Positions 1 to 64,000 of a stretch of 64,000 nt of DNA are shown piece by piece. The notes below the pieces were generated by a model. It did not search any database. It worked only from the letters and a program-made list of their open reading frames with translations, and was not told the DNA's origin. Position numbers and translations under genes: made by a program. Positions within the stretch are counted from its first letter, which is position 1. Each line of letters opens with the position of its first letter. Source of the stretch: Pseudobdellovibrionaceae bacterium (GTDB taxonomy: Bacteria > Bdellovibrionota > Bdellovibrionia > Bdellovibrionales > UBA1609); NCBI GenBank assembly GCA_018663505.1, contig JABJQG010000072.1:1-64000 (forward strand). Direction: 5' to 3'.

Positions 1-105
1 GAAGCATTCCCTTTATTCATAAAATTTTGCAGCCTTATTTACTCACAAATTGCTACGCAATTGGTCGAGTGTAAGAAAAGCAAAACTTGTTAATTTTATT
101 AGACT

Positions 106-159
106 CTTTAAAACACGAAGTGCCCTGAAAGGGCGAGTGCAGGAGCACGAGTTTTAAAG
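106..159. repeat. Branched inverted-repeat structure
   Basis: A 9-bp outer stem (CTTTAAAAC at 106-114 with GTTTTAAAG at 151-159) encloses two perfect hairpins: GCCCT/AGGGC (122-126/130-134) and GTGC/GCAC (137-140/145-148). A third hairpin, GAGCCA/TGGCTC (165-179), follows at once. The shape resembles REP-type palindromic elements or a folded RNA. Copy number in the genome is unknown. Confidence 0.45.
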
Positions 160-327
160 GGTTAGAGCCACGATGGCTCACTTTTCGTATGAAACACCTA
201 TCTCCAAAGTATCCACCTCTCCCACAAAATAAGATAAAGACCTACCCCTTGTCCACTAACCAAAAAAAGTACCAAATTCTTGTTTCAATTGCCGTGAAGC
301 GTAATTGATAGTTTGGTGCCATTTGGG

Positions 328-362
328 GTTTACAGAGGTGTCAACCTGACACCTCTGTAAAC
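328..362. repeat. Perfect 16-bp inverted repeat
   Basis: The arms 328-343 and 347-362 are exact reverse complements around a 3-nt loop (ACC); the core reads GAGGTGTCA...TGACACCTC. No U-tract follows on either strand, so it is not an ordinary intrinsic terminator. It could be a REP-type repeat or a dyad operator upstream of the radical SAM operon. Confidence 0.6.
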
Positions 363-463
363 TGTACAATATACTTATTTCAATATTATTTTCTAATTAG
401 ATGTAACTCACTGAAATAATTAGAGCTATTGTTGAATTATTTACTAAATGAGTCCCCTCATCT

Positions 464-479
464 TGGCTTGAAATTTGCT
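464..479 (+). promoter_or_regulatory. Sigma-54 (-24/-12) promoter of radical SAM operon
   Basis: The sequence TGGCTTG (464-470), four bases, then TTGCT (475-479) matches the RpoN consensus TGGCACG-N4-TTGCW with exact GG-to-GC spacing. Transcription would start near 490, about 20 nt before the ATG at 510. The operon encodes its own NtrC-type activator (3749-5221), which supports the call. Confidence 0.8.
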
Positions 480-509
480 AGTAATATCACTGAATTGGAG
501 TCATAAATA

Positions 510-1784
510 ATGAGCATAGTACGTCAGTATAAAAATATTGTAAGTTTTAAAGACTCCTCTGGGAAGACCTTAGCTTTTCACTCTCAAAATCTTGAAGTGG
601 CAGAGATAGATCAAGAGGCTTGGTCCGCCTTTGAAAGCCAATCAGGAGAGGCCTTTAACGAGATCGCCTCTTGGAGTGAAGAAGTAAATGATCAAGTGTC
701 TGACTCATATTTTGAAGACCATATTAATCAGCTTTCCATAAATGTATCTCAAATTTGCAATCTAGCCTGCACTTATTGCGCAGCAGACGGAGGCACCTAC
801 AAAGCACAAAAGCCCATTGCAGATCTCAATATTGTTTATAAACAACTGGATCAATTCCTTAAACCCATAAAAGATGGCGGAAGCTTTCACATCAGATTTT
901 TTGGAGGCGAGCCCTTACTTTACCCTGATCATATAAAAAAAATGGCTGACTATGCAAAACTTCTAGTTGCGGGACGTGATATTGACCTAAGAATGAAGAT
1001 CACCACAAACGGCACCCTTATAGACGAAAAAAGGGCTCAGTTACTAGCTGATTACAATATGGAAGTGGCTATTAGCATTGATGGGCCTGAGCAGATTAAC
1101 GACCAAACACGCCCTGCAAAAAACAAAAAATCCACTACACAGATGATAATTGAAGGTTTGAAGACACTAGCTAAGCATAGGGATCAGTTAAAAACCCTAC
1201 GTGTTATCACTGTATTCGGTGAACATAACCTAGATGTTATGGGCACTTATGGTTTTTTAAAGCAGTTTAATTTTGACAGTTACAGCTTTTCTTATGCCAG
1301 AAGTGAAAACGATGTCACGGTGAGTCCACAATTTATGAAAAATTTTAAAGAAACCATTTACTTCATACTCAAAACTTATGGAATTAACGAAGTCTTAAAG
1401 ATTATCCCCATTCGGAATTTTGTGTTAAGGTTGCAGTATCAGGCCCGTAATTTGAATCATTGTGGAGTAGGAAAAAGCTCAATACAGTCTGATACTAGTG
1501 GTAATCTCTTTGGGTGTAATTGGTGGATGAGTGATAGTAGTGAGGTTATTGGAAAGGGAGCTCAGATTTTTAAAGACAAAGTGGCTCCATTTAAAAAGGA
1601 TCTTGTTGATCTGCACAATTGCCAAACCTGTTGGGCAAAAAATTTATGTGGCGGAGGGTGCATGTTTGTAAATAAACAATCCTCTGGCGAGAAACACATT
1701 AAAGACAAATTCTTCTGTGAACGAACAAAAGAACAGGCTCAAATTGGATTAGAAATTTTTAATAGATTTAGTTTACAAAATTAA
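510..1784 (+). CDS. Radical SAM/SPASM peptide maturase
   Basis: This 424-aa protein should cleave S-adenosylmethionine at a 4Fe-4S cluster and modify a peptide in the cytoplasm. The cluster motif CNLACTYC (CX3CX2C, Cys83/87/90) sits after an 80-residue N-terminal extension that may bind the substrate. The C-terminus is a full SPASM domain: a Cys followed by GX4C, then CX2CX5CX3C (CQTCWAKNLCGGGC), then a last Cys, which is the pattern that holds two auxiliary Fe-S clusters. SPASM enzymes usually act on ribosomal peptides (PqqE, MftC) or on protein subunits (anSME, QhpD). A 35-codon ORF follows 11 nt downstream, so a RiPP role is favoured. The start has a TTGGAG ribosome site about 9 nt upstream. 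The exact substrate is unknown. Confidence 0.9.
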   Translation: MSIVRQYKNIVSFKDSSGKTLAFHSQNLEVAEIDQEAWSAFESQSGEAFNEIASWSEEVNDQVSDSYFEDHINQLSINVSQICNLACTYCAADGGTYKAQKPIADLNIVYKQLDQFLKPIKDGGSFHIRFFGGEPLLYPDHIKKMADYAKLLVAGRDIDLRMKITTNGTLIDEKRAQLLADYNMEVAISIDGPEQINDQTRPAKNKKSTTQMIIEGLKTLAKHRDQLKTLRVITVFGEHNLDVMGTYGFLKQFNFDSYSFSYARSENDVTVSPQFMKNFKETIYFILKTYGINEVLKIIPIRNFVLRLQYQARNLNHCGVGKSSIQSDTSGNLFGCNWWMSDSSEVIGKGAQIFKDKVAPFKKDLVDLHNCQTCWAKNLCGGGCMFVNKQSSGEKHIKDKFFCERTKEQAQIGLEIFNRFSLQN

Positions 1785-1795
1785 AGGAGAGTAAC

Positions 1796-1903
1796 ATGAA
1801 GCATATCAAAAAAACTAAGCCCACTAAAGTAAATAAGGCTTACTTAGATAAACATAAACACGAAGTTATTAAACAGGCTGGCTGTGAAATAGTATATACC
1901 TAA
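1796..1903 (+). CDS. Candidate precursor peptide of the radical SAM enzyme (35 aa)
   Basis: A short ORF begins 11 nt after the maturase stop, with a strong Shine-Dalgarno (AAAGGAGAG) 5 nt before its ATG. The product is very basic in its first 26 residues (ten Lys and three His) and ends AGCEIVYT, with one Cys, one Glu and a Val-Tyr pair near the C-terminus. This is the layout of a leader followed by a short core. The ending recalls, without matching, mycofactocin precursors (which end in Val-Tyr) and PQQ precursors (Glu and Tyr crosslinked). That it is translated and modified is inferred from position, ribosome site and composition. Confidence 0.65.
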   Translation: MKHIKKTKPTKVNKAYLDKHKHEVIKQAGCEIVYT

Positions 1904-1919
1904 TTGACTTAACTATCTA

Positions 1920-3734
1920 ATGTATATACAAAATGTTTTTAATTTTCTAAAGAATAATATTAACTATGGCCGAGTCATGAGAGTTGGCTTTGCTATTGTT
2001 ATTTCTATCATTATTAGTAAATTAAATTTAGACTTTGTGGAGGGCTGGACATATAACGCTCGAGTCAGTCTCCAGACCCCTCAAAAAATATCTGACAAAA
2101 TTAAACTCATTTCCATAAAGCAAAAACAAACACCTTTATTAAAAGATCTTCTGGAAACCTTAGAAGCCATTAAAAAACAAAAACCAGATCATTTTGTGTA
2201 TCTTGCAGACTTAGAACTCTTAAAAGGCAATCGTGAAGAAAAATCTCAGTTTGTTAATTTCTTTAATGAAAATCCTAACTTCCATATTTCTACCGTTCCA
2301 CAAAAAAAAACAGCACAAAAAATGGGGCACCCATTCAATAAATTAAGAACTCGAGAATTACACGCTACCTCTGATAAATACTCCTTTGCCAAGGATAATG
2401 TAACTCGTAGACTCATTCTAACGGCCTTCAATAAAGAAAATATAATTCAAACTATTGCTAGCAACTATACTAATAAGTCTGCAAAAAGTTATTCAGGCGC
2501 TTATAAGTACTATGACTCAATTCAATTATACTTTAAATATTTGCCACCAAAGAGCTTTAGCAGCATTGCCTTTTCAGATTTATTGAGCGCTCCAGAGATT
2601 AGTGACTTAAGTAATAAAATTATATTTATGGGCGCAGATAACGAGTATTCTTCAACAGACTACATTAAATCCCCTTATTCTAAGTCTCGTACTGAGTATA
2701 CATTTTTAGAACTCCAGGCCACTCTTCTTAATACATTATTGAGTGACAGTGGTATCTCCAGGTCCTCCCCCTGGGTAAATAATATTTCAATATTTGTCGT
2801 AGCATTAATTACAGTTTTTTCCGTATTCACATTAAAACCAATTACAGGACTATATATTTTATTTGCTACTTTTTTTACATTTTCAAGCGTGGGGTATTTA
2901 GCTTTCAACTTCTTTGGATACTGGATTGATATGGCACATTCATTTTTAGCCATATTCTTATGCTATTACTTTTTTATCCCCTATCGCCTGATCAAAGAAA
3001 ATAAGAAAAGCTTTGAATATCAGGAACATAATAAAATGCTTTCCAAGGTTGAGGAGCTTAAAACTAATTTTATGCGAATGATGTCTCATGATTTAAAAAC
3101 CCCTTTAGCTCGTATACAAGGGCTAACAGACGTCGTAACAAGCACTTCTGACAATCTATTGCCTCAGCAGAAAGATGCTTTAAAAAGTATTTCTAAATCT
3201 AGTTTTGAACTTACGGTCTTTATTGAGACAATTTTAGATCTTAGTAGAGTGGAGTCTAACGAAGTGAAGCTTCAATTACACAGCAAAGATATTAATGCTG
3301 TACTTACCCAAGTGATTAAAAAATGTGAATTCCTAGCAAAGGAAAAAAACATTTCTATAATCACAGAGTTTGAACCTATGTTTAGTATTAAGGTTGACGA
3401 AAGCCTACTTAAACAGGTTTTTACCAACCTCATAGAAAATGCTATTAAATACAGTCCTGCGGACTCTCGAATTCTAGTAAGTTCTGAAGAATTTAACAAT
3501 CAGATGATAATTCAAGTGGCCGACCAAGGTAAGGGCATTGATGAAGAAGAGCAATGTCATATTTTTGATAAGTTTTTTAGAAGTAGAGATGCTAAAAATT
3601 CCACAACTGCCGGCTCTGGCTTAGGACTTTATCTTTCAAAATATTTTGTAGAACTGCACAAGGGATCTATTCAGGTGGATAGTGACGAAAACAAAGGGTC
3701 TACATTTACTGTAAACCTACCAATGAATTTATAA
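1920..3734 (+). CDS. CHASE2-type sensor histidine kinase
   Basis: A 604-aa membrane kinase. A first transmembrane segment (about 20-36) is followed by a roughly 250-residue extracytoplasmic region with CHASE2 character, then a set of hydrophobic segments (about 288-352) typical of CHASE2 proteins. Next come a HisKA domain with phospho-acceptor His390 (SHDLKTPLAR) and an ATPase domain with N box NLIENAIKYSP, G1 box DQGKGID and G2 box GSGLGLYLSK. It should sense a periplasmic signal and phosphorylate the regulator encoded 14 nt downstream. No clear ribosome site precedes the ATG, so translation may depend on upstream genes. Its place right after the peptide gene suggests it controls, or responds to, the modified product. 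Confidence 0.88.
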   Translation: MYIQNVFNFLKNNINYGRVMRVGFAIVISIIISKLNLDFVEGWTYNARVSLQTPQKISDKIKLISIKQKQTPLLKDLLETLEAIKKQKPDHFVYLADLELLKGNREEKSQFVNFFNENPNFHISTVPQKKTAQKMGHPFNKLRTRELHATSDKYSFAKDNVTRRLILTAFNKENIIQTIASNYTNKSAKSYSGAYKYYDSIQLYFKYLPPKSFSSIAFSDLLSAPEISDLSNKIIFMGADNEYSSTDYIKSPYSKSRTEYTFLELQATLLNTLLSDSGISRSSPWVNNISIFVVALITVFSVFTLKPITGLYILFATFFTFSSVGYLAFNFFGYWIDMAHSFLAIFLCYYFFIPYRLIKENKKSFEYQEHNKMLSKVEELKTNFMRMMSHDLKTPLARIQGLTDVVTSTSDNLLPQQKDALKSISKSSFELTVFIETILDLSRVESNEVKLQLHSKDINAVLTQVIKKCEFLAKEKNISIITEFEPMFSIKVDESLLKQVFTNLIENAIKYSPADSRILVSSEEFNNQMIIQVADQGKGIDEEEQCHIFDKFFRSRDAKNSTTAGSGLGLYLSKYFVELHKGSIQVDSDENKGSTFTVNLPMNL

Positions 3735-3748
3735 AAAAGGGAGAACTC

Positions 3749-5221
3749 ATGTTTAAAATACTAGTTGTAGATGATGATGCGGGGCTTCGGCTTTCGGTAA
3801 AATCAGCTTTATCCTCTACCAATCAATATGAACTTGATGAGGCCTTTGATGGCATTAACGCCATGGAGAAAGTAAAACTTCAAAGATACGATATGATATT
3901 ACTTGATGTGGATATGCCAAGGTTAAATGGCAAGGAAGCGCTTAAACTCATAAAAGCTCATGACCCATCTATAATAGTTATTATTATGACTGCTTTTGCA
4001 AACATCAACGATGCTGTTGAAGCCGTTAAAGAAGGGGCTTATGATTATGTTTCAAAGCCCATTAAAGGCGACGATCTTACTGATATGGTAGAACATGCTT
4101 TTGCTGCTAATAGCTTAATCTCAGATGTGGCTGTGTCAGCCCCAATTCTTATGGATGCTGGTCGAAAAATTATTGGAAACACAGCACAGATGCAAAAAGT
4201 GTTTCATATTATTAACCGTCTTTCTAAAGTAGACACCCCTGTTTTAATCAGAGGCGCTTCGGGTACAGGTAAAGAGCTCGTGGCCCGTGCTATCCATAGT
4301 AACTCTACACAAAAAGCTGGGCGTTTTGTGGCTATTAACTGCTCTGCCATTCCAGAAAATCTATTTGAAAGTGAACTTTTTGGTCATGAGAAAGGCTCCT
4401 TTACTGGGGCTGATCAACGAAAAATTGGCAAGTTTCAATTTGCAGAAAACGGAACTTTGTTTTTGGATGAGGTGGGTGACATGCCTCAACTGATGCAAGT
4501 TAAACTCCTAAGAGTTCTACAGGAAAAAGTTTTCACTCCGGTGGGGTCCAATAGAGAAATTCAATCCCAGGTTCGCATTATTGCAGCCACAAATCGTCCC
4601 TTAGAAAAAATGTTTTCTACAAATGAATTCCGTGAAGATCTTTACTACAGACTCAATGTGATGCCCATTACATTACCGTCTCTGTCTGAAAGAAAAGAAG
4701 ACCTCAACCATATGATTAATTTATTTATTAATAAATTCAATAAAACTCATGGCCGTAAAATTCAGGGAATTACACCTTCGGCCCTAAGCTGTTTGGTAAA
4801 ATATGACTGGCCAGGAAATATTCGTGAGCTTGAGAATGTTATTGAGCACTCGTTTATTTTAGAAGAAAAAAGTAAGATCAGTCTACAAGCTCTTCCCGAG
4901 ATTATCCTGTCAGCATCTGGTATTGACATCACTTCCATTAACCAAAATACCGAGCTTACAGAGACAGAGGTTTCGGAGCCTACTGATAGTAACACCCCAA
5001 CTGAGAACTCCTCTACAAGCCTCTGGAATATGGATAATTTAAATAGTGATACTTTAGACTTCAATCGTCAAAAAGAGGAATTTGAAAAGGAATTTATCAT
5101 TAAAGCCCTGCAAACTTTTAATGGACGAATCAACCAAACAGCCTTACATGCGAATATTCCAAAGAAGACCTTATTAAGGAAAATTGAAAAATATGGTATT
5201 ATAGCTAAAGATTACACTTAA
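3749..5221 (+). CDS. NtrC-family sigma-54 response regulator
   Basis: A 490-aa activator with three domains. The receiver (1-120) has the acidic pocket VVDDD and phospho-acceptor Asp53. The AAA+ domain has Walker A GASGTGKE (about 169-176), the sigma-54 contact loop GSFTGA (216-221, Ser replacing the usual second Ala) and Walker B FLDEVGDM. The C-terminus is a Fis-type helix-turn-helix (INQTALHANIPKKTLLRK). A Ser/Thr/Asn-rich linker of about 40 residues precedes the DNA-binding domain. It is probably the partner of the CHASE2 kinase and the activator of the promoter at 464-479, which would close an autoregulatory loop. Ribosome site GGGAG precedes the ATG. Confidence 0.93.
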   Translation: MFKILVVDDDAGLRLSVKSALSSTNQYELDEAFDGINAMEKVKLQRYDMILLDVDMPRLNGKEALKLIKAHDPSIIVIIMTAFANINDAVEAVKEGAYDYVSKPIKGDDLTDMVEHAFAANSLISDVAVSAPILMDAGRKIIGNTAQMQKVFHIINRLSKVDTPVLIRGASGTGKELVARAIHSNSTQKAGRFVAINCSAIPENLFESELFGHEKGSFTGADQRKIGKFQFAENGTLFLDEVGDMPQLMQVKLLRVLQEKVFTPVGSNREIQSQVRIIAATNRPLEKMFSTNEFREDLYYRLNVMPITLPSLSERKEDLNHMINLFINKFNKTHGRKIQGITPSALSCLVKYDWPGNIRELENVIEHSFILEEKSKISLQALPEIILSASGIDITSINQNTELTETEVSEPTDSNTPTENSSTSLWNMDNLNSDTLDFNRQKEEFEKEFIIKALQTFNGRINQTALHANIPKKTLLRKIEKYGIIAKDYT

Positions 5222-5237
5222 TTAATCTGATGAGTTC

Positions 5238-5261
5238 CTTAGTGGCATTAACGCCGCTAAG
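5238..5261 (+). terminator. Hairpin after the regulator gene
   Basis: CTTAGTGGC (5238-5246) pairs with GCCGCTAAG (5253-5261), with one G-T wobble and a 6-nt loop, 17 nt after the stop. No U-tract follows, so it may stabilise the transcript 3' end or be a weak terminator. Confidence 0.4.
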
Positions 5262-5414
5262 TCCCTCTCACAAATCCATATAAATCAATGATTTTAAAGG
5301 CTTGCCTTATCAAACCCGCTGTCAACGCTTAACGCGAATTTATGATTTTGTCATTTTTTCAATTTTCATGTTGCTCGCAAAAGCACTCCAATGTACTTTT
5401 CTGCTCTTATGGTC

Positions 5415-5948
5415 ATGTCAAATCCACCTCCACAAGCCTATACACGCGAGACCCTCGCTGAAGCCTACGCCTGGTTTAATAACCAGCCGGATGGGGCTGT
5501 TATCAGAGCGACTTCAGCCGACCAGCTTGTGAGCCTGTATTTACGCTCTAAAAGAGCCCCAACAAATGGTCATAAAGTTGTTAACACCACAGAAACCCAT
5601 CCCATTAGCTCTCAATCCTTTAAATCTGAGCTTAAAGAGTTGGCCGAAGGAATTCGACAATTTGAAACCACAGAACCAGTTCCTGCTCCGCAAGTGGCTT
5701 TCAACCCTGCGCCCATTGGAATGGCTATGCCTGAGGTTGAAATAGAAACCATGCGTAACCCAACCTCCCCCTCCACTGTTACTTTTACTCAAAAATCTGT
5801 AGAGGTTTCTGCCCAGGATCAACTGGATGACAAGAGTTTGGAAATGTTAAAATCCGTTCGTAACCGCTTTAATCTAAGTAGTAATGACGAAGCTCTGAGA
5901 ATGCTTCTTGTTCTTGGCTATGAATCTTTAAACAAAATCTTTAAATAA
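5415..5948 (+). CDS. Hypothetical protein with possible RHH-like C-terminus
   Basis: I do not recognise this 177-aa protein. I chose the ATG at 5415 (MSNPPPQAYTRETL) over the in-frame ATG at 5391 because the sequence looks globular from there; neither start has a good ribosome site. Residues 1-50 look folded (an AEAYAWFNNQPDG stretch), the middle is Pro/Thr/Val-rich and probably disordered, and the last 40 (MLKSVRNRFNLSSNDEALRM...) resemble a ribbon-helix-helix segment, which would fit DNA binding. It is followed 25 nt later by the large palindrome at 5974-6144. Function is open. Confidence 0.7.
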   Translation: MSNPPPQAYTRETLAEAYAWFNNQPDGAVIRATSADQLVSLYLRSKRAPTNGHKVVNTTETHPISSQSFKSELKELAEGIRQFETTEPVPAPQVAFNPAPIGMAMPEVEIETMRNPTSPSTVTFTQKSVEVSAQDQLDDKSLEMLKSVRNRFNLSSNDEALRMLLVLGYESLNKIFK

Positions 5949-5973
5949 AATTAATTCCTAAAATCTGAGATGC

Positions 5974-6144
5974 GTATACTGAGAGGCATTTCATTAAATC
6001 ATTCTCATTGCCATTTTGAATATTTAACACCAAAAGGCTCAGACATGCGGTTCTCGCCCTTTGGGCTGCGATCCGAACTCGCTTTTGGCGCTAAATATTC
6101 AAAATGGCAATGAGAATGATTTAATGAAATGCCTCTCAGTATAC
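5974..6144. repeat. 171-bp element with perfect 53-bp inverted arms
   Basis: The left arm 5974-6026 and right arm 6092-6144 are exact reverse complements over all 53 positions. Inside, CCAAAAG (6030-6036) pairs with CTTTTGG (6082-6088), and the tip holds GCCC-TTT-GGGC (6056-6066). No ORF lies within it and no obvious target-site duplication flanks it. It could be a foldback or MITE-like element, a very long terminator between the upstream hypothetical and ileS, or an RNase III substrate. Confidence 0.9.
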
Positions 6145-6214
6145 TCAATTAACATCTTGCACACTTTGATAACTCCAAACTTTGTTTATTCTTCTCTATC
6201 TCCCCTCTGAAGGA

Positions 6215-6243
6215 TTGACTTTGTAGAGGCTTTTTTCTAAAAA
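6215..6243 (+). promoter_or_regulatory. Probable sigma-70 promoter of ileS
   Basis: TTGACT (6215-6220) is followed after exactly 17 nt by TAAAAA (6238-6243). The start codon of ileS is 26 nt downstream of the -10 hexamer, and the promoter lies outside the large palindrome. Confidence 0.5.
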
Positions 6244-6268
6244 TTAGATTCACTGTTTGGAGCTAAAA

Positions 6269-9052
6269 ATGTCAGAAAATACAGAATCTTACGAAGATAA
6301 GGTTAAAAATTCAATATCCTTACCTAAAACTGAATTTCCCATGCGTGGTAAACTGCCTACCACCGAGCCAGTTAGAATTGATCAATGGACTAAAAATCAA
6401 CTTTATCAAAAAATGGTTACCAACAATACTGAGAAAAAATTTGTAATGCCTGATGGCCCTCCTTATGCCAATGGCAAGCTTCACTTGGGGCATGTGTTAA
6501 ATAAAGTATTAAAAGACATTATTATTAAATATAAAAATATGACTGGCCATTCTGCTGCTTTTATTCCTGGGTGGGACTGTCATGGCTTACCTATTGAATT
6601 AAAAGTTACAAAAAAACTGGGTTCTAAAAGAAAAAATATGACCGACAAGCAGGTGCGTGATCTTTGCCGAAAAGAAGCCTTAACCTGGGTAGAGATTCAA
6701 AAAGAACAGTTTATTCGGTTGGGAATTCTAGCCGACTGGGACAAACCTTATTTAACTTTAAATTCAAACTATGAGGCCGATGAAGTTCGTGTGTTGGCTA
6801 AAATACTAGATAATGGACTCCTTTACAGAGGAGAAAAGCCGGTCAATTGGTGCCCCACCTTACAAACAGCTTTAGCTGCTGCAGAAGTAGAGCACATGGA
6901 ACACGAGAGCCCATCAATTTATCTAAAGTTTGATGTGGATCAAAACTTGGAAAAATTAGGGTTTAAAGATGGAGCTGCCGACAAACCCGTATCCTTTGTT
7001 ATTTGGACCACAACACCTTGGACAATTCCTGCCAACTATGGGATCTGCCTAAATGCCAATTATGAATATGGTATTTTTGATACTGGCAAAGACTACATTG
7101 TTATGGCTAAAGATCTACAGGAATCCGTGGAACAAAATTGTGAAGACCTAAGTTTAAAATTAGTCCATACAGTAAAAGGGGATACTCTGGATAAAATGGA
7201 AGCTCATCATCCATTTCTAAATCGCACCTCTCTCATCATGCTAGGCGACCATGTGACTTTAGAGGCAGGTACCGGTTGTGTACACACTGCCCCAGGACAC
7301 GGTCTTGACGATTATCATGTGGGTTTAAAATATGATCTTCCTGTAAGTAGTCCCGTGGGACCGGATGGCAAATACACTGCCGATGTTCCTGATTATGAAG
7401 GCATTAGTATTTGGAAAGCCAATGATTTAATCGTGGAGCGCACTAGAGAAAGTGGTCACCTTATAGGTTATAAGAAAATTAAACATAGTTATCCACACAA
7501 TCCCCGATCAAAAACTCCACTGATATTTAGAGCTACACCTCAGTGGTTTATTAAAATGGATGGAGATACAAAGTTACGAGAAAATGCATTGGAAGCCATT
7601 GAAAATAAAATTGCCTTTATTCCTGACTGGGGTAAACAGCGACTTAATGCCATGGTTAACAATACCCCTGACTGGTGTTTGTCTCGTCAGCGCACTTGGG
7701 GTGTACCCATACCGGTATTTTACTGCAAGAGCTGCGACCACTCTTTAGTTAAATCTGAAATCATGAATACCGTGGCTGACAAAATGGAATCCTCAGGTGA
7801 AGGCATTGAAGCTTTTTTTGGTGCAGAGGACAACGAGTTCACCCAAGGTCATAGCTGTGAAAATTGTGGCGGAAAAGAATTCTCTCCAGGCAAAGATATT
7901 TTAGATGTTTGGTTTGATAGCGGAGTTTGCCATAGCGCTGTACAGAAAAAAAGAGAGGGACTTGCCTTCCCTGCAGATATTTATTTAGAAGGCTCTGATC
8001 AGCATCGTGGTTGGTTTCAAACAAGCTTAATGTCGTCTATGGCAGCTTACGATACGCCTCCGTACAAAGCCCTCGTAACACATGGTTTTGTTAACGATGC
8101 TCAAGGTTACAAAATGAGTAAATCAAAAGGCAATGTCATCGATCCAGAAAAAGTGATTCAGCAGTATGGAGCTGAGATTTTAAGACTTTGGGTGGCCTAT
8201 GAAGACTATGGACAGGATGTTACCGTAGGTAACGAAATGTTTAAACGCATTTCAGAGACCTATAGGCGCATCAGAAACACTCAACGTTTTATGCTAGGCA
8301 ATCTTCATGATTTTGAACTGGAAAAAAACAAAGTCAACTTTAATGATATGCCTGCGCTAGATCAATGGGCATTAGTTCGACTTAATAATTTAATTGAAAA
8401 ATGTACCAAAGCTTACGAAGACTATAATTTCTATAAAGTCTACCACGCCCTTAATCAGTTTTATACTGTGGAGCTATCCGCTACTTACTTGGATATTATC
8501 AAGGATCGATTATACACAGGCAAAGTTGATGGAAATAAACGCCGCTCCAGTCAGACCGTTGTATACCAACTCGTCAGTGTACTCGGCGGAATAATGGCTC
8601 CAATCTTAAGTTTCATTGCTGAAGAGACCTATGAGTATTTACCACAAAAAGATAAATCAAGTATTTTTCTTACAGAATTTCCAAAGATAAATAGCTCTTG
8701 GAAGTCAGAACAAATTGAAACTGACTTTGAAACTCTATTAGAAGTGCGTTCTAAAATATCCAAAGAACTTGAAGCGCTAAGAAGCAATAAAACCATTGGG
8801 TCTAGCCTTGATGCTTCTGTAAAAATCACAGCCAATGGAGAAACTCTTAAGGTTTTAAGAAAATATGAATCACAACTTTGCGAGTTATTTATCATTTCCC
8901 AAGTGGAGCTTACTGAGGGAGCTCAGCTCACTATTGAACCTGGTTCAGCAAAAGGCCATAAGTGTATCCGCTGTTGGAACTACTCTGAAAAGCTTGACAG
9001 TAGTACACAGTGGCCTAAGGTTTGTCCAAAATGTATCGAGGCCCTAGTCTAA
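6269..9052 (+). CDS. ileS: Isoleucyl-tRNA synthetase
   Basis: This 927-aa class I aminoacyl-tRNA synthetase charges tRNA-Ile. It shows the HIGH-type motif HLGH (72-75, within PPYANGKLHLGH), the editing-domain motif TTPWTIPAN, the KMSKS loop (615-619), and a C-terminal zinc knuckle CIRCW...CPKC as in the bacterial-type enzyme. Length fits the family (about 930-940). The ATG at 6269 is preferred because GGAG lies 6 nt before it; an in-frame TTG at 6257 overlaps that ribosome site. It starts the ileS-lspA-lgt group; the ileS-lspA pairing is common in proteobacteria. Confidence 0.97.
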   Translation: MSENTESYEDKVKNSISLPKTEFPMRGKLPTTEPVRIDQWTKNQLYQKMVTNNTEKKFVMPDGPPYANGKLHLGHVLNKVLKDIIIKYKNMTGHSAAFIPGWDCHGLPIELKVTKKLGSKRKNMTDKQVRDLCRKEALTWVEIQKEQFIRLGILADWDKPYLTLNSNYEADEVRVLAKILDNGLLYRGEKPVNWCPTLQTALAAAEVEHMEHESPSIYLKFDVDQNLEKLGFKDGAADKPVSFVIWTTTPWTIPANYGICLNANYEYGIFDTGKDYIVMAKDLQESVEQNCEDLSLKLVHTVKGDTLDKMEAHHPFLNRTSLIMLGDHVTLEAGTGCVHTAPGHGLDDYHVGLKYDLPVSSPVGPDGKYTADVPDYEGISIWKANDLIVERTRESGHLIGYKKIKHSYPHNPRSKTPLIFRATPQWFIKMDGDTKLRENALEAIENKIAFIPDWGKQRLNAMVNNTPDWCLSRQRTWGVPIPVFYCKSCDHSLVKSEIMNTVADKMESSGEGIEAFFGAEDNEFTQGHSCENCGGKEFSPGKDILDVWFDSGVCHSAVQKKREGLAFPADIYLEGSDQHRGWFQTSLMSSMAAYDTPPYKALVTHGFVNDAQGYKMSKSKGNVIDPEKVIQQYGAEILRLWVAYEDYGQDVTVGNEMFKRISETYRRIRNTQRFMLGNLHDFELEKNKVNFNDMPALDQWALVRLNNLIEKCTKAYEDYNFYKVYHALNQFYTVELSATYLDIIKDRLYTGKVDGNKRRSSQTVVYQLVSVLGGIMAPILSFIAEETYEYLPQKDKSSIFLTEFPKINSSWKSEQIETDFETLLEVRSKISKELEALRSNKTIGSSLDASVKITANGETLKVLRKYESQLCELFIISQVELTEGAQLTIEPGSAKGHKCIRCWNYSEKLDSSTQWPKVCPKCIEALV

Positions 9053-9140
9053 CACTGGGGCTTTATGACATTAAGACGCATTGGGTTGCGAAACATGGAA
9101 CTGTTACCAATTTAATTATGATTTGGTATCTTCATAACCA

Positions 9141-9650
9141 ATGAAAATTAATAAAAAATACCTAATATTATTAGCCATCGCAGGATTAATTGTAAGTATT
9201 GATCAAGCTACAAAGCTTTATGTACATAGCCACTTCAATCTAGGTGAATCCATCGTAGTCATTAAAAACTGGTTCAACCTGACCTATGTGAGAAACCCAG
9301 GAGCTGCATTTGGCTTTTTAAGTACCTCCCCCGAAGCATTTCGGGATATTTTCTTTCTATCCATCCCACCACTGGCACTTATATTCATTTTATATATATT
9401 AAAAGATGTGGCCTCAAATGATAATATTCAAATTGTCGCTTTATCTGGAATATTTGGCGGCGCCATCGGCAACTATATTGATAGATTAAGATTTAGGTAT
9501 GTTATCGATTTTTTAGATTTTCATATTTACAATAAGTATACATGGCCAGCCTTTAACGTAGCTGACTCTGCCATTGTGGGCGGAATAGCAGTGCTATTTT
9601 TAATTATGTTTAGAAAAGATAGGTCCAAAAATCCTGAAGTAACCAACTAA
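9141..9650 (+). CDS. lspA: Lipoprotein signal peptidase (signal peptidase II)
   Basis: A 169-aa inner-membrane aspartic protease that removes signal peptides from diacylglyceryl-prolipoproteins. It has four hydrophobic segments and the family motifs RNPGAAFGF, GGAIGNYIDR, and the catalytic aspartates in VIDFLD (Asp123) and FNVADS (Asp142). Its substrate-preparing partner lgt follows 20 nt downstream. No strong ribosome site is seen; a weak hairpin (TTACCAA at 9104-9110 with TTGGTA at 9123-9128) lies just upstream of the start and might affect initiation. Confidence 0.96.
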   Translation: MKINKKYLILLAIAGLIVSIDQATKLYVHSHFNLGESIVVIKNWFNLTYVRNPGAAFGFLSTSPEAFRDIFFLSIPPLALIFILYILKDVASNDNIQIVALSGIFGGAIGNYIDRLRFRYVIDFLDFHIYNKYTWPAFNVADSAIVGGIAVLFLIMFRKDRSKNPEVTN

Positions 9651-9670
9651 TTTAAACTTCGAGGTCTGTT

Positions 9671-10507
9671 ATTTATCCTTTTATTCATCTAGGCCAAGAT
9701 CTCTCCATACCCACATATATCTTATTAATCAGCATCGCCTATTGTTTAGGGCTGTATTGGGTTCTTCAAAGAGGAAAAAAGAGAAATTATAATATTCAGC
9801 AGCTTTTAGATCTTTGCCTGATCATTATGGTTTCTGGGTTTGTTGGGGCCAGGTTACTTCATGTACTTTACGAGCAGCCTCAGTACTACATCAATTCACC
9901 TGTGGAAATTCTAAAATTCTGGCGTGGAGGGTTTGTTTTTTTTGGTGGCGCTATAGGGGCATTAGTTGCAACTGCAGTGTATATAAGAATAAAAAAAATG
10001 ATTTTTTTAAAATGGGCAGATCTTTTTGCTCCGGTTTTTGCCTTGGGATATGCCATTGGGCGTTTTGGATGTTTTTTAAATGGATGCTGCTTTGGCGCAC
10101 AGTGTGATTTGCCTTGGGCTGTACAGTTCCCTTCTCATCAACAACACTATAGCTCCTTAGTGGATCGACACCCTACACAAATATACACACTACTTATAGA
10201 GCTCATTATTCTTTTTGGCATACTGAGTATGGAGAAAATAATGTCTTCATATAACCATGACGAATCTCCGTCTGATAAAAATAGATTAAAACTTATTTTT
10301 TCGAAATGGTTTCAACCAGCGGGGCAAATATTTTTTTTATGGGGCACATTACATGGAGTAAATCGCTTTTTTATGGAATTTTTTCGTGATGACTTTCGCG
10401 GCAGTGAAATACTAAACCTAAGTATTTCCTCTTGGATTAGTATTTTAATCATACTAACTGCTTCTCATTTTTTATTTCATAATGGTCGAAAATTTGTATC
10501 TATATAG
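9671..10507 (+). CDS. lgt: Prolipoprotein diacylglyceryl transferase, apparent ATT start
   Basis: A 278-aa inner-membrane enzyme that moves diacylglycerol from phosphatidylglycerol to the lipobox Cys. The signature reads GRFGCFLNGCCFG, with RHPTQIY and FMEFFRDDFRG further on. The first in-frame ATG (9827) would remove 52 residues including the first membrane segment. The open frame reaches back to a stop at 9653 with no ATG, GTG or TTG before 9827. ATT at 9671 lies 6 nt after a GAGG ribosome site (9661-9664) and gives the expected N-terminus (M)YPFIHLG...SIPTY. I therefore place the start there. Confidence 0.88.
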   Translation: MYPFIHLGQDLSIPTYILLISIAYCLGLYWVLQRGKKRNYNIQQLLDLCLIIMVSGFVGARLLHVLYEQPQYYINSPVEILKFWRGGFVFFGGAIGALVATAVYIRIKKMIFLKWADLFAPVFALGYAIGRFGCFLNGCCFGAQCDLPWAVQFPSHQQHYSSLVDRHPTQIYTLLIELIILFGILSMEKIMSSYNHDESPSDKNRLKLIFSKWFQPAGQIFFLWGTLHGVNRFFMEFFRDDFRGSEILNLSISSWISILIILTASHFLFHNGRKFVSI

Positions 10508-10703
10508 TTTCTATGCACAGACTCATCAAACTAAAAAAATACCCAACAATTTATTCTTCAGGAACAGTGTGAAACGGTGACATCATTGGCAGCTTTAATA
10601 AATACCTTACTGCATCTAAAAAAAAACAGTGAGCCTTCCTAGTTCACAATTTAAATTTAAGCCATCACAATACCCTCACAGCCACACTTATCCCCTTAAG
10701 CTT

Positions 10704-11132
10704 CTAAAGCTTTTGACAGTTCTTTACAAAAGTCTCAAGTTTATCTGGATACCCTGATACATCAATAACTGAAGTCACTTGCAAATTATTATTTTCTAAT
10801 TTGTAAGTGTAAGTTTTCGTGTAAGGAGCCATTTCTACATCATTAAGTATATCATTTGATATTTTAAATAGCTTATTCCCCACACATATGGCTGATTCGT
10901 TATTGCTTCTTACTTTTCTAACTTTATTATCTAGAATAAAAATTCTGGGCTCTAATACACCAGAAATTGATTTCCCTGTTATTCTGTATGCCGGAACCAC
11001 AGTAGACCCAATTTTTTCCAGAAAAATAACAGCATTGTCTTCGCAAGTGTATAGTCCTTCCATATCTAAACAATCATTTGCTTGAGTATAGAACGATGTA
11101 AGAAGTGCTAATCCTAATAATGATTTTTTCAT
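10704..11132 (-). CDS. Small exported hypothetical protein
   Basis: A 142-aa protein with a clear Sec signal peptide (MKKSLLGLALLTSFYTQA, predicted cut before Asn19). The mature part has five Cys (two in NDCLDMEGLYTCED, then AICV and VKNCQ), which suggests disulfides in the periplasm or outside the cell. It alternates short hydrophobic and polar stretches as in a beta-rich fold. I do not recognise a family. It is a single minus-strand gene with no operon partner. Confidence 0.75.
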   Translation of the reverse strand: MKKSLLGLALLTSFYTQANDCLDMEGLYTCEDNAVIFLEKIGSTVVPAYRITGKSISGVLEPRIFILDNKVRKVRSNNESAICVGNKLFKISNDILNDVEMAPYTKTYTYKLENNNLQVTSVIDVSGYPDKLETFVKNCQKL

Positions 11133-11664
11133 AGTATTCCCTTCTCTAGTTTTATGGTTGTTGTATAAGGCATTCGCCCAAATAAAAATGTGCTGATTAT
11201 AAAACTATTTAATCTTTGCTCCTATAACTGTGGTTTTTAAAGTTCTAGATTTTTTTAAAATATTTTTATTTAATTTTAGATTTAAGAATGAATTAGTGGG
11301 ATAGATATGACTGCAAAAACAATAATTATTTTTTTCATAATGTTCTCCAGTTTTTAAGTCCCTAGAAGCTAGGGGTTATTCGTTCTCTTTTGGAGACCTT
11401 TATCAATGTAGGTCTGATAATTTTTGACTTGTTTCCGAATTACCACAAAAACCTCATAATGTATAGTTAAATATCATAATATTCACATATTCTGCGCTGC
11501 TACAAAAAAATCTAAAGACCTCCTCAAGTGGCTATAATTTCTTCATGGTGGTGGCAAAAAATGTCTCTTTTTGTTACAAGCCCCCTCAGATCAAATTTAA
11601 GGCATATAGAGTGGCACAATTCATGAAATTTGAACAGATAGCACTCAAAAATGGAGAAATAAAT
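11133..11664. other. Intergenic region, 532 bp
   Basis: The region holds the divergent leaders of the genes on either side. Two small perfect hairpins occur: CCCTAG/CTAGGG (11360-11365/11369-11374) and AGACCT/AGGTCT (11394-11399/11410-11415), the second followed by an AT-rich tail. A 16-codon hydrophobic ORF (11307-11357) ends just before the first hairpin but lacks a convincing ribosome site. An in-frame extension of the downstream lipoprotein gene to 11545 is rejected because it hides the signal peptide. Confidence 0.5.
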
Positions 11665-12309
11665 ATGAATCAATTAAAAAAAGTATATAAAGCCCTTTTT
11701 TTAATTCTAGCTTTAACAATGATCACAGCTTGTGATGATGACAACCCAGCTCGTTCATCTTCTAATGGAACCGATCCCACTAGGTATTCTTATGCCTGCC
11801 CTCAGGATCCTTCCACTGCTGAATATGAAAAATGTGTTGAAGACTATCTAAGCTCTACAAACTCTAGTTACCAAAAACATTGGAATGGGGTTTTAACTAT
11901 TAAAGATAAACCTTTATATAGAACTTATTTAAAAACTTTGATCCAACAACAGTGTGACACAAACCTGTCTTGGCAGTGGCCTATTGATTATGACGATTGT
12001 GATGTGTGGGATGAACGCATGGGTATGATGCTTTGGTCTAATGGACTAACTGAAAGCAGTAACGTACAAACCTCGTTATGGAAACTTTTGGATAAATCAA
12101 TAGTCGACGATTATGGCTTACACGTAGAACGCGAATTTTGGAGAACAGATGAGGCCTATAAAGCAATTTTAGATAATACCATTCTTGGGATTACCAATGA
12201 TAAGTTGTCTGTATACATAGAACAAACTAATTTCGTAGAAGACGATATGGATGTTACTGTTAATTATCAAGGTGAAGTCCTAGCCGAGGGTACTATTTTC
12301 TTCCAGTAA
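11665..12309 (+). CDS. Predicted lipoprotein, unknown function
   Basis: A 214-aa protein. The ATG at 11665 is chosen because GGAG lies 9 nt upstream and it opens a type II signal sequence ending ITAC, with lipidated Cys23 followed by DDD. The Asp after Cys is an inner-membrane retention signal in enterobacteria, though that rule may not hold here. The mature part is Ser/Thr-rich at first, then has Cys-containing, Trp-rich stretches (WQWPIDYDDCDVWDERMG). I do not recognise a family. Confidence 0.8.
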   Translation: MNQLKKVYKALFLILALTMITACDDDNPARSSSNGTDPTRYSYACPQDPSTAEYEKCVEDYLSSTNSSYQKHWNGVLTIKDKPLYRTYLKTLIQQQCDTNLSWQWPIDYDDCDVWDERMGMMLWSNGLTESSNVQTSLWKLLDKSIVDDYGLHVEREFWRTDEAYKAILDNTILGITNDKLSVYIEQTNFVEDDMDVTVNYQGEVLAEGTIFFQ

Positions 12310-12336
12310 TTCATTTAAGTGTGATTATTTAAAAAA

Positions 12337-12366
12337 AAAGCCCCAGATCAATTGATTCGGGGCTTT
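12337..12366. terminator. Bidirectional intrinsic terminator
   Basis: AAAGCCCC (12337-12344) pairs with GGGGCTTT (12359-12366), and the inner TCAATTGA is itself self-complementary. An A-run precedes and a T-rich run follows, so it can end both the plus-strand lipoprotein gene and the minus-strand gene at 12418-13377. Confidence 0.85.
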
Positions 12367-12417
12367 CTTTTATTTTTTATGTACAATAATAATTTATAAT
12401 TTTTGAAATACTATACT

Positions 12418-13377
12418 TTAGAAACCAAAATTAATACTTAGCTTGCCAAAATCGCCTATGTTTACTTCTCCTGAACCTGGACCATCGGCATCAACATTAC
12501 CAAACTCAAAGTTAGAACTAAAACCTTGGCCCTGTTTATTTTTTGTATCTAGTACACTCATGGATACTGAGTTCTTAGCATGATCAACATCACCTTCTTC
12601 TTGTGTAAAATGAACTAACTCAACTACAGTATCATACCCACTAAATACATTTGGGGTCGCATAACCAATAGACATACCATATTGAAGTAGCTCAGTACTC
12701 TCATCATTTCCTTCAAGAGATGACTTCGTTCCACCTGCCGCCAACGTAGCCTTAAAAATGAGCCTTGATCCATTTTCTAGCTCGATTAAGTTTTCACTAT
12801 AATCAGCATCAAATATAGTACCGTAATTTTGAGAGTCTCTGTCCGCAATTAAATTTTCAAAATCTGTTACTCCAATGGTTAAGTATTTCCACGTCCAACC
12901 AGTTTCATCTTTGTCTTGAAATTTACCGAAAACTCTCATAAATGAAGCCGACACCTCTTTAAATGAAATATCTCCCCCATCCACGGCTTCTACCCGTACT
13001 TTAAAGTAACCTATATTACCATCTCTATCTGCTTCCTGCATCGTACCTTCAGTTGTATATTTCAGCTTTCTAGTGACACCGTAATCTGAATCCACCGATT
13101 CCAAAGTCACTGATCTTCCCACAACATCGTCGGTTACGTTAAAGCCTTTAAACATTTGTATTGGCACATCTATAACAATGAACTTAGAAACCACTACGGC
13201 CCCACGTCCAACAACTTTGAGGCCTTTCCATAAAGCCCCTGAACCCTCTACTACTCCGTCCACTATAACACCGGATTTTCTGTGAGAATTGCCTGAATTT
13301 GAATGTTCATATTCTGAGTCAGCACCTATAGCCGTCATTGATGTGGCCAGTATTAATGGTAAAATTATTTTTTTCAT
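12418..13377 (-). CDS. Exported hypothetical protein, possibly outer-membrane
   Basis: A 319-aa protein with a Sec signal peptide (MKKIILPLILATSMTAIGA). After a Ser/His-rich segment come a Gly/Val-rich hydrophobic patch (about 36-75) and then beta-rich sequence with alternating residues, ending KLSINFGF. A terminal Phe is typical of outer-membrane barrels, but the barrel is not proven. GGAG precedes the ATG. It lies 11 nt downstream of the frameshifted small gene, so the two were probably one operon. Confidence 0.75.
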   Translation of the reverse strand: MKKIILPLILATSMTAIGADSEYEHSNSGNSHRKSGVIVDGVVEGSGALWKGLKVVGRGAVVVSKFIVIDVPIQMFKGFNVTDDVVGRSVTLESVDSDYGVTRKLKYTTEGTMQEADRDGNIGYFKVRVEAVDGGDISFKEVSASFMRVFGKFQDKDETGWTWKYLTIGVTDFENLIADRDSQNYGTIFDADYSENLIELENGSRLIFKATLAAGGTKSSLEGNDESTELLQYGMSIGYATPNVFSGYDTVVELVHFTQEEGDVDHAKNSVSMSVLDTKNKQGQGFSSNFEFGNVDADGPGSGEVNIGDFGKLSINFGF

Positions 13378-13388
13378 ATTTTCTCCTG

Positions 13389-13689
13389 TTAATATATAGA
13401 TGAGCTTGGTTTGAAAACATTTTGAGGTCGCTCAACATTCTTAATTAATTTTCGCTCACAATAATGCTGCGCAGCAAAAACCACAACCCCAACCAGAGCT
13501 TTTGCAATCATTACATATTTTTCGGGTTTCCAGTGCTTTAAAGGATACTTAAATACCAAATAAAGGGAACCATATGAAGTGTATGGGCAGTAGAGGCAGC
13601 CCCTTTGGTTTTAACCCAGAAGCTAGTGTTATAGTTTTATACCTATTCACCAAGGCATTGCCGTAAGAAAATTGGTAATTTTCAGCCAT
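13389..13689 (-). pseudogene. Frameshifted small gene (99 codons if repaired)
   Basis: From the ATG at 13689 one frame reads MAENYQFSYGNALVNRYKTI... for 46 codons to a stop. A second frame, offset by one base, reads GCLYCPYTSYGSLYLVFKYP... to a stop at 13389. Removing one base from the C-run at 13600-13603 (G-run in the coding strand) joins them into a 99-residue protein with a CX2C motif at the junction and a hydrophobic segment near MIAKALVGVVVFAA. The 301-nt span fits 100 codons plus one extra base. It may be a true pseudogene, a sequencing error or a +1 recoding site. Family unknown. Confidence 0.65.
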
Positions 13690-14006
13690 AGTCACTTATA
13701 GATCAATTTCTTAACTTGGACTAGACCTACAGATTATTTGGAATTACTGGACCCATGAATTTCATTTTTTTACACACCTAATTAAACAAAGCACAATCCT
13801 ATCAAAGGTGCTTTTCATTCTGGCTCTAGGCCAACTGTTGAGGCACAGTTTCTCTTAAACACCGCCCACACACTGCATTTTATATATTTTATAGCTGGAA
13901 AACCAAGATTGTGGCAAAAAAAGTCAAATTAAAATTCATTTTTTTTGTTTATTTCTTAATTCTTAATCAATATTTTGAACTGCGAGTTATAAATAAAACT
14001 TTCCTA
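13690..14006. other. Intergenic region upstream of the HU gene
   Basis: Very AT-rich DNA between the divergent frameshifted gene and the HU promoter. I see no ORF of note in either direction. It probably carries promoter elements for both sides; a TATAAG-like -10 for the minus-strand gene lies near 13700. Confidence 0.4.
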
Positions 14007-14035
14007 TTGACCTTTTTTTCTTCCAACGCTTCAAT
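14007..14035 (+). promoter_or_regulatory. Possible promoter of the HU gene
   Basis: TTGACC (14007-14012) followed after 17 nt by TTCAAT (14030-14035) is a fair sigma-70 match, about 40 nt before the ATG. The -35 is good and the -10 weak. Confidence 0.4.
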
Positions 14036-14074
14036 CTTATTAAACAAATAACAATAATCCAATTGGGGGATATT

Positions 14075-14347
14075 ATGAACAAAGCACAACTTATCGAAAA
14101 ACTAGCTAAAGAAAATGATGCAACTAAAGCTGAAACTGAAAGATTTTTAGACGCAACTATCGACATCATCAAAAAGTCTGTTAAAAAAGGTGACGAAGTA
14201 AAATTAGTTGGTTTCGGTACATTTGCAAAACATAAAAGAAAAGCTAGAATGGGAAGAAATCCTCAAACTGGTAAAGCAATCAAAATCCCAGCTGCTTGGT
14301 ACCCAAAATTTCGTCCAGGTTCTGATTTCAAAAGCCTTTTAAAATAA
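14075..14347 (+). CDS. HU-family DNA-binding protein
   Basis: A 90-aa histone-like protein that bends and compacts DNA as a dimer. The family features are all present: an N-terminal helical dimerisation part (MNKAQLIEKLAKE), VGFGTF, and the DNA-clasping arm with RNPQTGKAIKIPA leading to FRPG near the C-terminus. Length is standard. The start is the ATG at 14075 with GGGGA 4 nt upstream; an in-frame TTG at 14063 has no ribosome site. Monocistronic, with its own promoter and terminator. Confidence 0.96.
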   Translation: MNKAQLIEKLAKENDATKAETERFLDATIDIIKKSVKKGDEVKLVGFGTFAKHKRKARMGRNPQTGKAIKIPAAWYPKFRPGSDFKSLLK

Positions 14348-14370
14348 GTCTATTTTAAATTGAATTAAAA

Positions 14371-14398
14371 AAGGACCACAGGATGGTCCTTTTTTTTT
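14371..14398 (+). terminator. Intrinsic terminator of the HU gene
   Basis: AGGACCA (14371-14377) pairs with TGGTCCT (14383-14389) around a 5-nt loop and is followed by about ten T. An A-run on the other side makes it potentially bidirectional. Confidence 0.92.
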
Positions 14399-14469
14399 GC
14401 CCAACGCCCTTCTTATGCTTGCCATAAAGTGCGGCCAAAATAAATGACTCAATAAAAAATAAGGATTCA

Positions 14470-15447
14470 ATGCCTGATATAAAAACAATTGGAATTTACA
14501 CAAGTGGCGGAGACTGCCCGGGAATGAATGCGGCTATTCGTGCCTGTGTTCGTATTGGAATTTCAAAAGGTTTAAAAATGAAAGGCTTTATCGGTGGTTA
14601 CCATGGCCTACTTAATAGAGATGTCTGTGAACTCCAACTCAAATCTGTAGCCAACATCATTCAACGAGGAGGTACCTTTCTAAAGACCGGCAGATGCCCA
14701 GAGTTTTTAAACGCCTCCCACCGTCTCCGGGCCCAGGAAAGTATTAAAAAAGAGAATGTTGACGCTCTAATATGTATTGGTGGAGATGGCTCTTTTATGG
14801 GAGCTGAGACTCTCTATAATGATTTTCAAATCCCTATAGTAGGAATACCCGCCACCATTGATAACGACATTTACAAGGTGGATAAAAGTATCGGTTATGA
14901 CACCGCGGTAAATACAGCCCTAGATGCTATTGATAAAATTAGAGATACAGCTGCCAGCCATGATCGATTATTTATTGTGGAAGTTATGGGGCGCAACTCT
15001 GGTTTTATTGCAACAGCTGTGGGCATTGCCGGTGGCGCTGAAGAGGTTTTTACTGCCGAGGCTCCGGCGAACATTGATCAAGTGATCAAACACATCAAAA
15101 ACAGTATGAATCGAGGGAAACAAAGCTCTATCTTAATATCTGCCGAGGGGCAAAAACCCGGACGAGCCTATGACCTCGCTGAGCAATTACGTTTAAAGGC
15201 CGGCTTAGAAGCTAGGGTTTGTATTTTAGGACATATCCAGAGGGGTGGTTCTCCATTGGCCTCAGATCGCATCCTCGCCTCAAGGTATGCAGAAGAAGCC
15301 ATCTCCATGTTACTCAATGGAATTTCAGGTAAATACGTGGCTTTTAATATGGGGCAGTTTATTAATGTAGATCTTGCTGAGTCCCGGTTGAACAAAAAAC
15401 ATTTCCCTCAAGAAATGATTAAACTGTTACGTACATTATCTATTTAA
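14470..15447 (+). CDS. pfkA: 6-phosphofructokinase
   Basis: A 325-aa enzyme that phosphorylates fructose 6-phosphate in glycolysis. It shows TSGGDCPGMNAAIR at the N-terminus (nucleotide site), GGDGS (104-108), GIPATIDND, catalytic TAASHDR and the sugar-phosphate motif VEVMGRNSGF. The Gly of GGDGS points to ATP rather than pyrophosphate as donor. Length equals the short bacterial PfkA. AAGGA precedes the ATG. The last 4 bp overlap the end of the convergent regulator gene, so transcripts may run into each other. Confidence 0.95.
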   Translation: MPDIKTIGIYTSGGDCPGMNAAIRACVRIGISKGLKMKGFIGGYHGLLNRDVCELQLKSVANIIQRGGTFLKTGRCPEFLNASHRLRAQESIKKENVDALICIGGDGSFMGAETLYNDFQIPIVGIPATIDNDIYKVDKSIGYDTAVNTALDAIDKIRDTAASHDRLFIVEVMGRNSGFIATAVGIAGGAEEVFTAEAPANIDQVIKHIKNSMNRGKQSSILISAEGQKPGRAYDLAEQLRLKAGLEARVCILGHIQRGGSPLASDRILASRYAEEAISMLLNGISGKYVAFNMGQFINVDLAESRLNKKHFPQEMIKLLRTLSI

Positions 15448-16817
15448 AGTAAATAATCTCTCTTCTCAATTTTTAAAAGATCCAAGCGTTTATGCAAATA
15501 TGTTCGTCCTATACTCATTTGTGCAGAGGCTTGGGTAATATTGCCTGAACAAGACTTTAGAACCTTAATAATAAAATCCCTTTCTGCTTGGTCGCGAAAA
15601 TCTTTTAGGCTTTTTAGATCACTTGTCTCTTGCCCCTTATCTGATATGGCAAATATATGCTCTGGCAAATCACCAAGTAGTATCATCTCGCCGCTCATGA
15701 TTAATATTCGTTCCATCATATTTTTGAGTTCGCGAATATTGCCCGGCCAGGAGTATTGCTCAAGGGCATTGAGAGCAGCATCTTCAATTTTCTTTTCTTT
15801 TAAATTATTTACCTGGCTTAATTGTTTTAAAAAGAAATATATGAGTAAAGAAATATCTTTCTGACGCTCTTTTAAACTTGGTACGTTAATTGGAACAACA
15901 TTTAATCGATAATAAAGATCCTCACGAAAGTTCCCTTGCTGCACAAGTCGCTTTAAATCCTTATGAGTTCCAGAGATTATTCTAACATCTACCCTTAAAG
16001 ATTTCTCTGAACCTACTTTTTGAATATCGCCATCCTGTAAAACTCTTAATACTTTTGCTTGGGCCGATAAAGATAGATCTGCCACCTCATCTAAAAAAAT
16101 ACTGCCTCTGTGTGCCCGCTCAAACAAACCTTTTTTCGCATAATCGGCACCAGTGAATGCTCCTTTTTCATGGCCAAAAAGTTCACTTTCTATAAGGTTT
16201 TCAGGAATTGCGGAGCAATTAACTTTAATCAATGGACTGCTGCACCGTTTGCTTTTTTCATGAATTAGGTTTGCAACAAGTTCTTTTCCCGTGCCGCTTT
16301 CTCCTGTGACCAAAACACTAGCTGTGGTAATTGCAACTTTCTCAGCTTCAGCTATTAGTTTTTTTACTATTTGCGATTCTCCGATGATTTCAATAGAAAT
16401 ATTTAGCTGATTCAACTGTTCAATACGTTTAGACATTTTATCATACTCTAAACATCGTTTTATTGTTGTCACAATTTTATCTGCACCAAAAGGTTTTTCA
16501 ATAAAATCATAGGCTCCCATTTTAACCGTTTGTGCAGCTTCTGTTAAAGATGCATGACCAGAAATAAAGATCACTGGTTGGTCACACCCTTGACCTCTTA
16601 TTTGACGAAACAAACTAAGACCATCCGTATCTCCCAAGCGAATATCTAAAATAATAACATCCACAATACGTTGGCTTAATGACCTTAGTGCCAAAGCGGC
16701 ATCATGAGCTTGTATAGTCTCTATACCTTCATTCTCTAAAGCTATTTCAACGGAGTTGCGGATGTTTTTTTCATCATCAACAACCAACACCAGGGGTTTA
16801 GAATCTGTTATTTTCAT
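15444..16817 (-). CDS. NtrX/NtrC-like sigma-54 response regulator
   Basis: A 457-aa activator: receiver with VVDDE and phospho-acceptor Asp58, AAA+ domain with Walker A GESGTGKE, intact sigma-54 loop GAFTGA and Walker B FLDEVADL, and a short C-terminal helix-turn-helix ([19 protein letters not shown]). The TYLHKRL ending resembles NtrX rather than NtrC. It lies 6 nt behind a NtrY-like kinase gene and is the last gene of a four-gene operon that begins with an Omp85-type barrel, so an envelope-stress or envelope-remodelling role is plausible but unproven. Confidence 0.92.
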
Positions 16818-16823
16818 TATTAG

Positions 16824-17963
16824 TCATCTCCTGCTCAATTCATTTTCAGCCTTAATTAGTCCTATAGAGAATTCTGGCCCATAATTAGTATTTTTAAATT
16901 CAATATATCCTCCCTGCTGCACAACAATTTTTTTCACTATAGCTAATCCCAAACCCATATTAGACTTTGTTGTTTTAGAGGATATATATGGGTCGAACAT
17001 TTTTTTAACCACATCCTTTGAGATTGATAAGCCCTCATTGGACACAAGGAGTACAAGGCTATCACAGCCTTCCATAGATTGAACCTGTACGTGAAAAGAA
17101 ACTTGTTCTCCAGGGTTTGCCTCAACACCATTTTTAATTAAATTAGAAATCACCTGGCGAAATAAAGCTGGATCTAGCATGACTCGCTCAGAGATATTCT
17201 GATCTAATTGCAATTCTACATTTGCGTCTGTGTAAGTGGCTAAAATAGGCTCAATAATTTTAACCAAATAGTCTTTTATATGCACTGCCTCTAATCGAAC
17301 TGTAGGTAATTTAGAAAACTCGCTAAATTTATTCACAATTTCTTTTAGGTGATTTAACTCCTCAGATACCATAATTTGAGTTTTATCCAGTTGATTGGAG
17401 AAATCACTAGGAGACCGACTTTCATATGACTTTTTAAGTGAACTTACTAGGATATCAATGGGTGTTAGTGGATTTTTAATTTCATGAGCCAACATTTTTG
17501 CTAGTTCTTGCCAAGAAGAAATCTCTTCCAAATAAGAAACCTTCTTTTGTTCTTTTAATAAATTTGAAAAAATAAGTTCATAATGATTATTAATTTTTCT
17601 GCTGATATATAATCCAAGTAATAAAGCCAATCCCAAAACTAGCACAAGGCCCAACCAAAAGTAGACTTTTATAGAAGCTTCAATTTTCTCCTTAATTACA
17701 GAGGGTTCATTGTACACTTGCAACACCCCCTGAACCTGATCAAACTGTTCACGATAGTGCTTTTCGTTTACAGCATCTAATTTTTTTAATCTCTTTAAGT
17801 TATCGGCACTATTATTTAGGGCGTCACTCACTTTATAGCTAAACCCTAAGTTTAATGTGGTAGTTAAAGATTTATCAAAAAAATACTTTGTGGCAATGAC
17901 AGGTAAAATAGTCATAACCAACAAAGTCACTATCAGGAGAATCTTAATTTTATTGTTTTTCAA
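16824..17963 (-). CDS. NtrY/NtrB-like sensor histidine kinase
   Basis: A 379-aa membrane kinase. Transmembrane segments lie at about 8-26 and 101-120, flanking a 75-residue periplasmic domain rich in charged helices. The HisKA motif LAHEIKNPLTP carries phospho-acceptor His160, and the ATPase domain shows NLIKNGVEANPG (N box) and GLGLAIVKKIV (G2 box). The HEIKNPLTP form is typical of the NtrB/NtrY group. It overlaps the preceding gene by 14 bp and is followed by its probable partner regulator. Confidence 0.9.
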   Translation of the reverse strand: MKNNKIKILLIVTLLVMTILPVIATKYFFDKSLTTTLNLGFSYKVSDALNNSADNLKRLKKLDAVNEKHYREQFDQVQGVLQVYNEPSVIKEKIEASIKVYFWLGLVLVLGLALLLGLYISRKINNHYELIFSNLLKEQKKVSYLEEISSWQELAKMLAHEIKNPLTPIDILVSSLKKSYESRSPSDFSNQLDKTQIMVSEELNHLKEIVNKFSEFSKLPTVRLEAVHIKDYLVKIIEPILATYTDANVELQLDQNISERVMLDPALFRQVISNLIKNGVEANPGEQVSFHVQVQSMEGCDSLVLLVSNEGLSISKDVVKKMFDPYISSKTTKSNMGLGLAIVKKIVVQQGGYIEFKNTNYGPEFSIGLIKAENELSRR

Positions 17964-18612
17964 TTTTTAGATCCTCAAGGTGAAACTTCTTAGTTTTCCC
18001 AGTTACTCGCCAAACACCTGCCATATTTTCACCTTGGGTAAGCTGTTCAAAAATTCTATTAAACATTGGGTTTCCTGAGGATCTCACTGCCTTTAGGTTG
18101 GTCTTGTTCGAACCACCTAGAGTGGCTGAAATACTATTTTCTGCAACCCATTTTCTAATATGATGCATTTTCTCCTTATAAATTGGATTTAATAGGATAT
18201 CAGCTTTTATTTGTAGGTTCTCACCTTTTATACCTGGAGTTAATTTGAAAATATTATTAAATTTCAATCTGTTCATTTTTTCTAATAATAACTCTCTGTT
18301 TTTATAGTAAATAGTTTCTAGTTTTCTCTTGTTCATCGCTCCTTTAACCATGTAATTTTCGTCCCACAAGTCATATTGAATACGTAACTCAATAATCTGA
18401 TTGTCTAAAATAATTTGGTTCTCTAATAAACTCAGTTGGATTAATATTTTAGTCACCAACCCACTTGAAATTTCACTTTTTAATTTTTCTGGATAATTAA
18501 TATTATTGATTCGAAGACCCATTTTTTTAACTCCTCGAATAGGGATTAAGTTTAATGCCCAAGAATTTGAGCTAAAAACCATGATAATAACTATGGGCAG
18601 TAACCGACTCAT
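17950..18612 (-). CDS. Exported hypothetical protein upstream of NtrY-like kinase
   Basis: A 220-aa protein with a signal peptide (MSRLLPIVIIMVFSSNSWA). The mature part mixes beta-like and charged helical segments; no motif is diagnostic. Its position, just before a NtrY-like kinase and NtrX-like regulator, recalls the DUF4390 proteins that precede ntrYX in beta-proteobacteria, but I cannot confirm homology by eye. The start codon overlaps the stop of the Omp85-type gene (ATGA), so translation is coupled. It may link outer-membrane assembly to the two-component pair. Confidence 0.7.
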   Translation of the reverse strand: MSRLLPIVIIMVFSSNSWALNLIPIRGVKKMGLRINNINYPEKLKSEISSGLVTKILIQLSLLENQIILDNQIIELRIQYDLWDENYMVKGAMNKRKLETIYYKNRELLLEKMNRLKFNNIFKLTPGIKGENLQIKADILLNPIYKEKMHHIRKWVAENSISATLGGSNKTNLKAVRSSGNPMFNRIFEQLTQGENMAGVWRVTGKTKKFHLEDLKIEKQ

Positions 18613-19835
18613 CGATTACTCCATTCAGACCGACCAAATGCATATAAATCTACTATACCAAGAGCTTTTGTATCTAAACGCACACCCGCTTTTGCCCCTG
18701 CTTGATAAATCGTCCCTTGAGAACTTGAATATCCCACACCATTAAAACCTGGTTCAATGTACCAACGCCCTTTATTTATACTTTCAAATTTTGAAGCATT
18801 AATTGGGCGAGCATAAGATAATGAATATCCCATACCATCTTCATAGTAATTTCTAAGAGCAGTTTGGGGATTCCCACCTATTTTAAGGGTCCAAATTGTC
18901 CCTCCTGTGGTAGACCAAGTTCTTCGCCCGCCAAGGCCAACTTGTAAGTTTAACCCCTCTTGACCCTTTGAGTTTGAATAAAACAAGCTCGTTGCAAAAC
19001 GTGAACCTTTTGTTGGAAAATATGAGTCGTCTTCGGTGTCCCACCCATACTCAAAACCAAAAGAATCTGAGGGGTAAAATGTATAATTTTCAGTTGTTCC
19101 GTCATTATAAACGTAACGACCTTCAATTTTTGAGTTCAAATATTTCCCTAAACCAAAGGAGATATATGAAAAATCATAAATTCTACGTCCAAGTGAAAAT
19201 TCAAGTAAGAGTTTTTTGCTTTCATATGAATCCCCATCGTTAAATTTTGAAGATACTTTATGGTAGCTTAGTCCGGTTTTATAAAAATATTTTTTTGTGT
19301 TAAATAAATGAGGATCTGTATAAGTAATTTGTCCATCAAAATGATGTGAATCAACATTCTCATTGGATACAGGCACTAAAGCGCGTATTTCAAGATCCAG
19401 AATTTTTCCTTTGCCAAATAAATTTTGATGAGAGACCCGACCTCCAAGAGTCTCAGAAACAGTACCTCCATTAAAATTTGTGCCTACTGTTAGCTCTGAT
19501 AAATAAGGATTTTCCTCGGCCACTTTTACTACTAAAATTACCTTACCACGCTGGCTACCTTTTTTTAAAAAAATATCTGTGGATTTAAAATTAGGCAAAG
19601 TAGCTAATCTTATCTTAGAGTTAGATACCTCCTCTTCGCTCAAGATATCTCCTGCATTTATGAAAATTTTTTGTTTTATAAATTCACACTGGGTCTCGGT
19701 ATTCCCCTCACACCGGATAGACTCTATAATCAGATCCCCTGACTTGGATTCTGTCTCTAGTTTAAGATTATCGGCCTTAGCAGAATTTGCTGAGACACTT
19801 AGGCACACAGTTATTGCTAATATTAAATTTCTCAT
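18609..19835 (-). CDS. Omp85/BamA-type outer-membrane protein with one POTRA
   Basis: A 408-aa exported protein: signal peptide (1-21), one POTRA-like domain (about 33-110, with IRCEGNTET and NPYLSELTVG at its end), then a beta-barrel with alternating aromatic residues (LGGRVSHQNLFGKGK, FGFEYGWDTEDDSYFPTKGSRF). TDDSYFPTKG-type motifs are characteristic of the surface antigen barrel family. It is too short for BamA, which has five POTRAs, so it resembles a small TamA/Omp85 relative. The C-terminus ends WSNR rather than in Phe or Trp, which is unusual for a barrel. GAGGT precedes the ATG. Confidence 0.85.
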   Translation of the reverse strand: MRNLILAITVCLSVSANSAKADNLKLETESKSGDLIIESIRCEGNTETQCEFIKQKIFINAGDILSEEEVSNSKIRLATLPNFKSTDIFLKKGSQRGKVILVVKVAEENPYLSELTVGTNFNGGTVSETLGGRVSHQNLFGKGKILDLEIRALVPVSNENVDSHHFDGQITYTDPHLFNTKKYFYKTGLSYHKVSSKFNDGDSYESKKLLLEFSLGRRIYDFSYISFGLGKYLNSKIEGRYVYNDGTTENYTFYPSDSFGFEYGWDTEDDSYFPTKGSRFATSLFYSNSKGQEGLNLQVGLGGRRTWSTTGGTIWTLKIGGNPQTALRNYYEDGMGYSLSYARPINASKFESINKGRWYIEPGFNGVGYSSSQGTIYQAGAKAGVRLDTKALGIVDLYAFGRSEWSNR

Positions 19836-19912
19836 CTATTACCTCTTTTTAGTTTTTGTTAATGTTTCTCCAACCCTAGAGGCAAAATGGAGTCCATAAC
19901 AAAAACTCACGG

Positions 19913-19947
19913 AAAAGCCATGTATCTACATGAAACTACCGGCTTTT
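19913..19947. terminator. Possible intrinsic terminator
   Basis: AAAAGCC (19913-19919) pairs with GGCTTTT (19941-19947), with an inner hairpin CATGTA/TACATG. T residues follow on the plus strand and a shorter run on the minus strand. It could end minus-strand transcripts from 20324-22518, or insulate the Omp85 operon. Confidence 0.5.
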
Positions 19948-20035
19948 TTAATATCTATGGATAAATCAGGGTGTCTACTTTTAAGGACACTTGTACCCCA
20001 GAGAGAAGTCTCTGAGCAAGTATTAGGTGAATTTA

Positions 20036-20263
20036 TTAGATAAAACCAACGGGTATTTGAATGATTTTCTCACTGAGCCATTCTATTTTCGAAGAATTAT
20101 TAATAATAATCCCAAATGGCAAGTTATGTTCCTCAACAAAGGACTTAAGGGTCAACAAAAGCTTTTTCGGTGTCTTAATTCCATATTTAATTTCAATAGG
20201 GATAATTCCAAACTTGCCATGCAAAATTAAATCTATTTCAGCTTTATTTTTATACTTAGGTCT
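20036..20263 (-). pseudogene. Remnant of an AAA+ ATPase with DUF4143 domain
   Basis: The minus strand reads RPKYKNKAEIDLILHGKFG... then IPIEIKYG, FVEEHNLPFGIIINNS and IEWLSEKIIQIPVG before a stop. This is the C-terminal nuclease-like end of ATPases annotated AAA_14/DUF4143 (EVDFVL...PIEVKYG...). A TGA directly precedes RPKYKN, and no ATPase domain is present upstream, where an unrelated gene ends at 20324. Only about 75 residues of a roughly 400-residue protein remain, so it is a decayed fragment. Confidence 0.7.
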
Positions 20264-20323
20264 TCACTTCATAACTGCCGAGTGTTTAATTTATAGGATG
20301 GCAGCAAACAGAAAAGCCTACTT

Positions 20324-22036
20324 TCACTGAATAGGTTCAACTTTCCTAAAACTACCTTTATTGAGAGGCCCACACCTCACCACTAAGTCATTTGAAAAGC
20401 CACCACGACTGTCTACTTGTGCATATTCAATATCCTTAGAATATTTTTTAGAATATAGATTTAAACTTAAATAATTGTAATCCACATTTGCCTTATTGAT
20501 GATCTGTTTTCTCAGCGAGAATAACCGGGTAATAAATGGGTCTAGCTGAGGTTCATCAACGTCTATTACTAAATTCACCACAGTATCAATTTTATCAAGA
20601 ATATCATCTTGTTTGTTTTGGTACTCATCCGTTAAAGCATTAAATGATTTATAATAATTCTGTTTACCACGTTCTTCTGATACTCCAAATAATGGCGCTG
20701 TTGCGATTGGGTTCTTAACCATACTTTTTTCACAAAATTGTCCCTCAGCATGCCAAAACATATAATCGCTGAATAACTTTTGCTTATTAAATTCAAAATC
20801 TAAAAAAGAGTCAGAATAATAAAAGCTCAGATAGTTTATAATTTCTGATGTTGAATGATAAATTTTATATAGATCCTTATGCTTATTATTAACCATAATC
20901 TTCTTGTACTCATTCAGCCGATCCTCCATTATATTATTCGTTTCATAGCCAATATATGACCTAGCACTTTTTAAGAAAACTTCAAAAGCAGCTATTGAAA
21001 CAACAATTGAAACAAATCCCCCTGCTAATCGACGACTTTTAATTTTCCCTTCATATTTTTTTATGAAACCAGAACTTAGCCTCAAGAAGTTTACAAACCT
21101 AGAGTTATGAAATACTTTAGTTATTTTTTTTTGATCAACAAACATAAACGATAAAACACTTACTGCTGCAGCCCCCATCATGGTTTTCAGTTCCATAATA
21201 AGCTCATTGGAGGTTTCATTTTCTCGTTCATAAACCCTTGCATCCAGGGATGCTACAAGTAATAATGGTGAAATTAAATTATTTTGATCATTCTTTAAAG
21301 GATCTGATTTCAAATGAATCATCGTTCCTGTGGGTATAGAGGCTCCAAGAAGAGCACTTAGTCCCATTCTTCGTACGGCATGGACAATTCCTTTACGGAG
21401 AACCTTAACCATGGCCTTACTGGCTTCTTTTGCAAGCTTAACTCTTTTTCTTTTGCTTTCTATGTCTAATTTTTTTCCTAACCAAATAGATATAGCACCT
21501 ACTAAAATCGAAGTACCGGCTACATACTGCATATCTTTTACAGTGTCTTCAAATTCTTTTTCTTGAATTTCCAATATGTGTTTATCCACCCAAAATTGTT
21601 CCAAAGTTAAAATTAACCGAGTGACTGATGCCACCTTAAAAATAGCATTCTCAAAGGCAAACCTATCCAAGAGGTCACTAATAATCTTTATATTATCCAG
21701 GTAATCATTTTTTTTATTTTCTAAGGAGGGTCGTGAGTATAGAGTTGCACTGATTTTATTTAAATAATAAATTCCACAGCGTTGTAAGTGTTCTCTATTT
21801 GGATTGACAGTGTTACTTTGTTCATCTTGTAATTCAATTTTTTTATCTTCTACATCATACTTTACATAACGGTTAACCCATACATTAAAATCAATACTGT
21901 TTAGGTGAGTTTCTTTATCTGCACAGCCATAGTATAAATAGTCAGGACCATCATCCAGACTTTTAGCAATAAGACTTCCAAAGGAAAGTAATCCCACGAA
22001 TATTAAGATAAAGACTCTAAACACTCTTGACTTCAC
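20324..22036 (-). CDS. Exported membrane protein, unknown function
   Basis: A 570-aa protein starting with a signal peptide or anchor (RVFILIFVGLLSFGSLIA). Hydrophobic segments lie at about 170-187, 228-242 and 345-360, separated by long charged helical stretches, so it probably sits in the inner membrane with large soluble domains. I see no known motif. The start lies 2 nt after the stop of the 159-aa exported protein, so the two form an operon and may work together. A DUF4143 remnant lies behind it. Confidence 0.75.
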   Translation of the reverse strand: MKSRVFRVFILIFVGLLSFGSLIAKSLDDGPDYLYYGCADKETHLNSIDFNVWVNRYVKYDVEDKKIELQDEQSNTVNPNREHLQRCGIYYLNKISATLYSRPSLENKKNDYLDNIKIISDLLDRFAFENAIFKVASVTRLILTLEQFWVDKHILEIQEKEFEDTVKDMQYVAGTSILVGAISIWLGKKLDIESKRKRVKLAKEASKAMVKVLRKGIVHAVRRMGLSALLGASIPTGTMIHLKSDPLKNDQNNLISPLLLVASLDARVYERENETSNELIMELKTMMGAAAVSVLSFMFVDQKKITKVFHNSRFVNFLRLSSGFIKKYEGKIKSRRLAGGFVSIVVSIAAFEVFLKSARSYIGYETNNIMEDRLNEYKKIMVNNKHKDLYKIYHSTSEIINYLSFYYSDSFLDFEFNKQKLFSDYMFWHAEGQFCEKSMVKNPIATAPLFGVSEERGKQNYYKSFNALTDEYQNKQDDILDKIDTVVNLVIDVDEPQLDPFITRLFSLRKQIINKANVDYNYLSLNLYSKKYSKDIEYAQVDSRGGFSNDLVVRCGPLNKGSFRKVEPIQ

Positions 22037-22038
22037 TG

Positions 22039-22518
22039 TTACTTTCTAGAACCACATGAACTCTGTAGTTTCTCTGTCTGCTTATCAAGCCTATAATTTA
22101 CTAGAACACACGCCGATGGAACTTTATCATTAATATCCATTTCTGAGAAAGATAAAACATGACTCCTAGGGATAGTTATTCTTGTATCAGAAAAACTTTT
22201 TCCAGATATGCAAGACATCTCAATGTTATCACGGCTAAGTAGAATACCATTTAGTTTAGCAATCGACCAGTCTGCATTACCAAAGTTGCCTTTTACACAA
22301 ACTAAACCTGCAGATACAATCAGTTCTTCGTTCATAGTTTTTTGCATCTCAATTTTTTTAACTAATTCATTAAATTTATCTGTCAGCTCTGCTAAGTTTT
22401 GTTGATTTTCATCTAACTGTTGTAAAACATCAGCCTCACTCTTTGTGGAACTAAGGTCACTGGCCCATAAATTCATTGAAAGTATACTCACGCTTAAAAC
22501 TACTAATATTTTTTTCAT
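22039..22518 (-). CDS. Exported coiled-coil hypothetical protein
   Basis: A 159-aa protein with a signal peptide (MKKILVVLSVSILSMNLWA) and then about 45 residues of predicted coiled coil (SEADVLQQLDENQQNLAEL...KKIEMQ). The C-terminal half has four Cys and a beta-like pattern. Family not recognised. It is the first gene of a two-gene operon with the 570-aa membrane protein. A TGGCAC element lies upstream, but the matching -12 is imperfect. Confidence 0.72.
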   Translation of the reverse strand: MKKILVVLSVSILSMNLWASDLSSTKSEADVLQQLDENQQNLAELTDKFNELVKKIEMQKTMNEELIVSAGLVCVKGNFGNADWSIAKLNGILLSRDNIEMSCISGKSFSDTRITIPRSHVLSFSEMDINDKVPSACVLVNYRLDKQTEKLQSSCGSRK

Positions 22519-22773
22519 CTTCTGTCCTTATAGCTATAGCAAGTTTCTATACATACTGACTATTTTTGGCACTTATGTACCTAAAAACCATAGCCCATCT
22601 GCCGTAGATGCGTTCTTGCAAATTATCTTTACATTTCATAGTTTTATTATCAAATAAAGTGCCAAGATTGCACTGGTTTAGGTGTGATCCAAACCTATGG
22701 TAAATCATTCATAAGTAGCTGAAAATTTAGCGGATTATGCATATCCCTATTCCGTCTGATTTCATTCTATTTG

Positions 22774-23226
22774 TTAGAAATTATGAGCCTCTAAAGCTAC
22801 ATATTTCCCCTCATAGATTATGGCAGGCTGTCCATGGGAACAAATAACTGAGTTAAGCTCTATTCTAGCTTTTTTCTTTTTAGTAAAAGAGCTTAAAAAC
22901 TGCTTTATAATTTGTTTATCTGGTGAGAAGCAGCTGGCCACAATATTTTCTGTTACTGGTTTTTTAAATTTAGAAGCACTTTCTTGCAAAACCACCGTGG
23001 CTTCAATTTTGTTTTCATCTAAGAAGTTGGTCAGCCACGCCCAACAGCACAAAGCTTGCATAGCACCTAAGGATCCACCAAAACCTGTTCCTACGTGATT
23101 TGAATTTTTATCAAGTGGAGCTGAGAGCTCTAGTTTTTCCACTGAACACTGGGTCACTTTTACACCCATATGTTTGGTTAAAGGCACATTGTTTAAAATA
23201 TAAGATTCCAATTGTTCTATAGTCAT
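22774..23226 (-). CDS. YiiD-type hot-dog thioesterase
   Basis: A 150-aa protein with the pattern of the YiiD C-terminal thioesterase-like domain: LTKHMGVKVTQ, then LSAPLDKNSNHVGTGFGGSLGAMQALC (the helix-capping Gly-rich core of the hot-dog fold) and a central VVLQESASKFKKPV strand pair. It probably hydrolyses acyl-CoA or a related thioester in the cytoplasm; the substrate is unknown. I prefer the ATG at 23226, which has GGA 7 nt before it, over the ATG at 23238. It is a single gene just past the end of the flagellar operon. Confidence 0.8.
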   Translation of the reverse strand: MTIEQLESYILNNVPLTKHMGVKVTQCSVEKLELSAPLDKNSNHVGTGFGGSLGAMQALCCWAWLTNFLDENKIEATVVLQESASKFKKPVTENIVASCFSPDKQIIKQFLSSFTKKKKARIELNSVICSHGQPAIIYEGKYVALEAHNF

Positions 23227-23290
23227 ATTTATCCACATAAATTAATTTTTTTCAGAATTTTACTCAACCCATTTATAGCCTGTGAATATA

Positions 23291-23327
23291 GAAAAGCCCA
23301 GCAAAAAGGTCACATTCTTGCTAGGCT
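23291..23327 (-). terminator. Terminator of the flagellar operon
   Basis: On the minus strand AGCCTAGCAA (23327-23318) pairs with TTGCTGGGCT (23304-23295), with one G-T wobble, followed by a short T-run (23295-23292). It lies 31 nt past the flgE stop. Confidence 0.85.
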
Positions 23328-23358
23328 CTTAGAACTTATTATTTAGTATCTAGATTAA

Positions 23359-24645
23359 TTATCTCTTAAGGTTGATTACCTCAGCCAGTAACTCGTCAGT
23401 TGTAGTAATAGTCTTAGCATTGGCCTGGAAACCCCTTTGGTTTTGAATCAGGTTTACAAATTCCATGGCTAAATCTACAGTGGATCTTTCTAAAGATTTG
23501 GCAAACAACTTACCACGTCCTGAAGAACCTGGCTTGCCCAGAGAGGCTTCACCAGAACTTCGAGCTTCCTTCAGTCTGTTATTACCTACCTTAAACAAAC
23601 CTTCAGAGTTTTCAAATTTAGCCACAGCTACCTGAGCTAAATCTCTTGCCGACCCATTACTGTATAGAGCCGTTAATACACCTTCATCACTAAATGACAG
23701 ATTAGTAATAGTTCCCGCTGCAGCACCATCTTGACCCCAAGTAATGAGCCCGCTGTCACGACCATACTGTTTTGTCCCTTCTAGACCAGTTCCCTTATCA
23801 GTGGTTATGGAATCACCAAAATCAATTTTTATTTTTTGATTTTGAAGAGCTCCTCCTACGAAGTTAAAAGCTGACAGTGTCTGGACTTCTGTATCTAATT
23901 TACCATCTACAGTAAATCCAATACTTCCAGTAACCACCTCTGACATATCACCTTCTTTACCACCTGTGATTTCTTGACCATCCACTAAACCTCTGTATTC
24001 CCAATTTCTGTCAGCAGTTTTATTAAAAAACATGGTGACCAGATGCTTATTTCCTTGAGAATCATAGATCTCAGTTCCTGTGCTGAAATCCGATGTGGCA
24101 TATGGATCTTTCATATCAAATTTCTTAACATCAGCAACACGTGAATCAAGATTTAGTTCAAGTTTTACTTCCTGGGTAGCTTGAGCAGGAATTAATGCTC
24201 GTGGAAATTTAATATCCTCTACTTTATTAATTATCTGACCACGCTCATCAGACTTATAACCCTGTACTCTTTGGTTGTCCTTCGAAACTAGGTAGCCCTC
24301 TCTATCAAAGTGAAAAGACCCATCACGAGTAAATGACTCCCCATCTGTCCCTTTTAGGGTGAAGTAACCATCTCCAGAAATAGCCAGATCTGTAGACTTC
24401 TCCGTAGAATCCACATTACCCTGAACTAAAATTGGGTTAACCGCACCAATCTTAACACCACGACCAATCTGGTTACCACCAAGAATCCCCTTTAAACTCT
24501 TTGATATAATATCTTGGAACTCTGCTCGTGAAGCCTTAAACCCCACAGTGTTTGCGTTTGCAATGTTATCACCGATAACACCTAGTGCCTCACCTTGTGC
24601 ACTTAAACCGGATACACCGGTATATAGAGAAGATAATACTCCCAT
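23359..24645 (-). CDS. flgE: Flagellar hook protein
   Basis: A 428-aa protein that polymerises into the flagellar hook. The N-terminus carries the rod/hook signature SLYTGVSGLSAQGEALGVIGDNIANANTVGFK and the C-terminus ERSTVDLAMEFVNLIQNQRGFQANAKTITTTDELLAEVINL; these two ends form the coiled-coil export and assembly domains. The middle has the flexible hook domain. The ATG at 24645 is chosen because GGAGG lies 7 nt before it; the in-frame ATG at 24657 overlaps that ribosome site. It is the last gene of the operon, with two leader hairpins that may set its expression. Confidence 0.96.
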   Translation of the reverse strand: MGVLSSLYTGVSGLSAQGEALGVIGDNIANANTVGFKASRAEFQDIISKSLKGILGGNQIGRGVKIGAVNPILVQGNVDSTEKSTDLAISGDGYFTLKGTDGESFTRDGSFHFDREGYLVSKDNQRVQGYKSDERGQIINKVEDIKFPRALIPAQATQEVKLELNLDSRVADVKKFDMKDPYATSDFSTGTEIYDSQGNKHLVTMFFNKTADRNWEYRGLVDGQEITGGKEGDMSEVVTGSIGFTVDGKLDTEVQTLSAFNFVGGALQNQKIKIDFGDSITTDKGTGLEGTKQYGRDSGLITWGQDGAAAGTITNLSFSDEGVLTALYSNGSARDLAQVAVAKFENSEGLFKVGNNRLKEARSSGEASLGKPGSSGRGKLFAKSLERSTVDLAMEFVNLIQNQRGFQANAKTITTTDELLAEVINLKR

Positions 24646-24662
24646 TGTGACCTCCATGTCGT

Positions 24663-24711
24663 TACCGCATCAATCGATCAGCGGTATCTGGAGGGACTTC
24701 CACGAAGTGGA
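24663..24711 (-). promoter_or_regulatory. Two hairpins in the flgE leader
   Basis: TACCGC/GCGGTA (24663-24668/24681-24686) and TCCAC/GTGGA (24699-24703/24707-24711) are perfect short stems in the spacer between the TIGR02530-type gene and flgE. They sit just upstream of the flgE ribosome site and could shape mRNA processing or translation of the abundant hook protein. Confidence 0.4.
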
Positions 24712-24749
24712 CCAGCCCCTGTTAATTAATTTTAAGTCTTTTAAAATTT

Positions 24750-25181
24750 TTAAATTACTACTGTGCTATCTATATTCGTAAATACATTCTCCTTCAGTGC
24801 CGCTTTATCCATAACCGTCACTACTTTATTATTTTTCACACTCACTATAAGTGCAGAATCGTCCGTTAAAACTAAGGTTTCTTTAGCACCCTTAGCTTTA
24901 GCCGATAATACTGCGTTGTCTAACTTTTGCATCATCTCTGGTCCGTAACTAATTCCTCTTTGGCGCATACGATCTATTGCATGGTTTGAAAACGTTAACT
25001 TCTGTGTATTTGCACTTTGTAATGCCTGTTTATTTTTATCAAGAACACCTTGGCCAATATCACCCAGAGTGTCCTTAAAACTTTTACCACCCAATGAGGT
25101 TTCTAAATCCTTCTTAGTTGATTGGTCTTTACCGATCACTTGAGGATTAATTTTAGGTGATATTATATTATTAAAGGGCAT
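24750..25181 (-). CDS. Flagellar operon protein, TIGR02530 type
   Basis: A 143-aa protein with the family core LTFSNHAIDRMRQRGI followed by LDNAVLSAKAKGAKETLVL and a short C-terminal VSVKNNKVVTVMDK. This family is found between flgD and flgE in many flagellar operons, and its role is not established to my knowledge. The first 60 residues are polar and probably flexible. It overlaps the end of flgD by 11 bp, so translation is coupled. Confidence 0.88.
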   Translation of the reverse strand: MPFNNIISPKINPQVIGKDQSTKKDLETSLGGKSFKDTLGDIGQGVLDKNKQALQSANTQKLTFSNHAIDRMRQRGISYGPEMMQKLDNAVLSAKAKGAKETLVLTDDSALIVSVKNNKVVTVMDKAALKENVFTNIDSTVVI

Positions 25182-26145
25182 CCGTAGCCACTCCCTCTTT
25201 TTTAACTTTATTAATCATTTCCTTACTCATAGCTATATCACTTAATCCACCCGAACTGGCACCTATTTTTTGCTCCTCAGTGAGTTTATTATTTTTAATG
25301 TTATTTTTATTAATTTGATTCACATTTTTATTTGATGCCTCAGCCACATTGGGATCTAGTATGGTTTTCACGTCAGACATGCGGATACTTTGTTTACCAA
25401 TCATCAACATAGCACCTGAGGAAGTAAAGTTCACTCCACTGATAGTCCCTTTACGTTTTGTGCCCACAGCTAATTTTTGACCATTATTTTGAACAGCAGA
25501 AAACTCTACACGATAATCACCGGGTTTAGCTTTTGATCCATCTTCTAGTTGACCATTCCAAGCAAATTTATTTTGACCTTTTTTTGTAATTCCAAGATCT
25601 AAATCTTTTACAATATTCCCAGCGGCATCTTTAATTTTTACATTTACCTTTTCAGCATCTGCCATAAGACCAAACTCAATATCATGAGTATCTTCGAAGG
25701 AGTTTCTAAAAACTTTAGATGAGTCTGATTCCACTGATTTACCAATAAGCTTTAATGCATCAAAATCCAAATTTGGATTTTGTGATTTACTTAAATCCTG
25801 AATACTAGAATCAATATTTTTCAATGATTCTAAAGATGAGAATTGAGCTAACTGTGCTGCCATATCATGTGATTCCATGGGACTAGTTGGATCTTGATTC
25901 TTAAGCTGAGCTAAAAGCAATTTCATAAAAGATTCTTTACCTAGTTCATTACTCCCAACCTTGCGTATTTTTGATGGATCCACATAGTTTGGGTCAGCCA
26001 CTTTATTTAAAATTTGACCTAAATCTTGATCGCCAAAATATTTTTCTTGATCCGCAGCACTGATCGTTTCTACCTTACTTTTATCTTGAAACCCGTTTTG
26101 GGGTGTATTGGAAAAAGTTTGTGTTCCGGTTTTAATTGCTAACAT
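25171..26145 (-). CDS. flgD: Flagellar hook assembly (capping) protein
   Basis: A 324-aa protein that caps the growing hook. The conserved N-terminal export and assembly region reads ESFMKLLLAQLKNQDPTSPMESHDMAAQLAQFSSLE (about 70-105), preceded by an unusually long N-terminal extension. The Ig-like/tudor-like part follows (VKIKDAAGNIVKDLDLG, WNGQLEDGSKAKPGDYRVEF). A further Asn/Lys-rich tail of about 70 residues makes it longer than the usual 220-240. Located between fliK and the TIGR02530-type gene. Confidence 0.93.
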   Translation of the reverse strand: MLAIKTGTQTFSNTPQNGFQDKSKVETISAADQEKYFGDQDLGQILNKVADPNYVDPSKIRKVGSNELGKESFMKLLLAQLKNQDPTSPMESHDMAAQLAQFSSLESLKNIDSSIQDLSKSQNPNLDFDALKLIGKSVESDSSKVFRNSFEDTHDIEFGLMADAEKVNVKIKDAAGNIVKDLDLGITKKGQNKFAWNGQLEDGSKAKPGDYRVEFSAVQNNGQKLAVGTKRKGTISGVNFTSSGAMLMIGKQSIRMSDVKTILDPNVAEASNKNVNQINKNNIKNNKLTEEQKIGASSGGLSDIAMSKEMINKVKKEGVATDAL

Positions 26146-26159
26146 CTAAATCCCTTTAT

Positions 26160-28064
26160 TTATGCTACTAAGTCTAATCGTCTGTCAGAAGATGACTTAG
26201 ACTTAACCTTTTTTATGGCATCTTCACTGGCCTCAGAATTATCTGCTTCATCTGACATTTGATCTTTCATTCCTGGTTCATCAAAACCTAATCCACCATG
26301 GAAGGCTTGATTTTGTTGTCTAAATTGTCCTAAAAACTGTTTAGCAAAATGACTCTCAGCATCTTCATTTTGATCATTAAACTCTTCCATTATATCCGAT
26401 GAGGTGTCCACTTTTATTTGATCAACATCTAATTTGTGTGCAGCTAATGTTGCCTTTAGGTCGCCCATGCCTTTTTCAATTAATTTCCGAACATCTGGTG
26501 AATCAGACAAGAGGTCGATTTGCACTTTGCCCTCTTTAATATTTACTTTTAAATCAACTTCGCCCACACCCTCAGGAGCCAGTTTCATTTTAATTTCTCC
26601 GCCACCATTTTTAATCAAAACTTGAGTTTGCTTGATCATGTCTTTTACATTTTGGCCTTCTTCAGCTTCATTCATCTCACTATTTCCTAATTGAAAATTA
26701 GGAGTGGAAATTTTGGAATCACGTCCTTTTGTCTGAATGGTTTCAGCAAAAGTCAATTGATCGGCTTGCTGATCCATTGACTGATCTCCCTCTTCAAGAT
26801 GGTCACCGGCTTCAGAAACATTAGCTACCACCGAGCTACTAGATAAATTAAGATCAGTAGTTTTGTTGTTTAATCCAACTTGGCTCACTTCAGCTCCCAC
26901 TTCTTGTGCTCCTTGTGAGTATTTATTTGCCAAATTATTTTTAATTCCTTGAGCCCACTGAGGTTGATTTAACGCTAAATTTTGCGCAAGTTCTTCAGTA
27001 CTTAACTGAGGTTTCCCTACAACTTGGGTCACTTGTGCACCTTCTAAAACATCATTCAAGACAGAATTATTCGCAGAATTTGCTTCTTTTAAATTCTGAG
27101 ACATCATGTTTGATGACTGACCAGAAGCCAAGGGTCCAGCATTAGGTCCTAAAGACAAACCTAGTAAACTAGAACTCTCTTTAGAATCTGTTACATTTAA
27201 AGAAGCATCTTGGGTATAACTGTTTGCTTTATTAACTAAAGCGGCTTGCGCCTCTTGCTTAGTCATTTGCACTTTGTTTTGAGTATTTAAATCCACCGTC
27301 TCTGGATTTTTCAACATATCAAAGGCTCCTATAGCCTGAGCCGGTTGCTGTACACCAGATTTATTAGCCTCATTGGTTTTGGGATTAAAAAAGCTATTGT
27401 TTAACTTATTAATAGAGGCATCTAGGTCATTTTGTTTTGCTTGTTGGTGACTTAAAACCTCTAGAGATATTTGGCGATCCCCAGCTTTTAAATAATCAGC
27501 TATTTTACCAGATTCAGATTTATTCACCATAGTGTTAAAATGATTAAATGCTAACTTTTGGTCTTCAGGTTTAAGGTTCAAACTCTGAATGACTTTTCCA
27601 ATAGTTTGATCTGGAGACAAGCCTAAATCCTCAGAATTTAAACCACTGAATGCTGAGGCAATCTGTAGTGGTTGGACCCCAAAGTCATCGTTCATTTTTT
27701 TCATAAAACTTTGAATGGCAGATCGTCTCATTAAAGGATCTACTAAGTCTTCATTATAAGAATTCAGTTTCTCCATTTTCTCACTCAGTTGTGATGGCTT
27801 TTCAAATTTTCTAGCTTCAACATTAGAACCACGATCTTTTGTTTCACTTAATTGTGATTGAGATTTTTTATCTAGTTGTTTTTCGAATTTTTTTTCTGAT
27901 AGAACCTCTGCTTCAGACATGGAGTGCTTAAAACTTTCTCTTTCTTTACTGTTTTTATTACCACCAATACTTGACGCAACTTTAGCTTCAGAGCTTGTAG
28001 AGCTCGGAGAGGTATTCGTTTGTGACTTTTGGGCCACTGGTGCTAAAGAGTTCGTTACATTCAT
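26160..28064 (-). CDS. fliK: Flagellar hook-length control protein
   Basis: A 634-aa exported molecular ruler that sets hook length and triggers the switch in export specificity. The C-terminal domain (about 475-560) has the family pattern IKMKLAPEGVGEVDLKVNI...GKVQIDLLSDSPDVRKLIEKG...LKATLAAHKL. The long Gln/Ser/Asn-rich N-terminal part (1-470) is low-complexity, as expected of the ruler region, and is longer than in enterobacteria (about 400 total). It starts 2 nt after the MotE-like gene. Confidence 0.92.
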   Translation of the reverse strand: MNVTNSLAPVAQKSQTNTSPSSTSSEAKVASSIGGNKNSKERESFKHSMSEAEVLSEKKFEKQLDKKSQSQLSETKDRGSNVEARKFEKPSQLSEKMEKLNSYNEDLVDPLMRRSAIQSFMKKMNDDFGVQPLQIASAFSGLNSEDLGLSPDQTIGKVIQSLNLKPEDQKLAFNHFNTMVNKSESGKIADYLKAGDRQISLEVLSHQQAKQNDLDASINKLNNSFFNPKTNEANKSGVQQPAQAIGAFDMLKNPETVDLNTQNKVQMTKQEAQAALVNKANSYTQDASLNVTDSKESSSLLGLSLGPNAGPLASGQSSNMMSQNLKEANSANNSVLNDVLEGAQVTQVVGKPQLSTEELAQNLALNQPQWAQGIKNNLANKYSQGAQEVGAEVSQVGLNNKTTDLNLSSSSVVANVSEAGDHLEEGDQSMDQQADQLTFAETIQTKGRDSKISTPNFQLGNSEMNEAEEGQNVKDMIKQTQVLIKNGGGEIKMKLAPEGVGEVDLKVNIKEGKVQIDLLSDSPDVRKLIEKGMGDLKATLAAHKLDVDQIKVDTSSDIMEEFNDQNEDAESHFAKQFLGQFRQQNQAFHGGLGFDEPGMKDQMSDEADNSEASEDAIKKVKSKSSSDRRLDLVA

Positions 28065-28066
28065 TA

Positions 28067-28891
28067 TTATTTAAACCTATATCCTGCAAATTTTTCTGAT
28101 AAATTTTGTGCCTTGTCTACTTTAAGTAAGTTTAAAATATCAGCCGCATTTTTCTTTTTCATTTGTCCTAAAATCTCAACAGCAAGATCTTCATCAATTT
28201 TAGCAATTAATGCTGACGCTTGTTGAGGTTTCATATTTGAATAAAATGCTACCAACTTACTTACCTTATCCTTGTCTACTTTTACTTTATCTTTAAGTAC
28301 CTTAGAAATTTCTGCACGTATAACCTTCAGTTTTTGTATACGAGAATCTATTTCTACCTTCTGCTTTTGCAATTCCTCTTCCAACTTTTCAAGTTCATGC
28401 TCTCGACTATCAAGCTCTAGCTTTCTTTCATTCAACTGCCTGAAATAACTCATCTCTTCATCGGTCCAGTTTTTTTTCACAAGCTGTGATTTAGCCTCAT
28501 CAGGACTTTTTTCTATGGTACTTTTTTGCTCGCTTATGGCAGAATTTTCTTTAGCTGGACCGGCAGATTCTGCCAACGATTGTGAGAAAATTCCAATTTC
28601 AACTTTTGAGAATAAATGTTCAAAATTTTGTGGATCCACAACTCCCCATACAGCAACCACAAGACCTATAGCCAATGTTAAGGCTACTTTAGTTGGAAAC
28701 TCCTGAAAAAAAGAGTTTCCCTTCTTAAGTTTAGTTTTCCTATCATTTTTAACCTTATCCATGGTTGCGCGAACCATTTCAATATCAGAAAGATCATTTT
28801 GAAGTGGCTTGCTACCAATTGAGTTCGACTTTCTGATAGGCGCCTTAGTGGCTTTCACTTTTTTAAAATAATCATTATATGAATTTGTCAT
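28067..28891 (-). CDS. MotE-like flagellar protein with MgtE-N-type domain
   Basis: A 274-aa protein with a single transmembrane segment (about 67-83, FPTKVALTLAIGLVVAVWGVV), a long coiled coil (about 140-200, LNERKLELDSREHELEKLEEEL...) and a C-terminal MgtE intracellular-domain-like part (VAFYSNMKPQQASALIAKIDEDLAVEILGQM). This order matches MotE-type chaperones of the motor protein MotC and similar proteins placed behind fliJ. It overlaps fliJ by 17 bp. It probably acts at the inner-membrane face of the motor. Confidence 0.82.
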   Translation of the reverse strand: MTNSYNDYFKKVKATKAPIRKSNSIGSKPLQNDLSDIEMVRATMDKVKNDRKTKLKKGNSFFQEFPTKVALTLAIGLVVAVWGVVDPQNFEHLFSKVEIGIFSQSLAESAGPAKENSAISEQKSTIEKSPDEAKSQLVKKNWTDEEMSYFRQLNERKLELDSREHELEKLEEELQKQKVEIDSRIQKLKVIRAEISKVLKDKVKVDKDKVSKLVAFYSNMKPQQASALIAKIDEDLAVEILGQMKKKNAADILNLLKVDKAQNLSEKFAGYRFK

Positions 28892-29339
28892 CTTCCTGTC
28901 CCTTGTAGTTAAATCGAATTACAGAATTTTCATCTAATTTTTTTTGCTCTTTTTTTCGTTTAATTTTTAAATACTCTGCTTTTTTATTTTCTTTTAACTT
29001 TTCAATAATTTTAAACTCTTGTGATGCCTCAGTTAATAATTCATGTTTTTCCTCAGCTTCACTCAATAATTCTCTAACAATAACTTTTTTCATTTCGATC
29101 TTTAGTTTTTGTCCCATAATAAATTGATCAATTTGAATGACATATTGAGATACATCACCGCCTTCGGTTTCTAATGCTTCTGCCCTCTGTCTTGCCTCGT
29201 CAATTTTATCATACATTTGTTCAATCTCTGCCAAAGCGGCATCTGCTTTTGATTTTGCTTCAAAATAGACGCGCTGAGCTTCTTCCTCTACTCGCTTCCT
29301 ATGCTTTAATAAAGTTTCTAAATTAAATTTAAATGCCAT
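28875..29339 (-). CDS. fliJ: Flagellar export chaperone/ATPase stalk protein
   Basis: A 154-aa almost wholly helical protein beginning FKFNLETLLKHRKRVEEEAQ, which is the FliJ family start, and continuing as an antiparallel coiled coil. FliJ sits in the centre of the FliI ring and couples it to the export gate. It follows fliI by 11 nt, the usual order. Length is typical. Confidence 0.9.
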   Translation of the reverse strand: MAFKFNLETLLKHRKRVEEEAQRVYFEAKSKADAALAEIEQMYDKIDEARQRAEALETEGGDVSQYVIQIDQFIMGQKLKIEMKKVIVRELLSEAEEKHELLTEASQEFKIIEKLKENKKAEYLKIKRKKEQKKLDENSVIRFNYKGQEDDKFI

Positions 29340-29350
29340 TTATCCCCAAA

Positions 29351-30688
29351 CTAACTTTGTGCCATTTGATTTAGTAAATTTAATGTATCTTCATAAGTAA
29401 TTTTTTCTTCTATACTTTGTTTTAAAAAATGTTCTATATGTTCATTCAAAACAACTGCTCTATCAATCTTAGGGTTACTCCCACTTTTATACGCCCCAAT
29501 ATTTATTAAATCCTCAGCATCTCTATATGTTGAAATGGTATCCCTTAAGGAACTGGCTGCAGCTTGATGCTCTTTATCAGTAACTTTTAACATCACACGT
29601 GATGTAGATTGTAGAATATCAATAGCGGGGTAGTGATTTTTATATGCAAGTTTTCTATCAAGAACAATATGACCATCTACAATAGATCTCACACTATCTG
29701 CAATGGGATCATCCATGTCATCACCCTCCACTAATACAGTATATAAACCTGTAATACTGCCTTTGTTTTCAAATGTACCAGCCCTTTCTAGAAGCTTCGG
29801 CAATAAGGCAAAACAACTGGGTGTATAACCTTTGGTTGTTGGAGGTTCACCAACGCTCAATCCTATTTCACGTTGGGCCATGGCAAACCTTGTCACAGAA
29901 TCCATCATAAACAATACATCTTTTCCTTCACCACTAAAGTGTTCGGCCACGCTCATTGCTAAAAATGCAGCACGTACTCGCATTAAAGGACTTTGATCTG
30001 ATGTTGCTACAATGACTACGGATTTTTTTAAACCTTCCTCACCTAGTGATTCCTCAATAAATTCCCTTACTTCTCGCCCTCGTTCACCAATTAACGCAAT
30101 CACATTTACATCGGCCGTAGAGGAGCGTGACATCATCCCTAACAAAACTGACTTACCCACTCCAGAGCCTGCCATTATCCCCATCCTTTGACCTTTTCCA
30201 ATTGTTAAGAAACCATCAATTGCACGAACACCTAGAGACAAGGGCTCTTTAATAGTTGGTCTCATTAGTGGATTATATCCTTCTGTATATAAGGAGGCTT
30301 CAGAACTGGTTTTCAAAGCGCCTAGTTCATCCATAGGCTTAGCAAACCCATCTATCACTCGACCTAATAATTTATTACCCACAGAAATTGATGGAGTTTT
30401 TTTATAAAGCTCAATTCTAGAGCCTAAACCCACTCCTAACATTGATCCTAAGGGCATCATATATGTACTTTGATTATTAAAGCCTACGACTTCCACTAAA
30501 AAGGGACTTGCATTTTTGGTAGGAAATACTTTACAAATACTCCCTAGGCTCACTCCTGGAATATAACCAATTATAAGATGCCCAGTAACTTGTATGACTT
30601 TGCCAATATCCTTTACGGTTCCATTAACATTTATGTTATGGATATACTTATCTGAATCAATATTATAGTTTGTTGTACTTTCATTCAT
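29351..30688 (-). CDS. fliI: Flagellar export ATPase
   Basis: A 445-aa F1-beta-like ATPase that powers early export of flagellar parts. It has Walker A GSGVGKS, Walker B LFMMDSVTR, and the signature QREIGLSVGEPPTTKGYTPS specific to type III/flagellar ATPases. It overlaps fliH by 8 bp and precedes fliJ, so the FliH-FliI-FliJ complex is encoded together. The start has RNHKTTT-free normal spacing with the fliH frame; no anomaly is seen. Confidence 0.97.
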   Translation of the reverse strand: MNESTTNYNIDSDKYIHNINVNGTVKDIGKVIQVTGHLIIGYIPGVSLGSICKVFPTKNASPFLVEVVGFNNQSTYMMPLGSMLGVGLGSRIELYKKTPSISVGNKLLGRVIDGFAKPMDELGALKTSSEASLYTEGYNPLMRPTIKEPLSLGVRAIDGFLTIGKGQRMGIMAGSGVGKSVLLGMMSRSSTADVNVIALIGERGREVREFIEESLGEEGLKKSVVIVATSDQSPLMRVRAAFLAMSVAEHFSGEGKDVLFMMDSVTRFAMAQREIGLSVGEPPTTKGYTPSCFALLPKLLERAGTFENKGSITGLYTVLVEGDDMDDPIADSVRSIVDGHIVLDRKLAYKNHYPAIDILQSTSRVMLKVTDKEHQAAASSLRDTISTYRDAEDLINIGAYKSGSNPKIDRAVVLNEHIEHFLKQSIEEKITYEDTLNLLNQMAQS

Positions 30689-31457
30689 CAGTGATTATGT
30701 CCTCTGAGCTTTCAGGTAATTTTTCGTCCACACCTGTCCAAACTTTATCTATTCTTTCTTCAATGCTTGCATCTATAACTCCAAAATTAGTTTCAATAAT
30801 ACAACCACCGGGTTGAATTTCTTCAGAAGTAGAAAACTCTACCTTGTTTAAAAATTCAAAATCTTTTGTTACATTTTCTTTTATTTCATCAAGAAACTCT
30901 TTATCTTTATCAGATATTATAATATTTGATTTGATATCACCTTGGATCAAATCCATTGTTTCTTTCACAATGGTCACAATCTTTTCAGGTTGCTTATCAA
31001 TTTCAAATAATGCTATCTTTGATGCAAAGCCAAACATTAACCTAATTAATGTATTTTCATTTTTTTCAAACAACTTTTTATAAAGAACCTTAGTATTCTC
31101 CAAAAATTCTTCTAAGATTATCAGTCTTTGTTTTATTTCTTCTGATTTTTCGCTGTAGGCTTTCTTCTCCCCTTCAATCATACCCAAATTAAAGGCCTCT
31201 CTATAAGCCTTCTCTTCTATATCTTTTAGTTCTTCTAAAATTTGATTTTCAATTTTTGTTTCTAATTTTTTCTTTTTAAGTTCAATAATTCCAACTTGTT
31301 CTGACAACAGCTCATTAATCTGAAAATCACTAGATTCAGTATCTTGAGAAGATATAAAATCAGTTGTGGATTGTGAAGCTATAACAGGAAAGGCCTTAGG
31401 GATAAAATCTAGCACCAGCTTATCAGTTTGATTTTTTTCTAAAATTTTAACACTCAC
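30681..31457 (-). CDS. fliH: Flagellar export ATPase regulator
   Basis: A 258-aa protein with a polar N-terminus, a long Glu/Lys-rich coiled coil (about 45-135) and a C-terminal FliH/V-ATPase-E-like domain ending in GGCIIETNFGVIDASIEERIDKV. FliH dimers bind FliI and dock it at the C ring. It lies between fliG and fliI as in most flagellar operons. Sequence conservation is low in this family; the C-terminal motif and the position support the call. Confidence 0.92.
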   Translation of the reverse strand: MSVKILEKNQTDKLVLDFIPKAFPVIASQSTTDFISSQDTESSDFQINELLSEQVGIIELKKKKLETKIENQILEELKDIEEKAYREAFNLGMIEGEKKAYSEKSEEIKQRLIILEEFLENTKVLYKKLFEKNENTLIRLMFGFASKIALFEIDKQPEKIVTIVKETMDLIQGDIKSNIIISDKDKEFLDEIKENVTKDFEFLNKVEFSTSEEIQPGGCIIETNFGVIDASIEERIDKVWTGVDEKLPESSEDIITDE

Positions 31458-31471
31458 TTTATTTTACCCCT

Positions 31472-32509
31472 TTAAACCAATGCATCTTCTGAGCCACCAC
31501 GAGCAATCAGTATTTTTCCTTCACCCTCAAGTCTCCTTGCTACATTCACAATTTCAACCTGTGCACCCTCAACATCAGAAAGTCTAGCAGGTCCCATATT
31601 TGCTAAATCTTCTTTCAACATATTGGCTGCACGCTGAGAAATATTTTTAAATATCTTGTCTCTAATTTCCTCATTGGCTGTTTTAAGAGCCATAATTAGT
31701 TTATCATTTGCAACTTCTTTAAGAAGAGTCTGAATACCTCTGTCATCAATTTTAATAATATCTTCAAAAACAAACATAAGCTTACGGATTTCTTCAGATA
31801 AAATTGGATCACGCTCCTCAATTCTAGACATAATTGCTGACTCTGTATTCTTATCCATTACATTCAGCATCTCTGCCACAGGCTGCACACCACCTAGAGT
31901 CGCTTGCTCAGATGTTCCAACACTTGATAACTCACTTTTGAGTACTCGATCAACTTCGTCTATTAGCTCAGGGGCAACATGATCAAGATTTGCTAATCTA
32001 AGAACAACTTCCGCTTGGAGTGTTTCAGGTAAACGTTTTAAAACTTCACCTTTTTTCTCCGGCTCCAAATGTGCCAGAATTACTGATATTGTCTGTGGAT
32101 GCTCATTAATCAAAAAATTTGACAAAGATTTAGCATCAACTACCTCTAAGCTCTCTAAATTCTTTTGAGCAGGTGAGTTCATATTTAAATGTCCAAGAAT
32201 ACCACGAGCCCTTTCTTCCCCAACAGCGTCGATCACTAGGTCTTTATTCATAGTATCTTCCGAAAAAATATATTCTTGAGATTCACTAATCATTTCATAA
32301 TACTCTTCTAAAACCTTCTTAGTAACCTCTACTGGAACCATTCTATATTTTGCCATGGTAGAAAGAAGCTTCCTAATATCAGCATCATCTGCATTTTTAA
32401 AAAATGTCCTCACAGAATCTGGACCTAAAAAGTTCAAAAGAATCGCTCCTTTTTCAAAGCCACTCAGTTCATCATAAACTATATTTTCAAGACGAATTAA
32501 CTTACTCAT
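31472..32509 (-). CDS. fliG: Flagellar motor switch protein
   Basis: A 345-aa rotor protein that links the MS ring to the C ring and meets the stator. It shows GFEKGAILLNFLG (N-terminal FliF-binding domain), the middle domain NEHPQTISVILAHLEP, and the C-terminal torque helix region MFVFEDIIKIDDRGIQTLLKEV with its conserved charged residues. The ATG at 32509 is chosen because GAGGAAGG lies just upstream; an in-frame TTG at 32530 does not. Its ATG overlaps the fliF stop (ATGA). Confidence 0.96.
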   Translation of the reverse strand: MSKLIRLENIVYDELSGFEKGAILLNFLGPDSVRTFFKNADDADIRKLLSTMAKYRMVPVEVTKKVLEEYYEMISESQEYIFSEDTMNKDLVIDAVGEERARGILGHLNMNSPAQKNLESLEVVDAKSLSNFLINEHPQTISVILAHLEPEKKGEVLKRLPETLQAEVVLRLANLDHVAPELIDEVDRVLKSELSSVGTSEQATLGGVQPVAEMLNVMDKNTESAIMSRIEERDPILSEEIRKLMFVFEDIIKIDDRGIQTLLKEVANDKLIMALKTANEEIRDKIFKNISQRAANMLKEDLANMGPARLSDVEGAQVEIVNVARRLEGEGKILIARGGSEDALV

Positions 32510-34155
32510 GGGTCCTTCCTCACTAACCAAAGACTAAATGCGCCTTTAGCTTTCTCTTCTTCTTTTTCTAAAATATTTAAAATTCTTTCTTTTAAAAGCT
32601 CACTTTCTGCTTTTTCTGGATCCAAGCTTTCTTCCAGAACTGGTAGTGCACCGGACATTCCAGGTAAGGAGTTATCAACTGACTGCAGCTCTTCAAGCTC
32701 TTCAATAGTTCTTGGTAACATATCTTCAACCGTGTCTTGGAATGAATCTGTAATCCAACGCATAAATGGACGTACTACAATCAGAAAAAATAAAGCTAAA
32801 CTAAATCCAAGCAAACTCCATTTAAATAAGGATCGAATTAATCTTTTACGATCTAGTGTTGTCAAAAGCCGCTCGGCTTCGTTGAAATCCTCTTTTATAA
32901 ACTGCATATTTTCAATATTAACTGTATCTCCACGGGTTAATGAAAAACCAATGGCATTTTTAACAATACTCTCATATTTCTTAAGATCTTCCGGCGTTCG
33001 TGCAACATACTTGGTATCAGACTCTCCATTTTGACCTTCAACGGTAGTTGTGACACCATCCACTAATACGGCCACAGAGATACTAATTATATTTCCCGCT
33101 GCTTCTTTGACGTTCCTAACAGTTTTTCCAACCTCAAAATTTTGAGTTTTAAGCTCTTTTTTTACATTTTGCTTAAACCCAATTTGTCCATTATCTTGAG
33201 CACCAGGCAAGTTTGCTCTAGCTCCTGGAATGCCTGTTGGATTTGACCTTGATCCATCCAAACGTTCCTCTTCAGTAACCGAGGATCTAATTGCCGTTTT
33301 ATCTGGATCAACAATTTCTTCTATAGAGGAAATATGTTTTGTGTTTAGGTTCACATTAACTTTCGCAATAACTTTACCACTGCCTGCAACCCTTGATAAA
33401 ATAGATTCAATTCTTGATTCTAAATTTTGTTCAATGCGATTTTGTACATCAAGAAGTTCTGACGAAAGTGCTGATGCCATGGAATATTTACGTGAAAGTA
33501 CCTTACCTCTGGAATCTAAAACAGACACATCTTCTGCAGAAAGTCCTTCCACAGCACTAGCAACAAGGTGAGTTATACCTGTTACTTGTTCTTTATCTAA
33601 TATTTTTCCTGTATGAAGTTCAATCACAACAGAGGCCGAAGCTTTTCCTCCTTCTTCTAAAAATGTCTTTTTAGCAGGTAAAGCTAAAATCACTTTTGAC
33701 CTTTTAACAACTCCTAAGCTATTAACAGCACGCATGAGTTCGCCCTGAAGAGCTCTTTGATAATTAACTTTCTGCGCATATGAGGTGACACCAAAATCCT
33801 GTTTGGCAAAAATTTCAAGACCAATAGTACCGATATCACTACTTCCTAATTCAGCCATCATTGCCATCTGTGCAGAATGAACTAGGTTTTGTGGAACTTT
33901 AATAACCTTACCTTCTCCCATCATTTTATATGGAATATTATTTTTATCCAAATTTTTTATAACAGAGGCTACCTGATCAGAAGGAACATCTTTTAACAAG
34001 ATGGCATAATTAGCTCCTCCAACCATAAAACTTACTATTACGGCAGATCCAACAGTTATAAAGAAGGCTATAATAATTGAAGCCCTCTTTACAGGAGTAA
34101 GGTTCTTAAAGAACTCTTTAAATTGTACTACTAAATTTCCAAATACTTTATTCAA
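32506..34155 (-). CDS. fliF: Flagellar MS-ring protein
   Basis: A 549-aa inner-membrane ring protein. Transmembrane segments lie at about 25-48 and 440-460. The periplasmic RBM domains include the family stretches LLKDVPSDQVASVIKNLDKNNIPYK and VNYQRALQGELMRAVNSLGVVKRSKV, and the C-terminal cytoplasmic tail holds the acidic FliG-binding end (LERILNILEKEEEKAK). Length matches FliF. It follows fliE by 22 nt. Confidence 0.96.
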   Translation of the reverse strand: MNKVFGNLVVQFKEFFKNLTPVKRASIIIAFFITVGSAVIVSFMVGGANYAILLKDVPSDQVASVIKNLDKNNIPYKMMGEGKVIKVPQNLVHSAQMAMMAELGSSDIGTIGLEIFAKQDFGVTSYAQKVNYQRALQGELMRAVNSLGVVKRSKVILALPAKKTFLEEGGKASASVVIELHTGKILDKEQVTGITHLVASAVEGLSAEDVSVLDSRGKVLSRKYSMASALSSELLDVQNRIEQNLESRIESILSRVAGSGKVIAKVNVNLNTKHISSIEEIVDPDKTAIRSSVTEEERLDGSRSNPTGIPGARANLPGAQDNGQIGFKQNVKKELKTQNFEVGKTVRNVKEAAGNIISISVAVLVDGVTTTVEGQNGESDTKYVARTPEDLKKYESIVKNAIGFSLTRGDTVNIENMQFIKEDFNEAERLLTTLDRKRLIRSLFKWSLLGFSLALFFLIVVRPFMRWITDSFQDTVEDMLPRTIEELEELQSVDNSLPGMSGALPVLEESLDPEKAESELLKERILNILEKEEEKAKGAFSLWLVRKDP

Positions 34156-34177
34156 TTCACTTCTCCAGTTTTAAGAA

Positions 34178-34507
34178 CTACACTTGCATCTTCATTACTT
34201 CTTGATAAGCATCAATAATTTTATTTCTAACTTGAACCATTAATTTTAAAGCGATGTCTGCTTTTTCCATAGCAACCATAACCTCGGGTATATTTTTTGT
34301 TTCACCTGTGGCTAACTTTTGAGCTTGAACATCAGCGTTGACCTGTAGTTCGTTCACTTTCCCAATAGCTTGCGTAAGTGTGTCAGAAAATGACGGTTGA
34401 TTAACGGAGATTCCCGAATCATTTTTTAATTTTAAATCTCGAATCTCACTGGTTGTGCGACCCGTTTGCAACATATCCTTTGCTGATGATATTGTTAAAC
34501 CGTCCAT
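34178..34507 (-). CDS. fliE: Flagellar hook-basal body protein FliE
   Basis: A 109-aa protein that joins the MS ring to the rod. The family C-terminus is clear: VNELQVNADVQAQKLATGE, then PEVMVAMEKADIALKLMVQVRNKIIDAYQEVMKMQV. It lies between flgC and fliF as usual. A 71-nt spacer separates it from flgC, the largest gap inside the early part of the operon, with no clear terminator or promoter. Confidence 0.95.
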   Translation of the reverse strand: MDGLTISSAKDMLQTGRTTSEIRDLKLKNDSGISVNQPSFSDTLTQAIGKVNELQVNADVQAQKLATGETKNIPEVMVAMEKADIALKLMVQVRNKIIDAYQEVMKMQV

Positions 34508-34578
34508 GGTTCCGTCCTTTATATTTATTATAACTTCTAGTTTAAAATTCCTCTATAATTATTTATATTTACCACAAA

Positions 34579-35016
34579 TTACCGACCTATCTCTAAGGCG
34601 CTCATTGCCATATCTTTTGATGATTGCATTGCCGAAATATTCGCCTCATATGCACGAGTCGCCTGAATCATGTTAGTCATTTCTGCCATTAAGTTAATAT
34701 TCGGATACGCCACATAACCTTTTTCATCAGCATCAGGGTGATTGGGTTCATACTTTAGAATAGGTGCTTTTCTATCTGGTATAATATCAGTAACTTGAAC
34801 ACGATTTAGATTTCTCTCAGGTAAAGCTGTAAGCACATCCCCAAATGTTTTTCCGTCTGGGATAGCCTCAAACACAACATCTTTTCTTCTGTAAGGACCA
34901 CCCTCATCAGTTCTGGTTGTATTAATATTTGCAATATTTGAAGAAATCGTATTCATTCGAGTACGCTGTGCTGTAAGTCCACTACTTGACACTCTTAGTG
35001 CTGAGGAAAAATCCAT
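34579..35016 (-). CDS. flgC: Flagellar proximal rod protein FlgC
   Basis: A 145-aa rod protein with the shared rod/hook N-terminus SGLTAQRTRMNTISSNIANINTTRT and C-terminus YPNINLMAEMTNMIQATRAYEANISAMQSSKDMAMSALEIGR. Its length is that of FlgC. The start touches the flgB stop (1-bp overlap), so translation is coupled. Confidence 0.96.
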   Translation of the reverse strand: MDFSSALRVSSSGLTAQRTRMNTISSNIANINTTRTDEGGPYRRKDVVFEAIPDGKTFGDVLTALPERNLNRVQVTDIIPDRKAPILKYEPNHPDADEKGYVAYPNINLMAEMTNMIQATRAYEANISAMQSSKDMAMSALEIGR

Positions 35017-35429
35017 TAACGACCTCCATTAGTAGCGGCATACTTTAGTGCACCTAACTTTTTATTTATTAACTGCAACGCAGCTTTATACAAAATCGTA
35101 TTTTCAGCCAACTTTGCCATTTCTTTTTCTAGGTCCACTGTATTTTTGTCGTTTGATAAATTTCCCTCTGGATTGTCGTATACATCAACCCTTACACCTG
35201 AAACTCCATCAGCCCCTACAGCTTGGTGATCAGCATGTGAAGTAGAGGCCTGTGACAAACCTTCTATATCTAAAGCCCGAGATAATGCTTTTTCAAAATC
35301 TACTTTTTTAGCTTTATAATTAGGCGTTTCTGCGTTAGCAATATTTGCTGCTGTAATGTTATTACGCATTAACCTAAAGTTTATAGAGGCCGCTAGACCT
35401 TCTGTGGTTTTATCAAAGAGTCGATTCAT
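35016..35429 (-). CDS. flgB: Flagellar proximal rod protein FlgB
   Basis: A 137-aa rod protein. The conserved N-terminal stretch INFRLMRNNITAANIANAETPNYKAKKVDFE and the C-terminal KEMAKLAENTILYKAALQLINKKLGALKYA are both present. Its first 17 bp overlap the end of the sigma-54 activator gene, an arrangement that binds regulator and structural gene expression together. Confidence 0.95.
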   Translation of the reverse strand: MNRLFDKTTEGLAASINFRLMRNNITAANIANAETPNYKAKKVDFEKALSRALDIEGLSQASTSHADHQAVGADGVSGVRVDVYDNPEGNLSNDKNTVDLEKEMAKLAENTILYKAALQLINKKLGALKYAATNGGR

Positions 35430-36387
35430 GAAATTGCCCTTGTTTATATTCGTTAATTTTATTTCGCAATGTCCGAATGCTAATCCCTAAGAGTCTTGCA
35501 GCTTGAGTTCTATTTTGTAGTGTATGATCTAAAGTTTTTAAAATAAGCTTTTTTTCAGCTTCTGCCACTGTCATCCCTGGTGTGAGATCTACTGTCTTCA
35601 CTTCAGGTACTGCCGCTACCATTCTAGCGTTGTCGTGTATTTGAATATCTTGAGCTAAAATTTCTGGTCCGTGTGACAATAACACTGCTCTCTCGATCAC
35701 ATTTTGCAGTTGCCTTACATTTCCTGGCCAAGTGTAACCTATGAGTTTCTTCTTCGCCCCTTCAGATAATGTTTTAGTACAAGTTCCATTTTCTTTTGTG
35801 GAAACTTCCATAAACCTTTCACCAATAAGTAAAATATCTCGTTTTCTTTCTCTTAATGCAGGTATAACTAGTGGGATAACATTTAATCGGTAATAAAGAT
35901 CTTCTCTGAACTTATTCGCATTAACTAAATCCATTAAATTTTTGTTCGAAGTTGCTATGATACGAATGTTAATTTTTTGTGTATTAATAGCGCCAAGCCG
36001 TTGCACCTCATTTTCTTGTAAAACACGCAGCAACTTTGCCTGTAAAATCATTGGCATTTCACTAATCTCATCTAATAAAAAAGTACCATCGTTTGCTGCT
36101 TCAAATTTACCAATTTTTGTTTTATCAGCTCCTGTAAATGCACCTTTCTCGTACCCAAACAGTTCACTTTCTAATAAGTTTTCGGGAACAGCTGCGCAAT
36201 TTATCGCAACAAATGGTTTATTCGAACGCTGACTTTTTGAATGGATATAACGAGCAATCAGTTCTTTCCCTGTGCCGCTTTCACCAAATACTAAAATTGA
36301 GGCTCTTGACGAGGCAATACTCTTAGCCATATTTAAAAGTTCTTTCATTCGAGAATCATAAGCATGAATGATATTATAGTTCTTCAT
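35413..36387 (-). CDS. Receiver-less sigma-54 activator of flagellar genes
   Basis: A 324-aa enhancer-binding protein that consists only of the AAA+ domain and a Fis-type helix-turn-helix. Walker A GESGTGKE is at 35-42, the sigma-54 loop GAFTGA at 82-87, Walker B FLLDEISEM near 103-111, and the DNA-binding end reads RTQAARLLGISIRTLRNKINEY. FleQ/FlrA-type and FlgR/FlrC-type regulators normally have an N-terminal regulatory or receiver domain, which is missing here. It is the second gene of the flagellar operon, whose own promoter is sigma-54 type, so autoactivation is likely. GAGGT precedes the ATG. Confidence 0.92.
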   Translation of the reverse strand: MKNYNIIHAYDSRMKELLNMAKSIASSRASILVFGESGTGKELIARYIHSKSQRSNKPFVAINCAAVPENLLESELFGYEKGAFTGADKTKIGKFEAANDGTFLLDEISEMPMILQAKLLRVLQENEVQRLGAINTQKINIRIIATSNKNLMDLVNANKFREDLYYRLNVIPLVIPALRERKRDILLIGERFMEVSTKENGTCTKTLSEGAKKKLIGYTWPGNVRQLQNVIERAVLLSHGPEILAQDIQIHDNARMVAAVPEVKTVDLTPGMTVAEAEKKLILKTLDHTLQNRTQAARLLGISIRTLRNKINEYKQGQFHESTL

Positions 36388-36389
36388 TA

Positions 36390-39203
36390 TTACCTCTGTT
36401 TTGTTTTTGACATTGCTGGAATACGATTAATATATTTTTTATAATTATTCTGCCATTTTTTATGTTCAATTTTTTCATTAGCTAAACTTTGATAATAATT
36501 TGATGAATCCTGTCCTAACTTTGCCCAAAGTTTTTCAGCACCACGTACATCACCTCTATCAAATAGTATTTTTCCAACTTTATATCTATAACGATCCATT
36601 GGTCTTTTCTTTTCAAACTTCTCAAGTAACTCGGAGTATACTTCCACTGAAGAAATAGACTTTCTTTGTTTGAAAAGAGCGTCACCTTTTGTTATTAAAG
36701 CTTTTTCAATAATCTGAGGGTCTATTTCTTGTTTGTTATTATCAATAATTTTTGATGCAGTAATTTCTGATAACAAATAATCTTTATTAGCTAAATACAG
36801 TTCAGCTAATTCTAAATAAGCAGGCATCAATAATTTTTTGTCGCCATCCCATTGCTTGATACTTTTTTTCATATATTCAATTGCCATTTTGTTTTGACCT
36901 TGAGCTTTGTATATTTTAGCAGCTACTGTGACCAACTCAATGCGTAATTCTTCTGTAAGTTTTGCTTTATTTTTTATTTTTTTAATTGAATTATATGCTT
37001 TAGCATAATTTCTTAAATGAAAATTTACATTCGCTAGCCTTAGATAAAGCTCCTCTTGAGTTGGAAGATGTTCATTAACCTTTCGCTCAAGACCCTCTTT
37101 AGTCCCTTCAATTTTTTTAATTTTCCTCAATGTTTCTGTGTATATTTTTTCTGAATCGGTAAATACACCAGCCAATTCGTAAGATCGACCTAAGAAAAAA
37201 TTAACATCATATCGTTCAACTTTTCTCAACCATGTGGTAGAATATTTACCAAATACTTTTAGAACGTCCACAAAGTGCTTATCATTTACTTTTTCATTTA
37301 AACTATCAGCAATATTGTTCACAATTTTTGTTCTAAAAAAGTTGAGATTTGTAGATGTGGGATTTTTTTGATAATAGCTTACTAAGTAATTAATTGATTT
37401 ATCATATTCCTTACGTCTTCTAAATCCGTCTGTGATCATTAGTGTAATAAATTCTTTTATTTTTGGAAGATTGATTTCTTCCTTGTACCTCTCTAACTCT
37501 TCTAAGGATTGTGTTAATTCCTTTTCTCCCATACCTTCCATTTGAGTACTTAGCAGCCTTATCCTAGATATTTTTCCACCTTGATGCTTTTGAAATCTAA
37601 AGTAACTTTCCAAATACGCGCCTTTTATTTTATCATCATTAACACCAAGAATTTCAAGAACCTCACCTACTCTAGTCATTGCATATGCATTATGATCATG
37701 ACGTGGAAAATAATTAAGATAATGTATGTAATTAGCTAAAGAATCTTGGAATTTTCCTTTCCAAAAGTATGACTCGGCTAGATTATAATTTGCATTTGGA
37801 AAAATTGTTTTAAACTTTGGATATGTCTTCAAAGCTAACTCATAGAATTCTATGGATTTGTCAAATTTTCTTTGTTGAAAGTAAACATCCCCTTTTCTAT
37901 AAATGGCTTCAATTTTTGACTTTTCATCTTGATATGAAGTAATTATATCTTCATATATTTTCAAAGCCTCTTCTTCTTTGTTAAGCATTAAGTATCCTTC
38001 TGCTATAGCAAATTTTGCTTGATCTCTTTTTTTAGAATTTGGATATTTTTCTATAAAATTTTGAAAATATTGAATTATATTTAAAGTATCTTTACGCTCC
38101 AACGCAGCATAGCTTAACAACATTTCAGTTCTCTGTGCTAAAACTGAACTTGGAAAATCCTTTAAAATTGCCTGATATAATTTTGTAGCTGTTTCATAGT
38201 GATAATTATGCTTAGTTGAGAGCCATAAGTTAAAATGAACATCAGCAGCCATGTAATGCACTATTTCCTTATACTCAGAATCTTTATATGTTTTCGTATA
38301 GTATTCATAAGTTTTCAAAAATACCGCATATCGACCCCTTTTAAAGAGTTCCAAAAGTAGTCGAGCTTCTTTATTTTCTTTTGTAGACTTTGCCTTAATT
38401 GCATATTCTGGTGGGTACTTCAAAAGACTCTTTAGTTTGTTTACACTCATTTTCAGCATAGGAAATCGAATATATATATTTTGCTTACTTGCAATGATTG
38501 ATTCTTCATTAATCTCATAACTTTTAATTTTAAAACGATTAAAATGAGGATCCCCACCATCAAATGAACCACCAAGCATATATCCATTGTCAGAATTAAT
38601 TTTTTCTGTCTTAGTCTGAACCGGTTCCTCCCGTGGATCAGGATTCGCATTTAAAACTTCGTTGCCAGCAGGTGCCCTCGCTGCTTTACTTTCAAGTTTT
38701 TTGTAACTTTTTTGATTATATGATTTTGGCAAATTTGTAATAGACTTCTGTTTCTGTGCTTTTTTGATTTTGTTTAAAACTAATTTTTCTTGTTCTTTTA
38801 TTGCTTTATCTTTATCTTGGTCTACATAATAGTCTACAATTAACCTAGAAGGATCGTCCGTTAAGTAGTCAAACAAACTGATGTTATTCTGATTAAAATG
38901 AATGGTTAATGTATCAGTTCTACTTTTTGTATCTCGTGAAATTTCAATCTTTTGAATAAACCTATCTGACCATGTTAATAACTTTGTTCTACTTAATTGA
39001 TCTAAATAGGGTAGGTTCATTTTTACTGTTTTTGTATTAACTCTTTTTACTTCATATTTCCAATTTTGACGACCACTGCATTCCACATGCGAAACTTCAG
39101 CCATTCTCGATACATTACAATTTATTTCTTGAGCATAAACTACACTCTTCCCTATGATGATGGTCATGCAAAAAACCACTAGACCTTTAGCCCAACTATT
39201 CAT
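36390..39203 (-). CDS. Large exported TPR protein heading the flagellar operon
   Basis: A 937-aa protein. I chose the ATG at 39203 because it opens a signal peptide (MNSWAKGLVVFCMTIIIGKSVVYA); an in-frame start at 39302 lies upstream of the sigma-54 promoter and is rejected. Residues about 25-130 look like an AMIN-type domain (INCNVSRMAEVSHVEC...LIVDYYVD). A Lys-rich linker follows, then about 600 residues of TPR-type helical repeats (for example AIAEGYLMLNKEEEALKIYEDII). It is probably periplasmic and could act as a scaffold for flagellar or peptidoglycan assembly. Not a known core flagellar part. It ends 3 nt before the activator gene. Confidence 0.8.
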   Translation of the reverse strand: MNSWAKGLVVFCMTIIIGKSVVYAQEINCNVSRMAEVSHVECSGRQNWKYEVKRVNTKTVKMNLPYLDQLSRTKLLTWSDRFIQKIEISRDTKSRTDTLTIHFNQNNISLFDYLTDDPSRLIVDYYVDQDKDKAIKEQEKLVLNKIKKAQKQKSITNLPKSYNQKSYKKLESKAARAPAGNEVLNANPDPREEPVQTKTEKINSDNGYMLGGSFDGGDPHFNRFKIKSYEINEESIIASKQNIYIRFPMLKMSVNKLKSLLKYPPEYAIKAKSTKENKEARLLLELFKRGRYAVFLKTYEYYTKTYKDSEYKEIVHYMAADVHFNLWLSTKHNYHYETATKLYQAILKDFPSSVLAQRTEMLLSYAALERKDTLNIIQYFQNFIEKYPNSKKRDQAKFAIAEGYLMLNKEEEALKIYEDIITSYQDEKSKIEAIYRKGDVYFQQRKFDKSIEFYELALKTYPKFKTIFPNANYNLAESYFWKGKFQDSLANYIHYLNYFPRHDHNAYAMTRVGEVLEILGVNDDKIKGAYLESYFRFQKHQGGKISRIRLLSTQMEGMGEKELTQSLEELERYKEEINLPKIKEFITLMITDGFRRRKEYDKSINYLVSYYQKNPTSTNLNFFRTKIVNNIADSLNEKVNDKHFVDVLKVFGKYSTTWLRKVERYDVNFFLGRSYELAGVFTDSEKIYTETLRKIKKIEGTKEGLERKVNEHLPTQEELYLRLANVNFHLRNYAKAYNSIKKIKNKAKLTEELRIELVTVAAKIYKAQGQNKMAIEYMKKSIKQWDGDKKLLMPAYLELAELYLANKDYLLSEITASKIIDNNKQEIDPQIIEKALITKGDALFKQRKSISSVEVYSELLEKFEKKRPMDRYRYKVGKILFDRGDVRGAEKLWAKLGQDSSNYYQSLANEKIEHKKWQNNYKKYINRIPAMSKTKQR

Positions 39204-39262
39204 TGTGTGTGTCCGTACTTTTGTCCAATATATTATTAATAAATCCATATACATATTTAATA

Positions 39263-39279
39263 AGCAGAAAGGGTGCCAA
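39263..39279 (-). promoter_or_regulatory. Sigma-54 promoter of the flagellar operon
   Basis: The minus strand reads TTGGCACC (39279-39272), four bases (CTTT counted from the -24 block), then CTGCT (39267-39263): a near-perfect -24/-12 element with exact GG-to-GC spacing. Transcription would start near 39251, about 48 nt before the ATG at 39203. A 10-bp perfect inverted repeat (39241-39250 with 39285-39294) encloses the promoter. Confidence 0.85.
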
Positions 39280-39452
39280 CTCTTATATGGATTTTTTTGC
39301 ACCCTGAACGTTTTTACCTATTGTAATCTTGTCGCCCTGACAAAGTTATGACATTCACCTTAGTCCTACCTATGAAAGTCCAAACTCATTCAGTTAAACA
39401 CAGTTATTACAGTTTTTAACCGATACCCATTAGAGAATGTTATAGGAGCAAC

Positions 39453-39953
39453 ATGGTAAAACACAAAATTCTCATTCTAATTCTTCTGCTTATTGGTTTC
39501 GCCAACCCTTCATGTATATCTATGTCTGTACCAGAATCAAAAAGAGTTATGTCAGAAGATGTTGCCTTTATTAATCCTATGGTTCCCTATAACAAAGAAG
39601 ACGATAACAGCATTGACCATATTTGGAGAAACCCCACTAATGGTAACTCAATTTCTTATATTTCAAACTGCAAAGAGCAGGACGAAGTAAACATTGAGCA
39701 TCTTTACTCTGAGCTTTTTAACTCTGTGGAAAAAAGCAAAGAGGTTAAGAAAGAATATTTTACATTTAATAATCGCAGAGCGATTAAGTCTTATATTGTA
39801 GGCGACATAGATGGAATCAATACTCATATAAGTTTTGTCATTTTTAAAAAAAATAAATGTAGTTATGTGCTCTCTCAAATTGCAATAAAGAAGACGTATA
39901 CAACTGATATCAAGTACTTTAATTCCTTTGTAAAGGGGTTTAAGGCTCCATGA
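39453..39953 (+). CDS. Predicted lipoprotein heading the mla operon
   Basis: A 166-aa protein with a hydrophobic leader (ILILILLLIGFANPSC) whose Cys could be lipidated, though ANPSC is a poor lipobox. The mature part has two more Cys and reads like a small alpha/beta domain (SYISNCKEQDEVNIEHLYSEL...FTFNNRRAIKSYIVG). Family unknown. Its stop overlaps the mlaE start (ATGA), so it is made together with the Mla transporter and may be an accessory lipid-transport lipoprotein. GGAG lies 7 nt upstream of the ATG. Confidence 0.78.
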   Translation: MVKHKILILILLLIGFANPSCISMSVPESKRVMSEDVAFINPMVPYNKEDDNSIDHIWRNPTNGNSISYISNCKEQDEVNIEHLYSELFNSVEKSKEVKKEYFTFNNRRAIKSYIVGDIDGINTHISFVIFKKNKCSYVLSQIAIKKTYTTDIKYFNSFVKGFKAP

Positions 39954-40753
39954 ATCAAATAAAGCAGCTAAAACTTTATTTCATAAGCAACGATACATAT
40001 TTAAATGTATTTGGTGGATCCTATCATTTATTAAGAGAAACTATTAAATCAATGATCCATAAACCATTGCCGTACCATTTAATAATGGATCAGGTCTATC
40101 AAATTGGCCTAAGGTCACTACCACTTGTTCTCATCACAATTTTAAGTATTGGTATGGTTATGGCCCTTCAATTTGGAATTGGCCTTGAAAAATTTGGTGG
40201 CAAAATCTATGTACCAAAAATTGTCTCTCTTTCAATTATCAGAGAATTAGGACCTGTTTTTACCGGCATTATGGTTGCTGCAAGAATTGGGTCTGGTATA
40301 ACTTCTGAAATTGGATCCATGGTTGTTACTGAACAAATAGATGCCATGCGAGCCCTAGGCACATCACCCATTCGTAGAATAGTTTTACCTCGAATCATTG
40401 GATGCTTTATTGCCCTGCCTATTCTGGCTGTATTCGCAAACTCAATCGGAGTTATTGGCGGCCTCATTGTTGGAGTCAATGACTTAGGGATTGACCCTTT
40501 ATTTTATATGCAAAAAGTATATGCCACAATTAAGCTACCTGATTATATTACTGGGTTAGTTAAAACCTTATTTTTTTCCTTTATGATTTCAATTCCTGCT
40601 TGTTATTTTGGCCTAAACATTAAAGGTGGAACTAAGGGCGTAGGTAAGGCCACAACACAATCCGTGGTATTCTCATCTATAACAATAATGATCGCAGACT
40701 ATGTATTAACTAAAGCTTTATGGGTAATGGAACAATGGGCATCATCGATGTAA
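39950..40753 (+). CDS. mlaE: MlaE-family ABC permease
   Basis: A 267-aa inner-membrane permease of the Mla phospholipid transporter. Five or six hydrophobic helices and the family stretch ELGPVFTGIMVAARIGSGITSEIGSMVVTEQIDAMRALG identify it. A longer N-terminal amphipathic region precedes the first helix. The ATPase gene overlaps its end by 19 bp, and the MCE subunit follows, giving the usual E-F-D order. Confidence 0.95.
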   Translation: MNQIKQLKLYFISNDTYLNVFGGSYHLLRETIKSMIHKPLPYHLIMDQVYQIGLRSLPLVLITILSIGMVMALQFGIGLEKFGGKIYVPKIVSLSIIRELGPVFTGIMVAARIGSGITSEIGSMVVTEQIDAMRALGTSPIRRIVLPRIIGCFIALPILAVFANSIGVIGGLIVGVNDLGIDPLFYMQKVYATIKLPDYITGLVKTLFFSFMISIPACYFGLNIKGGTKGVGKATTQSVVFSSITIMIADYVLTKALWVMEQWASSM

Positions 40754-41466
40754 AAAATTTTGAAAAATCCTTTAAGGGCCGGAACATCCATAAAGATGTC
40801 ACTTTTACTGTTAATAAAGGAGAGTGTCTAGGCCTTGTTGGGGGTTCCGGTTCAGGAAAAAGTGTGCTTTTAAAAAGCCTAATAGGCTTGATTAAACCTG
40901 ATGCTGGTGAAATATTAATAGATGGTGAGCTTATCAACTCATTTGACGACGACGACCTTAGACGTTTACGCCAAAAAGTAGCTTATGTTTTTCAAAATGG
41001 AGCTCTTTTTGACTCAATGGACATCTATGAGAACCTTGCTTATCCCCTAAGAGCACATACCGATTTTTCTGAAGATAAAATTAAAGAAAAAATAGAGAGA
41101 ATTCTTGAATTACTTGGGCTAGAAAGTATCTGTCACATATTACCCTCTCAACTCTCTGGGGGTATGCAAAAACGAGTGGGACTAGCGCGATCGATCATAT
41201 TAGAACCAGATGTTATCCTGTACGACGAACCCACCGCAGGATTAGATCCTTTCAATACAAAAAACATTCAAGACATTATCTTAAGGCTAAAAGCCACAGG
41301 AGTAACTTCAATTTTCGTATCACACGACGTACCTTCGGCTCTCATTGTGTGTGACCGCTTAGCACTACTATCAGAAGGACAAATCGTTCTATGCGAGTCT
41401 GTGGATAATATTAATAATAATCCCAACTCTCACATTCATAAATTTTTAAACGGTGAAGAGATTTAA
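40735..41466 (+). CDS. mlaF: MlaF-family ABC ATPase
   Basis: A 243-aa ATPase: Walker A GGSGSGKS, Q-loop FQNGALF, signature LSGGMQKRVGLAR, Walker B VILYDEPTAGLD and His switch FVSHD. GGMQKR is the form found in Mla/Ttg2 ATPases. I chose the ATG at 40735 because GGA precedes it closely; an in-frame ATG at 40720 is also possible. Both starts lie inside mlaE, so expression is coupled. Confidence 0.95.
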   Translation: MGIIDVKNFEKSFKGRNIHKDVTFTVNKGECLGLVGGSGSGKSVLLKSLIGLIKPDAGEILIDGELINSFDDDDLRRLRQKVAYVFQNGALFDSMDIYENLAYPLRAHTDFSEDKIKEKIERILELLGLESICHILPSQLSGGMQKRVGLARSIILEPDVILYDEPTAGLDPFNTKNIQDIILRLKATGVTSIFVSHDVPSALIVCDRLALLSEGQIVLCESVDNINNNPNSHIHKFLNGEEI

Positions 41467-41483
41467 CTAAGGAAGCAAAGACT

Positions 41484-42299
41484 ATGGAAACAGCTAAAAA
41501 TGAAGTTAAAGTTGGGTTATTTGTACTTGCCGGAATTATTATTCTCTCCATCTCTGTTTTACTTCTTGGTGGGGATCAAGTTTTTTTTAAAAACTACATC
41601 TCTCTAAATGTGAAGTTTAAAGAAACTCAAGGATTAGCAAAAGGCAGTGTTGTGAGCTTGTCTGGAATAGTTATAGGAAATGTTAAACGTATTCACTTTG
41701 ACCACAGTTCTGATTCTCCAGAGATTTCTGTGGAAATTGCCATTGAAGAAGCTTATGTCCCTTTGATTAAAGCAGACAGCGTGGCATCTATTAAAACCAA
41801 AGGGGCCTTAGGAGACAAGTACATATTTCTTTCCACAGGCTCAACAGATGCCCTCCCAATACAAGAAAATCAGACTATCAAAGTTTCACAGGAAGGTGAT
41901 TTATTAGATATTATCTCTAACAGCGGATCCGAAGTAAAAAATGTCTTTGAAATCATATCTGAGATCAAATTTTTAATGCAGTCAATTAATGAAAATAATA
42001 ATCCCAAAGAAATTATGAGTAATATCAAAGAAACTACGCACCACCTTAATGCTACCGTTATTGAAACAAAAAAGTTTGTTAAGTACCTAAACTCTAATAC
42101 CAAGACTATCAAAAAATTAGATTCCATCTTAGATAAAATTGATAATGGACAAGGGACCTTAGGTGCGCTAGTAAATGACCCTGTGATACACAGAAAACTA
42201 GTTAAATTACTTGGTGGAAATCCAAATACTAAATTTTTAAAACCCCTCATCCGTAAAACTATCGAGAGTCATGATAAATCACTGAAAGATAAGCGATAA
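41484..42299 (+). CDS. mlaD: MlaD-family MCE protein
   Basis: A 271-aa protein with one N-terminal transmembrane helix (VGLFVLAGIIILSISVLLLGG) and a periplasmic MCE domain (VKFKETQGLAKGSVVSLSGIVIGNVKRI... GDKYIFLSTGS). A helical C-terminal tail follows (NNPKEIMSNIKETTHHLNATVIE). It should bind phospholipid and feed the MlaEF transporter. Its stop overlaps the start of the cation efflux gene by 1 bp. Confidence 0.93.
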   Translation: METAKNEVKVGLFVLAGIIILSISVLLLGGDQVFFKNYISLNVKFKETQGLAKGSVVSLSGIVIGNVKRIHFDHSSDSPEISVEIAIEEAYVPLIKADSVASIKTKGALGDKYIFLSTGSTDALPIQENQTIKVSQEGDLLDIISNSGSEVKNVFEIISEIKFLMQSINENNNPKEIMSNIKETTHHLNATVIETKKFVKYLNSNTKTIKKLDSILDKIDNGQGTLGALVNDPVIHRKLVKLLGGNPNTKFLKPLIRKTIESHDKSLKDKR

Positions 42300-43303
42300 T
42301 GTCCCAGGAAATTAAAGATAGTTCTTTTAAAGCCGTAGTCGCCGCCATCTTAGGTAACGGTGTCATCACTGTTTTAAAGTTTATTGGTTGGGTATTTACA
42401 GCCAGCCCCTCTATGTTAGCGGAATCCATACATTCACTGGCAGATACAAGTAATCAACTTCTTCTCTATGTAGGTATAAAACATAGTCGCTGGGGCCCCA
42501 CCAAGGAATTCCCATGGGGGCGAAGCAACGCAAGGTACGTATGGAACCTAGCTTCAGCTATTGGTGTGTTCTTTCTAGGATTTGGTGTCACCACTTATCA
42601 CGGGGTAAGCTCTCTAATTCATCACCAGCAAATCCAACAATCATGGAACATATGGATTATTGCCATATTGGTTTTCTCTTTTTTCCTAGAAGGTTATGTT
42701 TTTCTAATCGCATATAAAGGCATCATTGAAGAAAAAGGGAAAATGAGCCTATCTGAATATATTAGAAAAGGGGATAATCCAACCACTGTTGCTGTTTTAC
42801 TTGAAGATGGTGTTGCTGTACTCGGTATTACAATGGCTTTCATAGGCATTGGCCTTAGCCACTACTTCCAATCATCTATTCCTGATGCTATCGCATCCAT
42901 TTTTATTGGTGTTTTAATGGGTTGCCTAGCCATTGTATTGGCCTATTCCAATGGCCGATTACTCATTGGTGTCTCTGCACACCCTGAAAGTGTAGATAAA
43001 ATGCAAGAATTCATGGAAGCTCTCCATTACGTAGAGAAAGTAACCAGTATAAAAACTGAGGTTATGGGACCCAATCAAATTCATTTGGTTGCAGAAGTAG
43101 AGTTTCATGGTGGTTTTTTTATTGATCGTGATCAACTGGTAAAAGAGGCTAAGCAAATTCGTTCTGGTGATGACCCCCTTCCCATTCTGGTTAATACAGC
43201 AGAAAGAACTGTACGAATAGTGGGGCAGGTGATTAATCAGCTGGAAAAAGAGCTCTATATTGAGTTCCCAGAGCTCAAACTCATTGAACTTGAAGTAAAT
43301 TAA
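42299..43303 (+). CDS. Cation diffusion facilitator (metal efflux) protein
   Basis: A 334-aa inner-membrane transporter. The metal-binding signature AESIHSLADTSNQLLL (HX3D type) lies in the second membrane helix, followed by EFPWGRSNARYVWNL, and a second site lies further on (LLEDGVAVLG). Family members usually export Zn, Fe, Mn or Co; the metal cannot be told here. The C-terminal domain is cytoplasmic (VDKMQEFMEALHYVEKVTSIKTEVMG). It is translationally linked to mlaD, which may be only a matter of shared promoter. Confidence 0.88.
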   Translation: MSQEIKDSSFKAVVAAILGNGVITVLKFIGWVFTASPSMLAESIHSLADTSNQLLLYVGIKHSRWGPTKEFPWGRSNARYVWNLASAIGVFFLGFGVTTYHGVSSLIHHQQIQQSWNIWIIAILVFSFFLEGYVFLIAYKGIIEEKGKMSLSEYIRKGDNPTTVAVLLEDGVAVLGITMAFIGIGLSHYFQSSIPDAIASIFIGVLMGCLAIVLAYSNGRLLIGVSAHPESVDKMQEFMEALHYVEKVTSIKTEVMGPNQIHLVAEVEFHGGFFIDRDQLVKEAKQIRSGDDPLPILVNTAERTVRIVGQVINQLEKELYIEFPELKLIELEVN

Positions 43304-43323
43304 GTTTAGTCTAATAAATAGGC

Positions 43324-44241
43324 ATGAATAGATTGAAACAATACCTAGATACATTTAGTTTTAGGAAGTATTTTTATGTTTTCGTGGGGGCAGTGGCTGT
43401 GCTCTGTGTATTCACGCCTTCTTTTCAAATTACAGAAGAGATTAAAAATCAATTTAGCATTCAACTGCCTCAACTCCCTTTATCCCCGGGAGAACTCTTT
43501 GTCATTAAATCTAATAAAGGTTTTCTAACAGCTTATAGCGAAGGTAAGAAAACATCCCCTCTCAATTTTCAAAAACACCTTTTTGCTGTAAGCCTCTACC
43601 AAGATACTGCGCTCACCTTGCACGGACAGTTTGATCTTAAGAAAGGTCACATTTTTTCTCATCCAAAAGATTACTACTTTATTAAAAACCTAAAAGTTAA
43701 ATACAAAAATAAAAAAAATAAAGGGAATAAGCTTCGCCTACCTAGCTCCGTTTGGAAAAAAGTGAACAAAAAAGAAAAGATGGCTCTTGAAAAAATAAAA
43801 ATAAAAAATGTCTTTAATAAAGAATATAAATTTGATGCAAAATTCCAATGGCAGCATCCCTTAAATAGCTATATAGTTTCCCGATTTGGCACGTCAAGAA
43901 CTCTACCTAATGGGAGATCCTATTTCCATTCAGGTATGGATTTTCGAGCACCTGTAGGAACTAATATTGTGGCTGCAGCACCAGGGTTAGTTGTGTTTAA
44001 TGAACATATGACGGTCTCGGGAAACTCTATTGTTCTCTACCATGGTCATCAAATTTTCACCCGATACATGCATCTTAGTGAATTCAAAGTAGCAAACGGT
44101 GACATTGTTAACCAGGGGGATGTTATTGGTTTATCCGGCCAAACTGGCCGTGTTGAAGGCCCCCATTTACATTATGAACTTATATGGAACGGTCTTTCTA
44201 TTTCTCCTGAACAGGGGCTCAAGGTATTGAGTCAGTTGTAA
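43324..44241 (+). CDS. M23 (LytM) metallopeptidase
   Basis: A 305-aa membrane-anchored or exported peptidase. A hydrophobic segment (about 18-34) is followed by a 150-residue region of unknown role and then the LytM domain, with the zinc ligands in FHSGMDFRA and the pair HLHYE near the end, plus YMHLSEFKV and GxxGQTGRVEGPHLH. All catalytic residues look intact, so it can probably cut peptidoglycan cross-links. It is last in the plus-strand run that starts with the mla genes. Confidence 0.92.
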   Translation: MNRLKQYLDTFSFRKYFYVFVGAVAVLCVFTPSFQITEEIKNQFSIQLPQLPLSPGELFVIKSNKGFLTAYSEGKKTSPLNFQKHLFAVSLYQDTALTLHGQFDLKKGHIFSHPKDYYFIKNLKVKYKNKKNKGNKLRLPSSVWKKVNKKEKMALEKIKIKNVFNKEYKFDAKFQWQHPLNSYIVSRFGTSRTLPNGRSYFHSGMDFRAPVGTNIVAAAPGLVVFNEHMTVSGNSIVLYHGHQIFTRYMHLSEFKVANGDIVNQGDVIGLSGQTGRVEGPHLHYELIWNGLSISPEQGLKVLSQL

Positions 44242-44261
44242 TCAAAGTCCCTGAGTATAAT

Positions 44262-44289
44262 TTGTAAAGCTCTCTACTAGCCTTTACAA
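44262..44289. terminator. Convergent-gene hairpin
   Basis: TTGTAAAG (44262-44269) pairs perfectly with CTTTACAA (44282-44289). It lies between the convergent peptidase and pgi genes and covers the pgi stop codon. No long T-run follows, so it is a moderate candidate for a bidirectional terminator. Confidence 0.5.
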
Positions 44290-45474
44290 TAACTCTTTAA
44301 AAATTGCTTTACTTTTTTCTACACCGGGTTGGCCGTAAATTTCAATATTTAAACTTTTGCCTATGGTTCCAATAACTAGAGCCATGACTACATGAAGTGC
44401 ATAAAATGTTTGAGCTTCTGTATTGGCCAATGTGATCATTAGTTTTGGCCCATTTTCTAAACTCTCATAAGTGGACTTACAGTATGTCCTCAATAGATGA
44501 CTTAGGTTATAGTTAGATAAATAGTCTAACTCTTTATTAATGTAATTTTGATTATATGAGTTTTCAGTATTACTCTTGCCAACTTGTAAGAAGGTATAAG
44601 ACTTATCAGCAAAACCCTCATTCATTTGCTGAAGTAAAGAATGCTGATCATTTGTTCCCATGCAACATAAGGGGGTACTTGCTCTCCTCTCTGAATCGCT
44701 AAACTTTCCAAGAGATTCTGCCCATAGTTGTTCCAGCCAGAATCCAAATTCCTTAAAGCGCTCGGAATAAAGCCAGAAAACTGAAATCCACTTCTGTTGA
44801 CGATAGCTCTCAAGATAAAATGAAGACAGTTGTTCCACAAGGTTAAGGTTATTATTCACCCATTGTGTGGCCAAGTTTAAATCTGACCATTTGACTTTGG
44901 GACTCAGAGGAAAAACTCCTTCTTCACTTAATAGTGAGAACCTTCCTTCTATATCATCTGGCGTACTAATTAGTTTACAGTGATGCTCTTTTGCCCAATT
45001 AAAAAGTACAGAACTCTTATTTTCAGTGCTCACATATATGGAACCAGGAGTCTCTAAAAACCCACCGTCTGTTTTTTCTAACACTGTATTTAAAATAATA
45101 AGTGTCTCTGTGGTAGATCCGCTTTTGGAATTTATGAACCAAGTTACATTTTTTATATCTCTTATTAACTTAACTTGTCTCTCTAGGAAACTTTCATCTA
45201 TACGGTCAAAAAATAAATAATCACCTCTATCCACAGCACCAGGGTCAATAGCGCATAGTAGACTTCTCGCTCCCTGGGAACTTCCCCCTATACCAATAAT
45301 AGCTACCTGGTGACCTGGTAAAATCTCTGGAATTTGGGAATTTTCTTTTAAAAAAGACTCTTTGTTATTAAGAATTTTTAAAAATCCATATTTTGGATCA
45401 CTTAACAAGTCTCTTAGAGCTCGTGAGACATTAGGGTCAATTTTAGGAGGGCATTTAAAGTTTAAATCAAGCAT
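44284..45474 (-). CDS. pgi: Glucose-6-phosphate isomerase
   Basis: A 396-aa enzyme interconverting glucose 6-phosphate and fructose 6-phosphate. The phosphate-binding stretches VAIIGIGGSSQGARSLL and FINSKSGSTTETL are typical, as is the C-terminal QPGVEKSK. It is shorter than the E. coli enzyme (about 550) and close to the compact Gram-positive form (about 450), but shorter still. It stands alone on the minus strand. With pfkA in the same window, upper glycolysis is represented twice. Confidence 0.93.
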   Translation of the reverse strand: MLDLNFKCPPKIDPNVSRALRDLLSDPKYGFLKILNNKESFLKENSQIPEILPGHQVAIIGIGGSSQGARSLLCAIDPGAVDRGDYLFFDRIDESFLERQVKLIRDIKNVTWFINSKSGSTTETLIILNTVLEKTDGGFLETPGSIYVSTENKSSVLFNWAKEHHCKLISTPDDIEGRFSLLSEEGVFPLSPKVKWSDLNLATQWVNNNLNLVEQLSSFYLESYRQQKWISVFWLYSERFKEFGFWLEQLWAESLGKFSDSERRASTPLCCMGTNDQHSLLQQMNEGFADKSYTFLQVGKSNTENSYNQNYINKELDYLSNYNLSHLLRTYCKSTYESLENGPKLMITLANTEAQTFYALHVVMALVIGTIGKSLNIEIYGQPGVEKSKAIFKELL

Positions 45475-45620
45475 GACCCTAATTTAGATGTTTTTTTTAG
45501 ATCCGTCTAGAACTAGCCGTTTTGAAAAAAACACCATAGCACCTGCGTTGATTTTAAACCCTGTATGATAATAATAGTAAAGTTAGTATCAATAATCGAA
45601 TTATTTTAAATTATGTGAAA

Positions 45621-46025
45621 CTAAAATTTAGATTTAGACACAAACTGCTTAAACCCCTCTGTAGCTTCACTGATGTCAGGCACTGACTTTCTGTCCAATG
45701 TAAATGAAATTCGTAATACCCATTTTTGACCAATGTGAGCGTTAATTTTTTCCATCACTTCTTCTCTAAGAAATATTAAATTTTGCATAATAGCTGGGTG
45801 TTTTACCCACACAAATAGGGTTCCTTTATTGTAATCTACTGGTGTTGTATTTTTTGCAATAGTTTTCCCCACAACTTCTTCCCAGTTTCTCCATAATTTC
45901 CAGCGTTTAAACCCATGCGATAAGGGTGACTTGCCTTGCAATAAAAACTCTTGTAGGACATCCTCAGTAGATTGAAGTTTAGAGTGGCGTTTATTTTTTT
46001 TATAGATCATAGGGTCAAATACCAT
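45621..46025 (-). CDS. DUF721/DciA-like protein
   Basis: A 134-aa protein with the DUF721 core: WRNWEEVVGKTIAKNTTPVDYNKGTLFVWVKHPAIMQNLIFLREEVMEKIN. Members of this family include DciA, which loads the replicative helicase in bacteria without DnaC, so that role is possible here. The ATG at 46025 overlaps the divergent trmFO start in the sequence CATG; an alternative ATG at 46010 would avoid the overlap. Confidence 0.82.
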   Translation of the reverse strand: MVFDPMIYKKNKRHSKLQSTEDVLQEFLLQGKSPLSHGFKRWKLWRNWEEVVGKTIAKNTTPVDYNKGTLFVWVKHPAIMQNLIFLREEVMEKINAHIGQKWVLRISFTLDRKSVPDISEATEGFKQFVSKSKF

Positions 46026-47355
46026 GAGTACAGCTAAAAAACCAGTGCATATTATTGGGGCAGGCCTGGCCGGTTGTGAAGCCGCCTATCAACTTGCTGA
46101 AAGAGGAGTAAAAGTCGTACTTTACGAAATGCGAGCCAAAAATATTACTCAAACCGAAGCGCATAAAACCTTTGATCCAGCTGAGCTAGTTTGTTCAAAT
46201 TCCTTTGGCAGTGAAACCGATTACTCCCCTGCCGGTCAATTGAAATGGGAAGCTAAAACCAGAAACTCCTTAATATTAAAGGCGGCTACTGTAGCTAAAG
46301 TCCCTGCTGGGATGTCCCTCAGTGTAGACCGAAAAGCATTCTCTGCAGAGGTGCTGTCGGCGCTGGAAACGCACCCCAATATTGAGTTAAAAAAACAACT
46401 GGTTGAAGATATTAATGACGTGCCACGCCCAACAATAATTGCCACTGGTCCTCTTACACATCAAAGTTTAGCCAACAGTATTCATAAGCATTTTGACAAT
46501 CAATTTTTATACTTTTACGACGCCATCGCTCCAATCATTGATGCCGACAGCATTAACTATGACAAGGTGTGGTTCGGAGATCGCTTTGACAAGGGAGATA
46601 AGGACTATATCAACTGTCCTTTAAATGAAGATGAGTATTTTAAACTCATTGAAGAGATCAAACTTGCCCTCAAAGTTGAGCCTAAAGCTTTTGAAAAAGA
46701 TATTCCCTATTTTGATGGCTGTATGCCCATAGAAGAAATGGCACGCCGAGGCGACTTAACACCTAAATTTGGTCCGCTATCTCCCCGTGGACTAAACCAG
46801 CAAGGCCCCCTTAAGGATGAAAAAGGTGGCTACTTTGCTGTGGCTCAACTGAGAAAAGAAAATGTGGAAGGGAGTGCATACAACCTAGTGGGCTTTCAAA
46901 CTAAAATGACTTATGGGGAACAAAAGAGAGTCTTTCGCCTTATACCTGGCCTTGAAGAGGCTGAGTTTTTAAAACTAGGCAGTATTCATAAAAACCTATA
47001 CATCCATTCTCCCAAACTGCTCAGCGAACAACTTTCAAGCAAAAAAGATTCCGAGCTTTATTTTGCCGGGCAAATCACAGGAGTTGAAGGTTATTTTGAG
47101 TCCACATGTATGGGCTTATTAGTAGCTCACTTTGTAGCTGATCAAATAGAGGGCAAAACCTTCACTCCCCCACCCAGGCAAACAGCCTTTGGATCTCTTT
47201 ACAATGCACTTCGAGAAGAAAAAGAGACTTTTCAGCCCACAAATATCAACTTTAGCCTTTTTCCTCTGCCTGATGAAAAACTGAGAGGACGGAGAAATAA
47301 AGCTAAAAAGAGAGATCTACAAATACAGAAAGCTAGAGAGTCTTACTTGCTGTAA
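46024..47355 (+). CDS. trmFO: tRNA m5U54 methyltransferase, folate-dependent
   Basis: A 443-aa flavoprotein that methylates uridine 54 of tRNA using methylenetetrahydrofolate. It has the FAD motif HIIGAGLAGCEAA (GAGLAG at 12-17) and the family stretches VCSNSFGSE, YFDGCMPIEEMARRG, GPLSPRGL and GQITGVEGYFESTCMG. Length is standard. The start codon shares two bases with the divergent DciA-like gene. It is normally found in bacteria that lack the SAM-dependent TrmA route for this base. Confidence 0.96.
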   Translation: MSTAKKPVHIIGAGLAGCEAAYQLAERGVKVVLYEMRAKNITQTEAHKTFDPAELVCSNSFGSETDYSPAGQLKWEAKTRNSLILKAATVAKVPAGMSLSVDRKAFSAEVLSALETHPNIELKKQLVEDINDVPRPTIIATGPLTHQSLANSIHKHFDNQFLYFYDAIAPIIDADSINYDKVWFGDRFDKGDKDYINCPLNEDEYFKLIEEIKLALKVEPKAFEKDIPYFDGCMPIEEMARRGDLTPKFGPLSPRGLNQQGPLKDEKGGYFAVAQLRKENVEGSAYNLVGFQTKMTYGEQKRVFRLIPGLEEAEFLKLGSIHKNLYIHSPKLLSEQLSSKKDSELYFAGQITGVEGYFESTCMGLLVAHFVADQIEGKTFTPPPRQTAFGSLYNALREEKETFQPTNINFSLFPLPDEKLRGRRNKAKKRDLQIQKARESYLL

Positions 47356-47559
47356 CATTTCCCCACTAAATTAATCTTTTTTTAAGGTTTAAAGCGCTTC
47401 CTTACACCTTAAATTAAGGTTTGAACCAATATATTTGTAATGTACCTAATGCAAAGCATATAATTTTTCTGTGAAATCAATAAGTTTACTATATTTGAAT
47501 TATTTTGTATAAGCGTAGGACAAACTCTTTCTTTTAAGAATTTCACAAAGGAGGTCCCT

Positions 47560-48660
47560 ATGAAAGTTCCATTTTTTAACTATCAAGCCCTATACCAATC
47601 AGACGCAGAGAACTACACACGAATTTTTCAAGACATTTGCAGCCGTGGTGCGTATATCCTTCAACAGGAAAATGAAGACCTAGAAAAAAGTATTGCTGAG
47701 TTTATTAATGTAAAACACGTTTTTGGGTTAGCAAATGGTACAGACGCTTTAATCATTGCTCTTAGAGCGGCTGGAATTCAAGCTGGTGATGAGGTCATCT
47801 TACCTTCACATACATATATTGCCAGCCCAGCCTCCGTACACTTCACTGGTGGAATTCCTGTACTCACAGAATGCGGTCCTGACCATATGCTTGATCCAAG
47901 TCGCATTGAAGAAAAAATTACACCTAACACAAAATTTATAATGCCCGTACAGGTAAATGGCCGAACCTGTGATATGGATCAAATTATGAAAATTGCTACT
48001 GATAACAACCTACAAATTGTAGAGGATGCCGCTCAAGCACTAGGGTCAAAATGGAAAGGCCAATGTGCCGGAACATTTGGCGCTGCCGGTACTTTCAGCT
48101 TCTATCCAGCAAAGGTTCTTGGATGTTTTGGAGATGGCGGAGCTCTCGTAACTAATGATGACAAAGTAGCTAAACAAGTGAGCTTGTTAAGAGATCATGG
48201 TCGAGACGAAACAGGCGAAGTAGTTGCATGGGGCCTAAACTCGCGACTAGATAACCTACATGCTGGAATCTTGAATCATAAATTAAAAAACTATAAAAAT
48301 GACATTATAAGAAGAAGAGAAATTGCTAGTTTCTACAACGAAGCGCTCTCCACTATTGCTGAGTTAACTCTCCCACCTAGTCCAACAGATAACGATGATC
48401 ACTTTGATGTCTATCAAAACTATGAACTAGAGGCTGATAGACGTGATGAACTGAAAAAATTCTTAGCCGATAATGGTGTGGGTACAATAATTCAATGGGC
48501 AGGTACTGCTGTTCATCAGTTTAAAAAATTAGGGTTTACTGATAGCCTGCCAATAACTGAAAAAATGACTTCTCGGTTTTTAATGCTCCCTATGCACACT
48601 GCTCTTAGCAACGAAGAAGTCAATTATGTTTCTGAAAAAATAAGGGAATTTTATAAATGA
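47560..48660 (+). CDS. DegT/DnrJ/EryC1 sugar aminotransferase
   Basis: A 366-aa PLP enzyme that aminates a nucleotide-linked keto-sugar. The PLP lysine is Lys185 (TFSFYPAKVLGCFGDGGALVTND), with EDAAQALGS binding the cofactor and NSRLDNLHAGIL further on. AGGAGG lies 6 nt before the ATG, and an AT-rich promoter region lies upstream (a TATAAG hexamer near 47508). It is first of a run of four tightly coupled genes (48657-48660 overlap ATGA), so its product sugar is probably made with the E1-like enzyme behind it. Confidence 0.93.
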   Translation: MKVPFFNYQALYQSDAENYTRIFQDICSRGAYILQQENEDLEKSIAEFINVKHVFGLANGTDALIIALRAAGIQAGDEVILPSHTYIASPASVHFTGGIPVLTECGPDHMLDPSRIEEKITPNTKFIMPVQVNGRTCDMDQIMKIATDNNLQIVEDAAQALGSKWKGQCAGTFGAAGTFSFYPAKVLGCFGDGGALVTNDDKVAKQVSLLRDHGRDETGEVVAWGLNSRLDNLHAGILNHKLKNYKNDIIRRREIASFYNEALSTIAELTLPPSPTDNDDHFDVYQNYELEADRRDELKKFLADNGVGTIIQWAGTAVHQFKKLGFTDSLPITEKMTSRFLMLPMHTALSNEEVNYVSEKIREFYK

Positions 48661-49754
48661 GCACAATAACTAAAAGTAAAGATTTTAAAGACTACAGCCT
48701 TGGTTCCTTAGAAGATCCACTCAATGAGAAATTCAAATCTTCTATAAATTTGGATGGCGAAAACAAAGAACAATTACTGTTCGACTACAAACAAATGTTA
48801 CTTATTCGTAAAACAGAAGAGAAAATTTCTGAACAACTTGTGGCTGGTGAGATTAAGTGTCCTTGTCACTTAGCCATTGGGCAAGAAGCTATTCCTGTGG
48901 GAATATCTAGATTTCTACGAAAATCAGATCGTGTTTTTGGTACCCATAGATCACATGGCCACTTTATAGCAATAGGTGGAACTGCAGAATCTCTATTTGC
49001 GGAGGTCCTTGGGAAAGCATCTGGCTGCTCTAAGGGTTTTGGTGGATCCATGCACCTTTACGGCAAAGAATTCGGATTCTATGGGTCAGTCCCTATTGTT
49101 GGAGCCACCATCTCTTTAGCCGTAGGAGCGGGATTAGCTGCACAGATGGACAAAAAGGAAAATAGTGACATGGGTGTTTGCTATTTTGGTGATGGAGCTG
49201 CGGAAGAAGGTACTCTTCACGAATCTCTAAATTTCGCCTCAATATTTAACATTCCAGTTTTATTCGTGTGCGAAAACAATCTTTTTTCTAGTCACTTACA
49301 TATTAGTCAAAGGCAGCCAAAAAGTGTTGTTGGGAGATACGCCGATGCTCATGACATTCTATCTTATACTGTAGATGGCAATGACCTTGTTGCTGTATCA
49401 CAAGCTGCTCAAGCACTTATAGATAACTCAAGAAACGGCGGTGGCCCTGGCTTTTTAGAGGTAGTTACTTACAGATGGAAAGGGCATGTAGGACCTCAAG
49501 ATGATATGGATGTTGGCATAAAGAGAGGCGAGGCCCTCAACCACTGGAAAAAAAGAGACCCTATTCGAAGACTATCAGAGGGTTTGATTAAATCTAATTT
49601 ATCTACAGAGGGTCAGCTCTCTGCTATCCAAAAGGAAGTGGATCAAAGTATTCAGCAAGACTGGGAAAGCGCACTACAAGCTCCTTATCCCGAAAAATCC
49701 ACACTACTTAGCGCTGTTTACTCTCAACCCTCTCCAGGAGGTAAAAATGTCTAA
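48657..49754 (+). CDS. Thiamine-diphosphate E1 alpha subunit, sugar-locus type
   Basis: A 365-aa homologue of pyruvate/acetoin dehydrogenase E1 alpha. The thiamine-diphosphate site is seen in GDGAAEEGTLHESLNFASIFNIPVLFVCENN (GDG...NN), with THRSHGHFIAIGG and GKASGCSKGFGGSMHL earlier. The usual regulatory phospho-loop is shortened. No E2 or E3 gene is nearby, and the gene overlaps both the aminotransferase (4 bp) and the beta subunit (8 bp). AviB1/AviB2 of avilamycin biosynthesis are E1-like subunits thought to move an acetyl unit onto a sugar; a similar role is inferred here. Confidence 0.85.
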   Translation: MSTITKSKDFKDYSLGSLEDPLNEKFKSSINLDGENKEQLLFDYKQMLLIRKTEEKISEQLVAGEIKCPCHLAIGQEAIPVGISRFLRKSDRVFGTHRSHGHFIAIGGTAESLFAEVLGKASGCSKGFGGSMHLYGKEFGFYGSVPIVGATISLAVGAGLAAQMDKKENSDMGVCYFGDGAAEEGTLHESLNFASIFNIPVLFVCENNLFSSHLHISQRQPKSVVGRYADAHDILSYTVDGNDLVAVSQAAQALIDNSRNGGGPGFLEVVTYRWKGHVGPQDDMDVGIKRGEALNHWKKRDPIRRLSEGLIKSNLSTEGQLSAIQKEVDQSIQQDWESALQAPYPEKSTLLSAVYSQPSPGGKNV

Positions 49755-50739
49755 TAAAATGACTTTCGGCAAAGCAATAAGAGATGCCCATCGATATTTA
49801 CTAGAAAACTACCCTGAAGTATTTGTCATTGGTCAAGGCTTGTGGAGCCCTTGGTATGTGGGTAGCTCTATGACCGACCTAGATAAAGATTTTGGAACAG
49901 AACGTGTTATCGACACTCCTGTTTCAGAGGACTGCTGCACAGGGGTAGCCATTGGAGCAGCACTTAGTGGATATAAAACACTAGTGATTCACCCCCGTAT
50001 GGATTTCATGATTTTAGCTACAAATCAAATAGTTAACCAAGCTGCAAAATGGTCACATATGCTTGGAGGTCAAGACTCCCCTTCTGTTACAGTCCGAGGG
50101 ATAATTAACCGAGGAGGCCAACAAGGTGCGCAACATTCTCAAGCTTTACATGGTTGGTACGCCAACATTCCGGGGTTAAAAGTTGTTATGCCAGCAACCC
50201 CTAATGACGCAAGAGAGTTACTCATATCATCTGTACTTTCTGGGACCCCAGTAATGTTTGTAGAAGACCGTTGGCTTTACGATTGGGAAGATGAAATGCT
50301 ACCCATCAAAGAAGTGGACTTAAGCAAACAGGGCCCTAACGTATTAAAACAAGGTGAGCACATCACTTTAGTTGGATCTGGATACACCACATATCAAAAC
50401 ACAAAAGCGGCAAAGATCTTAGGTGGAAAGGGTGTATCTGCTGAAGTTGTTGATTTAAGAGTTATCAATCCTCTGGATATTACTGAAGTTTTGAATTCGG
50501 TGGAGAAAACAGGACGCCTACTTGCTGTGGATAGTGGCTGGGCTAATTGTGGCTTAGCTGGTGAAATTATTGCTGCTGTCTCTGAAAAACTTCCCGCTAC
50601 AAAGTGGAAAGAAACACCAAAACGCCTAACCACAGTAAATTCCCCCGCGCCTACCAGCGGAAGCCTAGAAGATGAATTTTATTTTAATGAACAAGATATT
50701 GTTAATAAAGCACTAGAAATAGTTAGGAATAATCAATGA
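49747..50739 (+). CDS. Thiamine-diphosphate E1 beta subunit, sugar-locus type
   Basis: A 330-aa transketolase-like beta subunit: DTPVSEDCCTGVAIGAALSGYKTLV, then the aminopyrimidine-contact region RGGQQGAQHSQALHGWYANIPGLKVVMPATP and the C-terminal transketolase domain (LVGSGYTTYQNTKAA... VIDLRVINPLDI-type VVDLRVINPLDI). Both parts of an alpha2beta2 enzyme are thus present. It overlaps the sugar transferase gene by 4 bp (ATGA). GGAGG lies at the end of the alpha gene just before its ATG. Confidence 0.88.
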   Translation: MSNKMTFGKAIRDAHRYLLENYPEVFVIGQGLWSPWYVGSSMTDLDKDFGTERVIDTPVSEDCCTGVAIGAALSGYKTLVIHPRMDFMILATNQIVNQAAKWSHMLGGQDSPSVTVRGIINRGGQQGAQHSQALHGWYANIPGLKVVMPATPNDARELLISSVLSGTPVMFVEDRWLYDWEDEMLPIKEVDLSKQGPNVLKQGEHITLVGSGYTTYQNTKAAKILGGKGVSAEVVDLRVINPLDITEVLNSVEKTGRLLAVDSGWANCGLAGEIIAAVSEKLPATKWKETPKRLTTVNSPAPTSGSLEDEFYFNEQDIVNKALEIVRNNQ

Positions 50740-51464
50740 ACAGGATTTTAGATATCATAGGGGCCCTGATTGGACTAGTTTTATTTTCTCCTTTTTTAGC
50801 TATAATCATTCCCCTTATATGGCTACAGGACTTTGAATCTCCATTTTATATTGCACCAAGAGTCTCTAAAGGGGATTCTATTTTTAAAATGGTAAAGTTA
50901 CGATCTATGGTAGTTAACGCTGATAAATCAGGAGTAGACTCCACCGGAAACAATGATATGAGAATCACCAAGGTTGGAAAAATTGTCCGAAAATTTAAAT
51001 TAGACGAAATCATGCAACTTTGGAATGTACTCATTAATGACATGAGCCTTGTCGGCCCCCGTCCTAATGTAAAAAGAGAAACTGACCTTTACACCACTGA
51101 AGAAAAAAAAATTTTAAACGTAAAACCTGGTATTACTGACTTTGCATCCATAGTATTTTCTGATGAAGGAGATATTTTAGAAAATAAAGATAACCCCGAC
51201 CTTGCTTACAACCAGCTAATTCGACCTTGGAAAAACAGATTAGCTTTGTTTTGTATTAAGAATGACTCTATAGTTTTAAGAATACGAATTATTCTTTTAA
51301 CAGTTACCACTATATTTAATCGCGAAGCTGCTCTTAAGAGCGTAGTTAAAACTCTTATTAAATTAAATGCCAACGAAGAAATTATCAAAGTTTCTAGTAG
51401 GAAAAATGAACTTGTGCCTACTCCACCAATGGGCAGTGGTGAAGTTGTGTTATCTAGAGGTTAA
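50736..51464 (+). CDS. Monotopic phosphoglycosyl transferase
   Basis: A 242-aa membrane enzyme of the bacterial sugar transferase family, which starts repeat-unit synthesis by moving a sugar phosphate to undecaprenyl phosphate. It has the N-terminal re-entrant hydrophobic segment (IIGALIGLVLFSPFLAIIIPLIWL), KLRSMVVNAD, and the catalytic run LDEIMQLWNVLINDMSLVGPRP. It is the short PglC-like form with no extra membrane helices. The C-terminal 80 residues are longer than in PglC. Confidence 0.92.
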   Translation: MNRILDIIGALIGLVLFSPFLAIIIPLIWLQDFESPFYIAPRVSKGDSIFKMVKLRSMVVNADKSGVDSTGNNDMRITKVGKIVRKFKLDEIMQLWNVLINDMSLVGPRPNVKRETDLYTTEEKKILNVKPGITDFASIVFSDEGDILENKDNPDLAYNQLIRPWKNRLALFCIKNDSIVLRIRIILLTVTTIFNREAALKSVVKTLIKLNANEEIIKVSSRKNELVPTPPMGSGEVVLSRG

Positions 51465-51471
51465 TTTGAGC

Positions 51472-52740
51472 ATGACAACCAACAAAGGCCATCTTTATAT
51501 AAAAGTAATTTTTTATTTACTAACTATAACTCTTATGAGTTCAATTGCAGGTACCGAATTATTTAGTAATTTATTAATTCTCGGAGTTCTAGTCTCCTTT
51601 GTCTCGCAAAAAGCATTTAACAAAAATCTACTTTCCATCCAATTTATAAAAATTGGATATGAAAAAATCTTCATAGCTATTATTCTTGTAACATTCATCA
51701 GTTTGTTTAAAGGAGGTTTAGATACCGAACGCGTACATATTTTTTTGTCTCTTCGTTGGATCTTATTCTTTTATGTCACTTACCACTTCGCTTATGTATA
51801 TTTATCTCAAAAACAACTTCATATTATTGTAAAGTTATTATCCCTCATAGCCATAATGGCAGGAACTTATGCTATTTACCAACATTTCACCGGAACCGAC
51901 TTCTTCCGCAACAAGCCTCTTCCCATTTACAGTGTTGAAATACAAACTTTTCGCTCTTCTGGGTTTTTTAATAACCCCATGACCTTCTCTCATCATATGT
52001 CTATGATCTTTAGCTTCTTATTTCCCTTCGCCTTCTTTTACAAGGGTTCCAAAACAGAAAAAATACTTTACCTTTCTGGATTCATACTCGCAGGACTGGG
52101 TGTTTTCTTTTCAATGACCAGGGGAGCCTGGTTATCTGCATTCTTCTCAGTATTTATTGTATTAGCTTTTAGAAAATTCAAGCTAGCTTTTATACTACTA
52201 ACAATAGGACTTGTAACTCTCATTGCCCTCTCTAAAACCAATACTAGCTATGGATTACGAATTCGGACCATAGGAAACATGAACTACTCGAGCAATCTTT
52301 CTCGCTTAATTATCTGGAAATCACACTTACAACTATTTAGAGACAACCCTAGTTTTGGAATTGGTCTCAATAGAAATTATATTGAAGTTGAGCCCTATAT
52401 GACCAAGCTAGCTGGTGGAACTAAGTACTTTCAACTCTCCCATGCCCACAATACAGTTATTCAACTCCTTGCAGGTGTGGGCTTCATTGGTTTGATTGCT
52501 TTTTTAGCGTTTTTTACAAAATTATTTATAATAAACATTAGATTAGTTCTCTTAAATAAGAACTCAGCATCACTCTTGTCAATTTTTACCCTAGGGGCCC
52601 TAGGCGCACATATATCAATGACTATTGGCGGCTTAACAGAGGCCACATTTAAAGATGCCGAGATTAAGTTGTTATTTATATTTCTAATGGCTCTGGTACT
52701 TGCTTTTAACACAAGAAGAAAAAAAAATAACACAACTTAA
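51472..52740 (+). CDS. O-antigen ligase/polymerase (Wzy/WaaL-like)
   Basis: A 422-aa membrane protein with about ten hydrophobic helices and the ligase/polymerase motif region HAHNTVIQLLAGVGFIGLIAFLAFF, with TRGAWLSAFFSVF earlier. The ATG at 51472 (MTTNKGHLYIK) is chosen; a long in-frame extension to 51367 lies inside the sugar transferase gene and lacks a ribosome site. WaaL ligases and Wzy polymerases share this architecture and cannot be told apart here; two more candidate polymerases lie at 60421 and 62496. Confidence 0.85.
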   Translation: MTTNKGHLYIKVIFYLLTITLMSSIAGTELFSNLLILGVLVSFVSQKAFNKNLLSIQFIKIGYEKIFIAIILVTFISLFKGGLDTERVHIFLSLRWILFFYVTYHFAYVYLSQKQLHIIVKLLSLIAIMAGTYAIYQHFTGTDFFRNKPLPIYSVEIQTFRSSGFFNNPMTFSHHMSMIFSFLFPFAFFYKGSKTEKILYLSGFILAGLGVFFSMTRGAWLSAFFSVFIVLAFRKFKLAFILLTIGLVTLIALSKTNTSYGLRIRTIGNMNYSSNLSRLIIWKSHLQLFRDNPSFGIGLNRNYIEVEPYMTKLAGGTKYFQLSHAHNTVIQLLAGVGFIGLIAFLAFFTKLFIINIRLVLLNKNSASLLSIFTLGALGAHISMTIGGLTEATFKDAEIKLLFIFLMALVLAFNTRRKKNNTT

Positions 52741-53067
52741 GAAGTTTTTATTCTGTTATATAAAGATTGGACCTTTTCATGAACATGAAAGCTTTAGTTA
52801 ACACAAATAAATTTCAGCTTAATCTTACTGAACATAACATAATTCTCTACCAATAATTATGTTTTTGCAGAGGAACTCAGAGGGTAGCTATTAGCCAAAA
52901 ACATTAAATCTCTCTCACTTAAATCTACCTATTATAAACTAGCAACTCTATAAGTGACTCTTATATATTGAAAGTGTTTTGATTCAAATGTATTATTTAT
53001 ACCAATCGTTAATTATTTGTAGTTTTTTTGCTCTTTAAGATGTAAATTTTCATATGATTAATCGAGT
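52741..53067. other. Intergenic region, 327 bp
   Basis: Very AT-rich. A short hairpin TTTCAT/ATGAAA (52775-52780/52785-52790) lies near the left end. A 25-codon ORF from the ATG at 52779 overlaps that hairpin and has no ribosome site, so I do not call it. No terminator or clear promoter is visible. It separates the aminotransferase-to-ligase block from the GT2-Wzx block. Confidence 0.4.
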
Positions 53068-53988
53068 ATGATAAAAAGAAAGGTCATTAACTTGTTAAAT
53101 AAATATAGAACAAAAATTTTAATCATTTGCATAAATTACTGCAATGAAAAAGATCTTTTTAATTACTTAAATTCTCTTGCAAAATGTACATTAAATAATA
53201 ATATTGAGGTTTATGTTGTAGATAATAGCGAAGAAAAAAAACTAGATGAGCTACATTTAAAAAAGATTTTTACCAATACGACTCTTGTATCTGCTGATGA
53301 AAATTTAGGCTATTTTGGTGGGGCTAATTGTGGTTTCAATAAATTTAAAAGTAATAACGACTATGTTCCACAATGGGTTATTGTTTCAAATACAGATTTA
53401 GAGTTCAAAAATTCAAACTTTTTTAATGATCTAAATAAATATTGTGACCTAAATAAGCTAGGAGTCATCGCTCCCTCAATTATATCTGGCATTACTAAAT
53501 CAGATCAAAATCCTCACCTATTGAAGAGGCCCTCGCATATAAAAATGATTTTATTAAAAATGCTATTTACTAATTATATCATATTTTCTCTATATCACGC
53601 CTTGTATGATTTCAAAAGAATTCTCAAAAAAACAATCTTAGAGCTTATAAAAGTTTTTAAATTAAATGATAACAGTCCTGATATTAAACAAATATATGCA
53701 GCACATGGCTCCTTTCTTATAATACATAAAAACTACTTTCTTAAAGGTGGAAATTTAAACTATCACTCTTTTTTATACGGAGAAGAGTTTTTTTTAGCCG
53801 AAAATATAAAAAAAATAAATCTATCAATCTACTATGTTCCTATACTACAAATACACCATCGAGAACATGCCACCACTGGCCGCATACCAAGTAAAAAAAT
53901 TCATAATTTTATATTAAACTCATATAAAATGAATAATAAAGCTTTCTTTCCTTTTCTTAATTTTTTCAAGAAGGGGGATCTGAAATAG
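53068..53988 (+). CDS. GT2-family glycosyltransferase
   Basis: A 306-aa enzyme of the rhamnosyltransferase-like GT2 group. It shows ILIICINYCNEKDL (nucleotide-binding strand), VVDNSEEKK, ENLGYFGGANCGF (the family's N-x-G-y-GGANN-like motif), and the DXD-type SNTDLEF. The region GGNLNYHSFLYGEEFFLAENIKK is the acceptor-site EEFFLAE motif. It is noticeably more AT-rich than its neighbours, with many AAA/AAT/ATT codons, which suggests recent acquisition. Its TAG stop overlaps the apparent wzx start. Confidence 0.88.
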   Translation: MIKRKVINLLNKYRTKILIICINYCNEKDLFNYLNSLAKCTLNNNIEVYVVDNSEEKKLDELHLKKIFTNTTLVSADENLGYFGGANCGFNKFKSNNDYVPQWVIVSNTDLEFKNSNFFNDLNKYCDLNKLGVIAPSIISGITKSDQNPHLLKRPSHIKMILLKMLFTNYIIFSLYHALYDFKRILKKTILELIKVFKLNDNSPDIKQIYAAHGSFLIIHKNYFLKGGNLNYHSFLYGEEFFLAENIKKINLSIYYVPILQIHHREHATTGRIPSKKIHNFILNSYKMNNKAFFPFLNFFKKGDLK

Positions 53989-55481
53989 AATCAAAGAATA
54001 TTATTGCAAGAGACTCGATCCTAAATCTATTAGGTAATGGCATAAGAATCATAGTCAATTTCCTAAGTTTGCTTGTAGCAACAAGGGGGCTGGGTACCTC
54101 TGATTTTGGTCTTGTAAACCTAATTGTTATTTACACTACGTTTCTCAATTATTTTCTAACCTTTGGATTTGACAATAGTTTAGTCTACTATATCGCACAA
54201 TTTAATTCACAAAAAAAGTTCCATTTAAAAAAAGATATTTTTAAGCTTTCTATTTTCCTCACAGGGGGTGTAGGACTTCTCTTTATCTTAGCGTCTTGTA
54301 TAATTGCTTATTTTGTACTCGACGGAACATCAAACAAAAACACTTTGTTAGTAACTGTATTAGTAATTTTTCAATGTTATTTTTGGAGTTTAGGAGGAAT
54401 ATTTTCAGCCCTTCTGAGGGGAAATAAAAATTTTGGTCCCTCAATCCTAAGAGAACAGTTTGTCTTCCCAGTGGCCCAACTACTACTATTTATTGTTTTT
54501 ATTCGATTTTATAACTTTGGCTCAGTTGGTTATGCTCTTGGGTATTTTTTAGCTTCCTTTTTAAGTTTCATTTTCGTGGCCTATGTTGTTTTCAAGAAAA
54601 GACATGTGTTTTTTGATAATAAACCCATTCAACCTCAAGTTAGCACTCTAAATAACCAAAAAAAATGGTTTAAGTTCTCCTTCCCATTAAGCCTAATGAG
54701 TTCTATCGAACCTGCTCTTATGTGGTCAAGTGTAGCCCTTTGTGGCTACTTTTTACTTAATGTGGATGTAGCAAAATTTACTGTTTTTTCTAGATTATCT
54801 ATTTTAACTCAACTTTTATTTGTAGCTCTGGGCCCTATTGTTAGCTCGTATATGGCATCCATGTATCATGAGAAAAAAACCGATAATTTTGATAAGCTTT
54901 ATAAACTAACAGTAAGCTGGAGCTCAAAATGGGCCATTCTGTTAGGCTTCTTACTAATCAGTACATCCGATTACATATTAAAAATTTTTGGCAAAGACTA
55001 TTCACTAGATTCTTTTACTTTACTCTTTCTACTTCCAGGTTTTATTTTTGAAGGATCACTAGGCATTGGAAAACATGCTTTAATAATGAGTGGTTATAAT
55101 AAAATAAATATTATTAATATGGCTACAGCAGTAATTATCAATATTCTACTAGGTTTAGTACTTATTCCATACTTTGGTATTACAGGAGCTGCAATGGCAC
55201 TAAGTTTGGCAATGATCCTTCTCAACATTATTCGAGTAATACAAGTTTATTATTTTATAAGAGTCACTCCCTTTAGCCTAAAAAACTTTGTAAAATTATT
55301 TAGCATGTGTATACTTTTCTTAACAACTGGTGCTGCTATACGCTATGGAAACTTAGCTGGTGATATCCGCATATCTTTGTCTGTAACCATTTTTTCAGTA
55401 ACACTAATTCTTTCTTTTTGGAAAGATAGTAAAACTTTTTTTAATATGATATCTTCCCGCCTATTAGGTCAAAAAAACTAA
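53985..55481 (+). CDS. Wzx-type polysaccharide flippase, apparent ATA start
   Basis: A 498-aa membrane protein of the oligosaccharide flippase family with about twelve helices. The conserved start SILNLLGNGIRIIVNFLSLLVATRGLG is complete only if translation begins before the first standard start (TTG at 54069, inside this segment). Upstream in-frame codons include no ATG, GTG or TTG. ATA at 53985 lies 6 nt after AGGGGGA and overlaps the GT2 stop as ATAG, like the ATGA overlaps elsewhere in the window. The 3' end overlaps the convergent GT4 gene by 4 bp. Confidence 0.83.
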   Translation: MESKNIIARDSILNLLGNGIRIIVNFLSLLVATRGLGTSDFGLVNLIVIYTTFLNYFLTFGFDNSLVYYIAQFNSQKKFHLKKDIFKLSIFLTGGVGLLFILASCIIAYFVLDGTSNKNTLLVTVLVIFQCYFWSLGGIFSALLRGNKNFGPSILREQFVFPVAQLLLFIVFIRFYNFGSVGYALGYFLASFLSFIFVAYVVFKKRHVFFDNKPIQPQVSTLNNQKKWFKFSFPLSLMSSIEPALMWSSVALCGYFLLNVDVAKFTVFSRLSILTQLLFVALGPIVSSYMASMYHEKKTDNFDKLYKLTVSWSSKWAILLGFLLISTSDYILKIFGKDYSLDSFTLLFLLPGFIFEGSLGIGKHALIMSGYNKINIINMATAVIINILLGLVLIPYFGITGAAMALSLAMILLNIIRVIQVYYFIRVTPFSLKNFVKLFSMCILFLTTGAAIRYGNLAGDIRISLSVTIFSVTLILSFWKDSKTFFNMISSRLLGQKN

Positions 55482-56740
55482 GCATACTCGCTTGGCGAAG
55501 GGTCAATAATGTTTGATAGCTGTTTTTCAACATTTTCAAAAACTTTTTCATTACTAAAACTATTTTCCAAAAGATCTCTTCCTCTTCGTCCCATTTCAAT
55601 AGCCTCATCTGGACACTTTTGAAACCAGCGTAAGCTTTCAACTAGATCTTCAACACTGTTTGCTACATATGTATGCCCACATTTCTGGTCATCAAGAATG
55701 GCTTTAAGTTCTCCCTGAATACTAGATAAAATTGGAAGGCCCCCAGCCATATATTCAAATGGCTTATTTGGAAGAGACATCTGGGCATCAACTTTATATG
55801 GGGCTAAACCTACATCACTTAACTCCATAAGCGCTTGAATCTGAAGTGAGTTAATCCATCCTAAAAAGACAACTGAATCCTCAATACCTAACTTACCCAC
55901 TTGTGCTTCAAACCTCTTTAAGCTACTGCCAGTTCCTCCAATAAACAATTGAATTGGAAATTCATCTTTTAGCTGGTGAATAGCCTTAAAAACAGTAAAT
56001 AAATCAAAATAATTACCTAATGTTCCAAAAAAGCAAAGTTTCAAGCTCCTCTTGTCACTTACATATTTATTAACAAAGCCTTGTTTAATAGAACTAATAC
56101 TCTCAACACTATTTTTAACAGTGGTATACCCTAATGGAAAAAAAATATCCTCAGAACGCCGCTCTCTACCGGCAAAGCCCAGACCATAACTAATATATGA
56201 ATTTGATACCCCCATAATTCCGCTAGCCTTTGAGCATATTTCCCTCATTTTTCTATATGAGTTTTTAAATAAAAATTTAGCAAATGGCCGTAGTGGTACT
56301 GGAGCTAAATTCACTAACTCATCGGGCCAAAGGTCCCTAATATCAACAACATATTTAATATTATTTTCTTGAGCATATATGAATGCAGCATTAGCACTAT
56401 CAACAGTAGGGATTGGTGCAATAATTATGTCTGGCAAATCCTCTTTTTTTGATAATTTTAAAAAAGTATCAGAAAAATGTTTTGTATGCTTAATCCGAGC
56501 ATATGAAACATTTTTTTTATAACCAGGCCCCTTAATCAAATACAAACACAAACCATCTAAATATTTTTTTTCATGTTTTTCTGAAAAATGTTTTTTAGGC
56601 GCATGACTAAAACTCGATGCCCACCAAGTTACTTCATGCCCCAGCTTCGCTAAGTATTGTGAAAATTGTCCATAGCGGTGCAATCTTACATTTTTTTCAA
56701 TCGGTAATGGCTCCCCAATCTCTAATATCCAAATTTTCAA
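55478..56740 (-). CDS. GT4-family glycosyltransferase (WbuB-like)
   Basis: A 420-aa enzyme with the two-domain GT-B fold. The N-terminal half has RLHRYGQFSQYLAKLGHEVTWWASSFSHAPK and DIRDLWPDELV; the C-terminal half has LFIGGTGSSLKRFEAQV and LPNKPFEYMAGGLPILSS with the donor-binding Glu. Start is TTG at 56740 with GGAG 6 nt upstream. It resembles WbuB-type transferases of O-antigen loci. It lies behind rfbABC on the same strand. Confidence 0.9.
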   Translation of the reverse strand: MKIWILEIGEPLPIEKNVRLHRYGQFSQYLAKLGHEVTWWASSFSHAPKKHFSEKHEKKYLDGLCLYLIKGPGYKKNVSYARIKHTKHFSDTFLKLSKKEDLPDIIIAPIPTVDSANAAFIYAQENNIKYVVDIRDLWPDELVNLAPVPLRPFAKFLFKNSYRKMREICSKASGIMGVSNSYISYGLGFAGRERRSEDIFFPLGYTTVKNSVESISSIKQGFVNKYVSDKRSLKLCFFGTLGNYFDLFTVFKAIHQLKDEFPIQLFIGGTGSSLKRFEAQVGKLGIEDSVVFLGWINSLQIQALMELSDVGLAPYKVDAQMSLPNKPFEYMAGGLPILSSIQGELKAILDDQKCGHTYVANSVEDLVESLRWFQKCPDEAIEMGRRGRDLLENSFSNEKVFENVEKQLSNIIDPSPSEYA

Positions 56741-56815
56741 GAGAGACTCCTTTTTTTACAGATACCTATAAATTAATTTAGGGCGACTTTATTATTTTGA
56801 AAAACCTCATTAGCC

Positions 56816-57841
56816 TTATAGGCTATACTCCAGATACCAGTCTACAGTCTTCTCTAAACCGGACGCCAAATATTCATCAGCTAGCCAATTTAACTCCGTA
56901 GTAATTTTAGATGCATCTATAGCATACCTTCTATCATGCCCAGGGCGATCTTTTACAAACTCTATAAACTGTTTATACGAGCCCTTTTCTAAGGGTCTTT
57001 TTCTGTCTAAAATTTCACACAAGGAGTTTGCAATTTCAATATTTGTTTGCTCATTGCCACCCCCAATATTATAGGTCTCCCCTGATCTACCATTATTAAA
57101 AGCAAGCTCAATCCCTCTGCAATGATCTAAAACGTAGAGCCAATCCCTAATGTTTCTACCATCACCATAAATTGGAATAGGCTCTTTATTTAGAGCTTTT
57201 CTAATAATTGTAGGTATTAATTTTTCTCCGTGCTGCTTTGGACCATAGTTATTAGAACAGTTCGTCGTCACAACATCCATACCAAACGTATGAAAATAGC
57301 TTCTAACTAAAAAATCACCACTCGCTTTTGAGGCACTATAAGGTGAATTCGGTGCATATGGCGTGGTTTCCTTAAAAAGCTCTGTATCCGCTAGACTCAA
57401 ACTACCAAACACTTCATCAGTTGAAATATGAAGAAATCTCGAACCTTCATAATCACTTTTATATTGCCCTGGCTTTGTCATCCAAAATTTCCTAGCAGTA
57501 TCAAGCAATAAAAAAGTCCCAACAATATTAGTATTAATGAATTCTTGAGGACCAGAAATTGAATTGTCTACATGTGATTCAGCAGCAAAATGAATGACTT
57601 GATTTATCTCATATTCCATAAAAATGGCCTCAAGACCTTCGGAATCTACAATATCACCCTTAACGAACTTATAATTTGGGTTCATTGCCACTTCTTCTAA
57701 ATAACTAAGATTTCCAGCATAAGTTAATTTATCTAAATTAATAACTTGTGATTCAGGATTACTTTGTAAAAAATATGGGATAAAGTTTGAACCAATAAAA
57801 CCTGCCCCACCAGTAATTAGCACTCTATTAGTTTTTTTCAT
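56816..57841 (-). CDS. rfbB: dTDP-glucose 4,6-dehydratase
   Basis: A 341-aa short-chain dehydrogenase family enzyme, second step of dTDP-L-rhamnose synthesis. It has the NAD motif ITGGAGFIGSNF, HFAAESHVDNSI, STDEVFGSL, the catalytic YSASKASGDFL and NNYGPKQHGEKLIP. The ATG at 57841 (MKKTNRVLITGG) is preferred to an in-frame TTG at 57859. Gene order on this strand is rfbA-rfbC-rfbB. Confidence 0.96.
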   Translation of the reverse strand: MKKTNRVLITGGAGFIGSNFIPYFLQSNPESQVINLDKLTYAGNLSYLEEVAMNPNYKFVKGDIVDSEGLEAIFMEYEINQVIHFAAESHVDNSISGPQEFINTNIVGTFLLLDTARKFWMTKPGQYKSDYEGSRFLHISTDEVFGSLSLADTELFKETTPYAPNSPYSASKASGDFLVRSYFHTFGMDVVTTNCSNNYGPKQHGEKLIPTIIRKALNKEPIPIYGDGRNIRDWLYVLDHCRGIELAFNNGRSGETYNIGGGNEQTNIEIANSLCEILDRKRPLEKGSYKQFIEFVKDRPGHDRRYAIDASKITTELNWLADEYLASGLEKTVDWYLEYSL

Positions 57842-57848
57842 ATTGTTT

Positions 57849-58394
57849 TCAACCACCAAATTCCCTTAATGAACTCAAACTTAAATCTTTTTCTGAAAGG
57901 GTGAACTTTCTATCTGAAAGTCCCCAATCAATATTAAGATCAGGATCATCATATTTTATTCCTGCTTCAGAATTTTTATCATAATAATTATCACATTTAT
58001 ATTGAAAAATAGCCTCTTTACTTAAAACCAAAAAACCATGTGCAAACCCTCTCGGAATATAAAAACACTGTTTGTTTTGTGCAGAAAGAATAACCGTAGC
58101 ATATTGTCCATATGTTCTAGATCCTTTACGAAGATCTACTGCTACATCTAGCACCTCACCAAGACTCACCCTAACTAATTTAGATTGTGAAAAATCCCCT
58201 GTTTGCATATGCAGTCCTCTTAAGGTTCCATAAGGGGAGTAGGATTGATTATCCTGCACAAAAGTATCTGCTATTCCTAATTCTGAGTATGCTTGAGCAT
58301 TATAGGACTCAAAAAAATAGCCCCTTTCATCTTCAAAAGCCATGGGAGAAATTAACTTCAAACCATCAATAGCAAATGTCTCAACTTTTAACAT
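57849..58394 (-). CDS. rfbC: dTDP-4-dehydrorhamnose 3,5-epimerase
   Basis: A 181-aa cupin-fold enzyme. Family residues are seen in DERGYFFESYN, VQDNQSYSPYGTLRGLHMQTGDFSQSKLVRV (catalytic His in LRGLH) and PRGFAHGFLVLS. Length is standard. Its ATG lies 4 nt inside the end of rfbA, so the two are coupled. Confidence 0.95.
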   Translation of the reverse strand: MLKVETFAIDGLKLISPMAFEDERGYFFESYNAQAYSELGIADTFVQDNQSYSPYGTLRGLHMQTGDFSQSKLVRVSLGEVLDVAVDLRKGSRTYGQYATVILSAQNKQCFYIPRGFAHGFLVLSKEAIFQYKCDNYYDKNSEAGIKYDDPDLNIDWGLSDRKFTLSEKDLSLSSLREFGG

Positions 58395-59263
58395 GAATCC
58401 TCATGTATAGTTTTAAGTAAATAATCCCCATAGGTACTGTTTTTTAACTGATTCGCTGTTATTAAAACATCTTCTTTGCTCAAATAACCCATCTTAAATC
58501 CAACTTCCTCAAGGCAAGCTACCTGCAAGCCCTGTGTTTTTTCTAAAATTTGTATATAATTTGACGCCTCAATTAATGAAGCATGAGTCCCTGTATCCAA
58601 CCAAGCCATTCCCCTTCCCAAAATATTAATTTTTAATTCATTATCAGCTAAGTATAAATTATTAAGAGATGATATTTCAAGCTCCCCTCTCGAAGAAGGC
58701 TTTAATGTTTTTACACGCTCAACAACCGTATTGTCATAAAAATACAACCCAGTTACAGCATAATTTGATTTTGGATTTGTAGGCTTCTCTTCAATGCTTA
58801 GAACATTTGACTCATCATCCAGCTCCGCTACTCCATAGCGCTCCGGATCGTCAACATAATAGCCATAAATACAAGCTCCTTTTTCTAACCGAGCTGATTT
58901 TTGTAACATTGCAGATAGATTATGCCCATAAAAAATATTGTCCCCAAGAACTAAAGTGGATGGTCCTCCGTCAATAAATTTCTCAGCAATCAAAAAAGCT
59001 TGCGCCAATCCCTCTGGCCGCTCTTGAATAGCATAACTAATATTTATGCCAAATTGATGCCCATTGCCCAGTAACCTTTCAAACAAGCCTATATCATGCG
59101 GAGTAGATATTAATAATATATCCTGAATCCCTGCCAACATTAGTACTGATATGGGGTAATAAACCATCGGCTTATTATAAATGGGTAGTAGCTGCTTTGA
59201 AATTACCTTTGTTGCTGGATATAATCTAGTCCCACTTCCTCCAGCGAGCACAATACCTTTCAC
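58388..59263 (-). CDS. rfbA: Glucose-1-phosphate thymidylyltransferase
   Basis: A 291-aa nucleotidyltransferase, first step of dTDP-rhamnose synthesis. It begins KGIVLAGGSGTRLYPATKVISKQLLPIYNKPMVYYP and has LGDNIFYGHNL and GRGMAWLDTGTH. The start is GTG at 59263 with GAGGAG 7 nt upstream, which gives the standard N-terminus; a longer frame to 59314 has no such support. It begins the minus-strand rfbACB-GT4 operon, divergent from rfbD. Confidence 0.95.
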   Translation of the reverse strand: MKGIVLAGGSGTRLYPATKVISKQLLPIYNKPMVYYPISVLMLAGIQDILLISTPHDIGLFERLLGNGHQFGINISYAIQERPEGLAQAFLIAEKFIDGGPSTLVLGDNIFYGHNLSAMLQKSARLEKGACIYGYYVDDPERYGVAELDDESNVLSIEEKPTNPKSNYAVTGLYFYDNTVVERVKTLKPSSRGELEISSLNNLYLADNELKINILGRGMAWLDTGTHASLIEASNYIQILEKTQGLQVACLEEVGFKMGYLSKEDVLITANQLKNSTYGDYLLKTIHEDSC

Positions 59264-59390
59264 TAAGAAGCTCCTCTCTACATTATTAGCCACCTGTTTA
59301 ACATAGCTAGTCACATAATATAAGATAAAAGAACTGAATAGACGCGATGACCCAATTCCTGTATTTTGTCTATTTCAGAAGGTACTGATT

Positions 59391-60335
59391 ATGACAGGTT
59401 TAGTGACTCTAAAACACACACCCCTTACGAGTAAGAAAATTTTAATTTTTGGAGATAAAGGGCAACTTGGAACAGCTCTCAAAAAAGCTCTCACAACTTT
59501 TAATGTAATATCTGCTGACCGCGAAACGCTTGACGTAAGTGATTCTGATAAGGTGAACACCTATTTAAATAAAGTTGCTCCAAACATTATATTTAATGCT
59601 GCCGCTTTTACCAATGTCGACCTTGCGGAAACCGAGACACTAACCAATAAAAAAATTAATGCGGAATTCCCCCAGCTATTATCTGAATATGTTGAAAAAA
59701 ACAAAGACTGTTATTTAATCCATTATTCTACAGACTATGTTTACTCAGGAGAATCCAGTAATGTTCTAAGTGAAGACGATTCAGTAGGCCCAATTAATAG
59801 TTATGGAATTGAAAAGTATAATGGTGAATGTGCAATCAAAAAAAACACCTCTAGATATCTTATTTTTAGAACATCATGGGTGTTTGATCACTTCCACAAA
59901 AATTTCCTTACAACTATAATTAAATTTATCGAAAATAAAGACTTTGTTAGTATTGTAGACGACCAACTGGGTGCCCCAACTTATGCTACAGACTTAGCTA
60001 AATACAGCATAGTAGCACTCGAAAAAGCCCTTTTAAACCATGATTTTTTAGGACAAACTTACAACTTATGTAACAGCGGGTTCTGCTCATGGTATGAGTA
60101 TGCAAACTTTATCGCCAAACAGGCCGTGCACACAAATATATCATCTAAAATACTCCAGATCACCCCTGTCTCAAGCTCTGAATACCCCACAAAAGCCAAA
60201 AGACCTAAAAATTCAAGAATGAGTACCAATAAATTTAAGCAAACATTCCAAGTGTCTCTCCCTGAATGGAAGGATGCCATAAATAGATGTCTAATTGAAT
60301 TAAAAAAAAATACACCGCCTCACCAAAGCCTTTAA
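59391..60335 (+). CDS. rfbD: dTDP-4-dehydrorhamnose reductase
   Basis: A 314-aa short-chain reductase, last step of dTDP-L-rhamnose synthesis. It shows ILIFGDKGQLGTAL, NAAAFTNVDLAETE, HYSTDYVYSG, the YG(I)EKYNGE form of the catalytic YxxxK, and RTSWVFDHFHKNF. AGAAGG precedes the ATG. Unlike in many loci it is divergent from rfbABC. Its last 20 residues are longer than usual. Confidence 0.93.
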   Translation: MTGLVTLKHTPLTSKKILIFGDKGQLGTALKKALTTFNVISADRETLDVSDSDKVNTYLNKVAPNIIFNAAAFTNVDLAETETLTNKKINAEFPQLLSEYVEKNKDCYLIHYSTDYVYSGESSNVLSEDDSVGPINSYGIEKYNGECAIKKNTSRYLIFRTSWVFDHFHKNFLTTIIKFIENKDFVSIVDDQLGAPTYATDLAKYSIVALEKALLNHDFLGQTYNLCNSGFCSWYEYANFIAKQAVHTNISSKILQITPVSSSEYPTKAKRPKNSRMSTNKFKQTFQVSLPEWKDAINRCLIELKKNTPPHQSL

Positions 60336-60420
60336 TATAAAGTCCTTCCCCTGATCAGAAATATCCACACTTTATTTTTTTTCAATTTCATGTTTAACTT
60401 ATGCTATCACGGAGATTATA

Positions 60421-61797
60421 TTGATTATTTTTATTACTTTAATAGCCTCATTATTCTTATTTTTTACTATGTACCGTAATCGAACCAATGTTCAATGGTG
60501 GCAGTATATGATGAGCCTAGGCTGGCTCTCCTTAATGGTCGTCCCATTTATTATTCAAAAGAACAGGTTTATTGGGGCCGCAGTAGAAACTCAACAATAC
60601 GCACTAACCATGTCATTAATTGCAATTGTTGCTGGTGATATATTAGCCTCTTTTATTGAGAAAAATAAAGCTCCTATAACATTTGAGATAAAATCAAATA
60701 AATTTATTTATGCACTTTCAACGGCAATAGTAGCTATCACTAGTCTACATCTTTTTCTAATGCCTAAAATTCCATTTATAGAAAAGTATTTTTACAATAA
60801 TAAACAGTCGCTCATTCTACGAGAGGAAGCCTCCAAACTCCTACAAGTTCCCGACTGGTTTATTTATGTTACACAATGGACAACCTTACTTATAGCACCA
60901 TTAGCAGTTCTAGTTTTAATAAAAAATAAAAAATACTGGGTGGCCGCACTCCTCAGTGGTTTTATTCTTTTTTATTCGCACTCAACAACAGCAACAGGTC
61001 CCTTGGTTAGCCTAATAATAATATTTGCCTTTATTTTTTTTCAAACCTTCCCATTAAAAATACCAAAAGCCATAAGCTTCACTTTTTTACTTATTGCTTC
61101 ACTGTTTTCAATTTATACTATTTTTTTTAACCCTGACGTAAGCCCTTACCTAAATACAAACCCTACCGAACTCACACGGTTTCAGGTACTCAAGGATGCC
61201 AAGGTCGAGCGGAAGCTCTCAATCTCTATGGGAGATTATTACAGGATGCTATCAAGGAGAGACATGTACAATAACTCTTCTTGGATTAATAAAAAATTAA
61301 GCTACCTCTACTATCGTGCTATTCTAGTACCATCAGAGGTTTCACACCGTTGGTATGATTATTATTCAAGAAATGAAAACGCCTTTATTGGTTTTTATGG
61401 CTTAACTCCGGAAACCAGGTACTCCAAAAACTTTCAGCACCCAGCAACAACTGTGGGAATTTGGGCCTTCTACGATCGATTTCCCGAACAGTATTATAGG
61501 AGCATTCGAGCTTATGCTTCTTTTGACGCTGATACATATGCTCGATGGGGTCTTTGGGGAGTTTTCTTCGCCTCAACTTTAGTGTTTTTTTTCAGAATTT
61601 TCATTGCTATTGTTTCTGTAAAATCTGTCTATTCCTCTACCGTACTGTTTCTAACTTTATTTATTTGCGCAAGAAGCTTGCCGGCAAGCTCAATACCCGC
61701 CATGCTTGTTTCCAATGGAGTTCTACTTGGAGTAACCACGCTTTTAGTTTTCAAAATCTATTTAAAATTTAGAAACACCAAGTCACCAATAAAATAA
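60421..61797 (+). CDS. Polymerase-like membrane protein of the O-antigen locus
   Basis: A 458-aa integral membrane protein with about ten helices and a long soluble loop in the second half (roughly 235-365, with RRDMYNNSSW and RAILVPSEVSHRWYDYY). Start is TTG at 60421 with GGAG 6 nt upstream. The helix-loop-helix plan fits repeat-unit polymerases; sequence motifs are weak, so the call rests on topology and locus. It is the first gene of a run that continues with a Wzz-like gene. Confidence 0.72.
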   Translation: MIIFITLIASLFLFFTMYRNRTNVQWWQYMMSLGWLSLMVVPFIIQKNRFIGAAVETQQYALTMSLIAIVAGDILASFIEKNKAPITFEIKSNKFIYALSTAIVAITSLHLFLMPKIPFIEKYFYNNKQSLILREEASKLLQVPDWFIYVTQWTTLLIAPLAVLVLIKNKKYWVAALLSGFILFYSHSTTATGPLVSLIIIFAFIFFQTFPLKIPKAISFTFLLIASLFSIYTIFFNPDVSPYLNTNPTELTRFQVLKDAKVERKLSISMGDYYRMLSRRDMYNNSSWINKKLSYLYYRAILVPSEVSHRWYDYYSRNENAFIGFYGLTPETRYSKNFQHPATTVGIWAFYDRFPEQYYRSIRAYASFDADTYARWGLWGVFFASTLVFFFRIFIAIVSVKSVYSSTVLFLTLFICARSLPASSIPAMLVSNGVLLGVTTLLVFKIYLKFRNTKSPIK

Positions 61798-61818
61798 CTG
61801 TCCATAAAGGGGAAATAA

Positions 61819-62499
61819 GTGAAAAAAAAAGTTATATTGATAGTATTACCTCTAATTAGCCTAGCAATAGGCTGGGTTCTGTACGCTAAACAGAAAACTT
61901 ATTACGTTCACTCAACCCTGATTCGCATAGGCTACTACTATAATTTTATTGAAGATGCAAATATTATCAGACCACTACTGACTCATGAGGAAGCTCAGAA
62001 TATTTTAAGATCTGAGTATAAAGCAAAATCTTTTAAAAATGGAAGCTTGAATAAAATTACCTATATGAATAGAACTGCTCTTTTAGAACTAAGCTCTCGC
62101 GGGAAGACCCCTGAAAAGGCAAAAAAAACCACAGGTGAAATTCTAAATTACTTGAATTTTCTAGCCCAGAAAAAATACGACAGGTCTTCAAGAACTGCTG
62201 TGGAGAATATTGGCGTCTATGAAAAACAAGTTGCCCACTTGAAAAAACGATTTAACAATGACCCCCAACTCCTTATCAAAAAAGCTCTTGCCATTAGTAT
62301 TGGAGATAAAATTAAAAAAATCTCTGAATTTAAGTCTTCACTAAATTCACCAAAATCATTCTTTGAAGAACTTGAGCCATCAAACAACATAAGAGAAGTC
62401 AAAACGTTCTCTTTAAGAATAATTAGTGAAGTTTTTATTAGTCTTGGTTTGCTAACTGCAATAGCCCTTTTCTACTTTAGAAATAGAGACCAGGATTGA
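61819..62499 (+). CDS. Wzz-like chain-length determinant protein
   Basis: A 226-aa protein with two terminal membrane helices (about 4-22 and 198-216) and a helical periplasmic middle with heptad-like spacing. This is the plan of Wzz proteins, though it is shorter than most (about 300-370) and lacks a kinase domain. Start is GTG at 61819 after GGGGAAATAA. Its stop overlaps the next start (TTGA). Confidence 0.75.
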   Translation: MKKKVILIVLPLISLAIGWVLYAKQKTYYVHSTLIRIGYYYNFIEDANIIRPLLTHEEAQNILRSEYKAKSFKNGSLNKITYMNRTALLELSSRGKTPEKAKKTTGEILNYLNFLAQKKYDRSSRTAVENIGVYEKQVAHLKKRFNNDPQLLIKKALAISIGDKIKKISEFKSSLNSPKSFFEELEPSNNIREVKTFSLRIISEVFISLGLLTAIALFYFRNRDQD

Positions 62500-63809
62500 A
62501 TCTCATAACTCTATTACCTTTATTTTTTTGGCTATTCTTGCACCAACAACGCAAATGGAGTTCTTTTTTAGAACCTCCAGTTTTTATCACTGCTTTCTGG
62601 ACAGCGCTAATTGTCATACATGCTTCTCTAGGCTTTGACGTTGATGTATCAAAAAATTCCGTCATCATCATTTTTCTTTTTTTATTGTTCTTTTGCTTAG
62701 GCTATAGCCTCTCTACTAAAACAATCTCAACTTCACCAGTGAAAATAAACGACAAAGACTCCTTTTTGATCATATCATTTTGGGTTGGTGTAATTTCAGG
62801 CCTATCTGCGGTTATTTATCTTATCGCTAGCTCTAAACAAGGCTTATCCTCTCTGTCCAGTATTAATGCGTACCTAGAAATGACAACAGAGTTGACTTCT
62901 CGCAGGTACAGAGGTCATGCAGAACCAATCATTTCAAGAATTCTCACGCTAGGTCACTATAATTCTGCATTTTTAGGTGGTCTTCTTTTTGCAAAAATTT
63001 CTCGTACCAAGTGGCACAGTAACCTAAAGTTCCTCACCCCAATCGCAGTGGGCATTTTAATTACACTAACCCTCACCACAAGGGCCTCAACTTTATTCAC
63101 CCTGTTTCTTTGGGTGGGGGGGTATTTAGCCACAAGATTAGCTTTAAATAATTTTAAAGTTTCTTTTAAATTATTACTGGGAAGCGCCGTCTTACTCATA
63201 TTGCTCTCTTCTCTTTTTATAATCACTCTGCAAATTCGGTACAGCATTCCATTTTCGAACGTTACCCTTGCTTTTGAAAAATTTCGATTAGATTTCTTTT
63301 CCTTCCTGGGTCCTTTTTCCATTTGGCTGAATGGCTTTTTACTCCAGGAAACCCACACTCTCTCTCTTGGACAATATTCTTTTTCTGGTATATATGACAA
63401 ACTTGGAATCGCTGAAAGAGCTCAAGGAATATACATTCACTCGGCCTTTGTCTCCTATGGCCACCCTACCAATATCTACACTTCCTTTAGGCAGCTACTA
63501 CAGGATTTTGGAATTTTAGGAACTAACCTGATTTTCTTGACATTAGGGGGAGCTTTGAGACTAGCTCTTTTCAAAGTACGTCAAAATATTTACAATGGAT
63601 TTCACCTAGTTTTTCTTTCTGTTTTTTTCACTTCTGCATTATTTAGTCACATTACCTGTATTCTCAACTATAATTCAATTATTATAACGTTTATTTCTGC
63701 TGCTTTGTGCATAGAAATACAAAAGGCAATACACAAGCATTATAAAAAAACTAACAATACTTTAACTCCAAAAAATACACCTGACATTACAATAAAGAAT
63801 ACTCATTGA
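62496..63809 (+). CDS. O-antigen polymerase-like membrane protein
   Basis: A 437-aa membrane protein with about eleven helices and a moderate soluble loop (about 265-320, with IYIHSAFVSYGHPTNIYTSFRQLLQDFG). That loop with the TNIY...QDFG pattern is typical of oligosaccharide repeat-unit polymerases. Start is TTG at 62496 overlapping the previous TGA. A second polymerase-like protein lies two genes upstream, so their roles may differ (one may be a ligase). Confidence 0.78.
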   Translation: MNLITLLPLFFWLFLHQQRKWSSFLEPPVFITAFWTALIVIHASLGFDVDVSKNSVIIIFLFLLFFCLGYSLSTKTISTSPVKINDKDSFLIISFWVGVISGLSAVIYLIASSKQGLSSLSSINAYLEMTTELTSRRYRGHAEPIISRILTLGHYNSAFLGGLLFAKISRTKWHSNLKFLTPIAVGILITLTLTTRASTLFTLFLWVGGYLATRLALNNFKVSFKLLLGSAVLLILLSSLFIITLQIRYSIPFSNVTLAFEKFRLDFFSFLGPFSIWLNGFLLQETHTLSLGQYSFSGIYDKLGIAERAQGIYIHSAFVSYGHPTNIYTSFRQLLQDFGILGTNLIFLTLGGALRLALFKVRQNIYNGFHLVFLSVFFTSALFSHITCILNYNSIIITFISAALCIEIQKAIHKHYKKTNNTLTPKNTPDITIKNTH

Positions 63810-63846
63810 CCTCCTCACCTAGTAAAGATAGAAATTGAAGCTACTT

Positions 63847-64000
63847 ATGAACAAAACTATACTATGGCTCAAACAAATTATCTCTGTTCGTGTGCTCTCT
63901 GACACTCTTCTAATAATTTTTTCACTTTATGCCAGCTTGTATTTAAGGCTTGGCTCTGTAGAAATCCATGAACACCTCCCTGTAATGAACAATTGGTTAC
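63847..64000 (+). CDS. N-terminus of a nucleotide-sugar dehydratase-type membrane protein (partial)
   Basis: The frame opens at ATG 63847 and runs off the window after 51 codons. The visible part has a polar start and one hydrophobic helix ending LYASLYLRLGS-like (SDTLLIIFSLYASLYLRLG). This fits the first helix of PglF/CapD/WbpM-type nucleotide-diphosphosugar 4,6-dehydratases, where a transmembrane helix is followed by R-x-G. The identification is tentative because the catalytic domain is not in view. Confidence 0.5.
   Translation, partial: MNKTILWLKQIISVRVLSDTLLIIFSLYASLYLRLGSVEIHEHLPVMNNWL

Follow-up and report, generated by a model that had tools for sequence, protein, structure and literature searches.

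Short precursor peptides encoded beside radical SAM/SPASM enzymes are known from several systems. SCIFF peptides carry six Cys within about 45 residues and belong to mostly clostridial hosts, PqqA contains a conserved Glu and Tyr arranged as E-X3-Y, and MftA ends in Val-Tyr. In the SCIFF maturase CteB, the N-terminal domain is a leader-binding RRE. Another maturase, PapB, forms its bond between Cys and the carbon adjacent to a carboxylate, across a gap of 0-6 residues (PMC9413430). In addition, radical SAM RiPPs of streptococci (RaS-RiPPs) are reported to be controlled by the Rgg/SHP signalling system, to which they are genetically tied (PMC13361665). Here, we compare these systems with a locus in the window, that is, the whole 64,000-nt stretch of Pseudobdellovibrionaceae DNA that was analysed. 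As judged from sequence, the locus encodes a previously undescribed RiPP-like precursor family together with a CteB/PapB-like maturase, found only in Bdellovibrionales and lying inside a two-component operon (Table 1). Our main reading, to which we assign a probability of roughly 0.6, is that the 35-aa product is the precursor of a Cys-modified, ranthipeptide-like RiPP acting in a CHASE2 kinase/sigma-54 two-component circuit.

Table 1. Features of the locus, with positions in the window
Feature	Position	Strand	Details
Perfect inverted repeat	328-362	.	16-nt arms, 3-nt spacer; TGTCA-N3-TGACA at 339-351
Sigma-54 type -24/-12 promoter (predicted)	463-480	+	TTGGCTTGAAATTTGCTA; score 15.6 of 17.4, p 0.01 versus shuffles
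Peptide maturase (radical SAM/SPASM), RRE-like domain at N-terminus	510-1784	+	424 aa
Ribosome-binding site of the peptide gene	1784-1789	+	AAGGAG
Precursor peptide gene	1796-1903	+	35 aa, ATG start; product MKHIKKTKPTKVNKAYLDKHKHEVIKQAGCEIVYT
N-terminal recognition motif (putative)	1796-1813	+	MKHIKK; part of precursor peptide
Codon of invariant Cys30, C-terminal core	1883-1885	+	conserved among relatives
CHASE2 sensor histidine kinase	1920-3734	+	604 aa; Pfam CHASE2, HisKA, HATPase_c; a direct neighbour at almost every locus
Sigma-54-dependent response regulator, NtrC type	3749-5221	+	490 aa; Response_reg, Sigma54_activat, HTH_8
185-aa protein, no Pfam family	5391-5948	+	flanked by regulator and IleS at most loci in Bdellovibrionales

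The initial annotation had proposed that this ORF might encode an unrecognised RiPP precursor belonging to a new family, with a Lys/His-rich first part and with Cys30, Glu31, Val33 and Tyr34 towards its end; it made no mention of a linked kinase, regulator or promoter elements. The composition and the residue positions are correct, and the proposal of a new family is borne out, as a maturase gene adjoins the ORF and none of the NCBIfam and Pfam models matched the 35-aa peptide. The ORF has a good ribosome site and starts 11 nt past the stop of the radical SAM gene, and a gap of 16 nt separates it from the histidine kinase gene. Comparable ORFs are present at every radical SAM locus examined, purifying selection acts on the peptide (dS 0.33-0.57 and dN 0.03-0.10 for close pairs, few of which are independent), and the MKHIKK start motif occurs a single time in the 3.78 Mb genome; the ORF is therefore a genuine gene, beyond chance.

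Named relatives of the maturase were retrieved with an alignment query, a single-sequence query of genome contigs having returned no matches. The maturase is present in 8 of the 47 genomes of the window's family (that of the window included, the others at 37-43% identity) and matched in 79 of the 141 genomes of the order, and 80 of the 369 phylum genomes carry the radical SAM family, all 80 within Bdellovibrionales. Its named relatives likewise belong to Bdellovibrionales, including Bdellovibrio bacteriovorus kdesi and Bdellovibrio sp. qaytius, and database matches beyond these relatives have at most 30% identity. Plasmid matches were set aside as generic radical SAM proteins (25-28% identity among the matches listed).

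Within the window's family, the short ORFs directly behind the maturases start with MKHIKK or a similar motif and have their only Cys close to the C-terminus. The initial annotation would have been refuted by homologous loci lacking such a peptide, but the peptide was found at all 76 radical SAM loci examined at which the maturase end was available, 74 by motif and two by eye (L089 and L090, ending ...GCRPLGEV and ...GCRPSGIE), and a further one lies behind a truncated maturase in G103, beyond these 76 loci. One locus (L050, in G095) has two tandem precursor peptides behind its maturase, MNTKTQHIKK...LSCIPIG and MKTTTTKHVKK...LACIPSGLPNSSSN. With 115 of the 141 genomes of the order carrying it, the CHASE2 kinase outnumbers the maturase, so that kinase loci without the radical SAM gene serve as a control; the signature peptide preceded the kinase in none of 31 such loci. 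The short gene both adjoins and strictly co-occurs with the maturase gene (76/76 versus 0/31), as expected of a RiPP pair. In a tree of the kinase sensor, two genomes without the radical SAM gene (G038 and G086) nest among carriers. The flanking gene and the kinase are kept in G038, where the radical SAM and peptide genes are both gone, and its upstream neighbour is homologous to that of the carrier relative G042, indicating that what is missing is a single cassette of maturase and peptide. This joint absence, together with the nesting of both genomes among carriers, indicates that the two genes come and go together. The maturase-less locus of G086 (L235) has a small Cys-less ORF, MKKMNQENQ...GGGGTKPPFT, with a good ribosome site upstream of the kinase, which may be a relic left in the peptide's place after loss of the enzyme. 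Upstream neighbours showed no conservation across families.

The gene order, with the radical SAM gene followed by the peptide, the CHASE2 kinase and the sigma-54 regulator, and often then by the 185-aa protein and IleS, is kept across three families. Locus L135, in G077, departs from this order: its best regulator match is encoded upstream of the maturase gene and on the strand opposite to it, not behind the kinase. The 185-aa protein reads PPQAYTRETL... in relatives, and its link to the cassette is uncertain. Between its gene and IleS, the window contains a palindromic element (5960-6158) with 77-nt arms of 90% complementarity, of which about 40 related copies are present elsewhere in the genome, as in a REP/MITE-like interspersed repeat. 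Many genomes have the kinase without the radical SAM and peptide genes, showing that the peptide is not essential to the kinase. Only five kinase positions separated peptide-bearing from peptide-less genomes, and these were dropped because they are confounded by kinship. The literature search returned no paper joining CHASE2 sensors with radical SAM enzymes and, for Bdellovibrio, no RiPP of this kind. A parallel for the genetic link with signalling is that of the streptococcal RaS-RiPPs, whose regulators are reported to be Rgg/SHP (PMC13361665), whereas those encoded here are a CHASE2 kinase and a sigma-54 regulator.

Among NCBIfam models, PapB (NF047865) matched the window maturase best, at 181.5 bits against a cut-off of 340 that was not reached, and the SCIFF maturase model (TIGR03974) gave 136 bits against a cut-off of 425; for every maturase model listed, the score of the protein falls short of the curated cut-off. 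The PapB model also matched all ten members of the maturase family that were scanned. The best PDB match by sequence is CteB (1.5e-47; sulfatase maturase, 3e-19), and a Foldseek search with the AlphaFold model (pLDDT 94) identified CteB as the nearest solved structure by fold as well, with residues 7-421 aligned to CteB 1-450 at a Z of 36.1, N-terminal domain included. According to this model, the maturase carries an RRE domain with a putative leader-binding role. The layout of its SPASM Cys was read against the known pattern of cluster ligands in anSMEcpe and CteB. All 60 of 60 homologues retain seven SPASM Cys, with no eighth between C318 and C336, which predicts that AuxI has three protein Cys ligands and a site open for a substrate thiolate. 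The residue after C336, where anSMEcpe has its catalytic Asp, is P, N, Q or V and never Asp in the 60 homologues, and the maturase is predicted to lack a sulfatase-type base. The system resembles CteB/SCIFF (PDB 5wgg/5why) in its combination of RRE, radical SAM and SPASM domains with a full-length fold match, its predicted open AuxI site, and its precursor gene next to the maturase gene, but differs from SCIFF in its restriction to Bdellovibrionales and in having one Cys near the C-terminus of the peptide.

A conservation profile of 73 peptides from radical SAM loci reveals a conserved precursor family. The Cys is invariant (73/73), is the sole Cys in 71 peptides, and lies 3-12 residues, mostly 4-6, from the C-terminus. 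An HIKK-type N-terminal motif is present in 69 peptides, and Gly occurs at -1 of the Cys in 42 and at -3 in 44. C-x-P is found in 66 peptides and C-P-E in six, and the window peptide, with the core CEIVYT, is the only member with neither; this atypical core suggests that its function may be diverged. In addition, its E-X2-Y spacing and VYT end are not conserved in the family. Among the residues highlighted in the initial annotation, Cys30 alone is a family feature in this alignment, whereas Glu31 and Tyr34 are not. Of the crosslinks suggested at Cys30 or Tyr34, the Cys thioether survives.

These profiles also bear on which chemistry the maturase may perform. The initial annotation had drawn an analogy with the Glu-Tyr target of PQQ and the Val-Tyr target of mycofactocin, and a C-C crosslink or decarboxylation at Glu31/Tyr34 or Val33/Tyr34 would suit the residues of the window peptide and the presence of the mycofactocin maturase among the weak NCBIfam matches. 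In PqqA/PqqE and MftA/MftC, too, a short precursor is placed beside a radical SAM/SPASM enzyme. The analogy does not extend to the family, however: Tyr follows the Cys in only 2 of the 73 peptides and an acidic residue in 30, Glu is not conserved at the matching positions, neither target pair is conserved, and the maturase is nearest to the CteB/PapB type, with PqqE a far weaker fold match (Z 17.8), leaving such chemistry with only a very slight chance. Alternatively, the maturase could oxidise the peptide Cys to an aldehyde (formylglycine), so that the peptide becomes a reactive signal or cofactor. Sulfatases are matured at a C-x-P-x-R motif, Arg is found at +4 (CIPVR) in 18 of the 73 peptides besides the frequent C-x-P, and anSMEcpe, an anaerobic sulfatase maturase (PDB 4k36-4k39), is a further fold match (Z 32.3). 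We nevertheless consider this improbable, in view of the missing catalytic Asp, the absence of the extra AuxI Cys of anSME in all 60 homologues, the seven peptides without C-x-P, that of the window included, and a maturase sequence much nearer to CteB. Of the chemistries considered, a thioether at the Cys is the likeliest. PapB is the best family match, and the usual distance of the lone Cys from the C-terminal carboxylate is in keeping with PapB/PapA; unlike in PapA ranthipeptides, CX3D/E repeats are absent and an acidic residue follows the Cys in fewer than half of the peptides, which means that PapB chemistry is not directly transferable.

For regulation, 46 loci were scanned for -24/-12 sites with weights set by hand and with shuffled sequences as control. 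A GG-N10-GC core precedes the radical SAM gene in 39 of the 46 loci, and 35 of the 46 reach p<=0.05 versus shuffles. The occurrence of this site in most loci suggests autoregulation, and the NtrC-type regulator likely activates its own operon. The inverted repeat of the window lies about 110 nt upstream of the -24/-12 promoter and is a candidate site for upstream activation by the sigma-54 regulator that the cassette itself encodes. Five other loci of the window's family that have the radical SAM gene likewise carry TGTCA-N3-TGACA, or a sequence close to it, upstream, as do most of that family's kinase loci without the gene, and the palindrome search in the other two families yielded no shared motif. 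The genome contains three exact TGTCA-N3-TGACA sites, equal to the chance control, and only that of the operon has a sigma-54 site, the other two having none; the idea of a genome-wide regulon reached through this motif was dropped on these grounds.

The same promoter elements are relevant to the role of the peptide. The maturase substrate might have a role of its own, as a bacteriocin, metallophore or cofactor, with the kinase and regulator merely controlling its production. The sigma-54 promoter and palindrome, which suggest that the regulator controls the operon, would agree with this, as would the occurrence of the kinase-regulator pair without the peptide. However, no exporter, immunity or protease gene was seen in the cassette, peptide and kinase are adjacent across three families, and the radical SAM gene is limited to one order; we therefore hold this explanation to be unlikely, though deserving of consideration. 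A further possibility is that the ORF is an unmodified leader, regulatory or toxin-like ORF and that the radical SAM enzyme has another target. Modification of the peptide is something that we infer, as are its bond type, the acceptor residue and the action of the peptide on the kinase, which leaves some room for this alternative, but the strict co-occurrence and joint absence with the radical SAM gene, the HIKK and single-Cys pattern, and the RRE domain of the enzyme make it highly improbable.

The reading that we prefer, a Cys-modified ranthipeptide-like RiPP within the two-component circuit, can be outlined as follows. The ORF would encode a precursor that is made on the ribosome and turned into a small modified peptide by the radical SAM enzyme; the maturase would bind the basic HIKK leader through its N-terminal RRE domain. 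The enzyme would then act on the single C-terminal Cys, most likely forming a sulphur-to-carbon thioether with a nearby residue, as in ranthipeptides or sactipeptides, and the bond may lie beside a carboxylate, as with PapB. Because most of the peptides have no acidic side chain after the Cys, the acceptor could be a residue near C-x-P, a group on the N-terminal side, or the carboxylate at the C-terminus. The modified peptide may provide an input to the CHASE2 kinase and sigma-54 regulator or act as their accessory, and the regulator probably turns on the whole operon from TGTCA-N3-TGACA and the -24/-12 promoter, forming a positive feedback loop. More tentatively, and with less than even confidence, the modified peptide may be a self-made signal or sensor cofactor of these predators; the CHASE2 kinase would sense it and in turn activate a sigma-54 regulon to which the operon itself belongs, with the single-Cys C-x-P modification being a new one.

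Collectively, in the cassette distributed across this one order, a CteB-like enzyme is combined with a minimal substrate containing one Cys, and its gene order hands the product to a two-component system. The peptide offers a simple substrate for studies of Cys chemistry, thioether formation or otherwise, and is a candidate ligand that can be tested on the CHASE2 kinase in predatory bacteria. If the proposed circuit is true, it would constitute a self-reinforcing RiPP two-component circuit.
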